Shown here: one piece after another, positions 1 to 64,000 of the stretch
How positions within the stretch are numbered: position 1 is the first letter of the stretch
Layout of the letters: each line of letters starts with the position of its first letter
Source of the DNA: Adhaeribacter soli
Lineage (GTDB): Bacteria > Bacteroidota > Bacteroidia > Cytophagales > Hymenobacteraceae
Length of the DNA stretch: 64,000 nucleotides
Assembly (NCBI RefSeq): GCF_008727925.1
Contig: NZ_VTWT01000007.1
Location: forward strand, 248,001 to 312,000
Direction: 5' to 3'
Position numbers and translations under genes: made by a program
The notes under the pieces: generated by a model
What the model saw: only the letters and a program-made list of their open reading frames with translations
The model's database searches: none
What the model was told of the DNA's origin: nothing

Positions 1-295
1 GGCCAGGGTACGGGAAACCGCTGGCAATGCGTTTCAGGAAATATTAAACTAAAATACAGAAAGCCTGCAATGCCGTTTAAGCCGGTTTTTGGCCGAAAAG
101 CATAGCGTTTTTGAGGAAAAATTGCGGGAAAAATTGCAACGCTGCCAGCATTGTCATGCAACAGAAACCCCCGGGTTCAGGAGGATTGAAAATGCCAGGA
201 GCCCCGGAAATGATCGGGATCCGCGGCTTCCGGAATGACAGATTGGAATTAACGTTCACCAGATTTCGCCACAAAAGAGCAGGCAGAAAACAGGT
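1..295. other. Intergenic stretch, no gene seen
   Basis: This stretch lies downstream of the minus-strand gene that ends at 296. Short open frames exist on both strands (77-274 minus, 111-299 plus), but their translations show no domain, no signal peptide and no plausible start context, and they overlap each other antisense. The segment near 207-242 (GAAATGATCGGGATCC...GGAATGACAG) resembles the ends of dispersed intergenic repeats. I see no supportable feature. Confidence 0.5.
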
Positions 296-610
296 TTAGC
301 TTAAAGTGGGCGGCCCGCGAAGGCAAACATTATTGGGGAAGGTAAATTTCCAGACGGAATGGTAAACGAACGCGTGCTCCGTGAAAGAGAGCGGGGTATT
401 AAAAACGAAATGTTGCGTTACCGGCTGAAAAGGCGCATCGAACAGGTTGTCGATGTGGCAGTGGGTGTGCTTTACGTCGAAATGCGTTATGTTTTCGTCG
501 TGGGCGTGCGTGGTGTGTTCGTGAGCGTGCAAAGCCAATACCGCATCTTCCGGCGCCAGTACGCGACAGAAAAGCAGCAGCAGGAAATATGCAATTATTT
601 TACGGAACAC
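296..610 (-). CDS. Small exported histidine-rich protein, hypothetical
   Basis: 104 residues from a GTG start at 610; there is no upstream ATG. Residues 1-25 form a signal-peptide-like hydrophobic segment (FRKIIAYFLLLLFCRVLA). It is followed by a histidine/acid-rich tract (HAHEHTTHAHDE, then DVKHTHCHIDNLF) and a hydrophobic, aromatic C-terminal half. The His clusters suggest metal binding in the periplasm or on the outer membrane. In Bacteroidota, small exported His-rich proteins of this type are often found near metal-efflux or TonB-dependent receptor genes, but no such partner lies inside the window. Function unknown; the metal link is inference. Confidence 0.6.
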   Translation of the reverse strand: MFRKIIAYFLLLLFCRVLAPEDAVLALHAHEHTTHAHDENITHFDVKHTHCHIDNLFDAPFQPVTQHFVFNTPLSFTEHAFVYHSVWKFTFPNNVCLRGPPTLS

Positions 611-681
611 CGTTACAGGGCAAAAATGAGAAAGTAAAGTTACGCCAAAGGCCCGATTTCTGAAAGTTAAATTTTTATGAA

Positions 682-1080
682 TTAAGCATTTACCATTTGT
701 TCAGCTGTTTCAAAGGGCATTGTTTGTCGTTCAGCTGCCATAATTGCGTCATAAATTTCCACGGCAACCTGTTTGGCGAGTTCTTTGGGAATGGCATCGA
801 AGGTATGGTAGGAATTGCTGTGCCGGCAATAACCGGAAACTTCGCCGGTGAATTTTTGCTGAATGGCGCTTAATTGCTGCTCCACTTTTTTTGCATCCAG
901 CTTGCCCGTAAGGCTTTCGGAAAGGAATTTCAAGTTTACCGAAATATAAGCGTTCCGGTATTCCTCATAGATCAGGATGCAGGGGATTTCCAGCTCGGCA
1001 CAGGCATCGAGCCAGATGCTGGCCAGACGCTGTTCCAGACTTCTTTCTTTTCGGATCAGAATGAATTTTGAGCTATGCAT
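682..1080 (-). CDS. Hypothetical cytoplasmic protein
   Basis: 132 residues from ATG at 1080. There is no signal peptide or membrane segment. The protein is mixed alpha/beta in composition (MHSSKFILIRKERSLEQRLA at the N-terminus, then a lysine-rich middle and a C-terminal helix). I do not recognise a family. It is codirectional with the His-rich gene at 296-610, 71 bp away, but nothing else ties the two together. Codon use matches the neighbourhood and the frame is intact, so it is probably a real gene. Confidence 0.6.
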   Translation of the reverse strand: MHSSKFILIRKERSLEQRLASIWLDACAELEIPCILIYEEYRNAYISVNLKFLSESLTGKLDAKKVEQQLSAIQQKFTGEVSGYCRHSNSYHTFDAIPKELAKQVAVEIYDAIMAAERQTMPFETAEQMVNA

Positions 1081-1476
1081 CTGGTTTTACCTGTTTAATG
1101 AACTGCTTAATGAGCCCGAATATTTTAATAAATAGATATAGAAGGGCATCTATAAAAGCTTGAACCATTTTCCTGTTTAAAGGTTATTAATTTTTCCCGG
1201 ATTTTCAAGTGTTGTTTAAGGTAATCTTTCTAAAGTGAAATGAAAAAATTGGCTTATTGCAATTTCAGTTTTTAAATTCATTGCCAACCATATTATCAGC
1301 TTGTCGAATACCGAACAATCGAAAAGTCAAGCCTTCCAACCCTGTCAACCTGTCAGAATTTTGGGGCTGGAACAACTTTTGAAACTACCCGCGCGGCTTG
1401 TAAAAGACTTTTTCAGGCTAAAATCTTAGCGTTTTAAAAGCATAATAGCACATAAAATAGTAAGCACATTAAAATT
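1081..1476. other. Divergent intergenic region upstream of htpG
   Basis: 396 bp between the minus-strand gene at 682-1080 and htpG, so it must hold promoters for both. It is AT-rich. No heat-shock operator such as CIRCE is recognisable. The last 35 bp before the htpG ATG carry a word-like repeat (TAGCACAT ... AGCACATTA) that recurs just before atpG at 36731-36769. No gene is seen. Confidence 0.5.
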
Positions 1477-3303
1477 ATGGCAGAAAAAGGCACCATCTCG
1501 ATCCACACCGAGAATATTTTCCCGATCATTAAGAAGTTCCTGTATTCCGACCACGAAATCTTCCTTCGGGAATTGGTTTCGAACGCGGTAGATGCAACCC
1601 AGAAACTGAAGCGTTTGTCCGCGATCGGCGAGTACAAAGGCGAACTGGGCGAAGACCTGAAAGTGAAGGTAAGCGTGGACAAAGAGGCCCGCAAGATCAT
1701 TATTTCGGACCGCGGTATTGGTATGACCGCTGAAGAGATCAAGAAATATATTAACCAGATCGCATTTTCCGGCGCCACCGAATTTGTGGAGAAATACAAA
1801 GACAAGCCCGATGCCAATCAGATCATTGGTCAGTTCGGTCTGGGTTTCTACTCCGCGTTTATGGTAGCCGATACGGTAGAGATCAACACGAAATCTTTCC
1901 AGGAAGGCGCCGAAGCGGCCCGTTGGGTTTGCGACGGTTCTACGGAGTTCGAAATTACGCCATCAGATAAAGCCGAACGCGGCACGGACATTATTTTGAA
2001 CGTAGCCGCCGATTCGGATGAGTTCCTAGAGCCGGCCCGTTTAAGAACTATCCTGACCAAATACTGCAAATTCCTGCCGGTAGAAGTAGAGTTCGAAGGC
2101 GAAGTGATCAACAATCCGAACCCGATCTGGACCAAATCGCCAAGCGAACTGACGGACGAAGATTACACCAAGTTCTACAACGAACTTTATCCGTTCTCCG
2201 AACCGCCGCTTTTCTGGATCCATTTGAACGTAGATTATCCGTTCAACCTGACCGGTATTCTGTACTTCCCCAAAATCAAGAACGAGTTCGAATTCACCAA
2301 AAACAAAATTCAGCTTTACTCGAAGCAGGTTTTCATTACCGACGAGGTAAAAGACGTAGTGCCGGAGTTCCTGATGCTGCTGCACGGCGTGATCGATTCG
2401 CCGGATATTCCGCTGAACGTAAGCCGTAGCTTCCTGCAGGCTGACAGCAACGTGAAGAAGATCAATACCTATATCACGAAGAAAGTGGCCGACAAGCTGA
2501 ACGAGATCTTCAAAAAAGACCGCGCCGGCTACGAAGCCAAGTGGAACGACATCAACGTGTTCGTGAAATACGGTATGCTTTCGGACGAAAAATTCTACGA
2601 CAAAGCCAAAGATTTCGGCCTGCTGCAGAATCTGGAAGGCAAGTATTTCACCATGGAAGAATACAAGGCTTTCGTGCAGGCCAACCAGACGGCTAAAAAC
2701 GAAAATCAGGTTTGGCTCTACACCACCGATCAGGAAAAACAGCACGCCTTCATCGAAGCGGCCCAGAACCGCGGTTACGATGTGCTGAAACTGGATTCGG
2801 TAATCGACAGCCACTTTATTGGCATGCTGGAGCAGAAGCTGGAAAAAACCACCCTGAAGCGCGTTGATGCCGATACCATCGACAAGCTGATCGAGAAGGA
2901 AGAAACCAAGGACATGGTGCTTTCGGAAGACGAGAAAACCAAGCTGAAAGAGATCTTCGAAAAAGCGATCAACAATACAAACATGATGGTTTCAGTAGAG
3001 CCGCTTTCGCCGGAAGACCAGCCGGTAATTATTACCATGCCGGAGTTCATGCGCCGCATGAAAGACATGGCTAAAACCGGTGGCGGCGGCATGATGTTCA
3101 TGGGCAACATGCCGGACTCTTACAACGTGAGCGTAAACGGAAACCACCCGATCATCCAGCGCATTTTAAAGGCCCGAGACGAGAGCAAAGAAAAAATTGC
3201 CCGTCAGGCGTTTGACTTAGCCTTGCTGTCGCAGAACATGCTTTCCGGGGCGGCGCTTACGGCGTTTGTGAAGCGGAGCGTGGAATTGATTGAGAAGGAG
3301 TAG
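1477..3303 (+). CDS. htpG: Molecular chaperone HtpG (bacterial Hsp90)
   Basis: 608 residues, close to the usual 620-630. The GHKL ATPase domain shows RELVSNAVDA (31-40, with the Mg/ATP-binding Asn), DRGIGMT (78-84) and GQFGLGFYSAF (118-128). The middle and C-terminal dimerisation domains follow; the end reads FVKRSVELIEKE. It refolds client proteins in the cytosol as an ATP-dependent dimer. ATG start at 1477, preceded by an AT-rich leader without Shine-Dalgarno. It is monocistronic, with a terminator at 3331-3366. Oddity: the last 111 bp (3193-3303) are present again at 5129-5239, behind the next gene, with eight silent differences. The present 3' end may therefore have been replaced by recombination. 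Confidence 0.97.
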   Translation: MAEKGTISIHTENIFPIIKKFLYSDHEIFLRELVSNAVDATQKLKRLSAIGEYKGELGEDLKVKVSVDKEARKIIISDRGIGMTAEEIKKYINQIAFSGATEFVEKYKDKPDANQIIGQFGLGFYSAFMVADTVEINTKSFQEGAEAARWVCDGSTEFEITPSDKAERGTDIILNVAADSDEFLEPARLRTILTKYCKFLPVEVEFEGEVINNPNPIWTKSPSELTDEDYTKFYNELYPFSEPPLFWIHLNVDYPFNLTGILYFPKIKNEFEFTKNKIQLYSKQVFITDEVKDVVPEFLMLLHGVIDSPDIPLNVSRSFLQADSNVKKINTYITKKVADKLNEIFKKDRAGYEAKWNDINVFVKYGMLSDEKFYDKAKDFGLLQNLEGKYFTMEEYKAFVQANQTAKNENQVWLYTTDQEKQHAFIEAAQNRGYDVLKLDSVIDSHFIGMLEQKLEKTTLKRVDADTIDKLIEKEETKDMVLSEDEKTKLKEIFEKAINNTNMMVSVEPLSPEDQPVIITMPEFMRRMKDMAKTGGGGMMFMGNMPDSYNVSVNGNHPIIQRILKARDESKEKIARQAFDLALLSQNMLSGAALTAFVKRSVELIEKE

Positions 3304-3330
3304 GTTTTACTGGTTTCTGATCCTGTTTAA

Positions 3331-3366
3331 AAGCCCGACTGGTGTAAAAACCTGTCGGGCTTTTTT
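3331..3366 (+). terminator. Rho-independent terminator of htpG
   Basis: A 9-bp stem, AAGCCCGAC (3331-3339) paired with GTCGGGCTT (3354-3362), continues into a run of T. It lies 28 bp after the htpG stop. Confidence 0.85.
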
Positions 3367-3476
3367 ATTAAATTGGACTTTTCTTTATTATTGCACACAA
3401 ATTTTGTTATTTTGCAAGGGCTCACTTTTGAAGTCCTTTAAATAAGGGTTTTAGAATTTTCAAACAAGTTTATTTT

Positions 3477-5123
3477 ATGAAGAACTTTTTCTTATTCTGC
3501 TGCGCCCTAGTGGGTTTCTTGCTAACAGGACTTGAGCAGGCAGTTGCGCAAACTCCGGCATTTGCGTGGGTAAAGCAGGCTGGAGGAATAAGTTATAGTA
3601 CTGGCCGTGCCATTGTTACCGATGCGTTTGGCAATAGTTATGTAACCGGTGCATTTGTCGGGACGGCATACTTCGACAGTATTTCGCTTACAAGTAGCGG
3701 GAGTGAGGACGTTTTTATAGTTAAATACGATGCTTCGGGCACAGTATTATGGGCTGTAAAAGGCGGTGGTCCAGGCAATGATAAAGGTATAAGCATAGCC
3801 ATAGATGCCAGCGGTAACAGCTACGTTACCGGCGCTTTTAGTGGCACAGCCTCCTTTGGCAGTACCACGCTTACCAGCAGTGGAAATGATGATGTGTTCA
3901 CGGTAAAATACGATGCTTTCGGCGCAGTAGTATGGGCTGTGAAAGGAGATGGGCCAGGTTATGATGGGGGTATGGGTATTGCCATAGATGGGAGTGGCAA
4001 CAGCTACGTAACTGGCTTTTTTCAGAGTAATATCATCTTTGGAACCATCACGCTTACCGGTGATGGTGGCCTTGATATGTTTACAGTTAAATACAATGCT
4101 TCGGGTGCAGTAATGTGGGCTGTAAAAGGCAGTGGAACAAGTAATGATTCTGGTGCTGACATTGCTATAGATGGCAGCGGCAACAGTTACGTTACTGGGT
4201 TTTTTTCAGGCACGGCCACCTTTGGTGGCATTACGCTAACCAGTAATGGACCTTCTGATGTGTTTGCAGTAAAATACAATGCTTCCGGCGCGGTGATATG
4301 GGCTATGAAAGCTGGCGGAAACGGCGCTGATTCTGGTGCTGACATTGCCTTAGATGGCAGTGGCAATAGCTATATAACCGGTACGTTTGTCGGGACGGCA
4401 AACTTCGGCGGTATTTCGCTTACAAGCAGCAGCGGGAGTGATGACGTTTTTATAGTTAAATACGATGCTTCGGGCACAGTATTATGGGCTGTAAAAGGCG
4501 GTGGCCCTGGCAATGATAAAGGTCTAAGCATAGCTATAGATGCCAGCGGTAACAGCTACGTTACCGGCACTTTTCGGGGTACAGCTTCCTTTGGCAGCAC
4601 TACGCTTACCAGCAGCAGTCTTTCTGATGCGTTCACGGCAAAATACAATGCTTCCGGCGCAGTAGTATGGGCTGTGAAAGGAGGAGGACCAGATTACGAT
4701 CAGGGTATGGGTATTGGCATAGACGGCAGCGGCAACAGCTACGTTACTGGCTTTTTTGTGGGTAGTGCCACCTTTGGCGCTACTACGCTTACCAACGGCG
4801 GCGGGACTTCCAATATGTTTATTGTCAAGCTTCAGTCCGGCAATCCCAATGCTATTGCAGCTGATCGCGGCTCTCCGGCAGCAGCAGTAATTTATCCGAA
4901 TCCGAACAATGGCCTTTTTAGTCTGGAACTGAAAGGCTTCCGCAGAGATAAAGCAATGCTAACGGTATTCGACGTAACAGGAAAGCAAGTGCTAGGCAAA
5001 GTGGTAACTGCAGTAAATGGAACAGTAACAGAAAAATTGCAGCTGCCAGAGCAAAAAGGTATTTACTTATTGAAAGTGGTATCAGATAACCAGGTACTAA
5101 CTAGGAAGATTATTGTGGATTAG
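3477..5123 (+). CDS. T9SS-exported SBBP-repeat beta-propeller-like protein
   Basis: 548 residues. A signal peptide (1-25, ending AVAQ) is followed by about seven units of roughly 55-60 residues of the SBBP type (core IAIDASGNSYVTG.F.GTA.FG, then DVF.VKYDASGAV.WA). The last 80 residues form a type IX secretion type-A sorting domain (VIYPNPNNG...GIYLLKVV...KIIVD). It should be exported through the T9SS encoded at 17600-31321 and held at the cell surface or released. Partner or substrate unknown. At DNA level, 3645-3880 and 4377-4615 are nearly identical, showing recent internal duplication. Directly behind the stop sits a second copy of the htpG 3' end, so the gene is bracketed by two htpG ends. 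This suggests it arrived as an insertion. Confidence 0.88.
   Translation: MKNFFLFCCALVGFLLTGLEQAVAQTPAFAWVKQAGGISYSTGRAIVTDAFGNSYVTGAFVGTAYFDSISLTSSGSEDVFIVKYDASGTVLWAVKGGGPGNDKGISIAIDASGNSYVTGAFSGTASFGSTTLTSSGNDDVFTVKYDAFGAVVWAVKGDGPGYDGGMGIAIDGSGNSYVTGFFQSNIIFGTITLTGDGGLDMFTVKYNASGAVMWAVKGSGTSNDSGADIAIDGSGNSYVTGFFSGTATFGGITLTSNGPSDVFAVKYNASGAVIWAMKAGGNGADSGADIALDGSGNSYITGTFVGTANFGGISLTSSSGSDDVFIVKYDASGTVLWAVKGGGPGNDKGLSIAIDASGNSYVTGTFRGTASFGSTTLTSSSLSDAFTAKYNASGAVVWAVKGGGPDYDQGMGIGIDGSGNSYVTGFFVGSATFGATTLTNGGGTSNMFIVKLQSGNPNAIAADRGSPAAAVIYPNPNNGLFSLELKGFRRDKAMLTVFDVTGKQVLGKVVTAVNGTVTEKLQLPEQKGIYLLKVVSDNQVLTRKIIVD
3645..4615 (+). repeat. Internal near-identical repeats of the SBBP gene
   Basis: Segment 3645-3880 matches 4377-4615 at about 735 bp offset with one 3-bp insertion and few substitutions. 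It spans one whole SBBP unit and parts of its neighbours. The other units in the gene are clearly more diverged, so this pair reflects recent duplication or gene conversion within the coding region. Confidence 0.85.
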
Positions 5124-5128
5124 AAGGT

Positions 5129-5239
5129 AAAATTGCCCGTCAGGCGTTCGACTTAGCCTTGCTTTCTCAGAACATGCTTTCCGGTGCAGCGCTTACGGCG
5201 TTCGTGAAGCGGAGCGTGGAGTTGATCGAGAAGGAGTAG
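5129..5239 (+). pseudogene. Duplicate 3' end of htpG (36 codons plus stop)
   Basis: The 111 bp align without gaps to htpG 3193-3303 (offset 1936). They differ at eight positions, all third-codon and all silent, so both encode KIARQAFDLA...LIEKE and a TAG stop. The match starts abruptly six bases after the stop of the SBBP gene and ends at the stop codon. It has no start and cannot make HtpG by itself. Silent-only divergence means this copy evolved as part of a working htpG before it became a fragment. It is therefore either the original resident end, displaced, or an end brought in from a related genome. Confidence 0.92.
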
Positions 5240-5253
5240 CCCCCACCTAAATC

Positions 5254-5324
5254 CTCCCCTAAAAACAGGGGAGGACTTTTTGATACTATGAAAAAAAAAG
5301 TCTGCTGAAGAAGCGGACTTTTTT
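5254..5324 (+). terminator. Two consecutive terminator-like hairpins
   Basis: First hairpin: TCCTCCCC ... GGGGAGGA followed by CTTTTT (about 5254-5282). It also belongs to the CCCCTCC intergenic family seen elsewhere in the window. Second: AGTCTGC (5299-5305) with GCGGACT, flanked by A9 and T6 runs (5290-5324), so it could terminate in either direction. They separate the htpG fragment from the next gene. Confidence 0.7.
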
Positions 5325-5427
5325 GCTTTATAAGGGTAGGGTTTTGAGGATATATTTATAAGTATTTGGCCGGAGATAATGAGGTAGTTGTTTTTACTGG
5401 GAGGGATTTTTTACGTTAAACAGAACT

Positions 5428-6120
5428 ATGAAAAATCTGCCTTTTTATATCCCGGCCTCCTTCATCCTGACCACCGGCTTAACCATTTGTTTTTTTTACC
5501 GCGCTACAAATCGTTCCAAGGCTGTCTTAATTTTTGCATTGTTGCTGCTGTCGGTGCAAATGGTCGTTGCGTTAACAGGTTTTTTCATGGTTACCACTAC
5601 CTCTCCGCCACGCTTAATATTGCTGGCCCCGCCGGTAGGGTTGATTATTATTGCCTTATTCTTGTCAGCGAAAGGAAAACGATTTTTAGATAGCCTCGAT
5701 TTGAAATTTTTAACCTTGCTGCACGTAGTAAGGCTGCCGGTAGAATTAGTTTTGTACTGGTTATTTCTGCATAAAGCTGTTCCCGAACTCATGACTTTCG
5801 AAGGCAGGAATTTCGATTTGTTTTCCGGTTTAACCGCGCCGCTCGTTTATTATTTAGGTTTCGTTAAGAAAAAGCTGAGTCCGAATATACTGCTGCTCTG
5901 GAATCTGGTTTGCCTGGCGTTGCTGTTTAATATTGTAATTAATGCCATTCTTTCGGCGCCAACGCCTTTCCAGCAATTCGCTTTCGATCAGCCCAACATT
6001 GCTATCCTGTATTTCCCGTTTATCTGGTTGCCTGGTTTTATTGTTCCGGTGGTTTTACTGGCTCACCTGGCAACTATCAGGCGACTGGTTTCAATTTCCG
6101 GAGAAAAGAAATTTTTGTAA
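5428..6120 (+). CDS. Polytopic membrane protein, hypothetical
   Basis: 230 residues with six or seven hydrophobic segments (for example ASFILTTGLTICFFY, VLIFALLLLSVQMVVALTGF, LILLAPPVGLIIIALFL and a final WLPGFIVPVVLLAHLATI). It probably lies in the inner membrane. No catalytic or transport motif is visible and I do not recognise the family. ATG at 5428, in frame and intact. The next gene begins 86 bp later and may be cotranscribed. Confidence 0.75.
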   Translation: MKNLPFYIPASFILTTGLTICFFYRATNRSKAVLIFALLLLSVQMVVALTGFFMVTTTSPPRLILLAPPVGLIIIALFLSAKGKRFLDSLDLKFLTLLHVVRLPVELVLYWLFLHKAVPELMTFEGRNFDLFSGLTAPLVYYLGFVKKKLSPNILLLWNLVCLALLFNIVINAILSAPTPFQQFAFDQPNIAILYFPFIWLPGFIVPVVLLAHLATIRRLVSISGEKKFL

Positions 6121-6206
6121 CAGGTTTGCAGGCGGGTTTCAGTATTGTTAACTTACCATTGTTCCGGGAGTAGCTCAGTACAATTAGAAAGCGGAAGCAT
6201 CAGAAA

Positions 6207-6683
6207 ATGGAAACCCCCTTAGTAGATAAAGATTACCTGCTGGAAAAGTTCCCAGGAAAAGGCGGCTGGACGTATGCGTTGATCCCGGAAATTCCGCAGG
6301 ATAAAAAAGCCTGGTTTGGCTTGGTTAAGGTGCGCGGTTCCATAGATGGTTTCCCTGTTGAAAATGCTAATTTAATGCCCATGGGCGGCGGAAAACTTTT
6401 TCTGCCGGTAAAAACTGCTATCCGGAAAAAGATCGGCAAAGAAGCCGGGGATCGGGTTCGAATTGTGCTGTATGCGCAACATGGGGTTAATAATGTGCGG
6501 GAGGAATTGCTTCTTTGTCTGGAAGATGAGCCCAAAGCCCTGAAACAATTTCAGGAGCTGCCGGAAGGAAATCAGCAGGAAATGCTCTATTGGATTTCAG
6601 CGGCGAAAAGCGAAGATGAAAAAGTGCGGCGCATTGCACAATGTATGGATACGTTGCTTCTAAGTGCGAAATCGTTAGTTTAA
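6207..6683 (+). CDS. DUF1905 / YdeI-type protein
   Basis: 158 residues, cytoplasmic. Residues ~15-95 fit DUF1905 (WTYALIPEI...KVRGSIDGFPVENANLMPMGGGKLFLPVK..IRKKIGKEAGDRV). Residues ~105-155 fit the YdeI/OmpD-associated (bacteriocin-protection) helical domain (FQELPEGNQQEMLYWISAAKSEDEKVRRI). The DUF1905-YdeI combination is common in soil and environmental bacteria. The biochemical role is not established, so the function should be left open. ATG at 6207. Confidence 0.85.
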   Translation: METPLVDKDYLLEKFPGKGGWTYALIPEIPQDKKAWFGLVKVRGSIDGFPVENANLMPMGGGKLFLPVKTAIRKKIGKEAGDRVRIVLYAQHGVNNVREELLLCLEDEPKALKQFQELPEGNQQEMLYWISAAKSEDEKVRRIAQCMDTLLLSAKSLV

Positions 6684-6797
6684 GTAGGAAGTATTTTTTT
6701 TAGGTGAATTGATAGCGTTTCTTCTATTGCCTTTCTGGGGGAATTAAAACAAATTTTGAAACTTTTGCCGGGACGAACTTCCATGCTCAGAAATTCA

Positions 6798-6830
6798 AAA
6801 CCTCACAGGTTTCAAAAACCTGTGAGGTTT
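6798..6830. terminator. Bidirectional terminator hairpin
   Basis: A perfect 15-bp stem (AAACCTCACAGGTTT, 6798-6812, with its complement at 6816-6830) has a 3-nt loop and A/T ends. It sits between convergent genes (DUF1905 plus strand, MATE minus strand), so it can serve both. Confidence 0.8.
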
Positions 6831-6840
6831 AAACATTCGT

Positions 6841-8268
6841 TTAGATCTTCACTTTCTTCCACTTCCCTTTCCGGAAAAGAACAATGCTGGCAAGGGTGAT
6901 ACTGGTTTCAGCTACCGGAATGGCAATAAAGACGCCAGTTGGGCCGAGGCCTAAGGTTTTAGCCAGGAAATACGCCAGCGGGATCTGTAAAAGCCAGAAG
7001 CCGAAAATGTTTACCCACGTTGGCGTCCAGGTGTCGCCGGCGCCGTTGAAGGCGTTTATGAGTACCATACCTACGCCGTAGAAAACGTACCCCAGGCTCA
7101 TGATCCGGATCGCTTCCACGGCTACTGTTTTTATCTGGGCATCGTTGGTGAAAAAGGAAACGAAGATTTCGGCTCCGGCTAAACTCAGCACCGTTATTAC
7201 GAGCATAAAGATTACGTTGTATTTCGCCGTTTTTATGACCGATTCTACGGCCCTCTCTACTTGTTGCGCCCCTAAATTCTGACCAACCAGCGTGGAAGCG
7301 GCATTGCTTAAGCCCCAGGCCGGCAAAATAAAGAACATAAGCAGGCGCAAGGCCGTCTGGTAGCCGGCCGAACCGTGATCGCCGCCGGTGGTGGCTACCA
7401 GTTGCGCCAGGAAGATCCAGCTGCAGGAAGCAATTACGAACTGCAGCACGGCCGGAGCCGCAACCTGGGAAAGGGTTTTAATCTGCTGCCAGTCCGGGAG
7501 GAAATACCGGGCAGCTACTTTAAGCGTGTGCCGGCCATTGAGCAGGTGGTAGAGCTGATACGACACGCCTAAGCCGCGCCCCAGGGTAGTGGCAATTGCC
7601 GCGCCCGTCAGGCCGAAAGCCGGAATTGGCCCAAAGCCGTTGATCAGGATCGGGCACAGAATGATGTTGGCAATATTGGCCACCCACAAACTTTTCATGG
7701 CAATTGCCGCATTGCCGGCACCCCGGAAAATTCCGTTAATTAAGAACAAAAGCATAATAAAAATGCTGCTGCCCATCATGATCTTGATAAACGGGGTTCC
7801 GTACTGCGCGGCTTCCGGCGAAGCGCCCATCAGCATCAGGATCTCCGTGCCGTAAATTACCCCGAAAATACTGATGAGGGTGTTGATCACAAATGCGATC
7901 AGAATAGCCTGCATACCGGCTTTGGCCGCCGCGGCTGGATCTTTTTCGCCTATCCGGCGGGCTACCATGGCCGTGGCCGCCATGCTGATGCCGATGGCAA
8001 TGGAGTAAATTACCGTCAGAACCGACTCCGTAAGCCCAACCGCCTGAATGGCGTAACTGCTATTGTGCAAGTGGCCCACAAAATACAGGTCTACCAGGGC
8101 AAACACCGATTCCATGATCATTTCGAGCACCATGGGAATAGCCAGTAATACGACGGCTTTCCGGATGCTGCCCGTGGTGTAATCCATTTCTTCGCCGCGT
8201 AGGGCAAGCTTTATGGTGGCGAATACAGAAGCAAACTGCTTCCTTTCAGAAACTTCAGAAAATGACAT
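6841..8268 (-). CDS. MATE-family multidrug/metabolite efflux protein
   Basis: About 475 residues from ATG at 8268. An in-frame ATG at 8187 (MDYTTGSIRK) is also possible, and an upstream ATG at 8307 is less likely. There are twelve hydrophobic segments in two MatE halves. Family features include the N-terminal IPMVLEMIMESVFALVDLYFVG, VGLTESVLT and the mid-protein AAIATTLGRGLGVSYQLY. It exports cationic drugs or metabolites in exchange for H+ or Na+ across the inner membrane; the substrate cannot be read from sequence. It is a single gene, convergent with the DUF1905 gene and separated from it by a strong hairpin. Confidence 0.93.
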   Translation of the reverse strand: MSFSEVSERKQFASVFATIKLALRGEEMDYTTGSIRKAVVLLAIPMVLEMIMESVFALVDLYFVGHLHNSSYAIQAVGLTESVLTVIYSIAIGISMAATAMVARRIGEKDPAAAAKAGMQAILIAFVINTLISIFGVIYGTEILMLMGASPEAAQYGTPFIKIMMGSSIFIMLLFLINGIFRGAGNAAIAMKSLWVANIANIILCPILINGFGPIPAFGLTGAAIATTLGRGLGVSYQLYHLLNGRHTLKVAARYFLPDWQQIKTLSQVAAPAVLQFVIASCSWIFLAQLVATTGGDHGSAGYQTALRLLMFFILPAWGLSNAASTLVGQNLGAQQVERAVESVIKTAKYNVIFMLVITVLSLAGAEIFVSFFTNDAQIKTVAVEAIRIMSLGYVFYGVGMVLINAFNGAGDTWTPTWVNIFGFWLLQIPLAYFLAKTLGLGPTGVFIAIPVAETSITLASIVLFRKGKWKKVKI

Positions 8269-8648
8269 TGCTTTAAAAAATATATGATTGCAGATAAAAC
8301 CGGGCAAACGGGTTTTCGCCTGCCGGAAAATAAAAAAAGAAAGGAGAGGCGCCCTTTATTAGAGGAACAGGGCTGCTAAAACAATCATAGTGCTCAGAAG
8401 CTGAGGTGCAAATATATTATTTTGATTTATAGTTGAAGAACGGAGTGTCGTAATTTTTGTTAGGCGCTTTTTATTGGCTTTGTCCGCTTAAAGTTGAAAT
8501 GCCTGGCTTTATGGCCAGATCTGAACGAAAGCAGGAAAATATTAAAGATAAAAACAAAGCAAAGAAATCTCCGTTTTTGCCGGAATACGAAATATTGCCA
8601 TCTTTACGTTTTATGCTGTAAGCTTTTGTTTTGAATTATCTGCCGCGC
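8269..8648. other. Divergent intergenic region
   Basis: 380 bp between the MATE gene (minus) and the MORN-like lipoprotein (plus). It should hold two promoters, but I cannot assign -33/-7 boxes with confidence. No further gene is seen. Confidence 0.4.
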
Positions 8649-9599
8649 ATGCGTTTACCTTTTTTATTTAAATTAATACCGTTTTTAATTTTCCTGGTGG
8701 TCCAGGCTTGTAGTTCGCGGAATTATAACGTGGAAATGAAGCCGAAACCGGTGGCGAAAGTAACCAATACCAAAAAAGATTCGGTAGCTGTTCCGGTTAT
8801 GAAACCCGATAGCCTGATGCGGTCTTCGCAGGAAGATTCGGTGAAACGGCCATCGCTGGAAACCGCGCCGCCGGCTGCGGTAGGCGGTGCCAAGGCACCG
8901 GTAAAAGAGGAGAAGAAAAAGAAGAAGAAAAAGAAAAACGTATTTTTAGGGTATAAAACCCGCAAAGGCGTCGCCCGGAGTGGCTCCGGAAAAAGCGCAG
9001 TAATAGAGACCTTCAGCTACCTGCGTGAATTCAAAGAACCAAGTGCGTATGCCCCGGCTAAGTATTACTACCACGTGCGCCGGAAAAAGATCTTTAAAGG
9101 CCGCACCATCGATCCGAAAGTTTCGAAGATCCTGCACGGGCCTTATAAGAAGATGCAGGGCGGTAAAACGCTGGAGGAAGGGTTTTTCTATATCGGCACC
9201 AAGCACCTGCGCTGGGAGAAATACAACAAGAACGGCATCCTGACCGGAAAATCGCATTTCGAAAAAGGCTTCCCGCGCGATGCCAAAATTACTTATTACG
9301 ATGCGGCCCAGCAGAAAGTGAAAGAAGTTATTCCTTACCTGAACGGCAAAGTGGAAGGCGATTACGTGAAGTTCCGGCCGGATGGCTTATTGGAATGGGA
9401 AGGGCAGTACGAGGAAGGAAAAAAAGTAGGCGAATGGATCGAATACTGGCCGTTCCGGAACCGCCGTCGCTACGTTTTTCAATACCCGGAAACCGCGTAC
9501 GACGAACCGGTCGAGCCTTACCTGCTCCGCGAATACAACCGCAACAACTCTCTGATCTACGAAAAAGGCAAACTCGACAAACGCGGACAGGAAAAATAA
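8649..9599 (+). CDS. Lipoprotein with MORN-like (YwqK-type) repeats
   Basis: 316 residues from ATG at 8649. An in-frame TTG at 8631 would add six residues. The N-terminal signal ends in a lipobox-like VVQAC with Cys21, so it is probably an outer-membrane lipoprotein. A low-complexity linker with a run of eight lysines (about residues 90-97) is followed by MORN-variant repeats of the YwqK type: GPYKKMQGGKTLEEGFFYIG, KNGILTGKSHFEKG, LNGKVEGDYVKFRPDGLLEWEG and YEEGKKVGEWIEYW. Such repeats are common in Bacteroidota exported proteins and probably mediate binding; no enzymatic site is seen. 'Antitoxin component' labels given to this repeat family are not supported by context, as no toxin gene is adjacent. 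Confidence 0.8.
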   Translation: MRLPFLFKLIPFLIFLVVQACSSRNYNVEMKPKPVAKVTNTKKDSVAVPVMKPDSLMRSSQEDSVKRPSLETAPPAAVGGAKAPVKEEKKKKKKKKNVFLGYKTRKGVARSGSGKSAVIETFSYLREFKEPSAYAPAKYYYHVRRKKIFKGRTIDPKVSKILHGPYKKMQGGKTLEEGFFYIGTKHLRWEKYNKNGILTGKSHFEKGFPRDAKITYYDAAQQKVKEVIPYLNGKVEGDYVKFRPDGLLEWEGQYEEGKKVGEWIEYWPFRNRRRYVFQYPETAYDEPVEPYLLREYNRNNSLIYEKGKLDKRGQEK

Positions 9600-9637
9600 T
9601 TGATTGATTGTTAATTGCTGATTGTTAATTGATCTGG

Positions 9638-9674
9638 AAACGGTATGCTTTTTTTCTAAAAAGGCATACCGTTT
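9638..9674. terminator. Terminator hairpin
   Basis: The 11-bp stem AAACGGTATGC (9638-9648) pairs with GCATACCGTTT (9664-9674). The loop holds T7 and A runs. It lies between the converging lipoprotein gene and yraN and can act on both. It is flanked by the TTGATTGTTAATTG word repeat on the left and its complement near 9766-9792. Confidence 0.7.
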
Positions 9675-9791
9675 ATGTTTATTAATTCTGAAGAATCCTG
9701 AATAAAGCAGTTTTTTCAAGCTGAATAGTACCGTTTTGGCTTAAACCTTTGCTTCTGATCTAATAATCAACAATTAACAATCAACAATTCT

Positions 9792-10148
9792 TCAATGAAA
9801 AGCATCTTCAATATGATGGATCTGGTAGTTGTGGTTCAGGTTGCCGGAAATGGCGATAATATCGAAACGGATGTCGTGCTGCCAGTTGTGCTGGTGAATG
9901 TATTCTTCGGCGGCTTCCAGAAATAATTGAATCTTACGGGCGCTTACAAATTCCTCCGGATAGCCATGCTTATCGGAGGTGCGGGTTTTAATTTCGGCAA
10001 AGACCAGGATTTTCCCGTATTGGGCAATAATATCCACTTCAGCCCTTTTATACCGGTAGTTGCAGGCCACAATGGTATAGCCTTTGGCCTGCAGGTAATT
10101 TGCCGCCAATGTTTCGCCGGATTCTCCCAGATTCAGGTGTTTGGCCAT
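9792..10148 (-). CDS. YraN family (UPF0102) endonuclease-like protein
   Basis: 118 residues from ATG at 10148 (MAKHLNLGESGETLAANYL), matching the family's ~120. A longer frame runs to 10343 but would overlap pgi, so the short form is preferred. The restriction-endonuclease-like core is visible: GE..AANYLQAKGYTI, RAEVDIIAQ (acidic pair) and VFAEIKTR (E-x-K). The family resembles Holliday-junction resolvases by fold, but its cellular role is unsettled. It is divergent from pgi with 114 bp between starts. Confidence 0.9.
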   Translation of the reverse strand: MAKHLNLGESGETLAANYLQAKGYTIVACNYRYKRAEVDIIAQYGKILVFAEIKTRTSDKHGYPEEFVSARKIQLFLEAAEEYIHQHNWQHDIRFDIIAISGNLNHNYQIHHIEDAFH

Positions 10149-10262
10149 AAAGAAGCTGCCGCAGACTTTTATTTCCGGAAAGCAGCTTAACGCAAGATAA
10201 GAAAAATTCGTAGCCCAAATCTGCCTTAATGTTTCTATTTTTACCCTGTTAAAGGAATTAGC

Positions 10263-11954
10263 ATGCTGAAGAACATAAACCCTGTAGAAACAGGTGCCTG
10301 GAAAAAGCTGGAGCGCCTTTACAATGCTATGGAAAGCAAACACCTGAAAACGTTGTTTGCCGAAGATCCCGAGCGCTTCAAAAAGTTTTCCCTTCAGTTT
10401 GAAAGTATCCTGATCGATTACTCCAAGAATATTCTCGATGAAGCGGTTTTAAATGCCCTTGTGGAACTGGCTGAGGCCTGCGAACTGGAAGATGCCATCG
10501 AAAAAATGTTTACCGGCGATACAATTAACCAGCTGGAAAACCGGGCTGTGCTCCATACCGCCTTACGGAACCGCTCCAACGAACCGGTTTACGCAAACGG
10601 AACGGATGTAATGCCGGAAGTAAACCGGATATTAGGTCAGATGCAGGAATTTTCCGGAAAAGTAATCAGCGGTGCTTGGAAAGGGTATACCGGAAAGCCC
10701 ATAAAGTACCTGGTGAATATTGGGATCGGCGGCTCCGACCTGGGGCCTTATATGGTAACCGAAGCCCTGAAGCCTTATCAGAAAGAGCATCTGCAGGTTT
10801 TTTATGTGTCGAATATAGATAGCACGCACCTTATAGAAACCCTGAAAAAAGTAGATCCGGAAACCACGCTTTTCTTTATTGCCTCCAAAACCTTTACCAC
10901 CCAGGAAACCATGACCAACGCCGCAACGGCCAGGAAGTGGTTTTTACAGCATGGTGGAACCGAGGAAGACGTTGCAAAGCATTTTGTGGCTATTTCTACG
11001 AATCGTGAAGCCGTAAAGGAATTTGGAATAGCAGGGGAGAACATGTTTGTTTTCTGGGATTGGGTAGGCGGCCGTTATTCGCTCTGGTCTTCTATAGGTC
11101 TTTCCATTGCCTGTACCATCGGGTTCGAAAATTTCGTAGCTTTGCTGGAAGGTGCCTACGCCATGGATGAGCATTTCCGGAAAACGCCTTTCCGGAAGAA
11201 CGTTCCGGTGCTGCTGGGCCTGATCGGGATCTGGAACGTAAATTTTTTGGGCGCTCGTTCCGAAGCTATTTTACCTTACGACCAGTACCTTCACCGTTTC
11301 CCGGCCTATTTTCAGCAGGGGAATATGGAAAGCAACGGCAAGTCGGTAGACCGGAACGGCAATCAGGTAACCTACCAGACCGGTCCGGTGATCTGGGGCG
11401 AACCGGGTACGAACGGGCAACATGCTTTTTACCAGTTAATTCACCAGGGAACCCAACTGATTCCCTGCGATTTTCTGGCCGCGGCCACTACGCACAACCC
11501 GGAAGGCGACCACCACGAAAAGCTGCTGTCGAACTTCTTTGCTCAGACCGAAGCCCTGATGAACGGCAAAACGCTGGAAGAAGTAAAAGCAGAATTAAAA
11601 AAAGAAGGATTACCGGAAGAAGCTATAAAAGAGCTGGCGCCGTTTAAAGTTTTTACGGGCAACCGGCCAACGAACTCCATTTTGTACCAGAAACTCGATC
11701 CGCGTACCTTGGGAAGTTTAATTGCCATGTACGAGCATAAAATCTTCACCCAGGGCGTTATCTGGAATATCTTCAGTTTCGACCAGTGGGGCGTGGAGTT
11801 AGGAAAGCAGCTGGCCGGAAAAGTATTGCCTGAATTAAAAAATGACCTGGAGGTTTCTGCGCACGATTCTTCTACCAATGGCCTGATAAACGCTTACAAG
11901 GCCATGCGGGGAAAACCGGAGAACATCCGAATGGAATATAGTATGAACGCGTAG
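10263..11954 (+). CDS. pgi: Glucose-6-phosphate isomerase
   Basis: 563 residues, in the normal range for the large bacterial/eukaryotic type. It interconverts glucose-6-phosphate and fructose-6-phosphate in glycolysis and gluconeogenesis. Two SIS domains show [22 protein letters not shown] and [15 protein letters not shown]. The catalytic region reads [23 protein letters not shown], with a C-terminal [13 protein letters not shown] (active-site Lys). ATG at 10263. The mannose-6-phosphate isomerase gene follows after 27 bp and is likely cotranscribed, which joins two phosphosugar isomerases in one unit. Confidence 0.97.
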
Positions 11955-11981
11955 GCGTTTTGTTGTTGTTGAGTTGAAGAA

Positions 11982-12959
11982 ATGATTGAACTGTACCCGC
12001 TTAAGTTTAAAACCATCTTTAAAGACAAGATCTGGGGTGGCGATAAAATTAAGACCATTTTACAAAAAGACTACAGCCCTTTAAAGAACTGTGGCGAAAC
12101 CTGGGAAATATCCGGCATTAAGGATAATGTTTCGGTGGTGGCCGAAGGGCCGCTGGCCGGCAGGGCGTTAACAGATTTAATAAAAGAATATAAAAGCCGG
12201 CTGGTAGGAGAAAAGGTGTATGAAAGATCCGGCGAAGAATTCCCGTTGCTGGTAAAATTCATCGATGCCACCGAAGACCTGTCCATCCAGGTGCACCCCA
12301 ACGATGCCCTGGCCCAGGAACGGCACCAGAGTTTAGGCAAGACCGAGGTCTGGTACATTCTGCAAGCCGATAAAGGTGCTAAACTGATAAGCGGCTTTAA
12401 CCGCGAAATAAACCAGGATATTTACCTGAAGCATCTAAACGACAACGCCCTAGGGCAGATCCTGAACCAGGAGGAAGTGTCGGCGGATGACGTTTTTTTC
12501 ATTCCGGCCGGCCGGGTACATACCATTGGCAAAGGCTTGTTACTGGCCGAAATCCAGCAAAGCAGCGACATTACCTATCGCATTTACGATTTCGACCGGA
12601 CCGACGACACTGGCAAGAAGCGGGAACTCCATACCGAACAGGCTTTGGATGCGATCGATTACAAGCACTACAATTCCTATAAAACGGCTTACGAACCAAA
12701 GAAAAACGAAGCGGTACGCCTGGTAGAGAACCCGTATTTTACTACCAATGTACTTCATTTAGACCTTCCGCTGGCGCGTAACTACAAGGAATTGAATTCT
12801 TTCGTAATTTTGGTGTGCCTTAAAGGGCAGGCAACTTTAAAATATGGAACCGGGGAGATGCCGCTCAAAGCCGGCGATTCGGTTCTGGTGCCGGCGGTTC
12901 TTAAAGAAATTACCTTAGTTCCCGACGGCGATTTTAAAGTGCTGGAGTGCTTTGTGTAA
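11982..12959 (+). CDS. manA: Class I mannose-6-phosphate isomerase
   Basis: 325 residues, the size of the short bacterial form. It converts mannose-6-phosphate to fructose-6-phosphate, feeding GDP-sugar synthesis. The cupin metal site is visible as LSIQVHPND, GKTEVWYIL and FIPAGRVHTIGKGLLLAEIQ, with the conserved SSDITYRIYDFDR following. ATG at 11982, 27 bp after pgi. The symbol manA is by family; the enzyme might also act on glucose-6-phosphate-like substrates. Confidence 0.93.
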   Translation: MIELYPLKFKTIFKDKIWGGDKIKTILQKDYSPLKNCGETWEISGIKDNVSVVAEGPLAGRALTDLIKEYKSRLVGEKVYERSGEEFPLLVKFIDATEDLSIQVHPNDALAQERHQSLGKTEVWYILQADKGAKLISGFNREINQDIYLKHLNDNALGQILNQEEVSADDVFFIPAGRVHTIGKGLLLAEIQQSSDITYRIYDFDRTDDTGKKRELHTEQALDAIDYKHYNSYKTAYEPKKNEAVRLVENPYFTTNVLHLDLPLARNYKELNSFVILVCLKGQATLKYGTGEMPLKAGDSVLVPAVLKEITLVPDGDFKVLECFV

Positions 12960-13025
12960 GCGGGCGCTTAATGTATGATTTCCGGTTTATGCCTGAAAAC
13001 GGTATCCGGATAAAAGAAAAAAGAA

Positions 13026-13769
13026 GTGAATTATCATCAGAATAAAGAAGTTGAATTTCTGCACCTTGGCAGCATCGATTACCAGGAAGCCTGGGATTTT
13101 CAGGAAAAATTATTTGCCGGTTTACTGGAGCTTAAAACGCTTAACCGGAAAGCGGTAGCTCCGGAAGAAGAAAAAGTAACGTCCAATTACCTGATCTTTT
13201 GCCAGCACCCGCACGTGTACACGCTGGGCAAAAGCGGCTCCGAAAACAACCTCCTTATAAACGAAGCCTTCCTCAAACAAAAAGGCGCTACTTTTTATAA
13301 GATCAACCGGGGCGGCGATATTACCTATCACGGTCCGGGCCAGTTAGTAGGTTATCCGATCTTCGACCTCGATAATTTCTTTACCGATATTCATAAATAC
13401 CTGCGGCTTTTAGAAGAGGCCGTGATCCTGATGCTGGCGGAGTACGGCATTACGGCCGGCCGTATTCCGGGCCTTACCGGTGTCTGGCTCGACCATGAGC
13501 AACAGCTCCGGCCCCGGAAAATTTGTGCCATGGGCGTAAAATGCAGCCGCTGGGTAACCATGCACGGGTTTGCCCTGAACGTGAATACCGATCTGGAGTA
13601 TTTTAATTATATTGTGCCCTGTGGTATAACCGATAAGGCTGTAACCTCTATGCAAAAGGAACTTGGCCGGGAAGTAGCCATGGCAGAAGTGGAAGAAAAG
13701 CTTTTAAAGCACCTTGCCGATCTTTTTGAAGCAACCATTAATGTAAAGGCCGATGAAAGAGCATATTGA
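13026..13769 (+). CDS. lipB: Octanoyl-[acyl carrier protein]:protein N-octanoyltransferase
   Basis: 247 residues starting at GTG 13026 (GTG AAT TAT CAT). It transfers octanoyl from ACP to the lipoyl domains of 2-oxoacid dehydrogenases and the glycine cleavage system, the first step of lipoate assembly. Motifs: RGGDITYHGPGQLVGYPI, the catalytic Lys in KICAMGVKCSRW, HGFALNVNTDL and the catalytic Cys in FNYIVPCGI. It overlaps the next gene by 17 bp, which indicates translational coupling. No lipA is in the window. Confidence 0.95.
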   Translation: MNYHQNKEVEFLHLGSIDYQEAWDFQEKLFAGLLELKTLNRKAVAPEEEKVTSNYLIFCQHPHVYTLGKSGSENNLLINEAFLKQKGATFYKINRGGDITYHGPGQLVGYPIFDLDNFFTDIHKYLRLLEEAVILMLAEYGITAGRIPGLTGVWLDHEQQLRPRKICAMGVKCSRWVTMHGFALNVNTDLEYFNYIVPCGITDKAVTSMQKELGREVAMAEVEEKLLKHLADLFEATINVKADERAY

Positions 13770-14157
13770 TTTCGAACCGGTGGAGGGGGTGGCTATTGCC
13801 ATTGCCCAGGAAACCAATGAGCTGAACCAGGATATCTGGAATGTGTTCCTGATAAACAATAATCCGTTTCAGCTGGAAAACGTGATCGTAGTTTCGAAAG
13901 GCTATGGCCAGGTTGGCGGGGAGGATATTAAAACCTCTGTGCTACGGCACATGTTCGAGTTGGTGGAGCCGAAAAGTGCGGTGAAAATTGAGCCCATAGA
14001 TCCGGAAATCTTTCATATTACAAACGAATACTGGGTAAGCTATTATATCGGTACCAAGATCTATGATAAAAAATACGTATTTGTACCTGAATCCATAATC
14101 CCGGAAAACCTCGTAGATATTGCCATCCTTCAGGCCAAAGGAATTCTGCACTACTAG
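13753..14157 (+). CDS. Conserved hypothetical protein coupled to lipB
   Basis: 134 residues from ATG at 13753, starting inside the last codons of lipB. It is soluble and acidic, with a compact alpha/beta pattern (VEGVAIAIAQE, DIWNVFLINNNPFQLENVIVVSKGYG, WVSYYIGTKIYDKKYVFVPESIIPENLV). I do not recognise a named family. The overlap with lipB is the only functional hint and does not prove a lipoate role. Confidence 0.75.
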   Translation: MKEHIDFEPVEGVAIAIAQETNELNQDIWNVFLINNNPFQLENVIVVSKGYGQVGGEDIKTSVLRHMFELVEPKSAVKIEPIDPEIFHITNEYWVSYYIGTKIYDKKYVFVPESIIPENLVDIAILQAKGILHY

Positions 14158-14359
14158 CTGCTCACGAAAGGGGATTAAACCGGAATCGGGTTGGCTTTTA
14201 GCAGTTTAATGTACTTAATTCGGGGTTTTGGTACGATTACCGGCAATTTAAAACAGAAAGGCAGCGTTTGATTTCAGAATAAATTTTAAAAAAGAGCAGG
14301 ATTATCCCTAAATAGATAATAAATTACAGGCGCAAGTACAGAAAGAAATCCAATTTCTT

Positions 14360-14367
14360 TACTTTTG
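14360..14367 (+). promoter_or_regulatory. Probable -7 element of the glycosyl-phosphate transferase gene
   Basis: TACTTTTG fits the Bacteroidota -7 consensus TAnnTTTG and lies 12 bp before the ATG at 14380, so the mRNA leader would be only a few bases long. No clear TTTG -33 box is seen at the right spacing. Confidence 0.45.
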
Positions 14368-14379
14368 CGAATTAGCACC

Positions 14380-15423
14380 ATGATTATCCCCATCAACTAT
14401 ATTTTATCCTTCAGCTGGGCCTTTCTCATCGCAATTTTTGCGGTGCCTTCCATTATTTATGTGGCCCACCTTAAAAATATTCTGGACCAACCCAATTTAA
14501 GGACCGTTCATGAATCGTTAACGCCCCGGTTAGGCGGCGTGGCGGTTTTTGCCGGTTTTATGTCGGCCCTTACCATTTTCGGTAACCTGGGAAATGGCGT
14601 GCAGCAACTTTTAGCCGGTTGTATTATTCTTTTTTTCATTGGCTTAAAAGACGACCTGGTTACTATTTCAGCCTTTAAAAAATTCGTGGTGCAACTGCTG
14701 GCCACCGGCATTGTCATGTTTATGGCCGATATCCGGATTACCAGCTTTCAGGGAATTTTCGGAATTGAGGAGTTGCCGGTCGGCATTAGTTATGCTTTTA
14801 CTTTCTTGGTAATTGTAGGGGTAACGAATGCTATAAACCTGATCGACGGCCTGGACGGCCTGGCCGGAACGATCGTTACTATAATTGCGGCCACTTTAGG
14901 CTGGTATTTTTATCAATACGGCGGCGATCGGTTCGGGAATTATGCCATGGTGGCCCTTTGCCTGATCGGAGGGATGCTCGGGTTTTTACGGTATAATTTT
15001 CACAAAGCCACTATTTTTATGGGCGATACCGGCTCGCTGGTGTGCGGTTTTATTGTTTCCATTCTCACCATTCAGTTCATTGAAATGCGGGCCGTAGAAT
15101 CGTCGCCTAGCGTAGCATTGGGTATTCTGTTCGTGCCGCTTTTCGATACCTTAAGAGTATCGTTTATCCGGGTTATGAAAGGAATGTCGCCGTTTGCGCC
15201 GGATAAGAACCACATCCACCACCGCATTCTGGCCATGGGCTTTCAGCAGATAAGCACGGTGCTGCTGCTGGGCTTTATAAACGGGATCGTGATCCTGTTC
15301 GTGCTGAGTTTTTCGTCGTGGGGTAATTTATACCTGCTGGGCGCGCTGCTTGGTTTTTCTTTAGTGCTGAGTTTGTTTTTAGGTGTTTACAAGACCCGGG
15401 GTGCTCAGAGCCTTTCTTCCTGA
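14380..15423 (+). CDS. WecA/MraY-family UDP-sugar:polyprenyl-phosphate phosphotransferase
   Basis: 347 residues from ATG at 14380. A TTG at 14365 is in frame but overlaps the likely promoter. About ten membrane segments. Family signatures: TPRLGGVAVFAGF, the catalytic-site DLIDGLDGLAG, FMGDTGSLVCGF and the cytosolic HIHHRI loop of the WecA/TagO branch (PDKNHIHHRI). It should transfer an N-acetylhexosamine-1-phosphate to undecaprenyl phosphate, starting a surface polysaccharide. The HIHHR loop argues against MraY itself. The next gene starts inside its 3' end. Confidence 0.9.
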   Translation: MIIPINYILSFSWAFLIAIFAVPSIIYVAHLKNILDQPNLRTVHESLTPRLGGVAVFAGFMSALTIFGNLGNGVQQLLAGCIILFFIGLKDDLVTISAFKKFVVQLLATGIVMFMADIRITSFQGIFGIEELPVGISYAFTFLVIVGVTNAINLIDGLDGLAGTIVTIIAATLGWYFYQYGGDRFGNYAMVALCLIGGMLGFLRYNFHKATIFMGDTGSLVCGFIVSILTIQFIEMRAVESSPSVALGILFVPLFDTLRVSFIRVMKGMSPFAPDKNHIHHRILAMGFQQISTVLLLGFINGIVILFVLSFSSWGNLYLLGALLGFSLVLSLFLGVYKTRGAQSLSS

Positions 15424-16591
15424 AACTTCTTTTAAAAACTGGCTGGCAGGTATCCTGCTGCTGCTTTCCACGGGCGCTTTTGCGCAGTACCCTGACCGGG
15501 AGCCGGTAAGGGTAACTTCGTTCAATACGCTTTCCTCCGGCTGGCTGGTAAATGAGGGCCGGGCAAACCGGTTGGTGCCTTATGTAAAGGGGGGACACGA
15601 GGAGCGCCGGGCTTTTTACCAGTGGCTCGCTATTAAGCGCGATCAGCCCTTCGAGATTTCTTTTCCTGCCACCAATGGTCTGTGCCTTTTCCTGGATAAC
15701 CGGCTGATCTTTAGGGCAGACTCCAGTGCTAATTATACCATCGATTTAACCAGTATTATACCTTTGCCGAAGCCGGAAGGGAAATACCTGTTTGCTGTCT
15801 GGAGCCCGAATGCGCTGCCCAATCTGGCCGGTTTTCAAAATTATCTGCCGGAAGAAAAGTACGACCCGCTCTATGCCAGCCAGACCGTAAACCTTAAGAA
15901 TAAGCCCCGGCTGCTGCCCAACCAGAATGCTTTTATTATATTTCTGTTGCTTATTGGAGTTATTTACGGCAGTTTACGTACCAGTTTTCCGGTCGATTTT
16001 AATAGCGTTTTCAGGGTAGGGAGCCTTTTCCGGAAAACACCGCCTGAGGAAGGTTTTCTGGCTAAGCCGATCGGCAGCTGGTCGAGCTTCCTGTTTATTA
16101 CGGCCTTTTCGCTTTCCTTTTCCCTGCTCATTGTGGCCATACATGCCAATATTCAGAACAGCTTTATTTTTAACCGGGTTTTCTGGCTCTCGGAATCGGA
16201 TATTACCGCGCGTATTTTCTCGGATGCCGTTCTCATCTTAGGGTTTATTTTTCTGAAGTATGTGTTCCTGCGGATTATGGCTTATATTTTCGATGTGGGA
16301 GGGGTAGTATTATTGCAGTACCGGGAGTTTTTAAGAAGCATTTTATTTATGGGAATGTTCCTGCCCTTTGTAATGATGCTGTACCTGGCCTTTAACCACA
16401 CCCACCCGGGAGTTGTGTTGTGGATTTCTACCCTGGCCGTTTCTACTTTGTTGGTAATTACTACTGTTCGGATTATTAATACTTTAAATAAAAAAGTCCC
16501 ACTTCTAAATCTGCATTTATTTTCGTACATTTGCGCCACGGAAATAATTCCGCTTTCTGTAATGCTGAAACTGATCGTTTTTAATTACTGA
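15383..16591 (+). CDS. DUF4271 membrane protein
   Basis: 402 residues from a GTG at 15383, overlapping the previous gene by 41 bp. An internal start closer to 15424 is possible. A signal-like segment (WLAGILLLLSTGAFAQ) is followed by a ~170-residue soluble, probably periplasmic domain and a C-terminal half with six to seven membrane helices matching DUF4271 (NAFIIFLLLIGVIYGSLR ... FSYICATEIIPLSVMLKLI). In Bacteroidota this gene commonly sits directly before hemD, as here; its function is unknown. It ends 49 bp before hemD. Confidence 0.82.
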   Translation: MFTRPGVLRAFLPETSFKNWLAGILLLLSTGAFAQYPDREPVRVTSFNTLSSGWLVNEGRANRLVPYVKGGHEERRAFYQWLAIKRDQPFEISFPATNGLCLFLDNRLIFRADSSANYTIDLTSIIPLPKPEGKYLFAVWSPNALPNLAGFQNYLPEEKYDPLYASQTVNLKNKPRLLPNQNAFIIFLLLIGVIYGSLRTSFPVDFNSVFRVGSLFRKTPPEEGFLAKPIGSWSSFLFITAFSLSFSLLIVAIHANIQNSFIFNRVFWLSESDITARIFSDAVLILGFIFLKYVFLRIMAYIFDVGGVVLLQYREFLRSILFMGMFLPFVMMLYLAFNHTHPGVVLWISTLAVSTLLVITTVRIINTLNKKVPLLNLHLFSYICATEIIPLSVMLKLIVFNY

Positions 16592-16640
16592 TCACCGGTT
16601 TTCGGCACAGAACCGTCCTTTTCCTATAAGTACTATCCTA

Positions 16641-17441
16641 ATGAATATGGCTGAAAGTAAAGAAAAGCTGGGAACGAATAAGCACGCAAAGAAGATACAA
16701 AGCATCCTTGTTACACAACCTCAACCAGTAAACGATAATTCTCCTTACCTGACAATTGCAAAGAAATACGGTATTAAAGTCGATTTCCGCGAGTTTATTC
16801 AGGTAGAACCGGTGCCCTATAAAGAATTCCGGAAAGATAAGATCAATATTCTGGAGCATACAGCCATTATTTTTACCAGTCGCAATGCCGTAGATCATTT
16901 CTTTCGCATCTGCGCCGAGGCTAAAATAGAAATGCCGGCAGAAATGAAATATTTCTGCATTTCGGAACAAACGGCTTACTACCTTCAGAAATACATTGTG
17001 CTGCGCAAGCGGAAGTTGTTTACCGGCGAGAAAACGGCAGCCGATCTTTTCGATATTATCAAAAAGCATAAAAACGAAAAGTTTCTTTATCCGTGCTCGA
17101 ACATCCGCAAGAACGATATCCCGGATTTCATGCACAATAATAATCTGAATTTTGCCGAAGCGGTAATCTACAAAACGGTGGCTTCTGATCTGTCTGACCT
17201 GGCCGAAGTGAAATACGATTGCATCGCCTTTTTCAGCCCGTCCGGAATCAGCTCGCTATTTATTAACTTCCCTGATTTTAAGCAGAATAATACCCGGATA
17301 GCAGCCTTCGGGCCAACCACGGCGCAAGCGGTAAGGGATGCCGGCCTGGAGCTCGATATTGAAGCGCCTATGCCAAATGCACCTTCCATGACCGGGGCTA
17401 TTGAGATGTATATTCAGAAACATCACCCGCAAAAGAAATAG
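16641..17441 (+). CDS. hemD: Uroporphyrinogen-III synthase
   Basis: 266 residues from ATG at 16641 (a second ATG at 16647). It cyclises hydroxymethylbilane to uroporphyrinogen III with inversion of ring D in haem, sirohaem and cobalamin synthesis. The two-lobed HemD fold can be followed: IQSILVTQPQP, HTAIIFTSRNAVDHFF, KYFCISEQTAYYLQ, FLYPCSNIRKNDIPD, VIYKTVASDL, CIAFFSPSGISSLF and IAAFGPTTAQAVRDAGL. HemD is poorly conserved, but these spaced motifs and the DUF4271 neighbour agree. Confidence 0.9.
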   Translation: MNMAESKEKLGTNKHAKKIQSILVTQPQPVNDNSPYLTIAKKYGIKVDFREFIQVEPVPYKEFRKDKINILEHTAIIFTSRNAVDHFFRICAEAKIEMPAEMKYFCISEQTAYYLQKYIVLRKRKLFTGEKTAADLFDIIKKHKNEKFLYPCSNIRKNDIPDFMHNNNLNFAEAVIYKTVASDLSDLAEVKYDCIAFFSPSGISSLFINFPDFKQNNTRIAAFGPTTAQAVRDAGLELDIEAPMPNAPSMTGAIEMYIQKHHPQKK

Positions 17442-17470
17442 GTTTACCAATTATTTTAGGCGGTTAAGAA

Positions 17471-17505
17471 AAGATATTCTAAATTCGAATATCTTTTTTT
17501 TTTTG
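17471..17505 (+). terminator. Terminator after hemD
   Basis: The stem AAGATATTC (17471-17479) with GAATATCTT (17488-17496) is followed by a T-rich tract. It lies directly upstream of the porP promoter. Confidence 0.8.
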
Positions 17506-17506
17506 C

Positions 17507-17538
17507 TTTGGGTTTTGAACTAAATTTATTTAAATTTG
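17507..17538 (+). promoter_or_regulatory. Promoter of the T9SS core cluster
   Basis: TTTG (17507-17510), 20 bp, then TAAATTTG (17531-17538) is an exact match to the Bacteroidota housekeeping promoter (-33 TTTG, 19-21 bp, -7 TAnnTTTG). Transcription would begin near 17544, about 55 nt before the porP ATG. Confidence 0.75.
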
Positions 17539-17599
17539 AAACCAACTATACCACTGGTAGTCAGCTTAATTAAATTTAATAACATTTTTACCCAGTTCT

Positions 17600-18565
17600 A
17601 TGAAAAGAATCTTATACGCGGTCATTTTTTTCTCCCTTTTCGCTGGTAGCAAAGCAATTGCTCAGCAGCAGCCACAATTCAGCCATTATGGCTTCAATGG
17701 CATGTATATTAGCCCGGGGTATGCAGGTATTAATAAAGCAACTGAAATCAATCTGATAGGCCGTTACCAGTGGTTTAACTACAAGGCAGACTTTAACGAC
17801 GAAGGCGGATCTCCTAAAACGGCTCTGTTTAACGTGTCTATGCCGGTACGCGCCCTGAAAGGCGGTATTGGAGTGAACTTTGTAACGGAAGAAATTGCCT
17901 CTACCAAAATTACTTACGGCCAGCTTGCTTATGCTTACCACCTGACTTTAGGTAGTGGTACGCTCGGAATTGGGGTTCAGGGTTCTTACACCAATATCTC
18001 TAAAGGCGGAAGCTATCGCTACATAGACCCTTTCGATACTAAAATTCCGGTGAACAGCAGCGACGCTAAATTCGATGCCGGTGCAGGTTTATGGTACCAG
18101 GCTGATAAATTTTACGTTGGTGCCGGTCTGAATAACATTTTAGGCTCTAAGTATGAGTTCGAGACAGCCAGTAAGGATACTACCACATCTGTAACTGCCA
18201 ATAAACATTTATATGCCACTGCCGGTTACAATATCGAAGCTTCCTCTTCGGTTGTGGTAACTCCTACGGTGCTCTTAAAACATGATCTGGAAAGCTCCCC
18301 GTCTTTCGAGGTTGGCGCTCGCGCAACATTCGATGGTAAGTACTGGGGCGGCCTGAACTACCGTCACCAGGAAGCTATTACCGGTATGGCCGGAATCAGT
18401 TTCCTGAAAGATAATGCCATGCGCGTTGGCTTAGCTTACGATTTTACAACAATCGGAAGAGAAGCAAAAGAAACCAGCTCTTACGAAATTATGCTTTCTT
18501 ACCGCATTCCACAATCTCCACTGGCTACCAAGCCAGCAATCAGAACTCCTCGTTACAGCTTCTAA
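17600..18565 (+). CDS. porP: PorP/SprF-family type IX secretion outer-membrane protein
   Basis: 321 residues with a signal peptide (1-21, ending AIAQ). Family pattern: QQPQFSHYGFNGMYISPGYAG near the N-terminus, then an alternating beta-barrel-like sequence with GGIGVNFVTEEIA, GVQGSYTNIS and GVGAGLNNILGSKY-type strands, and a final strand YEIMLSYRI. PorP/SprF proteins are outer-membrane partners of the T9SS trans-envelope complex and of specific cargo such as adhesin filaments. It leads the gldKLMN cluster, as in many Bacteroidota. The gene name follows PorP; SprF is the gliding paralogue. Confidence 0.9.
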   Translation: MKRILYAVIFFSLFAGSKAIAQQQPQFSHYGFNGMYISPGYAGINKATEINLIGRYQWFNYKADFNDEGGSPKTALFNVSMPVRALKGGIGVNFVTEEIASTKITYGQLAYAYHLTLGSGTLGIGVQGSYTNISKGGSYRYIDPFDTKIPVNSSDAKFDAGAGLWYQADKFYVGAGLNNILGSKYEFETASKDTTTSVTANKHLYATAGYNIEASSSVVVTPTVLLKHDLESSPSFEVGARATFDGKYWGGLNYRHQEAITGMAGISFLKDNAMRVGLAYDFTTIGREAKETSSYEIMLSYRIPQSPLATKPAIRTPRYSF

Positions 18566-18660
18566 TTATATAACGTAGGGGCGTTTCAGTTACGAAAATT
18601 AGCTTTTCTGAAAAGTATAATAAGCGAAGCTGTTTTCACGTTTTAAAAATAATTTCGGGT

Positions 18661-18697
18661 AAAGGGCAATTACTGTTGTATTTGATAATTGCCCTTT
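18661..18697. terminator. Stem-loop between porP and gldK
   Basis: The 11-bp perfect stem AAAGGGCAATT (18661-18671) pairs with AATTGCCCTTT (18687-18697) and has no real T-run after it. It may trim or partly terminate porP mRNA rather than end it fully. It lies upstream of the true gldK start. Confidence 0.55.
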
Positions 18698-18766
18698 ATA
18701 TATTTGCTAATTAGTACAACTGTAACTATTTCCCATTACGACAAATTTTATTCTTTTTTAGTCATC

Positions 18767-19780
18767 ATGAACAAATTCGTGAAATTGTCATCTGTGGCAC
18801 TATTGGCCCTTTTAGGCAGCTGCGGTATGAAGAAAGGGCCTCAGGGCGATGTAGTTGGTGCTGCAGACAGACCACAGTTTAACCCACAGGAGGTTCCTTT
18901 TGGCATGGTTCCATGCCCGGGCGGTACCTTTCATATGGGCCAGACCGACGAAGATATAGCGGCATCCATGGCTAACCTGAACAAGCAGGTTACAATTGGT
19001 GGCTTCTATATGGATGAGACGGAGATCACTAATAACGAATACCGTCAGTTCATGGATGCTATCCGCCAGGATTCAATCGATGTACTGGGAGAAGAATACG
19101 TAATGACGGAACTTTATCCGGATACTACGGTTTGGGTAAGAGACTTTACTTACCACATGGGCGACCCGTTAATGGAATATTATTACACGCACCCGGCTTT
19201 TGATGACTATCCGGTAGTGGGTGTAGACTGGTTTGCCGCTAAATATTTCTGCGACTGGAGAACTAAATTAAAGAATACTTACAATAAGGATAACGGCATG
19301 GCGCCAATGCCTAATTTCCGTCTTCCTTCCGAAGCGGAATGGGAATATGCAGCTCGCGGCGGTCGCGATATGGCAGCCTTCCCTTGGGGAGGTCCTTACC
19401 TGCGTAACTCCAAAGGCTGTATGCTGGCAAACTTCAAACCAGGCCGCGGCGACTATTATAGCGACGGCTATACTTACACTGGTCCGGTAGGCGCTTATTT
19501 CCCGAACGATTTTGGTTTATACGATATGTCAGGCAACGTGGCTGAGTGGTGTGAAGACGCTTACTATGATGCAGCCGTACCGGTAGTTTGGGACTTGAAC
19601 CCGACCTATTACAATGACAAGGAGCCACGGAAGATCGTACGTGGCGGTTCCTGGAAAGATATTGCTTACTTCCTGGAAACCGGTACCCGTAATTTTGAAT
19701 ACCAGGATTCTGCCCGTTCTTACATTGGCTTCCGCAGCGCAATGATTTACCTGGGCCGTTCTTCCGGTAATGAATTTTAA
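18767..19780 (+). CDS. gldK: Gliding/T9SS lipoprotein GldK (PorK)
   Basis: 337 residues from ATG at 18767. A longer frame to 18689 would cover the stem-loop and lacks a signal. The signal ends at a lipobox (LLALLGSCG), so it is an outer-membrane lipoprotein. It has a formylglycine-generating-enzyme/sulfatase-modifying fold: GGTFHMGQTDED, MDETEITNNEYRQFM, RLPSEAEWEYAARGG, DMSGNVAEWCED, IVRGGSWKD and IGFRSA. GldK with GldN makes the large periplasmic ring under the outer membrane in the T9SS. Catalytic FGE activity is not expected. Confidence 0.95.
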   Translation: MNKFVKLSSVALLALLGSCGMKKGPQGDVVGAADRPQFNPQEVPFGMVPCPGGTFHMGQTDEDIAASMANLNKQVTIGGFYMDETEITNNEYRQFMDAIRQDSIDVLGEEYVMTELYPDTTVWVRDFTYHMGDPLMEYYYTHPAFDDYPVVGVDWFAAKYFCDWRTKLKNTYNKDNGMAPMPNFRLPSEAEWEYAARGGRDMAAFPWGGPYLRNSKGCMLANFKPGRGDYYSDGYTYTGPVGAYFPNDFGLYDMSGNVAEWCEDAYYDAAVPVVWDLNPTYYNDKEPRKIVRGGSWKDIAYFLETGTRNFEYQDSARSYIGFRSAMIYLGRSSGNEF

Positions 19781-19847
19781 TAGAATTAAACAATCTATAT
19801 TTTAAAACTTAACTTTCATCACTTTAACAATTAAACACTCTTAAACA

Positions 19848-20636
19848 ATGAGCAAAAAAGGCGGCAGTTTCCTGTTTGACGTATTAATGCCAAAAATTTA
19901 CGGTATTGGTGCAGCAATCGTAATCGTAGGAGCACTCTTCAAAATCCAGCACTGGGAAGGTGCAGGTGTAATGCTTACAGTAGGTCTTTTAACGGAGGCC
20001 GTTATCTTCTTCTTAAGTGCATTCCAGCCACAACCACACGAACCGGATTGGGCACGTGTATATCCGCAGTTAGCAGATGATTACCAAGGCGACGGTATTG
20101 CTTCACCAGCTTCCGGCGGTTCTTTAACTAAAAAACTGGATGACATGCTGAAAGAAGCAAATGTTACTCCGGATGCTATCGGTTCTTTAGGCCAGGGCTT
20201 AAGCCGCTTAAGCGCTACTACTGCCCAGATGGCAGACCTGAGCGATGCAACTTTAGCTACTGACGAGTACACCAGCAAAGTGAAATCTGCTGCTAACTCT
20301 TTAGAAAGAATCAACGAGGCATATTCTCATACAGTAGAAGCTATCACCCAAATGGCTGGTGCTACTACCGATGCCCGTGAATATCATGAGCAGGTTCAGA
20401 ACGTGACTAAGAACTTAGGTGCACTGAACGCAGTTTATGAAATGGAACTCCAGGATGCCAACAACCACCTGAAATCTATGAACAAGTTCTACGGCAGCCT
20501 GAGCGCCGCTATGGAGAACTTAACCGATGCCAGCAAAGATACTGCGCAGTTCAAAGACGAAGTTGCTAAGTTAACCCAGAACTTAAGCTCTTTGAACAAC
20601 GTGTACGGCAATATGCTGGCTGCAATGAGAGGTTAA
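19848..20636 (+). CDS. gldL: T9SS motor protein GldL (PorL)
   Basis: 262 residues. Two membrane helices at the N-terminus (YGIGAAIVIVGALFKI and VMLTVGLLTEAVIFFLSAF) contain Glu50, the position of the glutamate known to be needed for proton flow in GldL of Flavobacterium. A long cytoplasmic coiled-coil-like region with repeated pattern (YTSKVKSAANSLERINEAY, YHEQVQNVTKNLGALNAVY, FKDEVAKLTQNLSSLNNVY) follows. It forms a pentamer around a GldM dimer and converts proton-motive force into rotation for secretion and gliding. Confidence 0.96.
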   Translation: MSKKGGSFLFDVLMPKIYGIGAAIVIVGALFKIQHWEGAGVMLTVGLLTEAVIFFLSAFQPQPHEPDWARVYPQLADDYQGDGIASPASGGSLTKKLDDMLKEANVTPDAIGSLGQGLSRLSATTAQMADLSDATLATDEYTSKVKSAANSLERINEAYSHTVEAITQMAGATTDAREYHEQVQNVTKNLGALNAVYEMELQDANNHLKSMNKFYGSLSAAMENLTDASKDTAQFKDEVAKLTQNLSSLNNVYGNMLAAMRG

Positions 20637-20686
20637 TCTCATTATAAATTCATAGACTCAGTTTTAATTTAAAATAAGGAATTACT

Positions 20687-22270
20687 ATGGCTGGAGGAAA
20701 AGAAACACCTCGGCAGAAGCTGATCGGTATGATGTACCTGGTACTCACCGCTCTGCTTGCGCTACAGGTGAGTTCAGCAATTATACTTAAATTCAAGTTT
20801 CTGGACGACAGTTTAATGACTGTGAATCAGAAAACGAACAGCAACAATGCTGATATTAAGAAAGGCATTGAGGCTGCAGTAGCCAAAGCAGGTAACCGTG
20901 CTGCCGATAAAAAAGTAGTTGATGAAGCTACCCAAGTTCGCGAAGAAACTTCTAAGATCATTAAGTATCTGAACGATACCCGCGATATGCTGATCAAAGA
21001 AGCCGGTGGTATGGAAAACGGTAACTATAAAGATCCGAGTGCGGAAGATAAAGTTGCCATTAAAATGATCGGTGCTGATAAAGGCAAAGGCGAAGCTTAT
21101 AAAATGAAAGATAAGCTGAACGCTTACACCGAGTTCATGAAGAAGTACAACCCGAACATGCCTAAGCTGGCCATCGACGCAAAAGAAGATCCGATTGCAA
21201 GCAAAGATGAAAACCAGCGTAGCAAGGATTTCGCGCAGTTAAATTTCGAAGCCACGCCGTTAACGGCTGCTTTAGCGGTAATTGCCCAGAAAGAAAGCGA
21301 GATCCTGAAGTATGAAGCCGATGTGCTTTCTTCTTTAGCAGGTAAAGTTGGTGCAGACATCATCAAGTTCGATAAAATATTTGCAATGGCGCGTGCAGAA
21401 TCTAAAACTGTAGCAGCTGGTACCAAATATAAAGCGGACATGTTCATTGCTGCTTCTTCCAACGCGATCACACCAACAATGACTTACCAGGGCCGCCCGA
21501 TTAAAGTGGAGAACGGTATGGGTAAAATCGAATTTACTGCCCAGGCTGGTAACTACGACAAAGAGGGTGTTTCAAAACAGCAGTGGACAGGTCAGATCCG
21601 GATCAACAATAATGGCCGTGACACTACCTTTACTGTAAAAGAAGAATACTTCGTTGCTAAGCCGGTAATCCAGGTGCAGTCTGCCTCCGTTCAGGCGCTT
21701 TACCTGAACTGCGGTAACGAACTTAATATCCAGGTACCTGCTTTAGGCGCAACTTATGATCCATCTTTCAGCGCTACCGGTGCTGCTGTGGTAAAAGGCG
21801 CTACTAAAGGTTTAGTTACCCTGGTTCCAAGTGCAAAAGAAGTTACGCTGAACGTTAGCAGCGGCGGAAATAAAATCGGATCTGAAAAATTCCAGGTTCG
21901 TTTAATACCAAAGCCGGAAATTGTAGCGTTAGCTAACGGTAAACCAGTAAACGAAAAGCAGGGTATGGCTGCTCCGGGCCCACGTAGCATCACAATGAAG
22001 GCTATTCCGGATGAAAGCTTTAAAAACTTCCTGCCGAAAGATGCCCGTTACCGGGTATTCAAATGGGAAGCGTTTCTGGTTAGAGGTAGAAAAGCAGTTG
22101 CTCAGGAAACCTTTAGCGGCGAAGTTGCTAACCTGACCTCTTTTGCTGCAATAGCTAAAGAAGGTGACCGTATCTCGATTGAGGTGAAAGAAGTAAAACG
22201 GATGAACTTCCGTAATACTGTAGAAGATGTAAATATCGGAACGAGAATTATCAATATCCCTTTGAACTAA
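20687..22270 (+). CDS. gldM: T9SS motor protein GldM (PorM)
   Basis: 527 residues. The start (MAGGKETPRQKLIGMMYLVL) leads into a single membrane helix (MMYLVLTALLALQVSSAII). A large periplasmic part follows, with an initial helical domain rich in Lys/Glu and then beta domains (GRPIKVENGMGKIEFTAQAG, KEEYFVAKPVIQVQS, LNVSSGGNKIGSEKFQVRLI). It ends with VEDVNIGTRIINIPLN. It couples the GldL motor to the GldK-GldN ring across the periplasm. It is 50 bp after gldL and in the same operon. Confidence 0.96.
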   Translation: MAGGKETPRQKLIGMMYLVLTALLALQVSSAIILKFKFLDDSLMTVNQKTNSNNADIKKGIEAAVAKAGNRAADKKVVDEATQVREETSKIIKYLNDTRDMLIKEAGGMENGNYKDPSAEDKVAIKMIGADKGKGEAYKMKDKLNAYTEFMKKYNPNMPKLAIDAKEDPIASKDENQRSKDFAQLNFEATPLTAALAVIAQKESEILKYEADVLSSLAGKVGADIIKFDKIFAMARAESKTVAAGTKYKADMFIAASSNAITPTMTYQGRPIKVENGMGKIEFTAQAGNYDKEGVSKQQWTGQIRINNNGRDTTFTVKEEYFVAKPVIQVQSASVQALYLNCGNELNIQVPALGATYDPSFSATGAAVVKGATKGLVTLVPSAKEVTLNVSSGGNKIGSEKFQVRLIPKPEIVALANGKPVNEKQGMAAPGPRSITMKAIPDESFKNFLPKDARYRVFKWEAFLVRGRKAVAQETFSGEVANLTSFAAIAKEGDRISIEVKEVKRMNFRNTVEDVNIGTRIINIPLN

Positions 22271-22298
22271 TTACCTGAAGGTTAGCCGTAATATTATT

Positions 22299-23153
22299 AT
22301 GAACACTTTAAAAATTTTAGGCTTAGGTGTAGCAATGACTCTGTCTCTGGGTGCTTTTGCCCAGGAACAATCTACCACAGCTGCCAGCAATCCGTCAGCC
22401 AGACCAATTCCGGAATCTGACATGATGTACCGCAAAACGGTATGGCGTACGATCGATTTGCGGGAAAAGCAGAATAAGCCTTTTTTTGCGGATGGCCGTC
22501 AGATTACAAAGGTTATTATTGATGCTGTTCAGAGAGGTGAGTTACCGATCTACAAGAACGACTCTCTTACTACAACCTTAACCCAGCAGGAGTTTACATC
22601 CAACATGACCATGGTTAATGAAGGAGCTGAGCTTTCTGCTGAGGAAAAAGCAATGGGCTTCGATGCACCAGCAGCCGGATCTGATGATTGGGGTGGCGAT
22701 GCAGGAGCCGCGGCTGCACCAACCGGTCCTGAACTTTACTTTGCCAAGGATCTATACCAGCTGGAAATGAAGGAGGATGCTATTTTTGATAAGAAGCGTT
22801 CCCGGATGTACCACGACATAAAGTCTCTGACTTTGGTTGTACCAGCTTCTTTGAAGTCTAACGTTAAAGGCCGCGATATTCCGGTTGGTACTTTTAAGTA
22901 CAGCGACCTGGTTAAAGTTTTCCGTGATCACCCGAATGAGGCGTTATGGTATAACCCGCGCAACGATGCACAGCATAAAAACCTGGCAGATGCATTCGAT
23001 CTGAGACTTTTCAGCTCGTTCATTACCAAGATCTCTAACCCGGATAATTCTAGCCTGGAAGATATTTATGGTGGCCCAATGCAGGGTATTTTAGCAGCGC
23101 AAACTGCCGCTGAACAAATGATCGAGTACGAATACAACCTTTGGAGCTTCTAA
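22299..23153 (+). CDS. gldN: T9SS ring protein GldN (PorN)
   Basis: 284 residues with a signal peptide (to AFAQ). Conserved features: MYRKTVWRTIDLREKQNKPF, EDAIFDKKRSRMYHDI, LVVPASLKSN, LVKVFRDHPNEALWYNPRND, LAEAFDLRLFSSFITKISNP-type ending and a C-terminal YEYNLWSF. It is periplasmic and associates with the GldK lipoprotein in the T9SS ring. Start 28 bp after gldM. A terminator at 23172-23204 closes the operon. Confidence 0.95.
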   Translation: MNTLKILGLGVAMTLSLGAFAQEQSTTAASNPSARPIPESDMMYRKTVWRTIDLREKQNKPFFADGRQITKVIIDAVQRGELPIYKNDSLTTTLTQQEFTSNMTMVNEGAELSAEEKAMGFDAPAAGSDDWGGDAGAAAAPTGPELYFAKDLYQLEMKEDAIFDKKRSRMYHDIKSLTLVVPASLKSNVKGRDIPVGTFKYSDLVKVFRDHPNEALWYNPRNDAQHKNLADAFDLRLFSSFITKISNPDNSSLEDIYGGPMQGILAAQTAAEQMIEYEYNLWSF

Positions 23154-23171
23154 AAGCTTCGTATGGATAAT

Positions 23172-23204
23172 AAAAAAGGAAACCTGACCGGGTTTCCTTT
23201 TTTT
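23172..23204 (+). terminator. Terminator of the porP-gldKLMN unit
   Basis: AAAAAAGGAAACC (23172-23184) pairs with GGGTTTCCTTTTTT and ends in T7. It lies 18 bp after the gldN stop. Confidence 0.85.
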
Positions 23205-23573
23205 ATGCCTATACATGAACATAGCACTAGGTTTTAGAAGGCTTAGGGAAGTAAAGGTTAACGAACCGGAATTCTCTAAATAGTAAATAGCTTAAATAAA
23301 ATAAAAGCTATCTATACTATCAAAACAAGGGGCAGCGTTTTATAAAAGAAGCCGGCGCCAATGCTTCATTTTTTCTAATTAGCAGGCAGAATTCTTTCTG
23401 CCTTTCCTTTTCATTCCGGATCCTGAATTTAAGCTGCCAGGCAGCTTAGGCATTTAGAGAATGCTGCTACTTCAGAGATCCTCTCCGCTGCAATTCCACT
23501 TTAATTGTGGAAGGTTAATGCTGCTGCTATGTTTCAGGAGTGTATACTCCTTTACTACCAATCTTCTTAAATT
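23205..23573. other. Leader region of the second gldN
   Basis: 369 bp without a credible gene; a 22-codon frame near 23214 has no support. It must carry the promoter of the downstream gene, since the previous operon ends in a strong terminator. A palindrome AGGAGT-GTAT-ACTCCT (23536-23551) lies 22 bp before the ATG at 23574 and could be an operator or leader hairpin. Confidence 0.45.
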
Positions 23574-24428
23574 ATGAAAAAAACAATTCTAGCGAGTTTA
23601 GTCGCCTGCTTTTGCGTTGGTTTTAATCTCGTAGCGCAAACGCCAACATTCTCCACTTCCGAAAGCGTTCAACCGGATCGTATTCCCTCAAAGGATATGA
23701 TGTATAAGAAAACCGTTTGGCGAACCATTGATCTACGGGAAAAGCAGAACAAACCCCTTTTTGCCTTCAATAATGAGATAACCAAAATTCTTGTTGAAGC
23801 GGTAAGGAGAGGGGATCTGCCGGTTTACAAAAATGATTCGCTTATTTCCAGGCTTTCTTCAAAAGAGTTCTTTGCCAATATGACCATGGTAGAAGAAGGG
23901 AATGAGCCCTCCCCGGAGGAGATTCGACTTGGATTCACCCGGCAGGAAGATGATGATTGGAAAAGGTTTGCTTCTGCCAATGTGAATTCCAATGAAACAA
24001 AAGCTAACGAATTTCTACCCAGAGAGCTTTACCTGCTTGAAATTAAGGAGGATGCAATTTTTGATAAGAAGCGTTCCCGGATGTATCATGAGATCCAGAG
24101 TTTAACCCTTATCGTGCCGGCTTCCTTGAAAACCAATTTACGGAACCGCGATATTATCGTGGGTAGTTTTAAGTATGTCGATCTGGTAAAAGTTTTTCAT
24201 TTATACAAAGCTGATGCGTTTTGGATAAATCCGCGGAATGATGCTGAGAATAAGAATCTGGCGGAAGCGTTTGAATTGCGCTTGTTCAGCTCGTTTATTA
24301 CCAAGGTTTCTAATCCGGATAACGCCAGTTTAGAAGACCTCTATAAAGGACCGGGACAAGGGTTATTAGCTTCCCAACAAAAGGCTGATAAAATGCTGGA
24401 GTTTGAATACAATTTGTGGAGCTTTTAA
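23574..24428 (+). CDS. Second GldN-family protein (GldN/GldO paralogue)
   Basis: 284 residues, the same length as GldN, with a signal peptide to LVAQ. It aligns along its full length with gldN: MYKKTVWRTIDLREKQNKPL, EDAIFDKKRSRMYHEI, LIVPASLKTN, VKVFHLYKADAFWINPRND, LRLFSSFITKVSNPDN and FEYNLWSF. It lacks the Ala/Gly-rich insert found in the middle of GldN. In Flavobacterium johnsoniae tandem gldN/gldO are partly redundant; a similar arrangement is inferred here. It has its own leader and terminators on both sides, so it can be regulated separately. Confidence 0.92.
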   Translation: MKKTILASLVACFCVGFNLVAQTPTFSTSESVQPDRIPSKDMMYKKTVWRTIDLREKQNKPLFAFNNEITKILVEAVRRGDLPVYKNDSLISRLSSKEFFANMTMVEEGNEPSPEEIRLGFTRQEDDDWKRFASANVNSNETKANEFLPRELYLLEIKEDAIFDKKRSRMYHEIQSLTLIVPASLKTNLRNRDIIVGSFKYVDLVKVFHLYKADAFWINPRNDAENKNLAEAFELRLFSSFITKVSNPDNASLEDLYKGPGQGLLASQQKADKMLEFEYNLWSF

Positions 24429-24438
24429 TGTGAAAAAT

Positions 24439-24466
24439 AAAAAAGGAACTCAACGGTTCCTTTTTT
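24439..24466 (+). terminator. Terminator after the second gldN
   Basis: AAAAAAGGAAC (24439-24449) pairs with GTTCCTTTTTT (24456-24466). Because of the A-run on the other strand it can also serve the converging uvrC transcript. Confidence 0.85.
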
Positions 24467-24544
24467 ATTTGCCTCTAACTTGTAAATGGTATTATTTAAG
24501 CGGAAAAATTGCCAGTGATTTTTTAGAATGGGAGCCTGAAAACG

Positions 24545-26347
24545 CTAGGAATTCTGACCAGAAAAGTAATTCTGAATTATAGTGGCTTTGTGCTTGCCGA
24601 CTTCTGCCGCCAGTTCATCGAAAGTCAGTTCTTTTATTTTCTTCACCGATTTATACTTTAAAAGCAGCTTTTCGGCCGTAGCTGCCCCTAAACCTTTGAT
24701 ATCGGTAATTTCGGTTTTGAGGGTGCCGGCATCACGGCGGCTCCGGTGAAACGTAATGGCAAATCGGTGGGCTTCGTTCCGGATGCGCTGTATAAGCCGG
24801 AGCGATTCAGATTTTTTATCGATGTACAAAGGAAGGTTATCGCCAGGGTAAAAGATCTCTTCCAGTCTTTTGGCAATACCCACCACCGGAATTCTTCCCC
24901 ACAAATCAAGGTCTTTCAACGCCTTTACAGCCATACCTAACTGCCCTTTGCCGCCATCTATAATAATAAGCTGGGGGAGGGGAGCCGCTTCGTCTAAAAG
25001 CCTTTTGTAACGCCGCGTTACGATCTCGTACATGGAGGCAAAGTCGTCGGGTCCAACCACGGTTTTGATGTGGAAGTGCCGGTAATCTTTTTTGGAAGGC
25101 TTGGCATTCTTAAAGCAAACCATGGAGGCAACCGGATTATCGCCTTGGAAGTTCGAGTTGTCAAAGCATTCGATGTGACGGGGCAACTCGGTAAGCTTTA
25201 GGTCCTTTTTCATGGTTTCCATGATGCGGAGCTCGTTACTGTCCTTATTCTTTTCCTGAGTGCTTTCCTTTTCCTTGCGGAGGTATAAAACGTTCTTCAG
25301 GGACAAATCCAAGAGTTTCCGTTTGTCGCCGATCTGCGGAACCGTAACGGTAACGTTGTTAAGGGGAAGTTTTACCTCGATGTTGGTCAGGATTTCCCTG
25401 GAATCGCTTTCAAATTCATGCCGCAGCTGCACGATTATCGTAGCCAGGATCTCCTCATCGGTTTCTTCCAGCTTCTTGTGAACTTCCAGCGATTGGGTTT
25501 GAATAATGGCGCCGTTCACGACTTTTAAATAGTTCAGGAAGGCGCATTTTTCGTTCGAGGTAATTGAGAAAACATCGATGTTGGTGAGCATATTGCTTAC
25601 CACCGTCGATTTTGCCTGGAAAGAATCGAGCAGGTCGAGCTTTTGCTTGAAGGCATGCGCCTGCTCGAACTGGAATTCCTGGGCGGCCAGCGTCATTTTC
25701 TCTTTGAAGAAATTTTTAGCAATGGCCAGGTTCCCAGAAAGAATGTTGCGGATCTGGAGAATGTGCTGGTTATAGCTTTCTTCGTCGTAGAGGTTTTCGC
25801 AAGGACCTTTGCAGTTGCCGATATGGTACTCCAGACAAACCCGGAACTTACCGGCCAGAATATTTTCCGGAGAAAGGTTGTAGGTGCAGGTACGAAGCGG
25901 ATACAAAGCCCGGATGAGGTCCAGTACCACGTTCATGGCCGTAACGCTGGCATAAGGCCCGAAGTACCGGGAACCGTCGTTGATCTTGTTGCGGGTACTG
26001 ATCACGCGGGGGAAACGCTCGTTTACGATGCAGATATAGGGGTACGTCTTGCCGTCCTTCAGCAGGATGTTGTATTTGGGCTGATACTGCTTTATCAGGT
26101 TATTCTCCAGCAGGAAAGCATCCGCTTCCGTATCGACAATGGTAAACTCGATGTTGCGGATGCGGGAGATCAGCTGCCGGGTTTTGTTGTTGTGCTGCGT
26201 CGATTTATTGAAATAGCTGCTGACCCGCTTCCGGATGTCCACGGCTTTTCCCACGTAAATGATACCGTTTTCATCGAAGAATTTATAGATGCCCGGCCGG
26301 TTCGGCAAGTGCTTCAGTTTTTCTTTAATACTATCGGAAGCAGGCAT
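24545..26347 (-). CDS. uvrC: Excinuclease ABC subunit C
   Basis: 600 residues, normal length. It makes the dual incisions in nucleotide-excision repair with UvrA and UvrB. The N-terminal GIY-YIG nuclease reads NRPGIYKFFDENGIIYVGKA. It continues with the Cys-containing middle (CLEYHIGNCKGPC), a UVR helix region, the RNase-H-like C-terminal nuclease (IECFDNSNFQGDNPVASMVCF, LIIIDGGKGQL) and a helix-hairpin-helix end (TDIKGLGAATAEKLLLKYKS). ATG at 26347, 6 bp behind the PBP1A gene, so it is the last gene of a three-gene operon. Confidence 0.97.
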   Translation of the reverse strand: MPASDSIKEKLKHLPNRPGIYKFFDENGIIYVGKAVDIRKRVSSYFNKSTQHNNKTRQLISRIRNIEFTIVDTEADAFLLENNLIKQYQPKYNILLKDGKTYPYICIVNERFPRVISTRNKINDGSRYFGPYASVTAMNVVLDLIRALYPLRTCTYNLSPENILAGKFRVCLEYHIGNCKGPCENLYDEESYNQHILQIRNILSGNLAIAKNFFKEKMTLAAQEFQFEQAHAFKQKLDLLDSFQAKSTVVSNMLTNIDVFSITSNEKCAFLNYLKVVNGAIIQTQSLEVHKKLEETDEEILATIIVQLRHEFESDSREILTNIEVKLPLNNVTVTVPQIGDKRKLLDLSLKNVLYLRKEKESTQEKNKDSNELRIMETMKKDLKLTELPRHIECFDNSNFQGDNPVASMVCFKNAKPSKKDYRHFHIKTVVGPDDFASMYEIVTRRYKRLLDEAAPLPQLIIIDGGKGQLGMAVKALKDLDLWGRIPVVGIAKRLEEIFYPGDNLPLYIDKKSESLRLIQRIRNEAHRFAITFHRSRRDAGTLKTEITDIKGLGAATAEKLLLKYKSVKKIKELTFDELAAEVGKHKATIIQNYFSGQNS

Positions 26348-26353
26348 ACAGGC

Positions 26354-28657
26354 TTATATTTCTTCGCTTATTTTTCCGTGATCGGGCAGTTGCAGGATCT
26401 GGTCCTGATTCAGGGAATCGCCAAGGCCGCCGTTATTGTAGCGGCTGCAGTCTATTTCTACTGATAAGGGCTGGGCAGGTTTCGTAAATGGTGCTTTGGA
26501 TACGCTCAGGGTTTTATCGGCATACACTTTCTGCATGAATTTACCGTAGATCGGCATGGCAAGTTTATTTCCCTGTCCGTAGGCAGCGCTCCGGAAGTGA
26601 ATGCTGCGGTCTTCACCGCCAACCCAGGTACCGGCAACCAGGTCCGGGGTAATGCCCATAAACCAGGCATCGGAATAGTTGGAAGTCGTTCCCGTTTTGG
26701 CGGCAATCTCGTTTTTCAGCCCGTTCCGAACCCGAAGGCCATAGTAGGAGGTACCGCCTCTTTCATCAGCGGAGCCTTGCAGCAGGTGCAGCATGAGGTA
26801 AGCATTCTCTTCGCTGATGGCTTCTACCGTTTTCGGGTAATATTCCAGCAGTACGTTTCCGTTCTTATCTTCAATACGAGTAATGAAAACCGGTTCGGTC
26901 CATACGCCTTTGTTGGCAAACGTGCCGTAAGCGCCCACCATTTCATATACGTTCACATCGCTGGAACCCAGCGCCAGGGCCGGTACCGCTTCCAGGGGAG
27001 AAGTAATGCCCAGGCGATGGGCATACGCTACCACCGCTTCCGGCGAAAGCTTCTTCATCAGGAAGGCCGTAATGGAGTTAATGGAAAGCGCCAGAGCCCG
27101 GCGTAAAGTGTATTTATTGCCGCTGAAGTTGCCGTCGGAGTTTTTAGGCGTCCAGCTTTGGCCATTGGCGTTGGTAAAGGTTACGGGGGCATCTATAATT
27201 TCGTAGCAGGGCGAATACCCGTTCTCGATGGCCGCGCCGTATACAAAAGGCTTAAAGATAGAGCCCGGTTGCCGGCGGCCCTGCTTTACCTGGTCATATT
27301 TAAAGTATTTGTAGTTGTTGCCGCCTACCCAGACTTTAATGTGGCCGTTGAGCGGGTTCATGGCCATAAAGCCGGTCCGCAGGAAGTTCTTGTAATACCT
27401 GAGCGAGTCCATCGGGCTCATGGTCACTTCTTTCTCTTCCTGAGCATTGTCCCAGGTAAAGACCTTCATTTTTATTTTCTTGTTCAGGTAAAAATTGATC
27501 GAGTCTTCGTTACCCTCAAAACGGTTATGCAGGCTCCGGTACCGGTCGGTGCGCTTCATGGCAATTTGCAGAAAGTCTTTGATCTCTTTTCCGTTCTCAT
27601 CGGTCCAGGGGTTGCGGCCTTTCCAGTACTGGTCAAAAAGCTTTTGCTGGGCTTTCATGTGCTCTTTTACTGCGGCTTCGGCTTTTTCCTGCATGCGGGA
27701 ATCGATGGTAGTATAAATCCGCAGGCCGTCGGCGTAAAGGTCGTGGCCGGTTTCTTTGCACCATTTCAGCAGGAATTTGCTGGCTTCGGCCCGGAAGTAA
27801 GGGGCAATGCCTTTGTTCTGGTTTTCTACGCTGTAGGTGAGTTTTATGGGCGTTTTAGCTAGCGTTTCATACCCATTCTGATCCAGGAAATGGTATTTCA
27901 CCATCTGGGCAAGCACGGTATTGCGGCGGCGCAGGGCGTGGTGCGGGTTAATAACCGGGCTGTAATACGATTGCGCCTTGAGCATACCCACCAGCAAAGC
28001 CGATTCCTGAAGCTCCAGGTTCTGCGGCGTTTTGTTGAAGTAGGTTTTAGCGGCCGTTTTTATACCGAAAGCGTTGCTTCCGAAATCCACCGTGTTCAGG
28101 TACATGGTCATGATCTCTTTCTTGGAATAGTTGCGCTCCAGTTTTATAGACATGATCCATTCCTTCGTTTTAACGATCAGTTTCCGGAAACCCGGCACAT
28201 CGCTCAGCAAACCGTTGTTCAAATCGGAGCGGGTACGGAAAAGGTTTTTGGCCAGCTGCTGGGTAATGGTACTGGAACCCCGGTCTTTGCCCTGCAACTG
28301 GTAAAGGAGAATGGCGAACGTGCCTTTAAAATCGATACCCGAATGCTCTTCAAAACGAACGTCTTCGGTCGCGATCAGGGCGTCGACCAGGTTTTGCGGC
28401 AACTCCTCATACGTAACCGGGGAACGGTTCTCGCGGAAATATTTACCCATGAGCACATTGTCTACCGAGTAAACTTCCGAAGCCAGTTCGCTTTTCGGGT
28501 TCTCTAAGGTTTTAAGATCCGGCAGATCGCCAAAGAGGTTCAGGAAATTGATGCTTACGGCAAAAACGTAAAGCACTAAAGCAAGAATACCACCCGCAAA
28601 GATCGTCCAGAGGGAGATAATTATCGGCTGGTATTTTTTTGAAGGTACTGATGACAT
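26354..28657 (-). CDS. Class A penicillin-binding protein (PBP1A type)
   Basis: 767 residues, bifunctional. After a short cytoplasmic tail and membrane anchor (~11-36) comes the GT51 glycosyltransferase domain, with the catalytic Glu98 in ATEDVRFEEH and SSTITQQLAKNLF. The transpeptidase domain has RQPGSIFKPFVYGA (SxxK serine, near residue 470), a SIN motif and KTGTTSNYSDAWF (KTG). It polymerises and cross-links peptidoglycan from lipid II outside the inner membrane. ATG at 28657 abuts the stop of the upstream sprE/porW gene with no gap, implying coupled translation. Confidence 0.95.
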   Translation of the reverse strand: MSSVPSKKYQPIIISLWTIFAGGILALVLYVFAVSINFLNLFGDLPDLKTLENPKSELASEVYSVDNVLMGKYFRENRSPVTYEELPQNLVDALIATEDVRFEEHSGIDFKGTFAILLYQLQGKDRGSSTITQQLAKNLFRTRSDLNNGLLSDVPGFRKLIVKTKEWIMSIKLERNYSKKEIMTMYLNTVDFGSNAFGIKTAAKTYFNKTPQNLELQESALLVGMLKAQSYYSPVINPHHALRRRNTVLAQMVKYHFLDQNGYETLAKTPIKLTYSVENQNKGIAPYFRAEASKFLLKWCKETGHDLYADGLRIYTTIDSRMQEKAEAAVKEHMKAQQKLFDQYWKGRNPWTDENGKEIKDFLQIAMKRTDRYRSLHNRFEGNEDSINFYLNKKIKMKVFTWDNAQEEKEVTMSPMDSLRYYKNFLRTGFMAMNPLNGHIKVWVGGNNYKYFKYDQVKQGRRQPGSIFKPFVYGAAIENGYSPCYEIIDAPVTFTNANGQSWTPKNSDGNFSGNKYTLRRALALSINSITAFLMKKLSPEAVVAYAHRLGITSPLEAVPALALGSSDVNVYEMVGAYGTFANKGVWTEPVFITRIEDKNGNVLLEYYPKTVEAISEENAYLMLHLLQGSADERGGTSYYGLRVRNGLKNEIAAKTGTTSNYSDAWFMGITPDLVAGTWVGGEDRSIHFRSAAYGQGNKLAMPIYGKFMQKVYADKTLSVSKAPFTKPAQPLSVEIDCSRYNNGGLGDSLNQDQILQLPDHGKISEEI

Positions 28658-31321
28658 TTATTTCTGGTAATTTTTGCGGTAAAAGGCCAGGTATTCTTCC
28701 AGGTTGTTTGCCTTGTAGAAAAGCGGGAAGTTTTCGGCCGATATTACAAAGGTACTAAAATCTGAGCCGCGAAGCTTGCCGAGCGGGGCTTGCGGGGCTT
28801 TTTGTTTTATGGCATAGCTCTGCACCCTTCTGGCATCCGGAAAACCTCTGATAACTAAAAGTTCCAGGGAATCGCCGAGCAGATAAGGCGTTTGCGTTAA
28901 TTTATCGGACTGGTTATACTTTGCATTATAATCCGAGTAAAGCGTCTGTATCTTGTCGAAAGCCTTGTTGCCTATGGGGTAAGCAATTACAAAAAAGTGC
29001 GGGGCCGCCGTATTCAGCGTGTAATTCACGGCCGGAGCCGGCGGGGTTTCCTTTGCCGTTGGCGGGGCTACCGGTGCTTGCTCTTCCGGTTTAGGAGGTT
29101 TATAGGCCAGTTCGCCCGATTCGTAGGCCTGAATGGCGGCCAGGATTTCCTGAGCCTTTGGCACCAATGGGCTGCTCGGGTAGTTCTGAATGAACTGGCT
29201 AGCAGCTTCTTTGTATGCTAACGGTTTCTGAGTGCGGCCAACGAGTAAAACGTCGAGCAGGGCAATTTTATCGCTTATCTCGTTTTGCGGGTACTGTTTC
29301 TGAATGGAGGCGCTCAGAGCAATTGCTTCTTTGTATTTCTCCTGCTCAAAGAAGGTATAAGCCGAATCGTAGAGGAAACGGACTTTCAGGTTTTCAGCGG
29401 CGCTGCGGGCAATAAAGTCCGGTTCGTCCAGCAGGCGGGCAAAAGAAGATTTCGGAAATTCGGCTTTTATGCGGGCCGCATATTCCGAAGCGCGCGGATC
29501 GTTGGCCTGGGAATACAGCAGGTACAGGTTGTAGTAAACTTCGGCCGCGTATTTGGTATTCGGGTTGCGTGCCAGTAATTTCTCGAAGGTTTCGGCTGCC
29601 CGCATAGGCTCCCGGAGTTGCTGGTTATAAATATTGCCCAGTTTGTACAAAGCAGTTTGAAGGCTGTCTTCGGCTTTCTGAAGCTGTTCCGGTTTAAAAG
29701 GAATGTCTTTCAGGAAGGCTTCGCGCCAGGCAATCGCCGGATCAGGTTTAGTGGCCTCAGCTTTAGCTTCGGCGGCGGCAACTTCATCAGGCGTCTGGTT
29801 CTGCAGGTTTGGCCCGGCAGCAGCAGCGGCCGAACGGCGCCAGTTATCCTGCAGTTTACGGTTGCCCCATTTCCGGATAAATTCGTTGCGGGCATTGGCT
29901 ACCAGCGTCGGGTTATCGAAATACCAGCCGGCGCCCTGCGGGTTGGTCTGGCCCGAACCCGGCATGGGCTGGTTAAAGGTATTGTTCTGACCGCCGCTTT
30001 GCTGGCCGGCTATTAAAGCAGCTTCCTGACGGGCAGCTTCTTCTTCAGCTTTTTTCTTCTGAACGGCAATGTAGCGGTTAACCCGGGCGTTCAGGGCTGC
30101 CGTGTCCAGTTTAGCCAGGGTAATTAAGCTGTCCTGGGTTTCTACGGTGGTCAGGTAATTGGTGAATTCGGTTAATACGTCGCGGCGCTCTACTACGGCC
30201 TGGTATTCCGGAGCGGTAGGAGGCAGGGTGTGGGAAGTGCTGTCGTAGTAAGCTTGGGCTAAGCGGTAGTTCTGCTTGTTCTCGTAATAGATCTGGCCGG
30301 CCAGTAAATAGGAGTAGCCTTTTTGCGAGGTGTTGGTGGTAGAGCTTTTAGTGGAAAGCGCTAAGTTGGTTAAGGCTTTGTCGTAGTTTTTCTGCTTCAG
30401 CTCGAATTTGGCCATTTCGTAATAGATCTTATCCCGGTATTCCAGGTTTTTCTGATCTTTCAGCAATTTGGCGTAATACTTCTCGATCCGTTTGCGGTCG
30501 CTGGTGTTGGAAAGTTCGGTTACCTGCCCAAGGTTCAGCTTGGAATAAAAGCCCAGTTCGTAAGGCGGATTACGGCGAAGGATCTTGTTGTATTGCGCAT
30601 AAGCCTTTTTATCCTGACCGGTAAGCTGGTAGTATTGCGCCAGAATAAACCTTACGCGGCTTTTGTCGTCTTTTTTCCCGATAAGCGGTACGGCATGTTC
30701 CAGGTTCTCGATGATCTTTGGCAGCTCGTTCGACAGGGTATAATACTGAGCGCGGGTAAGGTAGTAAAGCGCCGCATTTTCCTTATTCAGCCGTTCTTTT
30801 TTAATGAAATCCGATACCGCTATGGCATTGTCGTTTTCTCCCAGTTTCAGGTAGCTCCGCATGAGCCAGACAAGCGCCAGCTGCCGTTCGTGCACATCTT
30901 TGCTCGTGGTATTTACATACTTGAAAGTCTTGATCGCGTCTTCGTAATCTTCTTTATAATAGCGCGCTTTGCCTAAGAGAATATAACTGTCGTCTACCCA
31001 CTTGCTGCTGCCGTGGCGCTGGATCGGGAAGGAAGCTTTTTTAATGACATCTTCCAGCATAGGGCCAATGGCCGCGGCGGAAGTTTCGTTCGGAGCAGGA
31101 ATAATGACCAGGGGCCGGTTATAATCATACACCATGGCGGTGGCGATCTGGGCCTCGGCCTCTTTCATTTTCTCACGCGCCAGGAAAAAACCGTTATCCC
31201 GCGCCGCCAAATTGTGGTACGCCTTACCAATCGGGTTCTTCTCGCTGGCACAGCCGGCCAATACCAGCACAAAGGCTAATACACTATATAATATATAAGG
31301 ACGAAATTGGCTCAAGGTCAA
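28658..31321 (-). CDS. sprE: TPR lipoprotein SprE/PorW of the type IX secretion system
   Basis: 887 residues from a TTG start at 31321; no ATG lies nearby. The lipoprotein signal ends LVLAGC. An N-terminal SprE-like motif (KAYHNLAARDNGFFLAREKM) follows, then many tetratricopeptide-type helical repeats (YILLGKARYYKEDYEDAIKTF, DKIYYEMAKFELKQKNYDKA, EVYYNLYLLYSQAND). A proline/glutamine-rich linker sits in the middle. PorW/SprE links the outer-membrane translocon to the PorK-PorN ring in the T9SS and is needed for secretion and gliding. The family call rests on length, lipobox, N-terminal motif and TPR layout. It is operon leader for PBP1A and uvrC. Confidence 0.8.
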   Translation of the reverse strand: MTLSQFRPYILYSVLAFVLVLAGCASEKNPIGKAYHNLAARDNGFFLAREKMKEAEAQIATAMVYDYNRPLVIIPAPNETSAAAIGPMLEDVIKKASFPIQRHGSSKWVDDSYILLGKARYYKEDYEDAIKTFKYVNTTSKDVHERQLALVWLMRSYLKLGENDNAIAVSDFIKKERLNKENAALYYLTRAQYYTLSNELPKIIENLEHAVPLIGKKDDKSRVRFILAQYYQLTGQDKKAYAQYNKILRRNPPYELGFYSKLNLGQVTELSNTSDRKRIEKYYAKLLKDQKNLEYRDKIYYEMAKFELKQKNYDKALTNLALSTKSSTTNTSQKGYSYLLAGQIYYENKQNYRLAQAYYDSTSHTLPPTAPEYQAVVERRDVLTEFTNYLTTVETQDSLITLAKLDTAALNARVNRYIAVQKKKAEEEAARQEAALIAGQQSGGQNNTFNQPMPGSGQTNPQGAGWYFDNPTLVANARNEFIRKWGNRKLQDNWRRSAAAAAGPNLQNQTPDEVAAAEAKAEATKPDPAIAWREAFLKDIPFKPEQLQKAEDSLQTALYKLGNIYNQQLREPMRAAETFEKLLARNPNTKYAAEVYYNLYLLYSQANDPRASEYAARIKAEFPKSSFARLLDEPDFIARSAAENLKVRFLYDSAYTFFEQEKYKEAIALSASIQKQYPQNEISDKIALLDVLLVGRTQKPLAYKEAASQFIQNYPSSPLVPKAQEILAAIQAYESGELAYKPPKPEEQAPVAPPTAKETPPAPAVNYTLNTAAPHFFVIAYPIGNKAFDKIQTLYSDYNAKYNQSDKLTQTPYLLGDSLELLVIRGFPDARRVQSYAIKQKAPQAPLGKLRGSDFSTFVISAENFPLFYKANNLEEYLAFYRKNYQK

Positions 31322-31412
31322 TCGGGTTTGGTACGTAAGATGGAACAGCCGGGGCTACGGGATACAACGAGAATACCGCCGGTTTTGGTACGTTAGCCGG
31401 GAAAGCCCCACA

Positions 31413-31420
31413 CAAAAATA
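31413..31420 (-). promoter_or_regulatory. Possible -7 element for the sprE operon
   Basis: On the minus strand this reads TATTTTTG, fitting TAnnTTTG, about 90 nt before the sprE start. A matching -33 box at ideal spacing is not clear. Confidence 0.4.
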
Positions 31421-31527
31421 TAGGTTTTTATTCGCAAACACCTATCGTTTTCCCGGAAGTTCAGTTTTTTACGTACACGCCTGAGCCGCACTGTATAAAT
31501 AAATGGTATAGTTACGGCCGGAAAAAC

Positions 31528-31535
31528 TATTTTTG
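31528..31535 (+). promoter_or_regulatory. -7 element of the ATP synthase operon
   Basis: TATTTTTG matches TAnnTTTG and ends 18 bp before the atpZ ATG at 31554. This supports the ATG over the in-frame TTG at 31533, which lies inside the promoter. No clear -33 TTG was found. Confidence 0.55.
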
Positions 31536-31553
31536 CACTTACATTACTACCTT

Positions 31554-31790
31554 ATGGCAACAGGAGAAGATAACCGGCAGGAAAATGAGCAGAAAGCAAC
31601 CAATGCTTTTGTGCGTTATTCGGGCATGGCTTTTCAGATGATCGCGGTTTTGCTGGCGGCGGCTTACGGCGGCCGGTGGCTCGACGATAAGGTTGGGAAC
31701 GAGCAGCCCTGGTTTACCCTGGTGTTGCTCCTGATCGGGGTGGTAGCGTCTATGTACTTAATAATAAAAACGGTAACCAAACAGTCTTAA
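31554..31790 (+). CDS. atpZ: AtpZ/AtpI-family F1Fo assembly protein
   Basis: 78 residues from ATG at 31554. A hydrophilic start (ATGEDNRQENEQKATNAFVR) is followed by two membrane helices (MAFQMIAVLLAAAYGGRWLDD and PWFTLVLLLIGVVASMYLIIK). This is the typical AtpZ layout; AtpZ/AtpI proteins help c-ring assembly or Mg2+/Ca2+ supply. It is the first gene of the atp operon, 10 bp before the next gene. Confidence 0.88.
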   Translation: MATGEDNRQENEQKATNAFVRYSGMAFQMIAVLLAAAYGGRWLDDKVGNEQPWFTLVLLLIGVVASMYLIIKTVTKQS

Positions 31791-31800
31791 AAACCATTAC

Positions 31801-32184
31801 GTGAGCTTTACCCGCAAACTGCTTATTATCACCGCCGTGATCTCCCTTTTGATCGGCCTTTTAATTTACACCACCGGCTTTAAAGTAGTGCATCCGTTTA
31901 TCTGGTACATGTTGCTCTTTTTTGTGTTCGTAACCGCCTTTACGTTCTTTATTACTAAAAAAGGGTATGAAGAAGACGAGGGGAATTTCCAGTTGTATTA
32001 TTTCGGTTCCATGGCTTTCCGGGTAATCATGTGCCTGGCGGTGGTATTTTTGTATGTTATCTTCGTGGATGAAAGGCACTTGCAGTTTGCCTTCAACTTC
32101 TTTGCTTTGTATTTTATTTTTACCGGGTTTGAAATCTATTGCATTTTGACTAACTTGCGCCCGATTTCAAAAAAGCAGTTATAG
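31801..32184 (+). CDS. Four-helix membrane protein in the atp operon (AtpI-like position)
   Basis: 127 residues from a GTG start at 31801, 10 bp after atpZ. Four hydrophobic helices: LLIITAVISLLIGLLIYTTG, FIWYMLLFFVFVTAFTFFI, AFRVIMCLAVVFLYVIFV and FAFNFFALYFIFTGFEIYCI. Size, topology and position equal those of AtpI (subunit i), but sequence similarity cannot be judged by eye. A role in ATP synthase assembly is inferred from context only. Confidence 0.75.
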   Translation: MSFTRKLLIITAVISLLIGLLIYTTGFKVVHPFIWYMLLFFVFVTAFTFFITKKGYEEDEGNFQLYYFGSMAFRVIMCLAVVFLYVIFVDERHLQFAFNFFALYFIFTGFEIYCILTNLRPISKKQL

Positions 32185-32228
32185 GGTGTTTTGCCCTGGT
32201 GCTGAGTTTGGCTTATAAATATCTCTTA

Positions 32229-33314
32229 ATGAAGAAGTTATTTGCTTTATTGCTAGTAGTGTTCTCTTTTACCTCTTTCGCTTCTGCTGCTGCCGAAGAG
32301 GGCGAACCGTTCAATCCCGGTGAAATGATCACCCACCACATCGGCGATGATTACACCTGGCATTTTGCCGACGGCCTGGTCCTGAACCTGCCGGTGATCC
32401 TTTACGGAGAGAAAGGATTAGATGTATTTTCGGCCGGAAACTTTTATAACGAAAACCATGACGTGGTTCCTTACAACGGTTACGTAATGGAGCACGGCCA
32501 CATTTATTACGATAACGGACAAGGACACCCGCGCACCGAAACGGTAGACGGGAAAGAAAAGCACGTTGGCCCGCTGGATTTTTCCATCACCAAGAACGTG
32601 GCTTCCCTGCTTATAAGCGCCGTGTTGCTGCTGGGCATATTCTTTACCATTGCCGGCCGCTACAAAAAGACTCATGGTCGCGCACCTTACGGTATTCAGT
32701 CTTTCTTTGAGCCGATCATTATTTTTGTGCGCGACGAGATCGCCAAACCGAACATCGGTCCGAAATACGAGCGCTTTGTACCTTATCTGCTCACGATCTT
32801 CTTCTTTATCTGGTTCAACAACCTTTTAGGTCTGATCCCAGGCGGCGCTAACTTAACCGGAAACATTGCCGTTACCATGATGCTGGCTTTGTTTACGCTC
32901 ATCGTAACGCTGGCGAGCTCCAATAAAAACTACTGGGCGCACATATTCAAAACTCCCGGCGTTCCGATCCCGCTTTTAATAATCATGATCCCGATTGAGC
33001 TGGTAGGTATTTTAACCAAGCCTTTCTCCCTGATGGTTCGTCTTTTTGCAAACATCACGGCCGGTCACATCATTATCCTGAGCTTGTTCTCCCTGATCTT
33101 TATTTTTGAAAGCATTGCTGTTGGCCCGATCTCGGTAGCCTTCGCGATCTTCATGAACTTCCTGGAGCTGTTCGTAGCTTTATTGCAGGCTTATGTGTTC
33201 ACCCTGCTTTCGGCCATGTACTTTGGCGGCGCGGTAGAAGAGCACGACCATGTAGAAGATATGGGCTTCGGCGACGGTGCACATGCTTTAACCACGCCGG
33301 TAGCGGCACACTAA
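32229..33314 (+). CDS. atpB: F1Fo ATP synthase subunit a
   Basis: 361 residues from ATG at 32229; the frame could extend to 32199. It has a cleavable-looking signal (KKLFALLLVVFSFTSFASA) and a ~100-residue extracytoplasmic extension before the membrane core. This form is usual in Bacteroidota and much longer than the 270-residue E. coli protein. The proton-channel region is visible: FVPYLLTIFFFIWFNNLLGL, IPIELVGILTKPFSLMVRLF with the essential Arg, and FANITAGHIIILSLF. It ends with a His/Asp-rich tail. Confidence 0.95.
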   Translation: MKKLFALLLVVFSFTSFASAAAEEGEPFNPGEMITHHIGDDYTWHFADGLVLNLPVILYGEKGLDVFSAGNFYNENHDVVPYNGYVMEHGHIYYDNGQGHPRTETVDGKEKHVGPLDFSITKNVASLLISAVLLLGIFFTIAGRYKKTHGRAPYGIQSFFEPIIIFVRDEIAKPNIGPKYERFVPYLLTIFFFIWFNNLLGLIPGGANLTGNIAVTMMLALFTLIVTLASSNKNYWAHIFKTPGVPIPLLIIMIPIELVGILTKPFSLMVRLFANITAGHIIILSLFSLIFIFESIAVGPISVAFAIFMNFLELFVALLQAYVFTLLSAMYFGGAVEEHDHVEDMGFGDGAHALTTPVAAH

Positions 33315-33353
33315 TTCGTTTTTTCTTTTTTTAACTATATATTTTAAACCATT

Positions 33354-33617
33354 ATGTTGTTAACATTATTGTTGCAAGCAATTTCAGATTCAGGTATGGG
33401 TCTTGCTATCATGGGTGCCGGTATCGGTGCTGGTTTAGTAGCTTTAGCTGCTGGTCTTGGTATCGGTCGTATCGGTGGTTCCGCTATGGAAGCTATCGCT
33501 CGTCAGCCTGAGGCTTCTGGCAAAATCCAGACTGCAATGATCATTGCTGCTGCTCTTATCGAGGGTGTTGCCCTGTTCGGTGTAGTAGTGTGTCTGCTGA
33601 TCTCTTTCAAAGGCTAA
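33354..33617 (+). CDS. atpE: F1Fo ATP synthase subunit c
   Basis: 87 residues, two helices forming the c-ring hairpin. First helix: GMGLAIMGAGIGAGLVALAAGLGIG; loop: ARQPEA. The second helix holds the proton-binding Glu70 (AAALIEGVALFGVVV). Codons are strongly GGT/GCT biased compared with neighbours, fitting the high translation needed for a multicopy subunit. A 12-bp hairpin follows at 33646-33674. Confidence 0.96.
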   Translation: MLLTLLLQAISDSGMGLAIMGAGIGAGLVALAAGLGIGRIGGSAMEAIARQPEASGKIQTAMIIAAALIEGVALFGVVVCLLISFKG

Positions 33618-33645
33618 TTCGCTTTTAAAAGAAAAATTACAGGAA

Positions 33646-33674
33646 CTGTTTCCCGGCGATTGGCCGGGAAACAG
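33646..33674 (+). other. mRNA stem-loop between atpE and atpF
   Basis: The 12-bp perfect stem CTGTTTCCCGGC (33646-33657) pairs with GCCGGGAAACAG (33663-33674) over a 5-nt loop. No T-tract follows and the operon continues, so it is better seen as an mRNA stabiliser or partial terminator that favours subunit c. Confidence 0.65.
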
Positions 33675-33781
33675 ACCTCCTGAACCAAGTTGAAAAAAGA
33701 ATTAAAGTTTCGCATAAAAATTGGCTAAGCCGCAAAACGATAGCGTTTTAAAGCAAAAAACCCGATAAACTGTAAATTAAG

Positions 33782-34276
33782 ATGGATTTAGTAACCCCTG
33801 GTATTGGTTTAATTTTCTGGCAGACAATCACTTTCCTGATCGTATTATTCCTGCTTTCCAAATTTGCCTGGAAGCCGATCATGTCTTCGTTGCGCGAACG
33901 CGAATCTTCTATCGAAAATGCCCTGAGCATGGCCGAGAAAGCCAAGCTGGAGATGCAGGAACTGAAAGCCGGTAACGAAAAATTACTGGCCGAAGCCCGT
34001 GCCGAGCGCGACCGGATTCTGAAAGACGCTTCTGCTGCAAGCAACCAGATGATAGAAGAAGCAAAAGCGAAAGCTGCCGATGAAAGTGCCCGCATGGTAG
34101 CCGCTGCCCGCGAAGCCGTAGCCAACGAAAAACGTGCTGCTTTAACCGAGATCAAAAATTTAGCCGGCAGCCTTTCCGTAGAAATTGCCGAACAGTTACT
34201 GAAACGCGAACTGTCTGATGCCACTGCCCAGAAGCAACTGGTAAACGACTACATGAAAGAAGTAACGCTTAATTAA
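33782..34276 (+). CDS. atpF: F1Fo ATP synthase subunit b
   Basis: 164 residues. It begins MDLVTPGIGLIFWQTITFLI with a single N-terminal membrane helix. A long, charged Ala-rich coiled coil of the peripheral stalk follows (MAEKAKLEMQELKAGNEKLL ... AREAVANEKRAALTEIKNLA). ATG at 33782, 164 bp after atpE, with the hairpin in between. Confidence 0.95.
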   Translation: MDLVTPGIGLIFWQTITFLIVLFLLSKFAWKPIMSSLRERESSIENALSMAEKAKLEMQELKAGNEKLLAEARAERDRILKDASAASNQMIEEAKAKAADESARMVAAAREAVANEKRAALTEIKNLAGSLSVEIAEQLLKRELSDATAQKQLVNDYMKEVTLN

Positions 34277-34277
34277 T

Positions 34278-34398
34278 TTGAAAATTTGAAGATGTGAAAA
34301 TTTGAAAATGATTTTCAGATTTTTCCCTTCAGATAAAAAGAAGTTTAAAAGTTGATTGCAAAAACAATCAGCAATTAACAATCAACAATTAACAATTT
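34278..34398 (+). repeat. Word-like repeats in the atpF-atpH gap
   Basis: Two low-complexity blocks are seen: a GAAAATTTGAAGATG-type block (34278-34323) that recurs at 59891-59941, and a CAATTAACAATCAAC-type block (34364-34398) that recurs at 9766-9792 and, inverted, at 9599-9633. The second ends six bases before the atpH ATG. Confidence 0.7.
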
Positions 34399-34404
34399 AA
34401 ATAA

Positions 34405-34962
34405 ATGTCAGATATCCGCGTTGCTTCCCGATATGCCAAGTCGCTGCTCGATCTCGCTATAGAGAAAGGTACGCTTGAGCAGGTACGCCAGGACATGCTG
34501 CTTTTGGATAAAACAGTTCAGCAGAACCGCGATTACCAGTTAATGCTGAAGAACCCGATCATCAAGCACGATAAGAAGCTGGCTATTTTAAAAGCGATCT
34601 TCGACGGTAAGGTTTCCCCGATGACTTCTTTGTTTCTGGAGATCGTTACCAAAAAGCACCGTGAAGCCGTGCTGGAATCGATGCCGAAAGAATTCGAGAA
34701 CCAGTATAACCTGAAAATGAACATTCAGCGCGCCACCATTACCACGGCTGTTCCTTTGGATGCCGCTCAGCGCGAAGAATTCAACCGCCTGGTAGCTGCC
34801 AGAACCGGCAAAACCATTCAGCTGGAAGAGAAGATCGATCCGAGCCTGATCGGCGGTTTTGTACTCACGATCGGCGATAAGCAGGTAGACGATTCCATTA
34901 AGAGCAGCCTGCAGCGGTTGCGCAATAAATTTAACGATAACTCATACATTTCTAAATTATAA
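34405..34962 (+). CDS. atpH: F1Fo ATP synthase subunit delta
   Basis: 185 residues. N-terminal helical domain ([20 protein letters not shown]) plus conserved core ([15 protein letters not shown]) and C-terminal beta part ([26 protein letters not shown]). It joins the F1 head to the b-subunit stalk. Only 2 bp separate its stop from the atpA start. Confidence 0.95.
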
Positions 34963-34964
34963 TC

Positions 34965-36539
34965 ATGGCAGAAGTTAGACCGGATGAAGTATCCGCAATC
35001 TTAAGAGAGCAACTCTCCAATTTTAAGACAGAAGCCGAACTGGAAGAAGTAGGTACTGTACTGCAGGTTGGCGATGGCGTGGCCCGTATCTACGGCCTTT
35101 CCAAAGCCCAGTCAGGCGAGCTCCTGGAGTTCAACAACGGCTTACAGGCGCTGGTACTGAACCTTGAAGAAGATAACGTAGGTGCGGTAATGCTCGGTGA
35201 CTACAGCACCGTAAAAGAAGGCGATACCGTAAAACGTACAAATAAAATTGCCTCCATTAAAGTAGGCGAAGGCATTGTAGGCCGCGTAGTAAACACCCTT
35301 GGTCAGCCGATCGATGGTAAAGGCCCTATTGCCGGCGATATGTACGATATGCCACTGGAGCGTAAAGCCCCAGGCGTAATCTACCGTCAGCCGGTAACCG
35401 AGCCAATGCAGACCGGTATCAAGGCGATCGACTCGATGATCCCGGTTGGCCGTGGCCAGCGTGAGCTTATCATCGGCGACCGTCAGACTGGTAAATCTGC
35501 CGTGGCGATCGATACCATCATTAACCAGCGTGAATTCTACGAAGCAGGCAAACCTGTATTCTGTATTTATGTAGCGGTTGGTCAGAAAGCTTCTACTATT
35601 GCTCAGGTAGTTAAATCCCTGGAAGATGGTGGTGCGATGGCCTATACCGTAGTAGTAGCTGCTGCAGCTGCCGATCCGGCGCCAATGCAGTTCTTCGCGC
35701 CGTTTACCGGTGCTGCTATCGGTGAGTTCTTCCGCGATACCGGCCGTCCGGCCCTGGTAGTTTACGATGACCTTTCCAAGCAGGCGGTTGCTTACCGCGA
35801 AGTGTCCCTGTTACTTCGTCGTCCACCAGGACGTGAGGCTTACCCAGGTGACGTATTCTACCTGCACAGCCGTTTATTAGAGCGTGCCGCGAAGATCAAC
35901 GCTTCCGATGAGATCGCCCGCAACATGAACGACCTTCCGGATTCTATCAAGCATCTGGTAAAAGGTGGTGGTTCATTAACGGCCCTTCCGATTATCGAAA
36001 CCCAGGCTGGTGACGTTTCTGCTTATATCCCGACGAACGTGATTTCGATTACCGACGGTCAGATCTTCCTGGAAACCAACCTCTTCAACTCTGGTATCCG
36101 TCCGGCCATTAACGTAGGTATCTCGGTATCCCGCGTAGGTGGTAACGCTCAGATCAAGTCGATGAAGAAAGTTGCCGGTACTTTGAAACTGGATCAGGCG
36201 CAGTTCCGCGAACTGGAAGCGTTTGCAAAATTCGGTTCCGACCTGGATGCTTCTACCAAGCTTACAATCGAGCGTGGCCGTCGTAACCTGGAAGTACTGA
36301 AGCAGCCGCAATTCTCTCCGGTAAAAGTAGAAGATCAGGTAGCGATGATCTATTGCTGCACCAACGGTCTGCTGGACAAAGTTCCGGTTAACGAAGTGAA
36401 GAATTTCGAGAAAGACTTCCTCCGTACCATGAATGCGCAGCATAAAGATTCTCTGAACCTGCTGAAAGCCGGTAAACTGGAAGACAGCGTAATTGCTGAC
36501 ATCAAGAAGGTAGCGAAAGAACTTTCTTCCCGTTACTAG
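34965..36539 (+). CDS. atpA: F1Fo ATP synthase subunit alpha
   Basis: 524 residues. The P-loop is [15 protein letters not shown] and the family signature is [30 protein letters not shown], the regulatory Gln-rich nucleotide site and the C-terminal DELSEED-equivalent helical domain are in place. It is the non-catalytic nucleotide-binding subunit of F1. atpG follows after 232 bp of repeat-rich spacer. Confidence 0.97.
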
Positions 36540-36771
36540 GTTCGATTGTTCGATATTCGATTGTTCGATTGTTCGATTTTTCGACAATTAGAATATGGAC
36601 AAGGATAAATTTAAATTAAGGTCTGTAAAAGGGTAGAGTTTCTGGTTGAAAAGCCGGAAACTTTAACCGGGACCGGAAAAAGATAAAATAGTTGCTTCTG
36701 TTAGTAGTGCTGCCGGTAGGTTATTTAAAATAGCACATTAGCACATTACATAATTAGCACATTAATTTCAG
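36540..36771 (+). repeat. Repeat-rich spacer between atpA and atpG
   Basis: Contains tandem TTCGATTGTTCGA words (36541-36585) and TAGCACATTAGCACATTA words (36731-36769), the latter ending three bases before the atpG start. No gene or terminator with a T-run is seen. Confidence 0.65.
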
Positions 36772-37665
36772 ATGGCAAGTTTAAAAGAAGTTCGTAACCG
36801 GATCGTTTCCGTTCAGAGCACCCAGCAGATCACCAAAGCCATGAAAATGGTGGCGGCTGCCAAGCTCCGTCGCGCCCAGGATAGCATTATCCGGATGCGC
36901 CCGTATGCCCAGCGCCTGAACAACATCCTGACAAACCTGTCGGAGCTTACCGGCGACACGGTTTCTAACCCTTATACCACCAAGCGCGACGTAAACCGCG
37001 TTCTGATCATTGCCGTAACTTCGGATCGTGGTCTGGCCGGTGCGTTCAACAGCAACGTGATGAAAGGCGTAAACAGCCTGATTACGGAGAAGTACGCAGC
37101 GCAAATGGCAGCCGGTAATGTGGAGTTCCTGGCGATCGGTAAAAAAGGCCACGAAGCATTAGCTAAAAAAGGCTACAAGCTGAACGGCGACTATACCCAC
37201 GTTTTCGCTAACCTGTCTTTCGATACGGTTCGTGTAGCAGCTGAATTCGCGATGGAAGGTTTCCGCACCGGTACTTACGACCAGGTGGAAATCGTTTACA
37301 ACGAGTTCAAGAACGTAGCTACCCAGATCATCCGGAAAGAGCAGTTCCTGCCGATCGAAGAGAAACCGAAAGATGAAACCGCGAAGAACACCAACATTCC
37401 GGATTATATCTTCGAACCTTCGAAAGAAGAGATCATTCAGACCCTGATTCCGAAATCGCTGAAGATCCAGGTTTACAAAGCCGTATTGGAATCGAACGCT
37501 TCGGAGCACGGTGCTCGTATGACCGCCATGGACAAAGCAACCGATAACGCCGGTGAATTGCTGAAATCCCTGAAGCTGACTTACAACCGTTCCCGTCAGG
37601 CCGCCATTACTACCGAGATCCTCGAGATCGTAGGTGGTGCGGAAGCGCTTGCAGCCGGAAGATAG
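36772..37665 (+). CDS. atpG: F1Fo ATP synthase subunit gamma
   Basis: 297 residues. The N-terminal helix (ASLKEVRNRIVSVQSTQQIT KAMKMVAAAKLRRA) and C-terminal signature (TEILEIVGGAEALAAG, preceded by YNRSRQAAITTEI) are typical. It is the central rotor shaft. It is the last atp gene here; atpD and atpC are absent from the window, as usual in Bacteroidota, where they form a separate pair. Confidence 0.96.
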   Translation: MASLKEVRNRIVSVQSTQQITKAMKMVAAAKLRRAQDSIIRMRPYAQRLNNILTNLSELTGDTVSNPYTTKRDVNRVLIIAVTSDRGLAGAFNSNVMKGVNSLITEKYAAQMAAGNVEFLAIGKKGHEALAKKGYKLNGDYTHVFANLSFDTVRVAAEFAMEGFRTGTYDQVEIVYNEFKNVATQIIRKEQFLPIEEKPKDETAKNTNIPDYIFEPSKEEIIQTLIPKSLKIQVYKAVLESNASEHGARMTAMDKATDNAGELLKSLKLTYNRSRQAAITTEILEIVGGAEALAAGR

Positions 37666-37689
37666 TATTAAGATTAATATTTTGCAGAG

Positions 37690-37721
37690 AGCCTGCTCCG
37701 GAAACGGGGCTGGCTTTTTTG
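37690..37721 (+). terminator. Terminator of the atp operon
   Basis: AGCC-T-GCTCC (37690-37699) pairs with GGGGC-T-GGCT (37706-37715), with a T-T mismatch and one G-T pair, followed by T6. It lies 25 bp after atpG. Confidence 0.8.
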
Positions 37722-37805
37722 TTTTTAATTTTTACGGAGGATCAGAGTAGATCTTTCTATTTTAAGATATAACAAGTTTTTGCTGAAATTGTTTACCTTG
37801 CAAAT

Positions 37806-39569
37806 ATGAAGTGGAAGTTTCTGATAATTTTTGCTTGCACTGTTTTTGCTTTGTCGAAAAGCAGTTTGCCTCTGCTGGCCCAAACGCCGGCATTAAGCTG
37901 GAGTCATGTCTATGGGAACCCAAAAGAAGAGGAGTTCGGCCATGCTTCCGTCAGGCTAAATGCTACTACTTATTTGCACGGCGGCTCCTTCCGGGTAAAC
38001 ACTTCGCCTCATACGAATCCTTACCTGGTTTTTACCGATTTAAACGGCAACTTTCTGGGAGATAAAGTTTATCAGAATCTGGATAATGGCATAATTACAG
38101 GACTGGCAGTAAATGAGGATGGTACTTTTGTAGCCTGCGGCCTATATACCGACTCTGTCGGAAGCGGCGCTTTGTTTTTCTTTAAAGCCGATCAAGCGGG
38201 CAATATCATCTGGCGGCGCAGCTTTACGGGGGCATTGGGAAATTACCAGAAAATATCCCGCCTGCCGGACGGCTATTTGCTCATTTCTTCCAATCAGGTA
38301 AGGCTTATTAAAACCGATTTGAATTGAAGGCAGCTTTGGGTCAGGATTTATGGCCAGCAAAGCGGAGGCCAGAGTGTCACGCCTTTGCCTGACGGCAGCT
38401 ATCTGGCTTCGGGCTGGTCAACAAGGGGAGGCTCGCCGTTTGTTTCTGCCTTTCATAAGTTAAACTACTGGCTTTTGAAGCTACGGCCAAATGGCGATAC
38501 CATCTTTACCAAAATCATAGGTAATACTGGGAATTTTGAAATAGGTTATGCAGCAGCGCCAACCCAGGATGGAGGTATAGCCGTAGCAGGTGCTTATGTA
38601 GCCAATGTACCGAATACCAAGCGGCAGGGACAGGTACTTAAGCTAGACAGTTTGCTGAACCTGCAGTGGGAGTTGAAAGTAATGCCTAATGGTGGAAACT
38701 ATGAGTGGGGTTGCGAGTTTTTCGCCATTCAGCCTACCGTTTCAGGAGATTATGTAGTGGCAGGTCAGCATTTCCTTACCACATTTGCACAGAGCTATGT
38801 AGCCCGTATTTCTCCTCCTGCCACAGGTGGAGGTAACGCTAGTATCAATTGGTCACAATCTTTTGTACGAGGAGGTTTCAGGGAAATGTTATATGAACAG
38901 AATGGTACAGCTTTGCTAAGTGGTACATCCGGACCAAATGCTCAGATATTGGCTGTGAAAATTGATAATTTAGGTCAGCCTTACCGCCCAGACTTTTGCG
39001 CAACTCCGCCCCAGGCAAATTTCACTACGCAACTTAGACCAGATTCGCTTATCCTGTTAGGCGGCAGCGCCTCCAAATCTGGTTTGCGCTACGGGGTTAT
39101 CAGCAAGTGGGAGTACCAGTTTGGGGATGGGAGCCGCTTTATAACTTACCGGGCAGCAGAAACCAAAAGAGTGGCGCACCATTACGTAATGCCGCCACAG
39201 CTTTTGTACGGCAGGCCGGTAAAGCTCATTGTAACAAATAATCTTTTCTGCACCGATACGCTTACGCTTTATCCATTCGGCGGCGGACCAACGGGTATTT
39301 CAGAAGCTACCTTACAACAGGTAGAAGTAAAACTTTACCCGCAACCCATGCTCCAAAGGGCTACGCTGGAGCTGAAGAATTACCGGGGAAAAGACAAGCT
39401 GCAACTGGAATTTACCGATCTGCTGGGAAGGAAAGTAACGGTACCACACCGGCAGGAAAAACCGGGGCAATGGCATCTGGAAAAAGGAAACTTAAGCAAA
39501 GGGATTTATTTGTACCGGGTTTTTTCTCCAAGTAAAGTAGTTGCGCAAGGAAAGCTGGCGGTACATTGA
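37806..39569 (+). pseudogene. T9SS-exported PKD-type protein interrupted by an in-frame TGA
   Basis: A single reading frame of 588 codons is broken only by TGA at 38325-38327. The upstream part (173 residues) has a signal peptide (SSLPLLAQ) and propeller-like repeats (GLAVNEDGTFVACGLY, ISRLPDGYLLISSNQVRL). The codons after the TGA continue it directly (RQLWVRIYGQQSGGQSVTPL), then further repeats. A PKD-like domain (PQANFTT ... WEYQFGDGS) and a C-terminal type-A T9SS sorting domain (VKLYPQPMLQRATLELKNYR ... GIYLYRVF) close the protein. The expected residue at the stop is Gly (LIKTDLNG-type), so GGA to TGA is likely. Without readthrough, the truncated product lacks the sorting domain and cannot be anchored. 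A sequencing error is the other explanation. Confidence 0.85.
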
Positions 39570-39628
39570 TGTGCAGATTGTGATTTTTTATAAAGTAGGA
39601 TAGGGGTTCTTAGCACAACCAGTCAATC

Positions 39629-40159
39629 TTACTTCTCCTCCACACTTTCCAGCGCCTGCACCGGAATGGTCTTCGGCAGGCATTCCAGGAAGCTGGACAT
39701 TACTTTTCCGGCGGAAAAAATACCATTTTTGGGCATAAAGCCGATCTCGTAAATGTCTTTGGTGGTGGAATGACGAATATAAAGCGGAACGGTCCCCCAA
39801 GGGCCACCGGTGCCGTAGATCTCCGAAGGTTCGAAAATATAAAAGTCCTGACCGGAAAGCTTTTTGAGCTGTTCGCGGGAAACAATGCGGTACGTGAAGG
39901 TGAATTTCAACGCTTCGGTAAGCGCAATATTGGCTTCGGCAGTGGCTTTATTCAGGTCGTTATCCTGGATGTAAATATCTGAGTGGCTTTTGGCTTCGCT
40001 CGGAATCAGGTCTTTGGGTTCGAAGCGCACAATTACCAGTTCGGTTTTATCCAGATCGGCGGGCAGCCCTTTTTTAACGGTCTGGGCAAAAGATAGCGAA
40101 GCCAGGCAGCAAAGCAGGCCGGTAAACAAACATTTAAGAAACTCGGAGAATTGGATCAT
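39629..40159 (-). CDS. Hypothetical exported protein
   Basis: 176 residues from ATG at 40159; an upstream TTG at 40171 is in frame. The signal peptide is FLKCLFTGLLCCLASLSFAQ. The mature part is soluble, with ELVIVRFEPKDLIPSEAK and a helical NKATAEANIALTEALKFTFT. No family is recognised. It converges with the T9SS pseudogene and is 95 bp from the start of the RNase D gene's downstream end. Real gene likely; function unknown. Confidence 0.7.
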   Translation of the reverse strand: MIQFSEFLKCLFTGLLCCLASLSFAQTVKKGLPADLDKTELVIVRFEPKDLIPSEAKSHSDIYIQDNDLNKATAEANIALTEALKFTFTYRIVSREQLKKLSGQDFYIFEPSEIYGTGGPWGTVPLYIRHSTTKDIYEIGFMPKNGIFSAGKVMSSFLECLPKTIPVQALESVEEK

Positions 40160-40254
40160 ATCAATAATCAACCCTGCTGTAGCAGAAAGTCTTTCAGGAA
40201 CTTAAACGTAAGTTTAGCGAAAACGCTTTGAATTGTGCTAAGAAAATGGTGGAA

Positions 40255-41514
40255 TTAATATAAAGAAAAGTTAATCAGGCTATAATCCAACCCATTTTCT
40301 TCGCAGGCCTGCGCAATTAAACGGTCCTGCCACTGCCGCAAATACTTTTTGGTACCCAAATCGGCCAGTTCGGGCAGCAGCTTTTCAGACAAAAATAAAT
40401 TTACAATGGGCAGGCCGTAGACCAGTACCAGGCGTTTCTTTACCTCCATGAGCAGCTGTTTCCGTTCGTTGCGAAGCCAGCCTTTGTAATCGATCATGCT
40501 CCGCTCAAAGGCTTTGTACCGGTTCTCGATTTCCCGGTAGGGCAAGGAAGGAGCAGGCATTTCGGCAGCGGTAAGCCGGGCGAGTTCAGCCAGGTTGTTT
40601 TCGCGCCGCATGGCCGGGTGAATGCCCCTGAAAGATTCCCATTTTTCCAGGGTGCGCGCCGGGTTCCGCACCAGTTCGCACAGCACATCGTTGGGGAAGA
40701 GCTGGAAAGGCGGCTTGTTCATTTTCTTCGCCAGGCTTTCGCGGAAATACCAGACCTCGGCAAACCGGGGAAGCAAATGCGGGTAAATGCGGTTTTTCTG
40801 GGCCAGCTTCAGGAATGGTTGCGGGTCGCTCAGGAATTTTATTCTTTCCAAAGCGCGGCATTCTTCCAGCGCCCATTCCCAGCGCCCGGCGGCTTCGAGT
40901 TCCTGCTGCAGCAAATGCTTTACCCGGTGCAGGTAGATCACATCTTTGGCGGCGTAGAGTATTTGCGATTCGGTAAGCGGGCGCGTGATCCAGTTGGAGG
41001 ATTGTTCGCCTTTTTCCAGATCTACGTCGAGGTAATGCTTTATCAGGTTTTTAAGCGAGATGCTGTTTTCTGAATGACCCAGCATGCGGTACAAAATACT
41101 GGTGTCCATTACGTTCTTCAGGTGGCAGTTATACACCTCGCTCAGCACCATCAGATCGTTCCAGCTGCTGTGAAAGATCTTGATCAGGCCTTCATTTTCG
41201 AAGATCTTCAGCAGCGGTTCAATTTTATTGTTTAAAGAAACCGTATCGATTATAAATACGCTTTCGCCGTCGAAAACCTGTACCAGACTCAGTGTACGGC
41301 CATAGAAATAGCGCATATCGTCGAATTCGAGGTCGAAAGCCAGTTCGGTGTGCTTGCTCAGGATCTGGCAGGCTTCCTGCAGTTCCTGGGGAGTAGTTAC
41401 CAGCCGGATCGGGAAGCCGGTATCGTTGAAGCCTGTAAAAGGGTGCAGCCCCGAAACAGGGCCGTTCAGTTTATGCTGGTTAGCGGCGGAAAAGAAATCG
41501 CCTAATTGGGTCAT
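40255..41514 (-). CDS. rnd: Ribonuclease D-like 3'-5' exonuclease
   Basis: 419 residues. The DEDDy exonuclease domain has Exo I (AFDLEFDDMRYF, D-x-E), Exo II (IFHSSWNDLMVL) and Exo III (ILYAAKDVIYLHRVKHLL, Y-x3-D). The middle and C-terminal helical parts fit HRDC (FPNDVLCELVRNPARTLEKW). It trims tRNA and other RNA 3' ends. ATG at 41514. It stands alone, divergent from pafA. Confidence 0.92.
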   Translation of the reverse strand: MTQLGDFFSAANQHKLNGPVSGLHPFTGFNDTGFPIRLVTTPQELQEACQILSKHTELAFDLEFDDMRYFYGRTLSLVQVFDGESVFIIDTVSLNNKIEPLLKIFENEGLIKIFHSSWNDLMVLSEVYNCHLKNVMDTSILYRMLGHSENSISLKNLIKHYLDVDLEKGEQSSNWITRPLTESQILYAAKDVIYLHRVKHLLQQELEAAGRWEWALEECRALERIKFLSDPQPFLKLAQKNRIYPHLLPRFAEVWYFRESLAKKMNKPPFQLFPNDVLCELVRNPARTLEKWESFRGIHPAMRRENNLAELARLTAAEMPAPSLPYREIENRYKAFERSMIDYKGWLRNERKQLLMEVKKRLVLVYGLPIVNLFLSEKLLPELADLGTKKYLRQWQDRLIAQACEENGLDYSLINFSLY

Positions 41515-41639
41515 AGCATTCGGTTAATGCCTTAAAGGTAAGAAGTTTTACGGGTTTTGTTTTCAAACGGAAGCCTTTAACAAATAATTAAATGTGGGAG
41601 AAAAGTGCGAAGGCGGTTCAGCAAGCGGGCAGGTCTTCG

Positions 41640-41647
41640 TATCTTTG
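41640..41647 (+). promoter_or_regulatory. -7 element of pafA
   Basis: TATCTTTG matches TAnnTTTG and lies 25 bp before the ATG at 41673. It falls inside the longer open frame that begins at 41592, which argues for the downstream start. The 15 bases TATCTTTGCAGCCGT recur exactly before ppa (43335). Confidence 0.6.
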
Positions 41648-41672
41648 CAGCCGTAAATTCCCTGATTATCTG

Positions 41673-43331
41673 ATGCGTAAGTTTTTCTTCCCTTCCTTTT
41701 TTCCGGTTTTGGTTTTTCTGGCCGGAATGTTACCGTTTTTCAGTTATGCCAAATCCAAACCCCTCGACCGGCCGAAACTGGTGGTTGGCATTGTGGTTGA
41801 CCAGATGCGTTACGATTTCCTGTACCGGTACTGGGATAAATACGGCAACGATGGTTTTAAACGCCTCTTAGGCGAAGGTTTCAGCTTTGAAAATACCCAG
41901 TACAATTACGTGCCTACTTATACCGGACCGGGCCATGCTTCTATTTACACGGGTACCACGCCGGCCATGCACGGCATTGTAGCCAACGACTGGTACACGC
42001 GGAGCACCGGTAAAAACTTGTATTGCACCGAAGATAAAACGGTGAAATCGGTGGGCAGCACTTCGGTATGGGGCGAAATGTCGCCGGCAAGCTTAATGGC
42101 CAGCACCATTACCGACCAGCTTCGCCTTGCTACCAATGCGCGCTCCAAAGTGATTGGCGTTTGCATAAAAGACCGCGGTTCTATTCTGCCGGCCGGCCAC
42201 ATGCCGACTGCCGCTTACTGGTACGACGGCACCGTGGGCGGCTGGATCACGAGCACGTATTACGCGCAACAGCTGCCGGAATGGGTACAGCAATACAATG
42301 CCCGCAAAGATGCCGAAAAGCTGCTGAGCCAACCCTGGAGCCCGCTTTTGCCACTAAACCAATACACCGAAAGCTCACCGGACGATAATGAATTCGAGAA
42401 TCCGTTCAAAGGTGAAACCCGCCCGGTATTTCCGCACGACCTGCCGAAGCTTCGCGGTAATTCCTTTGATTTGTTGCGGCAGACGCCGTTCGGCAATACC
42501 TACACCAAAGATTTTGCAAAAGAAATTCTGAAGCAGGAGAAAATGGGACAGGGCGAATTTTCCGATTTCCTGGCCCTGAGTTTTTCTTCTACCGATTACG
42601 TAGGCCACCAGTTCGGGCCGAATTCCGTGGAAGTGCAGGATACCTACCTCCGTCTGGACCGCGACATTGCCGATTTTCTGAAGTTCCTGGATAAGCATGT
42701 AGGGAAAAAGAATGCGCTGGTATTTTTAACTGCCGACCACGGCGCGGCGCACGCGCCTAACTTTATGCTGAGCCAGCGCATGCCGGCCGGAAGCTATGGG
42801 CCCGGCGTGATTAAAGATTCGGTGCAGCAGTTCCTGAACCGGCAATACGGCAAAGGCAATTACATCAGCGCTTATACGAACCACCAGATCTACCTCGACC
42901 ATGCCTATTTAAGAACCCGGAAACTGGAAGTGGCCGACATGCAGCGCAAGATTGCGCAATATTTACAGTACTTCCCGGTTTTAATGCGCGTGGTAACCGG
43001 CGAAGAATTACGGATAAACCAGTGGGAAGCCGGTTTGGCGGGCATGTTCCAGCGGGGTTTTCTGGCGAACCGTTCCGGTGATGTGTTACTGGCATACCAA
43101 CCGGGCTGGCTCGAAGGGTATGCCGGACCCATGCTGAAGGGTACTACCCACGGCTCCGCGGGCCGCTACGATACGCACGTGCCGCTGATCTGGTACGGCT
43201 GGAAGGTGAAAAAGGGCAGCAGCCCCGAAGAAGTTTACATTACCGATATTGCCCCTACGCTGGCGCAATGGCTTAAAATTCAGGAACCTGACGCTTGTAT
43301 TGGCAAACCCTTGCAGGATAAGATGAAATAG
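41673..43331 (+). CDS. pafA: PafA-type alkaline phosphatase
   Basis: 552 residues from ATG at 41673. Signal peptide (1-26). The alkaline-phosphatase superfamily core has VVDQMRYDFLYRYW and PTYTGPGHASIYTG. The nucleophile Thr84 and the phosphate-binding Asn105 (IVANDWYTR) keep the 21-residue spacing of PafA Thr79/Asn100. Metal ligands include the STDYVGHQFG and LTADHGAAHAP motifs. PafA is the broad phosphomonoesterase of Bacteroidota, active in the periplasm and not strictly induced by phosphate starvation. It is followed by ppa, so two phosphate-releasing enzymes are neighbours. Confidence 0.94.
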   Translation: MRKFFFPSFFPVLVFLAGMLPFFSYAKSKPLDRPKLVVGIVVDQMRYDFLYRYWDKYGNDGFKRLLGEGFSFENTQYNYVPTYTGPGHASIYTGTTPAMHGIVANDWYTRSTGKNLYCTEDKTVKSVGSTSVWGEMSPASLMASTITDQLRLATNARSKVIGVCIKDRGSILPAGHMPTAAYWYDGTVGGWITSTYYAQQLPEWVQQYNARKDAEKLLSQPWSPLLPLNQYTESSPDDNEFENPFKGETRPVFPHDLPKLRGNSFDLLRQTPFGNTYTKDFAKEILKQEKMGQGEFSDFLALSFSSTDYVGHQFGPNSVEVQDTYLRLDRDIADFLKFLDKHVGKKNALVFLTADHGAAHAPNFMLSQRMPAGSYGPGVIKDSVQQFLNRQYGKGNYISAYTNHQIYLDHAYLRTRKLEVADMQRKIAQYLQYFPVLMRVVTGEELRINQWEAGLAGMFQRGFLANRSGDVLLAYQPGWLEGYAGPMLKGTTHGSAGRYDTHVPLIWYGWKVKKGSSPEEVYITDIAPTLAQWLKIQEPDACIGKPLQDKMK

Positions 43332-43342
43332 TAGTATCTTTG
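43311..43342 (+). promoter_or_regulatory. Promoter of ppa
   Basis: TTG (43311-43313), 21 bp, then TATCTTTG (43335-43342). The upstream box lies inside the end of pafA. The transcript would carry a leader of about 150 nt. Confidence 0.6.
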
Positions 43343-43498
43343 CAGCCGTTTGCCGCAAAAAATAGGTGCAAATTCAACTTTTTCAGGCTTTTAAGTACCG
43401 TTTGGGAACCACAACGGGAAATCTGAAGTTGGCTGTTCCGGTTATTGCGCTAACAATTGCAACGAAATATTGAGTTTATAAATACGCTTTAGAACTAA

Positions 43499-44065
43499 AT
43501 GGAAAATTTTAACCCATGGCACGCGGTGCCTTACGGCGAAAACGCGCCACAGGAAGTAACGGCCATTATTGAGATTCAGAAAAAATCGAAAGGAAAATAC
43601 GAACTGGACAAAGAAAGCGGCATGCTGAAACTGGACCGCGTGCTGTTCTCTTCCATGCATTACCCGGCTAATTACGGCTTCATTCCGCAAACTTATTGCG
43701 ACGATAACGACCCGCTCGATATCCTGGTGATCTGCTCGATCGATATTCGCCCGATGACCCTGGTGGAAGCTAAAGTTATTGGCGTAATGCAGATGATCGA
43801 CAATAACGAGGAAGACGATAAGATCATTGCTGTGGCTGCCCACGACATGTCTGTGAACCACATCAACGATATTTCGGAGCTGCCGCCGCACACCCTGCTG
43901 GAAATGCGCCGTTTCTTCGAAGACTATAAAAAGCTGGAAAACAAAGAGGTGATCGTGGAGAATTTCCTGGGCCGCGAAGCCGCTTTCGAGATCGTGCAAC
44001 GCAGCATCGAGCTTTACAACGAAACGTTTCCGAAAAACGAAAAATCGGTTTCGGTAGAAAAGTAA
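43499..44065 (+). CDS. ppa: Inorganic pyrophosphatase (family I)
   Basis: 188 residues, normal size. It hydrolyses pyrophosphate to drive biosynthesis. Motifs: [35 protein letters not shown] and the signature [11 protein letters not shown] with the metal-binding aspartates. Cytoplasmic. ATG at 43499 after a long leader; a terminator follows at 44101-44151. Confidence 0.96.
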
Positions 44066-44100
44066 TAGGCTGATATTTAAATATTACTATTTAAACATAT

Positions 44101-44151
44101 AACGGCTTTGTTCCTCTTCCGTAATTGGGGGGAGAACAAAGCCGTTTTTTT
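44101..44151 (+). terminator. Strong terminator of ppa touching the next start codon
   Basis: The 13-bp perfect stem AACGGCTTTGTTC (44101-44113) pairs with GAACAAAGCCGTT (44134-44146) and continues into T7 ending at 44151. The next gene's ATG begins at 44152, directly after the T-run. Confidence 0.85.
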
Positions 44152-44832
44152 ATGCCTACACATCCTCCCAAATCGCCAATGGTGCGGTTCTTCTATGAAA
44201 ACAGCCTTTCGCTTACCGTTACCTTTTTTACCCTTGTAACCATTATCGGCCAGGCCATAACCGGCTGGAACGTTTATAACGAAGAGCTGGAAAAGCTGCA
44301 CCGCGATCCGCTCACGCCCTTGCAGTACCTGAGTTCCGGGCACTTTATCGAAGCCTTATTTGAGAACTGGGAAAGTGAATTCCTGCAAATGGGGCTTTAC
44401 GTGGTGCTTACCGTCTGGCTCCGGCAGAAAGGTTCTTCGGAATCGAAAAAACTGTATGAGAAAGAGGAAGTGGACCGCGAGCCGAAGCCGAAAAAAGATG
44501 CGCCCTGGCCGGTGCAGGAAGGCGGCATGTATCTGAAAGTTTACAAGCATTCGCTCAGCATTGCCTTCTTTGTGTTGTTTCTTATCTCCTTTTACCTGCA
44601 TGCCTACGGCGGCGCGGAAGTGTATAACCTGGAGCAGATAGACGAAGGAAAACCTACCGTTACGGTATTAGGCTACATGGCTACTTCCCAGTTCTGGTTC
44701 GAATCGTTTCAGAACTGGCAGAGCGAATTCCTTTCCATTGTTTCCATTGTAGTGCTTTCCATTTTCCTGAGGCAGCAGGGCTCGCCGGAATCGAAACCGG
44801 TAGATTCCCCCAACTCGGAAACGGAAGAATAA
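44152..44832 (+). CDS. DUF6766-family membrane protein
   Basis: 226 residues from ATG at 44152. A TTG at 44125 is in frame but lies within the terminator stem. Four membrane helices come in two similar halves: FIEALFENWESEFLQMGLYV then LRQKGSSESKK, and FWFESFQNWQSEFLSIVSIV then LRQQGSPESKP. This shows an ancient internal duplication. A charged linker sits between them. It matches the DUF6766 pattern of inner-membrane proteins; the function is unknown. It has no obvious promoter of its own, since the ppa terminator abuts its start. Confidence 0.82.
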   Translation: MPTHPPKSPMVRFFYENSLSLTVTFFTLVTIIGQAITGWNVYNEELEKLHRDPLTPLQYLSSGHFIEALFENWESEFLQMGLYVVLTVWLRQKGSSESKKLYEKEEVDREPKPKKDAPWPVQEGGMYLKVYKHSLSIAFFVLFLISFYLHAYGGAEVYNLEQIDEGKPTVTVLGYMATSQFWFESFQNWQSEFLSIVSIVVLSIFLRQQGSPESKPVDSPNSETEE

Positions 44833-44871
44833 GCGCCTGAAAAAGGGTATGCTTTAAGCTGAAAAAGCCGG

Positions 44872-45819
44872 TTAATGCTTCTCCTTTTTCTTTCTGAGTT
44901 TCCTGAAAATAAAATAGGCGGCCATGCCTACAAGTAACGTGGTTCCGGCCAAGGCTTTAGTACGGGTGAAGCTTGGGGATTCCTGTTCTCGGTTTTTTGT
45001 AAGGGCAGCATACTCGGTACTGGTTTCAGGCTGAAGGTTGAATAACTTTTGCAGGCTGGCAGCTAACGTATCAACGGTGAATTTTTGCCCCTGCATTTGG
45101 GCCTTATTTGCCGGTTGCTGATTTACCCGGATCTGAAGCTCGGCAAAATGATGTTCCGGCGCTTCGGTACTGTATTGGGCCAGGGCAATGCTTACCCATT
45201 CGTTGCCCTGGCGGCGCAAATACAAGCGTTTTTCCCGATGGGTGACTTCCAGTACCGGTTGTAAATTTTGAGCGCTTATATCGCATTTTCTCAAAAGCGA
45301 ATCAAGTGCCGGACGGTCCTTAGCGCGCAACAGTTTCAGGAGCGGATGATCCGTAAAATTGGCGCCTTTGTCGGGTTTTCGGTTCTGCCGGAAGATGAAC
45401 GTTTGGGTGGTTCTTTCCGCTTCGGGAACCAGGAATTGCAGCCTTTCTTTGCGCCCTTCGCCGGAAATAAAAAGCCGGTGCCGGAGCATCAATTCCTGCT
45501 CCAGCAAAGCTTGTTTTTCGTCGTCGAAATAAAGATCGATGATGTTCTGTTCCTTCACGTCGGAGGTAAAACCGGATGGGAGATTAGGGGCTGAATAGCG
45601 CAACCGGATCTTTTCCCAGGCAGCTGCTGCTTCCGGCTGAGGTAACCTAAATCGGTATTCGTAGCTCGTAAAAACCTGGTAACCGGGCAGGGCTTTCTTT
45701 GGTTTGGCAGCCTGACTATTATAGGCGGAAAGAGTGAAAAGCAGCAGGCAGGCAGCAACCCTGAACCACCTGCCTGGCACACCGGAAACGCGTCGATTTG
45801 TTTTGTAACTTTGGGGCAT
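44872..45819 (-). CDS. Exported CYTH-like domain protein with C-terminal anchor
   Basis: 315 residues from ATG at 45819. A signal segment (VAACLLLFTLSAYNSQA) is followed by a domain with CYTH/triphosphate-tunnel order: YEYRFRLP, IIDLYFDDEKQALLEQELML then RHRLF, ERLQFLVPE, LQPVLEVTHREKRLYLRR and FAELQIRVN. The C-terminus has one membrane helix (TTLLVGMAAYFIFRKL) and a basic tail (RKKKEKH). CYTH enzymes act on triphosphates or polyphosphate, normally in the cytosol, so export would be unusual. The first EXEXK motif is degenerate, so activity is uncertain. Confidence 0.6.
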   Translation of the reverse strand: MPQSYKTNRRVSGVPGRWFRVAACLLLFTLSAYNSQAAKPKKALPGYQVFTSYEYRFRLPQPEAAAAWEKIRLRYSAPNLPSGFTSDVKEQNIIDLYFDDEKQALLEQELMLRHRLFISGEGRKERLQFLVPEAERTTQTFIFRQNRKPDKGANFTDHPLLKLLRAKDRPALDSLLRKCDISAQNLQPVLEVTHREKRLYLRRQGNEWVSIALAQYSTEAPEHHFAELQIRVNQQPANKAQMQGQKFTVDTLAASLQKLFNLQPETSTEYAALTKNREQESPSFTRTKALAGTTLLVGMAAYFIFRKLRKKKEKH

Positions 45820-45867
45820 AAGGCTTCATCTGAGTAGGCCGCGCTTTTATACGTAACCGGGCAGGGA

Positions 45868-46710
45868 TTGAAAAGAATAACCGACCTTTTCTTATACAGC
45901 AGTTTTTTTATTTCGCTGTGCGGGCTGGGCCTGGTGCTGGAAACTTGCCTGCTTACGCTGCAGCCGTTAAACTGGCCGGTAGCTTTTCTCATCTTTTTCG
46001 CTACCCTTTTCCTGTATAACCTCGATAATTTATTGCCTTACAAAACGGGGCAGCAAATGGTATTGTCGGAGCGGAAAAAGTGGCTGCTCGGGCACCGGAA
46101 ATTCTTACTGGCCGTGGTCATTTTTAGCGGTATAGCCGCCTTGGGTTTATTCCTGTACCTGTTCCCGAAAATTCCTCTGGGGTTTATTCTGCCGGTTTTC
46201 CTGGTTTCGATCCTGTATTCCCTGCCGGTTATTCCCTATAGAGGTAAACGGATCCCGCTCCGCGATGTACCTTTTCTGAAGGTGTTTCTGGTTGCCCTGG
46301 TTTGGTCGGCGCTGACGGTAGCACTGCCTTTATTGGTTTCCGGCGAAAGCCTGGGAAGTGAATACAATTTGCTGCTGCTATTGCGCCGGTTCCTGTTCAT
46401 TTTTGCCTTAACGCTGCTTTTCGATATCCGCGATTCCCGCAAAGACCGACTCGCGGGCACCATTACTTTTCCAGGCCGTTTTGGCAGCGTTTTTACGAAA
46501 GTATTATCCGGAATGGCATTGCTGGGGTTTATAGTGCTGGTTTTTATCTCGGAAACCGGTAGCGTTTTGCCGGCCCTGGCGCTTTCGGCGGTTGCCGCCG
46601 GGTTGGTGGTGTATAACGCGGAGGAAGACCGGCCGGATTATTACTTTGCTGTTTTAGCCGATGGCATGATGCTGCTACAGTTTTTAGTTGTGTGGGGGTT
46701 TAGTTGCTGA
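45868..46710 (+). CDS. UbiA-like prenyltransferase-family membrane protein
   Basis: 280 residues from TTG at 45868, preceded by CAGGG. About eight membrane helices. The second aspartate motif of UbiA enzymes is clear (LLFDIRDSRKDRLAGTITFP). The first motif is weak (LYNLDNLLPYK in place of NDxxDxxxD). UbiA enzymes attach prenyl chains to aromatic or other acceptors in quinone, haem and lipid synthesis. Substrate unknown here; the altered first motif may mean a divergent or inactive member. It is divergent from the CYTH-like gene. Confidence 0.68.
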   Translation: MKRITDLFLYSSFFISLCGLGLVLETCLLTLQPLNWPVAFLIFFATLFLYNLDNLLPYKTGQQMVLSERKKWLLGHRKFLLAVVIFSGIAALGLFLYLFPKIPLGFILPVFLVSILYSLPVIPYRGKRIPLRDVPFLKVFLVALVWSALTVALPLLVSGESLGSEYNLLLLLRRFLFIFALTLLFDIRDSRKDRLAGTITFPGRFGSVFTKVLSGMALLGFIVLVFISETGSVLPALALSAVAAGLVVYNAEEDRPDYYFAVLADGMMLLQFLVVWGFSC

Positions 46711-46753
46711 TTTTTAGCTTAAGATCCTACCTTTTTATCTCTTCGTTTTTTCG

Positions 46754-46889
46754 TTTCGTCATCCCGAACGAAGTTGAGGGAACTTATGAGGCCAGTGGTT
46801 TGAGATTAAGCTGTAAGACAAATCTTGCTACGCTCGCTTTGTCATAGAAGTATGTATAAGTTTTCTCGGCTTCGCTCGAAATGACGAAA
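46754..46889. repeat. Intergenic element with short terminal inverted repeats
   Basis: TTTCGTCAT (46754-46762) and ATGACGAAA (46881-46889) bound about 136 bp with TTCGCTCG/CGAACGAAG-rich ends. This is the widespread 'GTCATCCCGAAC ... CGAAATGACG' intergenic type. No coding capacity. Confidence 0.65.
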
Positions 46890-46966
46890 TAGTTTGGCTG
46901 ATTTTCTTAAGCAGAAAGAACCACCCTTGTCCTCAATGCCGTCAAGAGATACAAATTAAAAATGCT

Positions 46967-47048
46967 GTTTCGGACATCCGTGTCTGAAACTTATTCTGGT
47001 GCGGACATCTGTGTCCGCGTTTATGCATACGGGGACACGGATGTCCCC
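46967..47048. repeat. Three successive GGACA-N4-TGTCC hairpins
   Basis: Stems: GTTTCGGACA/TGTCTGAAAC (46967-46990), GCGGACA/TGTCCGC (47001-47018, perfect) and GGGGACA/TGTCCCC (47031-47048, perfect). Each has a 4-nt loop. The arms outside the shared GGACA core differ, so these are three related palindromes rather than one tandem copy. They lie between converging genes. Confidence 0.75.
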
Positions 47049-47145
47049 GGCAGATTGCCCCTGCCTCTCCATTAAAAGGAGGGGAACTCGAAAAACTAAA
47101 TTTTTGCAAATTCGTCGGACAGGTTCTATTCTTAAAGTTTAGTGC

Positions 47146-48669
47146 TTAGCCCTCTGTTGCCCTTTCCCCGATCCTTTGAAAAGCCTTTCCCAAATAAGCA
47201 ATGATGTCGCCGGCAATTAAAGCGGTTTCGCCTTTTTCGGCTTTGGCCAGGTCGCCGGCGAGGCCGTGGAGGTAGACGCCTAAAATGCAGGCTTCTTCCG
47301 GGGGGTAATGCTGGGCGCGAAGGGCGGTGATGATGCCGGTGAGGGCATCGCCGGAGCCGCCGGTGGCCATGCCGGGGTTACCGGTGGAATTGAAATAAAA
47401 ATTGCCGGAAGGCGTGCCAATACAGGAGTACGCGCCTTTCAGGACTACGTAGCAGCGGTAGCGTTCGCAAAATTCGCGTAGCAATTCGAGTCGCTGAAAA
47501 TCATCTGTGGCGGAGCCGGCCAGGCGTTCAAATTCTTTGGGGTGGGGCGTTAAAATGGTTTCCGGCGGAAGCTTGTTCAGTAATTTTTTGTCGGCGGCAA
47601 GCAGGTTCAGGGCATCGGCATCCAGTATTAGTTTCGCTTCCGCGTGGTCCAGCAAACCGGATAGAAGTTGTCTGGTTTCGCGTTGTTGCCCGATTCCGGG
47701 GCCGATCCCGATGGCGGAATACTTTTGCAGATCGGCAGGGAATTCGGTAAGGTGGCTTTCGGAAGGATCGGGTAGCACCATGGCTTCGGGCGCGGAGATC
47801 TGCAGGATCTGGTACCCGCATTCCGGAATGGCAACGCTCAGCAAGCCTACGCCGCTACGCAAGCAGGCCTGAGCAGTCAATACGGCTGCGCCCATTTTGC
47901 CGTAACTGCCGGCCATAAGAAGCGCATGTCCGAAGGTTCCTTTATGGCTGAACTTTGGCCGGCTCCGGAATATTTTGCTAACAGCTTCTTCGGTAGTGAA
48001 ATGATAAGGCGTGCGTTCCGCATGAATGAATTCCTGGTTCAGGCCAATTGGGACCGTTTGCCAGTCTCCGGCAAATTCCCCGGTTTTCGGCAGCAGAAAA
48101 GCCAGTTTCGGCATTTCAAAACTTACCGTATAAGTTGCTTGTATGATAGGGGCATCTTCCGGCGAAGGAGAGTCGGTAAATAAGCCGGAAGGCACATCTA
48201 CGGCAATAATTTCAATTCCGGAAGCATTTAAAAACGCTATGGTTTCGGCGTACAAACCTGTTAACGGCCGGTTTAAGCCGGTGCCGAATAAGGCATCTAT
48301 AAAGCGGGATTTTTCTTTTTCAAAATGCGGAAGCCCACTAAGGGACTCATAACGCTGTACCGGAATTTCAGGCGGCAGCCGCTCCAGGTTCAGGCTGAAA
48401 TCGGCGGAAAAACTGCTACCGGTTTCGGGTAAAAAGACGCGAACCGGGTATTGCTGCTGATGCAAGAGCCGGGCAATGGCCAGACCGTCACCGCCGTTGT
48501 TGCCGGGGCCGCAAAAGATAAGCGTTTCTTTTTCCGAAGTGAAATGCGCGGTATACCAGTTTACAAAAGCCGTGGCGGCGCGTTCCATTAATTCGCCGGG
48601 ACCGAGTTTTTCCCTTTCAATGGTAAAGGCATCGGCTTCGCGGAGCTGGGCAGCAGTCAGGATTTTCAT
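47146..48669 (-). CDS. nnrD: Bifunctional NAD(P)H-hydrate epimerase / ADP-dependent dehydratase
   Basis: 507 residues, the standard fused form. The N-terminal YjeF_N epimerase domain (ETLIFCGPGNNGGDGLAIAR) and the C-terminal ribokinase-like dehydratase (GTFGHALLMAGSYGKMGAAVLTA-type core, ILTPHPKEFERL, GNPGMATGGSGDALTGI) repair hydrated NADH and NADPH. ATG at 48669. Single gene, 62 bp from the neighbouring DUF5686 gene in the same direction. Confidence 0.95.
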   Translation of the reverse strand: MKILTAAQLREADAFTIEREKLGPGELMERAATAFVNWYTAHFTSEKETLIFCGPGNNGGDGLAIARLLHQQQYPVRVFLPETGSSFSADFSLNLERLPPEIPVQRYESLSGLPHFEKEKSRFIDALFGTGLNRPLTGLYAETIAFLNASGIEIIAVDVPSGLFTDSPSPEDAPIIQATYTVSFEMPKLAFLLPKTGEFAGDWQTVPIGLNQEFIHAERTPYHFTTEEAVSKIFRSRPKFSHKGTFGHALLMAGSYGKMGAAVLTAQACLRSGVGLLSVAIPECGYQILQISAPEAMVLPDPSESHLTEFPADLQKYSAIGIGPGIGQQRETRQLLSGLLDHAEAKLILDADALNLLAADKKLLNKLPPETILTPHPKEFERLAGSATDDFQRLELLREFCERYRCYVVLKGAYSCIGTPSGNFYFNSTGNPGMATGGSGDALTGIITALRAQHYPPEEACILGVYLHGLAGDLAKAEKGETALIAGDIIAYLGKAFQRIGERATEG

Positions 48670-48731
48670 GGTACGGGAAAGAAGATTGATTCCGGAAAGC
48701 TAACGAAAATTCTGATGTTGCGGCCGGGAAT

Positions 48732-51194
48732 TTAGAAAGTGACGGCGGCCGTGAGTACCAGGTTGAAATTGTCGAGCAGTTCCGGTTTGCGGTAAGCGCC
48801 GTAGCGGTAAAAGGCGCCCAGCCCTATAGACGAAAAGCCTCCTTTTACCAGGTCGTTCACCAGCAAGCCCGATTCGTAGAAGCCTTTTTCCATGGTCTTA
48901 AACCCTAAATTCTGGTGGCGTTCCCGGTCTTTCAGGCTGCCGTAGGCCAGATTGGTTACGGCAGTAAGGCTGGGAGCGAAGTTTTTGGATCTGTAAAGCA
49001 GCTTGCCGAAGTTGTGGCGCAGGTACAAAGCCGCATAGCGATCGGAAAGGAATTCGGTCGGGGCCATAGTCTGGAAGCCTTCGCCGGTATACACGCGGTA
49101 ACCCGTATCGAAAGAACCGTTGCCGTTGAACAGGTTCGTGGCGGGGGCATTGCCTTGTACCAGGCCGCCGGTCAGGTCGATCCGGGTAGTGCCTAAGCTC
49201 TTGTGTTTAAAAGTTTTTTCGATGCGGGTGATGTATTTGTGGTAAGCGTATTCGCCGTTCAGCACATTCTCAAGGCCCTGGCGGTACTGCAACCAGACAA
49301 CCGGATAGTTGGTGCCCAGCGAAATATTGTGGTTGAACATGCGCATAACCTGCTCCCGGAACGCGTACCGGGCTCCCGCTACGGCTTCGGTAAAATGAAA
49401 ATTGCTGCTGAATTTATCGGAAGCAACCTCGTAGGTATAGCCGCTGGATGGACGTTTGTTTTCCTGTTGCAAACCGGTTTGCAGGTCGAGGTATTTCAGC
49501 ACCCGCACCGACAGAAAAGCACTTTGGTGCGTTACTTTATCCATGTTCCGGACAATGAAAGGACGTAGGTTGTTGCTGATGAGCGGCGGGTTGTAAAACG
49601 GCAGCACCGTGCCGCCTGATTCCTGAATGTCTTCCGTGTGCGTCAGCGTTAATTTTAGGTTGGAAGGTTTGTAGAGGTTAAAGCTAAGGTCGGTGCCGTA
49701 TTTCAGGGCTTTGTCGCGGAAGCCGTAACCGGCGTAACCCCCTAGGGAGAAAAAGCCGGAAAGTTTCTCGTTCGTGTGCAGGCCCAGGCCTAACCTTACG
49801 GTTTCGTAGCGGTTTATTTTGGCAATGTGGTTCAGGTCTATGGAAACCGGGCCTACGGGTACCTGCTTCGAGAAAATGGCTTCCATGATCCGGAATTTAG
49901 CGTCCAGGTTTACTTTCCGGCCCAGGCTGTCGAGGGTATGGTAGGTACTGCGTTCGAGGGCGTTCAGGGTATCGGGGCGGTGCTTAGCCCAGAAATCTTC
50001 GGGCTGCTTGTGCGCATCCGGATTCATTTTGATGGTAACCGCCTTAAAGTCGCGCCGCTTCAGTTCCGGGTTCAGGTTGATGTTGGTGTAATAGCTACGG
50101 GTGAAGGCTACGGGTTTGCGGTCGTTTACCAGAAGCGTTTTTACGATGTAATCGGTCGTAACCTGTACGGGGAACCACTTTTGGCCGCCAATTTTCTCGT
50201 AATGCTGCTGCAGGCGCACGCCCTGCTGTTCTTTTTCATTCGATTCGGCAATGATGTTTTCTACCGCCCAGCCGTCGCTGCTGATGTGCAGCTGCCCTTT
50301 CAGGCCTTCAAAATTCTTTCCTTCCAGCGGCTTATACGAAATGATGAAAATGGTATCGGCGCCGGCATAGGTGGTATCTTCCAGGCGGAAATCGTATTTT
50401 CTGGTGCTGCCTTCGCTGAGCGGACTGAGGAAGGTTTTGCCGAAGAAATTCACCAGTTCCGAATAAACCGAAAACGCTTTGCTGTCGGTGGAAAGCAGGG
50501 CGAAGGTGGGGTGCTGCAAACCGGAAATGCGCGTGGCCAGCACGGTTTCTTTATCCAGATCGGGTTTAATGAAGGCGTGATCGGCAATGCTTTCGGCCAG
50601 AAATAAATAGTTTTTGCGGAAGAATTCTTCCATTTCCTTGTCGTCGGCAGAATCAGCGGCGCTGGCTTTGGCGTCTGGCTTCCGGTTCGTTTTTTTGGGC
50701 TTTTCCTGCAGGCGAAGCGTATCGGTGAGGTTTACTTTTTCGGGGTCGAAAGTGGCTACGGTTTTGGTGTAGACCCGATAGGTGTATTGCGGCAGCTGCG
50801 CGGGATCGTTGTTTTTCCGGTTGGCGGTTGCCAGTTTTATTATGCGGTGCGCCGGATTAAAATTGGCCCGCACGGTAACTTCCTGCAGGTTGGTTTCGGC
50901 GGACTTCAGGTTTATGTTGAGGAAGTTTTCGGCGCCGGTAATTTCCAGTTTCAGCGGATCGTAGCCCAGGTAACTGAAAGTAAGCTGCCGGATGGGTTCT
51001 TTGCTCTTGATCTGGAATTTGCCATCGATGTCGGAAGTGGTGCCGTTCGGACCGTTGTTGATCAGAATGCTCACGAAAGGTAGCGGGGTGTTGCTGTTCG
51101 CGTCGCGGGTAAGGCCCTGCAAGGTATAGTGCTGTGCCAGTACAAGGTTATGCAAGCCAAAAAGCAGAACCAGAACCACCAGAATATTTTTCAT
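48732..51194 (-). CDS. DUF5686 outer-membrane protein with carboxypeptidase-like plug domain
   Basis: 820 residues from ATG at 51194; a longer frame to 51230 precedes the signal. The signal peptide (LVVLVLLFGLHNLVLAQ) is followed by a carboxypeptidase-regulatory-like domain (YTLQGLTRDANSNTPLPFVS, GTTSDIDGKFQI). A DUF5686 region and a C-terminal beta-barrel-like part (alternating aromatic strands, ending LVLTAAVTF) follow. This combination is typical of Bacteroidota outer-membrane proteins without a TonB plug. Substrate or role unknown. Confidence 0.87.
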   Translation of the reverse strand: MKNILVVLVLLFGLHNLVLAQHYTLQGLTRDANSNTPLPFVSILINNGPNGTTSDIDGKFQIKSKEPIRQLTFSYLGYDPLKLEITGAENFLNINLKSAETNLQEVTVRANFNPAHRIIKLATANRKNNDPAQLPQYTYRVYTKTVATFDPEKVNLTDTLRLQEKPKKTNRKPDAKASAADSADDKEMEEFFRKNYLFLAESIADHAFIKPDLDKETVLATRISGLQHPTFALLSTDSKAFSVYSELVNFFGKTFLSPLSEGSTRKYDFRLEDTTYAGADTIFIISYKPLEGKNFEGLKGQLHISSDGWAVENIIAESNEKEQQGVRLQQHYEKIGGQKWFPVQVTTDYIVKTLLVNDRKPVAFTRSYYTNINLNPELKRRDFKAVTIKMNPDAHKQPEDFWAKHRPDTLNALERSTYHTLDSLGRKVNLDAKFRIMEAIFSKQVPVGPVSIDLNHIAKINRYETVRLGLGLHTNEKLSGFFSLGGYAGYGFRDKALKYGTDLSFNLYKPSNLKLTLTHTEDIQESGGTVLPFYNPPLISNNLRPFIVRNMDKVTHQSAFLSVRVLKYLDLQTGLQQENKRPSSGYTYEVASDKFSSNFHFTEAVAGARYAFREQVMRMFNHNISLGTNYPVVWLQYRQGLENVLNGEYAYHKYITRIEKTFKHKSLGTTRIDLTGGLVQGNAPATNLFNGNGSFDTGYRVYTGEGFQTMAPTEFLSDRYAALYLRHNFGKLLYRSKNFAPSLTAVTNLAYGSLKDRERHQNLGFKTMEKGFYESGLLVNDLVKGGFSSIGLGAFYRYGAYRKPELLDNFNLVLTAAVTF

Positions 51195-51755
51195 AGTATT
51201 ATTTTGAGCGTTACGGAACCTTAGATGCAAAGCAGGCAGCGGAGGTTGCCTGAAGTTATAAAAACCTGTGAGGGAACGAACTTCAAAATAGTGAAAGTAT
51301 ATTTTTGGCTGATTAAAATGCCGGAATTGCTTTTTTAGGAAGAATTGTTACCGTTTTGCCAAGTCTGAAAGCAGTGCTGATTCATTCTTCACGTTCGCTG
51401 GTCCAAGTTTGAGCGTAGCGGAAACTTGGACCTATAAATAATCTGAAGTTTGTAACTTCAGTGAGGCGACAGCCTCAAAAGGGCTGTTTCTACAATGATG
51501 AACCGGTAAATGACACTCCTATAACTCTTTTGAAAGCGAGAATCCGATAGAATGAATCGACCCTGAGACTGAAAGGGGACAGAAATTCGTTTGGGTAGCG
51601 GCAGCGTTCCGTGAAGTTTACTTGTTAGGTAAATATTATTGGTTCTTCTTGAAACGTTTTGCCCAAAAAATGCGACAATAGGAAATGGGGAATATCGTTT
51701 TGCGGTAATATCCCGTACTAGTTCCGACTACTCTAAACCTCACACGAATTTATTT
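51195..51755. other. Divergent intergenic region with hairpins
   Basis: 561 bp between the DUF5686 gene and the NHLRC2-like gene. The clearest content is a set of three neighbouring hairpins (51400-51477, listed separately). An open frame from 51639 runs into the next gene, but its first 39 residues do not look like protein of that family. Promoters could not be placed with confidence. Confidence 0.5.
51400..51477. repeat. Cluster of three short palindromes
   Basis: GGTCCAAGTTT/AAACTTGGACC (51400-51432, 11 bp), CTGAAGTT/AACTTCAG (51443-51461, 8 bp) and TGAGGC/GCCTCA (51462-51477, 6 bp) follow each other closely. This resembles a composite palindromic intergenic element. Confidence 0.75.
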
Positions 51756-53165
51756 ATGAATACAGGCCGCGTAAACGCTCCCGAACTGCACTCCAAATTT
51801 GGCTGGCTCAACACCGACAGAGAATATTCCCTGAAAGAATTGCGCGGCAAATTTGTACTGCTCGATTTCTGGACGTTCGGTTGTATTAACTGTCAGCATA
51901 TTTTACCCGACCTGAAACGCCTGGAACAGGAATACCCGGAAGAACTGGTGGTGATCGGGGTGCATTCGGCCAAATTCGACGCCGAAAAAAGCAGCGATAC
52001 CATTCGCAAAGCCATTCAGAAATTCGGGATCGAACACCCGGTCATTAACGACGCCGATTTCAGCATTTGGCGCCAATACGCCATAAATGCCTGGCCCACC
52101 ATTGTGCTGATAGACCCGGACGGAAAAGTAGTAGGACAACGGGCCGGCGAAGGCGTTTACGAGGTGGTGAAGCCGAACCTGGATTTTATGATCAAAGATT
52201 TCGAGGACAAGCTGAACCGGGAGATCATTCATTTCCGGAAGGAGGAAAAGGAAGGGAATGTGTTGCGCTTCCCCACCAAGATTTTAGCCCATAACGATAC
52301 CGTTTTTGTAGCCGACAGCGGCAATAACCGCATCCTCCAACTGGACAGGGAAGGAAAGATGCTGGAAACGATCGGCTCCGGCCAGGAAGGTTTTGCGAAC
52401 GGCAGCTTTGCCGAAGCTTCCTTCCATGAACCGCAAGGCATGGCCCTGGCCGGTAATATTCTGTACGTAGCCGATACCCGCAACCACGCGATCCGGAAAG
52501 TAGACCTGGTTTCTAAAGAGGTGCAAACGGCGGCCGGTTCCGGTAAACTGGGGTATTATTTCGGAAATGAAAAATGGGGTGTGCCGGTAGATCCGAATTC
52601 GCCCTGGGACTTGGTTATAAAAGAAAATACCCTCTACATTGCCAACGCCGGAAACCACCAGATCCTGCAAATGAACCTTAAAACCGAAGTGGTAACCCGT
52701 TTTGCCGGCACCGGTTCCGAAGCGCTCTTAAACGGCACCCTGCACGATGCAGCCTTCAACCAGCCCAGCGGCCTTGCCCTGAGCGGCGATAAACTCTACA
52801 TTGCCGATGCCGAAGCCAGTGCGGTCCGCTGCCTCGACCTCCGCAATGGTTCGGTGAATACTTTATTGGGAAAAGGTTTATTCGATTTCGGGGATATGGA
52901 CGGCGATGCGGATATTGCCTTGCTGCAGCATCTTACCGGCCTGACGGAAAAAGAAAACTGCCTCTTTCTGGCCGATACCTACAACGGAAAAATCAAGATC
53001 CTGAACCTGGAAAGTAAGCGCGTACGCACCTTAACTGCCGGGCTGTTCGAACCGAACGACGTGGAATTTGTGGGCAGGGAGCTTTGGGTTAGCAGTACGA
53101 ACTCGCATGAACTTTACCGGGTGGATGCGGAAACAGGGGAGAAGAGTTTGATTGCGGTGCATTGA
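51756..53165 (+). CDS. Thioredoxin-like/NHL-repeat protein (NHLRC2-like)
   Basis: 469 residues from ATG at 51756. N-terminal thioredoxin-like domain (LRGKFVLLDFWTFGCINCQH, with a CxxC; then VIGVHSAKFDAEK and WPTIVLIDPDGKVVG). A six-bladed NHL propeller follows (VFVADSGNNRILQLDREGKM, PQGMALAGNILYVADTRNH, GLALSGDKLYIADAEASAV). The same order occurs in animal NHLRC2. No signal peptide is present, so it is probably cytoplasmic. A redox role is suggested by CxxC, but the substrate is unknown. Confidence 0.9.
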   Translation: MNTGRVNAPELHSKFGWLNTDREYSLKELRGKFVLLDFWTFGCINCQHILPDLKRLEQEYPEELVVIGVHSAKFDAEKSSDTIRKAIQKFGIEHPVINDADFSIWRQYAINAWPTIVLIDPDGKVVGQRAGEGVYEVVKPNLDFMIKDFEDKLNREIIHFRKEEKEGNVLRFPTKILAHNDTVFVADSGNNRILQLDREGKMLETIGSGQEGFANGSFAEASFHEPQGMALAGNILYVADTRNHAIRKVDLVSKEVQTAAGSGKLGYYFGNEKWGVPVDPNSPWDLVIKENTLYIANAGNHQILQMNLKTEVVTRFAGTGSEALLNGTLHDAAFNQPSGLALSGDKLYIADAEASAVRCLDLRNGSVNTLLGKGLFDFGDMDGDADIALLQHLTGLTEKENCLFLADTYNGKIKILNLESKRVRTLTAGLFEPNDVEFVGRELWVSSTNSHELYRVDAETGEKSLIAVH

Positions 53166-53700
53166 GGGGGTAGATCTTTTAGGAAGCTGAAAACCGCTTC
53201 TTTCCTTTTTTACACTAGTTTGAACCCACCCCTAACCCCTCCTAGGAGGGGAATTGATTATTCCAGGTTTTTCCCTGCTAACATTTGCCTTGGAAAAGGA
53301 GGGGAGTGCACAAGCTCTAAGTTTCTGCAAAACCGTTAGCTGCTCAAATAAATTCGCTTCTCTTTCTTACCAGAATTCCTCCGGCTCAACGTAGTTAGTT
53401 ATGGGTTAGCCAATTTTCAATAATTCTGTTAATTCTAAAATTCTGGAAATTGGCTCCGCCGAACTTCGTTTCTGATTTCAGACTAATGTCCTGAAAATCT
53501 TTAAATCCTGAAAATCCTGATTCTGATTCTGACAAAAGCCAGGAAAGGGCAGAGTACCCTAAAAAGTGAATTTGTGAATCCGGAAAAACGTTCTGACCTT
53601 GTGTGGCGGAATGAACAAAGGTTCAGGAAGGCTGTTTTCGATTAAAATACCTGAAGCCTTCTTTCCCTCCCTTATTCTTTAATGCTCTGAATTTAGCGAT
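53166..53700. other. Long intergenic region with repeat words
   Basis: 535 bp with no credible gene. It contains two members of the CCCCTCC...GGAGGGG family (53226-53252 and near 53290-53305). It also has word repeats (AAATCCTGAAAATCCTGATT and CTGATTCTGA around 53485-53530) of a type often seen in Cytophagales spacers. It must hold the serine dehydratase promoter, which I cannot place. Confidence 0.5.
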
Positions 53701-54609
53701 ATGTCTTTATTATTTAACGATTTTGCCTCCTGGCAGAAACATTGCGAGGAAACCGGCGAAGCCCTTTTTCAGCCGGTGCTCGAATATGAGATTACCCAGA
53801 AAGGCCGTACCGAGGAACTTATCTGGCAGACCATGGCGCAAGCCTATGCTGTGATGCAGGATGCGGTAAAAACCGGCCTTACCGAAAATATGACCTCCCG
53901 TTCGGGAATGGTAAATAACGGGGCGAAAAAAGTGGCTGCTTCGCCGGTTACGGTTTTGAGCCCGGAATTTAAAATGCTGGTAACGCGGGCACTGGGTGCC
54001 AAGGAAGTGAATTCCTGCATGGGCCGGGTAGTGGCAGCGCCAACGGCCGGAGCTTCGGGGATATTGCCGGGCATTTTAACCACGCTGCAGGATTTGCACA
54101 AACTCGACGACCGGAAAATTCACGAAGGTTTGTTAGTGGCAGCGGGTATTGCTTTGATCATTGAAACCAACGCTTCACTGGCCGGCGCGGTCGGTGGCTG
54201 CCAGGCGGAAACTGGTAGTGCGGCGGCCATGGGTGCCGGTGCCATTGTGTATTGCCTGGGTGGTTCTATCGATCAGGTTTTTGCAGCGGTAGCCATTACC
54301 ATTCAATGTATGCTGGGCTTGATTTGCGATCCAGTGGCCGGTCTGGTGGAAGTGCCCTGCATTGTGCGGAATGCGAGTGCGGCGGCTATTGCTTATTCTT
54401 CGGCGCAAATGGCGATTGCGGGCGTAAACCCGGTAATTCCGGTAGACCAGTGCGTAATGGCCTTAGGCGAAGTAGGCCAAAGCATGGAAACCAAGTACAA
54501 AGAAACGGCCTTGGGCGGCCTGGCCAATACACCAAAAGCCCGCGAAATTGAAAAACTGGTTCTGGTGCAGGACGTGGAAATTCTGCCGGATGAAGATGCG
54601 GAAGTATAA
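53701..54609 (+). CDS. sdaAA: L-serine dehydratase, iron-sulfur-dependent, alpha subunit
   Basis: 302 residues. It deaminates L-serine to pyruvate and ammonia. Recognisable are the substrate loop (NSCMGRVVAAPTAGASGILP), the Cys ligands of the [4Fe-4S] cluster (GGCQAETGSAAAMGAGA, IQCMLGLICDPVAG) and a C-terminal METKYKETALGGLA. It corresponds to the alpha (C-terminal) half of the two-part enzyme; no beta subunit (sdaAB) is next to it. ATG at 53701. Confidence 0.93.
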   Translation: MSLLFNDFASWQKHCEETGEALFQPVLEYEITQKGRTEELIWQTMAQAYAVMQDAVKTGLTENMTSRSGMVNNGAKKVAASPVTVLSPEFKMLVTRALGAKEVNSCMGRVVAAPTAGASGILPGILTTLQDLHKLDDRKIHEGLLVAAGIALIIETNASLAGAVGGCQAETGSAAAMGAGAIVYCLGGSIDQVFAAVAITIQCMLGLICDPVAGLVEVPCIVRNASAAAIAYSSAQMAIAGVNPVIPVDQCVMALGEVGQSMETKYKETALGGLANTPKAREIEKLVLVQDVEILPDEDAEV

Positions 54610-54614
54610 TTGAA

Positions 54615-54642
54615 AAGACACTGGTATCTGGATATTAGTATC
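54615..54642 (+). repeat. Left copy of a 28-bp inverted word pair
   Basis: The 28-bp sequence starting AAGACACTGGTATCTGG matches, inverted, 55628-55655 at 27 of 28 positions. The two copies bracket about 1 kb with one membrane-protein gene. Confidence 0.8.
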
Positions 54643-54787
54643 TAGACTAAAACATATAATGAGACTTGTATTCACAAGACTACATAATTGAAGTCCCTTT
54701 CAATTTATGCGGTTAATTTAGTTTACTTACTTAGCTGAAATCCTTTCTTTACTTTTTTCTTCGGTTTTGTTACTGTTTTGCGTATAA

Positions 54788-54814
54788 AAAAGCCCGGCAT
54801 TTGTCCGGGCTTTT
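54788..54814 (+). terminator. Terminator hairpin before the small membrane gene
   Basis: AAAAGCCCGG (54788-54797) pairs with CCGGGCTTTT (54805-54814). It ends the serine dehydratase transcript, or isolates the gene starting at 54829. Confidence 0.8.
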
Positions 54815-54828
54815 CGTTTAATTGAACT

Positions 54829-55263
54829 ATGGAAAACGTACACAAAGATCTGGTTGGTTATGCCCTGAAAGTCTGGTTTACTACTCTGATCCTGGCGCCG
54901 CTGAATTACTTTCTGATCATCATTTACCTGTTGCCCGAAGCCCGCACCTTAACCCAGGCCGAAGGCATTACCCAAAGCTTTTACGTGTGGATCGCCTGCC
55001 TGTGGGGCTACTTTCCGACGCTGCTCTTTTTTCTGATCATTCAGAATTTACTTAAAAATAAACTGCCGGTAAGCCAGGGCGCAAGAATTTTGCTGGTACT
55101 GGCCGTAATCCTGTTTTCGGCAATTAACATCTTTGTGGCCGGTAACCTGAACGGATTTTCCAGTTTGATCTGGTGCGCTTCCATAAATTGCCAGCTGGCT
55201 TTTATTGCGGCTTTCTCCGTGATCCTGATGCTGGCTTCCTATTATTTCCTTCCCTGGGAATAG
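54829..55263 (+). CDS. Small four-helix membrane protein, hypothetical
   Basis: 144 residues from ATG at 54829. Four hydrophobic segments (VWFTTLILAPLNYFLIIIYL, FPTLLFFLIIQNLL, ILLVLAVILFSAINIFVAGN, FIAAFSVILMLASYYFLPW). No motif or family recognised. It lies between two inverted 28-bp repeats and beside a long hairpin, so it is the only gene in a repeat-bounded block. Start 15 bp after a terminator, which implies a promoter within a very short space or readthrough. Confidence 0.65.
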   Translation: MENVHKDLVGYALKVWFTTLILAPLNYFLIIIYLLPEARTLTQAEGITQSFYVWIACLWGYFPTLLFFLIIQNLLKNKLPVSQGARILLVLAVILFSAINIFVAGNLNGFSSLIWCASINCQLAFIAAFSVILMLASYYFLPWE

Positions 55264-55371
55264 AAGCTGCCCGAAATACACTTGTCTGTTGAGTGAGGGT
55301 GAAACAACTCGTTGGCTAATAATAATACCAGTTCTTTTAAAGCTTGTTCCATTCCTGTAATTACCTTGATC

Positions 55372-55450
55372 GCTGGTGCGAGCCTCCGGCTCGTATCGGA
55401 ATTATTTGATCAGGTATTGAAAGTGATACGAGCCGGAGGCTCGCACCAGC
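55372..55450. repeat. 26-bp perfect inverted repeat (79-bp hairpin)
   Basis: Left arm 55372-55397 (begins GCTGGTGCGAGCC) and right arm 55425-55450 are exact reverse complements, separated by a 27-nt loop. Each arm holds its own palindrome CGAGCC-TCC-GGCTCG. It is GC-rich in an AT-rich spacer. No T-run follows, so a simple terminator is unlikely. Confidence 0.9.
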
Positions 55451-55627
55451 ATAAGTATTTAATGGAATTGGCTTTTGGCGATTTGGTATAATTTCGTTGT
55501 TTTGGGCTTTTCTGTTGCGAGCCAACGAGGTCCTTCGCTGGCGCTCAGGAAGACATAATTAAAAACTGCAGTACGGTTGTTGATGAAAACACCAACAACG
55601 GCAAATTGTTTTAATGTTTTTGATCTT

Positions 55628-55655
55628 GATACTAATATCCAGATACCAATGTCTT
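55628..55655 (-). repeat. Right copy of the 28-bp inverted word pair
   Basis: Reverse complement of 54615-54642 with one mismatch; the central 21 bp (55628-55648) are identical. Confidence 0.8.
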
Positions 55656-55660
55656 TATAC

Positions 55661-56620
55661 TTACTTCAGTGAAGCGATAAAGCCGGTAAGTTTCGGGGTT
55701 AGGGCCGGGGCGAGCGGAAGTTCCGCGTTGTTGTAGGTAGCCATGTTCTTTTGCGGATCGGCGGTGGAAGTTTTCAGCACGTGGTTCATGCCTTCGATTA
55801 GGACCAGTTTGCTTTTTTTGTTGGCTGCAGCCAGAAGGCGGGCATCTTTTTCGGTTACCTGAAGGTCGGTGGTGCCCTGCACGAGGAAGACCGGCATCGT
55901 TAATTTGGCGATCTCAATTTGTGGATCGTATTTCATCCAGGAAATGAGGTAAGGTTGAACGCTTTCGCGGAACAAGGCAGCAAACATGGGGTTTACATTG
56001 GCTACGGTTTTGCCTTTGGCTAATTCTTCCAGAATGGGCAAGGCTTCGTCGGATATTTGTTTTGGCTGGCCTTTTAACTGCTCCCTGATTATTTTATCGG
56101 CAGTTTGTCCGGCGCCGGCTACAGAGATAAAGGCATCGGCTTTGGCTTTTTGCGCTGCCATCATCCCGATCAGGGAGCCTTCGCTATGGCCCAGGATAAT
56201 CACCTTACTAAACTTCGGATCTTCTTTCAGTTTCGTGGCCCAATCGGCGGCATCGTTTACCAGGTGGTCGAACAGCATATCATTTTCCCTGGCAGGTCCG
56301 GCCGGGGCATTTTCTCCGATTCCCCGTTTGTCGTAGCGCAAGCTGGCAATACCGGCTTTGGAGAGGTCTTCGGCTACCATTTTCAGGTGGTTGTTCTGCA
56401 TCATGGGGTTGTTGCCGTTTTTATCGGTAGGGCCGGAGCCGCTGATGATCAGGACAACCGGGATTGGTTTTTCGGCCGGAATTCTGAGCAGAGTGCCTTT
56501 CAGGATGCCGGACCGGGTGGTAAGCTCCAGCGTTTTTTCTACGGCCGAAGGTGTGTTTGCGGCAAATAGTTGCGACATCGTGAAGAAGAAAACGAACAGG
56601 GAAAGATTAACTGATTTCAT
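55661..56620 (-). CDS. Secreted alpha/beta hydrolase
   Basis: 319 residues with a signal peptide (LSLFVFFFTMSQLFAANT). Alpha/beta-hydrolase landmarks: PVVLIISGSGPTDKNGNNPM (oxyanion strand), SLRYDKRGIGE, the nucleophile elbow VIILGHSEGSLIG, VFLVQGTTDLQVT (acid) and GMNHVLKT (His). It is probably an esterase or peptidase-like enzyme acting in the periplasm; the substrate is unknown. It lies 35 bp after sdpI in the same direction and is likely the third gene of the SdpR-controlled operon. Confidence 0.9.
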   Translation of the reverse strand: MKSVNLSLFVFFFTMSQLFAANTPSAVEKTLELTTRSGILKGTLLRIPAEKPIPVVLIISGSGPTDKNGNNPMMQNNHLKMVAEDLSKAGIASLRYDKRGIGENAPAGPARENDMLFDHLVNDAADWATKLKEDPKFSKVIILGHSEGSLIGMMAAQKAKADAFISVAGAGQTADKIIREQLKGQPKQISDEALPILEELAKGKTVANVNPMFAALFRESVQPYLISWMKYDPQIEIAKLTMPVFLVQGTTDLQVTEKDARLLAAANKKSKLVLIEGMNHVLKTSTADPQKNMATYNNAELPLAPALTPKLTGFIASLK

Positions 56621-56655
56621 AACGATAAGTTTATATGCCTGATGATTTTGAAGGA

Positions 56656-57324
56656 TTAATGCGTACCATTCTGGCGGGAAAATTTCCGGTAGAGGAGGTA
56701 CGAGTAAACCACGGGTACAATTACCAGAATTCCGATGTAAATAACAACAATAGCCGGATGGGCTTTTTCAGATGCCAGCACCAGCATTAACAGGATCAGC
56801 GAGGCCCCAACCCAAAGCTTTCCGGCAAAACGGTGGGTTTTCTTCCATACTTCATCGTTGCTCAGCGTCCAAGGGGTGCGGATGCCTACAAAATAATTCG
56901 GGCGCACCGCACTGAAATAATTACCTAAGATCATGAAAACCACCGCCACGCCGGCAACTACCAGTTTAGGAAAAAGGAGGGAAGAGGCGCCTTTAAGCAT
57001 GGAAACGGTAAGCAGGACAAAGATAAAAACCATGAACAGGTGGATCAGCAGCCGAATGGCTTTGTAACGGCCTTCGAACAAGGCATAATTTTCCTTCCGC
57101 GGATCGATCTTCGGCAGGTATTTTAAAAGCAGGTACAGGAAAATGTTAATTACCGGCAGCATGAGTAAACCAAACGATTTGGGACCATAGTTATCGGCTT
57201 CGCCTTTGTGGTTGAAATGAATCGGCACCCGGTCCGGGTAATCGTTCCAGGTAAAAGCCAAGTACACAAAAGGAACTATAAGCAGCAGGAAGATCAGGAA
57301 TTCGGTTTTTGAATGGTTTTTCAT
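56656..57324 (-). CDS. SdpI-family membrane protein
   Basis: 222 residues with six membrane helices. N-terminal DUF1648 part (WNDYPDRVPIHFNHKGEADN, then YGPKSFGLLMLPVINIFLYL) and C-terminal SdpI part (NYFVGIRTPWTLSNDEVWKK, THRFAGKLWVGASL). In Bacillus SdpI gives immunity to the SdpC toxin peptide and also signals to SdpR. Here there is no sdpABC toxin locus, so immunity is only a possibility; in many bacteria such proteins are of unknown role. It follows sdpR by 6 bp. Confidence 0.9.
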   Translation of the reverse strand: MKNHSKTEFLIFLLLIVPFVYLAFTWNDYPDRVPIHFNHKGEADNYGPKSFGLLMLPVINIFLYLLLKYLPKIDPRKENYALFEGRYKAIRLLIHLFMVFIFVLLTVSMLKGASSLLFPKLVVAGVAVVFMILGNYFSAVRPNYFVGIRTPWTLSNDEVWKKTHRFAGKLWVGASLILLMLVLASEKAHPAIVVIYIGILVIVPVVYSYLLYRKFSRQNGTH

Positions 57325-57330
57325 AACGTT

Positions 57331-57594
57331 TTATTTATCCTTTTTAAGTAGGTCCATTACCCATTTGGCCAGTTCGTCGAACACGGTGGTGTTCAGGGAA
57401 TACATGATGAACTGGCCTTTCCGGACGGCTACCACCACTTCCGCTTTCTTTAACAATTCCAGGTGGTGCGAAATACTGGGCTTGCTGATGTTGAAAGCCT
57501 CGGCAATTTCTCCGGCCGATAAGTCCTTCTCACGGAGCAGTTCGATGATCTTCCGCCGGGTAGGATCATCTAAAGCTTTGAATAAAGCGTTCAT
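57331..57594 (-). CDS. SdpR-type ArsR-family repressor
   Basis: 87 residues from ATG at 57594 (MNALFKALDDPTRRKIIELL). A longer frame to 57630 is in phase but runs through the operator palindrome, so the shorter start is chosen. Winged helix-turn-helix: GEIAEAFNISKPSISHHLEL with LLKKAEVVVAVRKGQFIMYS. It lacks the metal-binding cysteines of ArsR/SmtB proteins and matches the SdpR branch. In Bacillus SdpR represses its own sdpRI operon until SdpI traps it at the membrane. The same gene order here suggests the same loop. Confidence 0.9.
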   Translation of the reverse strand: MNALFKALDDPTRRKIIELLREKDLSAGEIAEAFNISKPSISHHLELLKKAEVVVAVRKGQFIMYSLNTTVFDELAKWVMDLLKKDK

Positions 57595-57618
57595 GCCAGC
57601 CTCTTTTCTTTTATTTAG

Positions 57619-57642
57619 GTATTTAGACAAATATCTAAATAC
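57619..57642 (-). promoter_or_regulatory. Probable SdpR operator
   Basis: The perfect inverted repeat GTATTTAGA (57619-57627) - 6 bp - TCTAAATAC (57634-57642) lies 25 bp before the sdpR start. ArsR-type dimers bind palindromes of this size. Autorepression is inferred from the family and position. Confidence 0.7.
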
Positions 57643-57821
57643 TGTCGGTTAAATCAAAAAAAAAAGTTACGCCTTGTTTTTAACATTTATAAATTGCTAT
57701 ATAACTATTAAAATAAAAAATTAGGATATTTCAACCCGAAGAATATTGGAGCGTATAAACAACCGTTACCATGTTGTAGAAGCAGTAGTATTTATCTTTA
57801 ACCTTTGATTATTAGTAGCTT

Positions 57822-58001
57822 ATGAAAAGAATGTTTATCTGTTTTTTTGCACTTTTCCTGATGGCTCCGCTGGAAGCAGCCTTTGCAGAAACGATGGCAG
57901 CGGGTAAAGAAAATGCCGGTTATTCCAACTTTATGAAGAAGAGAAAGAAAAAGAAAGGTGGAAAAAAAGGCAAAACCAAACCACCCAAAATTAAACACTA
58001 A
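57822..58001 (+). CDS. Small secreted lysine-rich peptide A
   Basis: 59 residues from ATG at 57822. Signal peptide MKRMFICFFALFLMAPLEAA with a likely cut after FAE or AFA (around 22-23). A short linker (TMAAGKENAGYSNFM) and a strongly basic tail (KKRKKKKGGKKGKTKPPK) follow, then IKH. No cysteine is in the mature part. It is transcribed away from sdpR-sdpI. I recognise no family. The basic tail could bind nucleic acid, lipopolysaccharide or membranes; an antimicrobial role is only a guess. Confidence 0.65.
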   Translation: MKRMFICFFALFLMAPLEAAFAETMAAGKENAGYSNFMKKRKKKKGGKKGKTKPPKIKH

Positions 58002-58272
58002 GGCCGGAAAGTAAAGTGGTCTTCCTGTTAAGGCCCTGTTGTTTTAAAGCAGCAGGGTTTAAAGTTGTAATCGGTTAAACTTGAGAAGATTAAGTAAAAA
58101 GCCCTTAAATGCAAATACGAGGTCAGGGCACTGCTGTTTTCAGGCTTTTCGCCCTTGAAAATTTATATTTAAGCCATAAAAATGTATGCTTTTAGGAATA
58201 GCTGGTTAGCCTGCCTTGCTCAGCCAAGGTAGCTTGCGTATAATTCATTATAAGGTTTATGAATTATGCGCT

Positions 58273-58464
58273 ATGAAAAAGATAATTATCTATACGCTGG
58301 CAGCAATGCTGGTTTTACCCGCCGTAGGTTCAGAACCAACGCGCGACCCGAATACGAATAAAACCGTTACTATTTCGAAGCCCTCCTTATTCGGAAAGAA
58401 AAAGCCGAAGGTCAGAAAAATGAAAAAGAAATACGTGTACCGTCCGGGTGCCCGGCAGAACTAG
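58273..58464 (+). CDS. Small secreted lysine-rich peptide B
   Basis: 63 residues from ATG at 58273 (MKKIIIYTLAAMLVLPAVGS signal). A longer frame to 58216 adds no signal. The mature part is EPTRDPNTNKTVTISKPSLF followed by a basic stretch (GKKKPKVRKMKKKYVYRPG) and ARQN. It has the same layout as peptide A 271 bp upstream (signal, short polar linker, Lys-rich tail), but sequence identity is limited to the basic run. Function unknown. A strong bidirectional terminator follows. Confidence 0.65.
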   Translation: MKKIIIYTLAAMLVLPAVGSEPTRDPNTNKTVTISKPSLFGKKKPKVRKMKKKYVYRPGARQN

Positions 58465-58470
58465 TTTTAA

Positions 58471-58510
58471 ATACAAAACCCTACCATTTTGCAATGGTAG
58501 GGTTTTGTAT
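58471..58510. terminator. Bidirectional terminator
   Basis: An 18-bp perfect stem (58471-58488 starting ATACAAAACCC with 58493-58510) has a 4-nt loop TTGC. It lies between convergent peptide B and lutB; its right arm ends exactly where the lutB coding region ends. Confidence 0.85.
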
Positions 58511-59887
58511 TTAGGAAGGGTGCTGTTCTTTCCAAAGCTGGCGGAACGATTTAGGGGCTGCCTGTAAAGGTTCGCGGCGTTTGCTCCAGGTTTCTTTCTG
58601 CACTTTGCGGAGGAAGTAATTTTTAATGCCAACCGGGGCCATGTCGAGCAGGCGCGGGTGTTTCATGCCGTATTCCCAGAATTTGAAAACGTAGCGTTCC
58701 TGTTTTTCTACCAGGCCTTCGTCTACGCTTTGCTTGCGGTTTAGCAGGAGCAGGTTGTGCAGGTTTATTTTTACCGGGCAAACCGAAGTACAGGCGCCGC
58801 ACAGCGAACTGGCGTAACTCAGGTGTTTGTTTTCGGCCATGCCGCTCATATGCGGCTCTATTACCGAACCAATAGGGCCGGAATACGTGGTTTCGTAGGT
58901 GTGGCCGCCAATGTTTTTATAGACCGGGCAAATGTTCAGACAGGCGCCGCAACGGATGCAGTTCAGGGCTTCGCGTTTGTCGGGTTGGGCTAATAAATTG
59001 GTGCGGCCGTTATCTAATAAGATCACGTACATTTCGTCCGGACCGTCTTTTTCAGTGGGCTGACGCGGGCCGGTAATTACGGTATTATACACGGTAACCT
59101 GTTGCCCGGTGCCACTGGTGCTCAGCAAAGGCCAGAACAGATCGAGGTCGTTAATGGAAGGCAGCATTTTTTCGATGCCCACCACTACAATGTGCGTTTT
59201 CGGGAAGGTGGTGCTTAAGCGGGCGTTGCCTTCGTTTTCGGTAAGGGCAATTCCTCCTACATCGGCCAGAATGAAATTAGCGCCGGTTATCCCAATTTCA
59301 GCTGAAGTATATTTTTCGCGGAGCAGCCGACGGGCAGTTAAAACCAGTTGCTGGGCATCGTCGGTGGGCTGAATGCGGAGTTTTTTTACGAATAGGTCAG
59401 CAATGTCTTTTTTAGACATGTGCATGGCCGGCGTTACGATGTGGTAGGGGCGCTGGTCAGCTAATTGCACGATGTATTCGCCCAAGTCGGTTTCCACTAC
59501 ATCGATGCCATTTTTTTCGAGGAAGGTATTCAGGTGAATTTCTTCCGTGATCATGGATTTGGACTTCACCACCGTTTTGGCTTTTTTCCGCTTCATGATC
59601 TGGCCGATTTCTTTTAAAGCCTCTTCGGCGTTCTGGGCCCAGATCACTTTGCCGCCGCGCTGGGTAAAATTATTCTCGAACTCGATCAGGTATTTATCGA
59701 GGTTGTTGATGGTAGTGGTTTTGATAAAAGATGCCCGTTGGCGCGCCAGTTCGTGGTTGCTGTACTGGTGCATGCCTTTTTCTACCGCGGCGTTGTATTT
59801 GCCGATGTTGAAACGGATCTTTTTCCGGTGCTCGAGATCAAACGCCTTCGCCTCCGATTCCAATAAAAATTGTTTTAATCTGTTCAC
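58511..59887 (-). CDS. lutB: LutB/LldF-type lactate-oxidation iron-sulfur protein
   Basis: 458 residues from a GTG at 59887 (GTG AAC AGA TTA). DUF162 part (IVKSKSMITEEI-like VVKSKSMITEEIHLN, ANFILADVGGIALTENEGNA). Two 4Fe-4S clusters: CIRCGACLNICPVYKNIGGH and CGACTSVCPVKINLHNLL. The C-terminal DUF3390-like region is shortened. With LutA and LutC it forms the cytosolic L-lactate dehydrogenase. Neither partner is adjacent in this window, which is unusual for a lut operon. Confidence 0.92.
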   Translation of the reverse strand: MNRLKQFLLESEAKAFDLEHRKKIRFNIGKYNAAVEKGMHQYSNHELARQRASFIKTTTINNLDKYLIEFENNFTQRGGKVIWAQNAEEALKEIGQIMKRKKAKTVVKSKSMITEEIHLNTFLEKNGIDVVETDLGEYIVQLADQRPYHIVTPAMHMSKKDIADLFVKKLRIQPTDDAQQLVLTARRLLREKYTSAEIGITGANFILADVGGIALTENEGNARLSTTFPKTHIVVVGIEKMLPSINDLDLFWPLLSTSGTGQQVTVYNTVITGPRQPTEKDGPDEMYVILLDNGRTNLLAQPDKREALNCIRCGACLNICPVYKNIGGHTYETTYSGPIGSVIEPHMSGMAENKHLSYASSLCGACTSVCPVKINLHNLLLLNRKQSVDEGLVEKQERYVFKFWEYGMKHPRLLDMAPVGIKNYFLRKVQKETWSKRREPLQAAPKSFRQLWKEQHPS

Positions 59888-60340
59888 CTGGTATTGATTT
59901 GAAAATTTGGAGATTTGAAAATCTGGAAATGATTCTCAAATCGGAATTAGTACAAAGTTCGGGGTTTTTCGGCCGAAAGCAATACGGTTTTTAGTTGGGT
60001 TTCTGAGGTTGTAGAGACGTAATATATTACGTCTCTTACGGTATTGTTTTAATGTATTGTGTTTAAACGGGTAGCTGAATTTTTACCACTTCCGGTATTC
60101 CGTTATAGATGAAATATTCTTGCTGCCCCGAATGGAGACGTAATTCCCTGAATGGAGACGTAATATATTTACGTCTCTACAGGTTCTGACTATGGTAAAA
60201 ATCTTTTGTGGGTTTTTGGGATGATGCGTCTCGTATTCACAAGATCCTTTCAGGATGACAGAAAAGGTAAACTAAAAGGAAGGGTTTCTCTAATAGAAAC
60301 TGCAGAATTCAACTATTCAACCATTCAACCATTTAACAAT
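59888..60340. other. Intergenic region rich in palindromes
   Basis: 453 bp between lutB and the M28 peptidase gene, both on the minus strand. It holds the GAAAATTTGGAGATTTG word (59891-59941), two AGAGACGTAATATATTACG-type palindromes (60013-60036, 60154-60177), the partial duplicate of the second (60131-60144) and TTCAACCATTCAACC words (60309-60343). No gene is supported. Confidence 0.65.
60013..60036. repeat. 24-bp perfect palindrome
   Basis: AGAGACGTAATA at 60013-60024 meets its exact complement at 60025-60036 with no spacer. A second copy with one extra base lies at 60154-60177 (GAGACGTAA / TTACGTCTC, 9-bp arms), and its left arm is duplicated 20 bp upstream (60131). Confidence 0.85.
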
Positions 60341-62029
60341 TTACTTCTTATTACTATCCATCTTAATCCGTTCGTCGCGGTTGGCCAGTTCCCAGGCGGT
60401 ATGGAATACGAGGCGGGTGATGGTTTCCATTTTGTCGAACATGATCTTGTCTACTTCGTCGGTTTCTTTGTGGTAGTCTTCGTGCACGCCGTTGAAGTAG
60501 AAAATTACCGGGATGTTGTTTTTGGCGAAATTGTAGTGGTCGGAACGGTAGTAGAATTTGTTCGGGTCTTTTTCGTCGTTGTAGGTGTAGTCCAGTTCCA
60601 GTTTGGTGTATTGGTGGTTGGCTATTTCGTTGATGTCGTGCAGCTCAGAAGATAATTTGTCAGAACCGATTACGTAAATGTAGTTCTTATTGCCGGCATA
60701 TTTTTCGTCGGTGCGGCCGATCATGTCGATGTTGAGGTTGGCAACGGTGTTGGCCAGCGGGAATACCGGGTTGCTGGTGTAGTATTCCGAACCCAGTAAG
60801 CCTTTTTCTTCGCCGGTTACGGCCATGAACAGAATGCTCCGGCGCGGTCCTGCTCCGGCTTTTTTTGCTTCCATAAAGGCTTGGGCCATTTCCATGATGG
60901 CGGATGTGCCGGAACCGTCGTCGTCGGCGCCGTTGAAGATCTGGTCGCCGGTTTTGGTCGGGTCCATGCCGATGTGGTCATAATGCGCGGTTAGCACAAT
61001 TACTTCGTCTTTTTTATCGGTGCCTTCAATAAAGCCCAAAACGTTTTCGGTAGGCAGCGGCGAGCGCACTTTTTCGGTTTGCAGTTCTACGCCGGTGGCC
61101 AGTTTAAATTCAGACGGTACGGGTTTGCCGCTTTCGCTGATCTTGTTTTGGTAGGCCTGCAGTTTTTTGGCTGATGTATTCAGGAGCGCGGCGCCTACCT
61201 CCGGCGACACGAAAATGGTCGGGTTTCGCCGGTCTTTTCCCGGAAAGGCGATCATCGGGGAATCGAGCCAGTGCTTCAGGCCTTCCATGGACTTCTGCAG
61301 ATTGGCTTCGGAAGATTCGATTACCAGTACATTTTTAGCGCCTTTCTGAGTTGCTGCGCGGGTTTTTGCCCGCGAATCGGCACCCCACGGAGAAGCTTCC
61401 TTCGATTTGCTTATGAGGTAATTTCCTGCTTTGTCCATCGGTTCGCCGGCCAGTACGATTACCGTTTTGCCTTTTACGTTCAGGTTGCGGTAATCGGAAT
61501 AGTTCTTATCGTCGATGCCGTAGCCGGCAAATACGAGGTCGAGTTGCTGGGTAGGCTGCTCAGGCGCATCGCCGAAAAGGAAGAAATCTTTCTGGTAAAC
61601 GAATTGCTTTTTGCCCACTTTTAAGGCGGCAGCTTTCCAAGTGGCCTGCTCCAGATTGAATTTCTGGTAATACGTATTGCCCGGGTTAGACGCCACCGGA
61701 CCAATCAAACCGTTTTCGCGGAAGAAGTTGGAAATGTACGCTGCGGCCAGTTTCTGACCTTTCTGCCCGGTTTCGCGGCCTTCAAATTCGTCGGAAGCGA
61801 GCACGTGCAGGTATTTGGAAAGGTCGGCGGCGGTGATGGTTCTGGCAAAGATTTCGGCAGTGGATTCACCGCTTTCCACCGTGTAGTTTACCACCTGACG
61901 CTCCATTTCAGGTTCCTGAATTACCGCTTCGGTTTTAACTTTGGCCTTGGTTTTCTTTTTGGTCTGGGCCTGTGCCAGCGGCGCGGAAACCAAAGCGGCA
62001 AAGAGCAATACGTATATTTTCTTCTTCAT
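60341..62029 (-). CDS. Secreted M28-family zinc aminopeptidase
   Basis: 562 residues with a signal peptide (KKIYVLLFAALVSAPLAQA) and a Lys-rich stretch after it. A PA-like insert is followed by the M28 catalytic domain. Zinc ligands are visible in order: VLTAHYDHIG (His), GADDDGSGTSA (bridging Asp), VTGEEKGLLGS (Glu pair), NLNIDMIG (Asp) and YRSDHYNFA (His). It should cleave amino-terminal residues from peptides in the periplasm or outside. It begins 54 bp downstream of ispF's end, probably cotranscribed. Confidence 0.93.
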   Translation of the reverse strand: MKKKIYVLLFAALVSAPLAQAQTKKKTKAKVKTEAVIQEPEMERQVVNYTVESGESTAEIFARTITAADLSKYLHVLASDEFEGRETGQKGQKLAAAYISNFFRENGLIGPVASNPGNTYYQKFNLEQATWKAAALKVGKKQFVYQKDFFLFGDAPEQPTQQLDLVFAGYGIDDKNYSDYRNLNVKGKTVIVLAGEPMDKAGNYLISKSKEASPWGADSRAKTRAATQKGAKNVLVIESSEANLQKSMEGLKHWLDSPMIAFPGKDRRNPTIFVSPEVGAALLNTSAKKLQAYQNKISESGKPVPSEFKLATGVELQTEKVRSPLPTENVLGFIEGTDKKDEVIVLTAHYDHIGMDPTKTGDQIFNGADDDGSGTSAIMEMAQAFMEAKKAGAGPRRSILFMAVTGEEKGLLGSEYYTSNPVFPLANTVANLNIDMIGRTDEKYAGNKNYIYVIGSDKLSSELHDINEIANHQYTKLELDYTYNDEKDPNKFYYRSDHYNFAKNNIPVIFYFNGVHEDYHKETDEVDKIMFDKMETITRLVFHTAWELANRDERIKMDSNKK

Positions 62030-62083
62030 TTCGATTGTTGGGTAGGCTTACCTTGTTTGAAGCCAATAAGCTACGGTTTTTTT

Positions 62084-62563
62084 CTAAGAACGGAAAATCA
62101 GCACCGAAGCGTACGCGGCTACGCCTTCTTTCTTCCCAACAAAGCCCAGTTTTTCGGTAGTGGTAGCCTTTATGGAAATATCTTCCTCCGGAATACCCAT
62201 CACTTCGGAAAGGCAGGTTTTCATGGCCGGAATGTGCGGGTTGATCTTCGGTTCCTGCAAACAGATGGTAGAATCGATGTTGCTTACCTGGTAATTCTGT
62301 TCGCGGAGCAGGCGCATTACTTCTCTTAATAGAATTTTGCTGTCTACGCCTTTGTATTTCGGGTCGGTATCGGGGAAATGGAAGCCGATGTCTCTTAGAT
62401 TAGCCGCGCCTAATAAAGCATCGCAAATTACGTGGATGAGCACGTCGGCGTCGGAGTGGCCGAGGGCGCCGTGGGTGTGGGGCACTTTAATGCCGCCGAG
62501 CCAGAAATCTAATCCTTCTTTTAATTGGTGTACGTCGTAGCCGAAGCCGGTTCTTATTTTCAT
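62084..62563 (-). CDS. ispF: 2-C-methyl-D-erythritol 2,4-cyclodiphosphate synthase
   Basis: 159 residues, normal size. It catalyses the cyclisation step of the MEP isoprenoid pathway. Motifs: GFGYDVHQL (metal-binding D-x-H), GGIKVPHTHGALGHSDADVL, HVICDALLGAANLRDIG-type core and the C-terminal SIKATTTEKLGFVGKKEGVA. ATG at 62563. The upstream spacer is filled with CCCCTCC-type palindromes. Confidence 0.96.
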   Translation of the reverse strand: MKIRTGFGYDVHQLKEGLDFWLGGIKVPHTHGALGHSDADVLIHVICDALLGAANLRDIGFHFPDTDPKYKGVDSKILLREVMRLLREQNYQVSNIDSTICLQEPKINPHIPAMKTCLSEVMGIPEEDISIKATTTEKLGFVGKKEGVAAYASVLIFRS

Positions 62564-62892
62564 AGTGTGACCCCACCCCGGCCCTCCCCTAATTCAGGGG
62601 AGGGGGTTTTGGTAGGTTGTTTAATTTGGTGATTAATGTAATTTATTCATTTCGTTTTGTCTGTGGGCAGAAAAGCTTGTTAGTTGTATTTTGCCTGAAA
62701 GCAGTACTGTTTTCAACTACCCCTGGCCCCTCCTTGAAAAAGGAGGGGAGCTTTTTTTGCTGCTGCTTTTTGGCTTTTCAGCCTTTAAGCATACTATTTT
62801 AGCAGAAAGCTGCCTAAAGCCTTCAAGAGCATTCTTTCAGCAGAAAAGCAGCTCCCCTCCTTACCAAGGAGGGGTTGGGGTGGTTATTTCTG
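62564..62892. repeat. Spacer with three CCCCTCC...GGAGGGG palindromes
   Basis: Copies at about 62582-62604 (CCCTCCCCT/AGGGGAGGG), 62727-62754 and 62848-62873. The last two are inverted relative to each other, with about 100 bp between them that lacks a gene. It resembles a short element with inverted ends. The same family occurs at 5249-5280, 47058-47090 and 53226-53305. Confidence 0.7.
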
Positions 62893-63288
62893 CTAAACTG
62901 CCGCTTTAACCTTAGCCGGATGCGTGAAGGTAACCAAGCCAAAGGCAAGGGCGAAACCAGCGTAAATGATGGCCAGCGCCCATACGAAAGGCGAATTACC
63001 CATAGTGAAAGCAGCTTTCAGCAGTGCCAGTCCGGCAATCAGAAAATGCGCTAAATTCCCAATTGCAACCGGGCGGCTGTAAATTCCGCCGATCAGATTT
63101 CCTTTTGCCATCCAGTTAAGCATCGCAAAACCGAGGTAAAGCGCACCCAAAACCTGTAAAACCAAATCCATAACCAGACTCGGTTTCTGGTCGGCAAACT
63201 GTAAAATCTCGTGCGGGAAAAACGACAGCGTAATACCGGAGGCAGCCATAAAAAAGCCGCTTGAAGTCATTAGAAGTTTGGTGTTCAT
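62893..63288 (-). CDS. Small four-helix membrane protein, hypothetical
   Basis: 131 residues from ATG at 63288. Four hydrophobic segments (LMTSSGFFMAASGITLSFF, LVMDLVLQVLGALYLGFAML, AIGNLAHFLIAGLALLKAAF, FVWALAIIYAGFALAFGLVT). No recognised family or motif. It lies 13 bp after the M16 peptidase stop and is likely in its operon. Confidence 0.7.
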   Translation of the reverse strand: MNTKLLMTSSGFFMAASGITLSFFPHEILQFADQKPSLVMDLVLQVLGALYLGFAMLNWMAKGNLIGGIYSRPVAIGNLAHFLIAGLALLKAAFTMGNSPFVWALAIIYAGFALAFGLVTFTHPAKVKAAV

Positions 63289-63301
63289 TGTCTGCCTTTG
63301 G

Positions 63302-64000
63302 TTATGCTTCTGCTTCGCTTTCCTCTGCTTCTGCCGGCATTCCTAATTTCGGTTGGGCATGGTAATAAAGTGTGGAGCAGTTCTTCGGGTCTAAAATGGT
63401 GCGGGCTTGCTGCAGCAGGGCGTCGGCGGTTACGGCTTGTACGTTGGCGCTTTCCTGGTTTATCAGGTTGGCGTCGCCCATCAGTTTGAAATAAGCCAAA
63501 GACATGGCCCGGTTCAGCAATTCGATCTCGGAAAACACCAGGGAAGTTTCGGCCTGGTTCTTTACTTTGGTCAGCTCTTCTTCCGAAATGCCGTTCGCCA
63601 TAAATTCGGCGTTAATTTCCTCGATGGCTTTGTTGGCGACTTCAATGTCTACCCCGGCGTTCAGTTTGCCCTGGATAATGAGCAGTCCCGGTTCCATGGA
63701 GCCCATAACCGAAGCGCTGATGGAGTTCAAAAGTTTGTCTTCTTTTACCAGTTTGTTGTAGAGGCGCGAAGATTTTCCGCGGCCTAGGATATCGCTTACC
63801 AGATCGGCGGCGTGGTAATCTTTGTCGGTGCGGGCGGGCATGTGGTAGGCTTTGTACAGGGCACTCAGCGGCACGTCGGCGTACACATCCAGGCGACGGG
63901 CTTTGGTTTGTTTCGGCTCTACGGGCAGGTTACGCTCGTATTTTACGCCCGATGGAATGGGGCCGAACCATTTTTCAGCCAATTCTTTGGCTTTGGCAAC
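63302..64000 (-). CDS. M16-family zinc peptidase, C-terminal part (cut by window end)
   Basis: The frame is open to the window edge, giving 232 visible residues (VAKAKELAEKWFGPIPSG at the edge). The visible part is the inactive-type M16 C domain: TDKDYHAADLVSDILGRGKS, SRLYNKLVKEDKLLNSISAS, EELTKVKNQAETSLVFSEIE. The HxxEH zinc motif of the N-terminal half would be outside the window. Insulinase/processing-peptidase relatives of this type are often periplasmic or outer-membrane attached in Bacteroidota. The end reads ...AEEAEESEAEA, an acidic tail. Confidence 0.9.
   Translation of the reverse strand, partial: VAKAKELAEKWFGPIPSGVKYERNLPVEPKQTKARRLDVYADVPLSALYKAYHMPARTDKDYHAADLVSDILGRGKSSRLYNKLVKEDKLLNSISASVMGSMEPGLLIIQGKLNAGVDIEVANKAIEEINAEFMANGISEEELTKVKNQAETSLVFSEIELLNRAMSLAYFKLMGDANLINQESANVQAVTADALLQQARTILDPKNCSTLYYHAQPKLGMPAEAEESEAEA

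What the first reader, a model, noticed from the sequence alone, without database searches (positions are those of the whole stretch)
57331..57642. SdpR operator can be read directly
A perfect 9-6-9 inverted repeat (GTATTTAGA ... TCTAAATAC) lies 25 bp before the selected sdpR start and overlaps the spurious N-terminal extension of the frame. It predicts an autoregulated sdpR-sdpI-hydrolase operon. Adding a secreted hydrolase to an sdpRI pair is not the Bacillus arrangement.
Basis: partly seen in the sequence, partly recalled or inferred. Interest (0 to 1): 0.5.

Follow-up and report, generated by a model that had tools for sequence, protein, structure and literature searches.

The report
Conserved SdpR operator, operon with hydrolase
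The palindrome in front of sdpR is a real, widely conserved likely repressor-binding site lying on the gene's own promoter region, and it heads a three-gene membrane-toxin-response operon whose added exported hydrolase recurs, sometimes fused to the membrane protein, in other bacteria.

Summary
Confirmed. GTATTTAGA-N6-TCTAAATAC lies at 57619-57642, 24 nt before the sdpR ATG (57594, - strand). Its core, TTAG-N8-CTAA, is exact upstream of 65 of 69 SdpR genes (window plus 68 loci, mostly Bacteroidota and Caulobacterales; 0.24 expected by shuffling), absent upstream of 12 other ArsR genes, and strong at only one place in this genome. In many Bacteroidota-type loci it covers a promoter-like TTTG/GATATTTG pair. 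So SdpR very probably represses its own operon by promoter occlusion, as a one-operon regulator.

The operon is sdpR-sdpI-alpha/beta-hydrolase (gaps 6 and 35 nt). The hydrolase has a signal-peptide-like N-terminus, an intact Ser-Asp-His set and a feruloyl-esterase/monoacylglycerol-lipase fold. A related hydrolase is the next gene after sdpI in 29 of 63 loci with room, and in three Spirosomataceae it is fused in frame to SdpI. Relatives of it also occur alone. The genome has no SdpC toxin hit, so the trigger is probably foreign.

Binding, sensing and substrate are inferred. Best filed as a new variant of the Bacillus SdpRI module.

The parts
57619..57642 (-). perfect 9-6-9 palindrome GTATTTAGA-N6-TCTAAATAC, the SdpR operator as first described
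57623..57638 (-). conserved operator core TTAG-N8-CTAA
   Evidence: exact upstream of 65 of 69 SdpR genes; position table; controls
57615..57618 (-). third half-site CTAA, 4 nt beyond the core (direct repeat of the right half-site)
   Evidence: its last two letters AA are conserved in 48 and 49 of 49 Bacteroidota-type loci; CTAA in 19, TGAA in 11, TTAA in 8 of 49
57655..57658 (-). predicted -33 promoter element TTTG
   Evidence: TTG starting 18-21 nt before the core in 21 of 34 non-Hymenobacter loci, control blocks mean 2.7, maximum 6; consensus from passages of PMC6847099
57628..57635 (-). predicted -7 element GATATTTG inside the operator (5 of the 6 near-invariant positions of TAHHTTTG), 19 nt after the TTTG
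57331..57594 (-). sdpR, ArsR-type autorepressor of the SdpR family, 87 aa
   Evidence: NF033789 128.5 bits against cut-off 100; start supported
56656..57324 (-). sdpI, polytopic membrane protein, 222 aa, 6 nt after sdpR
   Evidence: PF13630 85.5 bits and PF07853 59.2 bits, both over cut-off; hydropathy peaks
55661..56620 (-). probably exported alpha/beta hydrolase, 319 aa, 35 nt after sdpI; catalytic set S146, D252, H280
   Evidence: PF12146 59.1 bits; S146, D252, H280 invariant in 22 of 22; model pLDDT 90.3 and fold matches; signal peptide judged by eye

Best explanation
The palindrome is the operator of SdpR. A SdpR dimer binds TTAG-N8-CTAA (and possibly a second protomer pair through the third half-site), covers the promoter of the sdpR-sdpI-hydrolase operon and keeps it low. 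SdpI sits in the inner membrane. When a membrane-active toxin reaches it, SdpI captures SdpR at the membrane, as in Bacillus subtilis, and the operon switches on. More SdpI then gives immunity, and the hydrolase is exported to the periplasm, where it either destroys the inducing molecule or removes damaged lipid esters. Because the genome encodes no recognisable SdpC toxin, the trigger is most likely made by other bacteria. Shown here: the sequence, its conservation, its place on a promoter-like pair, its uniqueness as a strong site in the genome, the operon layout, and the recurrence and fusion of the hydrolase. Inferred: DNA binding, sensing by SdpI, export, substrate.
For: Operator: TTAG-N8-CTAA exact in 65 of 69 upstream regions against 0.24 expected; of spacers 0 to 14 only 8 is enriched (65; every other at most 1). 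Outside those regions 3 sites in 498,053 bases; none in 300 bp upstream of the matches in 12 non-SdpR ArsR loci, none in the 6 loci of this genome's other ArsR genes. In 194 genomes of the order, 21 have SdpR at E 1e-24 or better and 19 of these have a model match directly upstream; of the 12 best model matches (E under 1e-4), 11 lie at sdpR. Own genome: one strong match, E 2.7e-7, next 0.32 (which scored the best 150 of 2,122 first-look candidates). Promoter overlap. In 18 Caulobacterales-type loci CTTG stands at one fixed distance before the core in 18 of 18, and a second tandem dyad ends on the start codon in 17 of 18. No cysteine in P0001, so no metal or redox switch of the usual cysteine kind. 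Operon: gaps 6 and 35 nt; hydrolase next after sdpI in 29 of 63 loci with 2 kb or more downstream; in-frame fusions in L033, L036 and L048. In the order set all 5 genomes with both SdpR and a P0003-like hydrolase (E 1e-20) have them adjacent. No SdpC hit in the genome.
Against: No binding, expression or toxin data. The 69 regions are not independent: 15 are Hymenobacter and 18 Caulobacterales-type. Four of 69 have one core mismatch (L041, L054, L070, L087). In the order set 2 of the 21 SdpR genomes, G087 and G191, have an altered core (one or more mismatches) and no SdpI found beside it. Twelve genomes without such an SdpR also have model matches at E 0.01 or better, all weak (3.4e-4 or worse), and G191's best model match (L120) lies at the end of an unrelated gene. 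The hydrolase is not found (tblastn E 1e-4) in 34 of the 63 loci with room, among them the 14 Hymenobacter loci with room; and 12 of 17 order genomes with a P0003-like hydrolase have no such SdpR, with no SdpI near it in the 11 of those 12 whose loci I read. The tree does not make the operon hydrolases one clade, leaves the window's copy unresolved and nearest by path to stand-alone ones. The -7 element lacks the first T of the consensus, and 13 of 34 non-Hymenobacter loci lack the TTG at the expected place.
Confidence: 0.72

Rival explanations
1. The operator and autoregulation are real, but the hydrolase is only a passenger: a common exported carboxylesterase that happened to land behind sdpI and shares the transcript without sharing the function.
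For: Closest relatives of the window's hydrolase in the order are stand-alone genes (44-53% identity; tree); the hydrolase is not found in 34 of 63 loci with room.
Against: Hydrolases of at least two types follow sdpI directly in several families and, by the tree's labels, three phyla; all 5 of 5 order genomes with both genes have them adjacent; three species fuse them in frame.
Confidence: 0.22
2. The palindrome acts as an RNA hairpin or attenuator in the sdpR leader, not as DNA operator.
For: A 9-bp stem could form in RNA; the predicted start of transcription is close by. I did not run a folding test.
Against: The predicted start falls inside the palindrome, so the left arm would not be transcribed. 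The letters themselves are invariant rather than the pairing (T0, T1, C12 to A15 in 49 of 49). The core holds the same letters and spacing in Caulobacterales-type loci, where it lies 14-15 nt before the ATG, and it is AT-rich with no T tract after it.
Confidence: 0.04
3. The site belongs to another ArsR-family or global regulator (NolR-like) and not to SdpR.
For: NolR uses (A/T)TTAG-N9-A(T/A) or (A/T)TTAG-N8-GA(T/A)G, the same half-site and spacing (passages of PMC8960804 and PMC12445080); a NolR structure is among the sequence matches of SdpR (4omy, E 4.7e-4).
Against: Model matches lie at sdpR in 19 of the 21 SdpR genomes of the order set and this genome has one strong site only, as expected for a local autorepressor; six other ArsR loci of the genome lack it.
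Confidence: 0.04
4. The divergent small secreted basic ORF at 57822-58001 is a bacteriocin-like partner (toxin or ligand) of the sdpRI-hydrolase operon.
For: It is small, basic, signal-peptide-like and adjacent; in 59 genomes including its own only weak other matches (E 0.026 and 0.07).
Against: The congener G001, which lacks the operon at this place, has another small secreted basic ORF there. Only 2 of 66 other loci have a cationic small ORF with a hydrophobic start within 700 bp upstream of sdpR, and they are unlike each other.
Confidence: 0.05

Closest known systems
Bacillus subtilis SdpRI immunity operon (SdpC-SdpI-SdpR pathway)
   Same: Same two families in the same order; autorepressor first, membrane protein second; autoregulation. 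The Bacillus velezensis copy (L054) carries the same kind of site with one core mismatch. Mechanism as described in passages of PMC1626106, PMC3210768 and PMC6818787.
   Different: A third gene for an exported hydrolase; no SdpC hit and no SdpB over cut-off in the genome; Bacteroidota-type promoter-like pair under the operator.
Bacillus subtilis yfhL-yfhM operon (sigma-W regulon)
   Same: SdpI/YfhL-family gene in an operon that gives some SdpC resistance (passages of PMC3498285 and PMC3210768); that YfhM is an epoxide-hydrolase-like alpha/beta hydrolase is recalled.
   Different: No SdpR; controlled by sigma factors; the hydrolase is, from recall, not exported.
NolR of Sinorhizobium (ArsR family)
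   Same: Sequence match to SdpR (PDB 4omy, E 4.7e-4), TTAG half-site and N8/N9 spacing, no cysteine (passage).
   Different: Regulator with asymmetric sites, 308 predicted in one genome (passage), against one local symmetric strong site here.
Cinnamoyl/feruloyl esterases and monoacylglycerol lipases (PDB 7wwh, 3pfb, 7q4j, 6eic)
   Same: Same fold over the mature hydrolase, Z 23-27 over 238-248 residues; Ser-Asp-His set conserved.
   Different: 17-23% identity; substrate unknown; exported and encoded with sdpRI.

Membership tests
SdpR family (NF033789, autorepressor) | score over the curated cut-off | tested here: met
   128.5 bits against 100
SdpR family (NF033789, autorepressor) | encoded directly before sdpI | tested here: met
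   6 nt apart; SdpI found in 66 of 68 relatives' loci, the other two (L050, L072) ending just after or inside sdpR
SdpR family (NF033789, autorepressor) | conserved site overlapping its own promoter-like sequence | tested here: met
   by conservation and position only; binding and transcription not measured
SdpR family (NF033789, autorepressor) | sequestered at the membrane by SdpI | not testable with these tools
   described for B. subtilis (passages)
SdpI/YfhL family | PF13630 with N-terminal DUF1648 and several membrane helices | tested here: met
SdpI/YfhL family | gives immunity to a membrane toxin | not testable with these tools
   no assay
SDP cannibalism system (sdpABC + sdpRI) | SdpC toxin gene | tested here: not met
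   TIGR04032: no match at E 0.1 in the genome, while the B. subtilis control rings
SDP cannibalism system (sdpABC + sdpRI) | SdpB maturation protein | tested here: not met
   TIGR04033: best 21 bits (E 3.7e-4) against cut-off 178.4
ArsR/SmtB metalloregulators | metal-binding Cys set or alpha-5 Asp/His set | tested here: not met
   no Cys in P0001 and no His in its last 40 residues; the only invariant Cys or His in the alignment is H44, in the presumed recognition helix
Serine alpha/beta hydrolases (Hydrolase_4 / S33) | nucleophile elbow GxSxG with Asp and His | tested here: met
   GHSEG with S146, D252, H280 invariant in 22 of 22
EstD esterases (NF041096) | score over the curated cut-off | tested here: not met
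   99.6 bits against 600

The most novel reading that the evidence does not exclude
SdpI plus exported hydrolase is a receptor-enzyme immunity module, spread across phyla under one conserved operator, that senses ester-containing membrane toxins (such as lipopeptides or depsipeptides) made by other bacteria and breaks them down at the cell surface; in Fibrella and Fibrivirga receptor and enzyme are made as one polyprotein that signal peptidase may separate.
Probability: 0.25. Interest if true: 0.75.

Novelty: new variant of a known kind. Interest (0 to 1): 0.5.

Why it matters
SdpI-family proteins are widespread, and one recent paper notes that SdpI is so far the only characterised member (PMC11995493 passage). 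A readable operator lets one look for the regulon of any SdpR, and a promoter fusion gives a ready reporter to screen for the inducing molecule. The recurrent and sometimes fused hydrolase suggests what the module does beyond passive immunity: it would make SdpRI a detoxification operon against foreign membrane toxins, testable in harmless environmental bacteria.

Tried and rejected
Regulon inside the genome: the second-best pattern site (C13:129115, 1 mismatch) lies inside a reading frame, and the other sites are at the level of the reversed control; rejected as regulon members. Of the weaker model matches in this genome (E 0.32 and up) I read no neighbourhoods beyond a tblastn against the five local proteins (no hits).

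First motif scan used a wrong spacer (N7) for the core and is superseded. An earlier count said 13 genomes with a site and no SdpR; the right count is 12.

Divergent small secreted ORF as toxin: rejected as above. The second one (58273-58464) has an orthologue in G001, whose best SdpR match is only 34% identical.

SdpABC partner: PF26137, recalled as SdpC, does not exist in the library; TIGR04032 and TIGR04033, also recalled, were confirmed by the names the tool printed. SdpA was not sought.

Operon hydrolases as one lineage: not supported by the tree (5 label changes, at least 2 forced by starred branches).

Fold search with the fusion model: the 50 rows shown are all alpha/beta-hydrolase-fold proteins, so it says nothing about the SdpI half. 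The model draws one straight helix through the junction, so it does not settle the topology there.

Literature: no paper in the library holds SdpR, SdpI and 'operator'. SdpI with esterase and operon gives one paper, PMC9030240, seen only as listing. 'SdpI family' with hydrolase gives 4, of which 3 were listed and none read. The SdpI family survey PMC2910880 is not held; the founding SdpRI paper was not looked up. An operator published there would be missed.

Full report
What is there. On the - strand the genes run sdpR (57594-57331), sdpI (57324-56656) and an alpha/beta hydrolase (56620-55661), with gaps of 6 and 35 nt. SdpR scores 128.5 bits against the NF033789 cut-off of 100. SdpI carries PF13630 and PF07853; the hydrolase carries PF12146. 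The palindrome GTATTTAGA-N6-TCTAAATAC is exact at 57619-57642, 24 nt before the ATG. The ATG at 57594 is right and the longer TTG frame spurious: the first two residues (MN) are invariant in 20 of 20 aligned SdpR proteins and 16 of the 20 begin MNALFKAL.

Is the palindrome conserved? A scan of genome contigs with SdpR gave 80 loci. For the 68 whose match begins at residue 1, plus the window, I read up to 140 bases upstream; the other 12 are not SdpR-type and served as controls. TTAG-N8-CTAA is exact in 65 of 69 and within one mismatch in 69 of 69; mononucleotide shuffles predict 0.24; of spacers 0 to 14 only 8 is enriched. Elsewhere in the same 68 loci there are 3 sites in 498,053 bases, and none within 300 bp upstream of the matches in the 12 control loci. 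By record title the 68 include Bacteroidota, Fodinibius, a Kapaibacterium, Brevundimonas and other Caulobacterales, a Mycoplasmatota bacterium and Bacillus velezensis (the last with one core mismatch). They are not independent: 15 are Hymenobacter and 18 Caulobacterales-type.

Shape of the site. In 49 Bacteroidota-type loci (window included) the consensus is TATTTAGAYATTTGYCTAAATAnnTAA; the last AA belongs to a third half-site, a direct repeat of CTAA (CTAA in 19, TGAA in 11, TTAA in 8 of 49). In the 18 Caulobacterales-type loci a CTTG stands at a fixed place before the core in 18 of 18, and a second dyad TTAG-N8-CTA overlaps the start codon in 17 of 18. Two genomes of the order (G060, G152) carry two full sites 24 bases apart.

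Promoter overlap. Bacteroidota promoters are described as TTTG at -33 and TAHHTTTG at -7, the -33 part being less evident in Flavobacterium johnsoniae data (passages of PMC6847099). The asymmetric centre of the operator, GAYATTTG, matches 5 of 6 near-invariant positions of the -7 element. In 21 of 34 non-Hymenobacter loci a TTG starts 18-21 bases before the core, against a mean of 2.7 and a maximum of 6 in control blocks; 13 of 34 lack it. In the window TTTG (57658-57655), 19 nt, then GATATTTG (57635-57628) fits. A bound dimer would cover the -7 element and the predicted start. The generic sigma-70 scan finds nothing at this place on this strand, as expected for this phylum.

One operon or a regulon? 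A sequence-only model of the site (28 sequences) finds one strong site in the 4.97 Mb genome, E 2.7e-7, the next 0.32; 150 of 2,122 first-look candidates were scored. In 194 genomes of the order, 21 hold an SdpR at E 1e-24 or better and 19 of these have a model match directly upstream. Read directly, the 20 SdpR loci other than the window's have an exact core within 120 bases in 18. G152, missed by the model, has two exact cores 65 and 89 bases upstream; G087 has a degenerate site and G191 a core with one mismatch, both without SdpI beside them. Against this, 12 genomes without such an SdpR have model matches, all weak (E 3.4e-4 or worse), and one match under 1e-4, in G191, sits at the end of an unrelated gene. 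So SdpR looks like a local autorepressor.

The third gene. A relative of the window's hydrolase (tblastn E 1e-4) is the next gene after sdpI in 29 loci, of 63 with at least 2 kb downstream: 16 of 17 Caulobacterales-type and 13 of 46 others. Two forms occur: about 310-375 aa, and about 465-472 aa with an extra N-terminal part (Pontibacter, Fodinibius, a Chitinophagaceae genome). In Fibrivirga algicola, Fibrella forsythiae and Fibrella rubiginis SdpI and hydrolase are one frame of 535-536 aa, joined by a signal-peptide-like stretch ending in AxA-Q or VxA-Q; for the Fibrivirga protein Pfam finds SdpI, DUF1648 and Hydrolase_4 in the one chain. Its AlphaFold model has mean pLDDT 91.9, with a weak spot at 224-228, just before the possible cleavage site. 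Signal peptides were judged by eye and hydropathy; no dedicated predictor was available.

The counter-evidence is as clear. In the order set 17 genomes hold a P0003-like hydrolase (E 1e-20), 5 of them next to sdpI and 12 without such an SdpR; I read 11 of those 12 neighbourhoods and found no SdpI. The tree leaves the window's copy unresolved, nearest by path to stand-alone ones, and does not unite the operon copies. I read this as repeated recruitment of a common exported esterase into sdpRI operons, which, with the fusions, argues for a shared function rather than chance.

What the hydrolase is. S146 of GHSEG, D252 and H280 are invariant in 22 of 22 aligned. The model (mean pLDDT 90.3) matches feruloyl, cinnamoyl and PET-type esterases at Z 26-27 over 242-249 residues and monoacylglycerol lipases at Z about 21-23. 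An ester substrate is therefore likelier than a peptide, though peptidases of the same fold (DPP4, tricorn factor F1) also match.

Setting. The only congener held, G001, lacks the operon at this place: the neighbours at 54829-55263 and from 58273 are there, with a different small secreted ORF between them, and its best SdpR match anywhere is 34% identical. The operon is thus accessory, gained here or lost there. The genome gives no SdpC hit and no SdpB over cut-off, and three further short SdpI-family frames.

Known work. In B. subtilis SdpI responds to the SDP toxin, probably by binding it, and holds the autorepressor SdpR at the membrane, which turns on sdpRI (passages of PMC1626106; PMC3210768; PMC6818787). 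Secondary SdpC resistance comes from yknWXYZ and, less, yfhLM. TTAG half-sites with N8 or N9 spacing are known for the ArsR-family NolR (passages of PMC8960804, and PMC12445080). In the searches no title or passage that I saw describes an SdpR operator or an sdpRI-hydrolase operon; most listed papers were not opened, and most subscription papers are not held.

Verdict. The module is a new variant of the known SdpRI kind; the operator's breadth and the recurrent, sometimes fused hydrolase are the points a specialist would not expect.

Noticed in passing
window 57822-58001 (+): Small, very basic, signal-peptide-like ORF (59 aa) divergent from sdpR, without clear homologues in the 58 other genomes searched; the congener has a different small secreted basic ORF at the same place (L188 8431-8625).
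   Followed up: yes
window 58273-58464 (+): Second small secreted basic ORF (63 aa), 55% identical to one in the congener G001, followed by a perfect 21-bp inverted repeat (58468-58513) that looks like a terminator.
   Followed up: partly
window 55264-57700: The whole sdpR-sdpI-hydrolase block is absent from the syntenic place in the only congener held, so it is accessory in this genus.
   Followed up: yes
G000 C16:169342, C9:209771, C9:210231 (L183-L185): Three more short SdpI-family frames over the Pfam cut-off, two of them in tandem; no SdpR-family hit lies near them.
   Followed up: no
L156, L157 (G087, G191): A second SdpR-like group with an altered site (TTAAATATTTGTTTAA, TTAGATATTTGCTTAA), no SdpI found beside it, and shared other neighbours.
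   Followed up: partly
L059 5207-5617 and similar Hymenobacter loci: About 200-250 bp after sdpI, where others have the hydrolase, several Hymenobacter loci have a secreted-looking protein of about 138 aa; the one scanned has a CarboxypepD_reg-like domain.
   Followed up: partly
L152 and L144 (G060, G152): Two full TTAG-N8-CTAA sites 24 bp apart upstream of sdpR, suggesting stacked operators.
   Followed up: no
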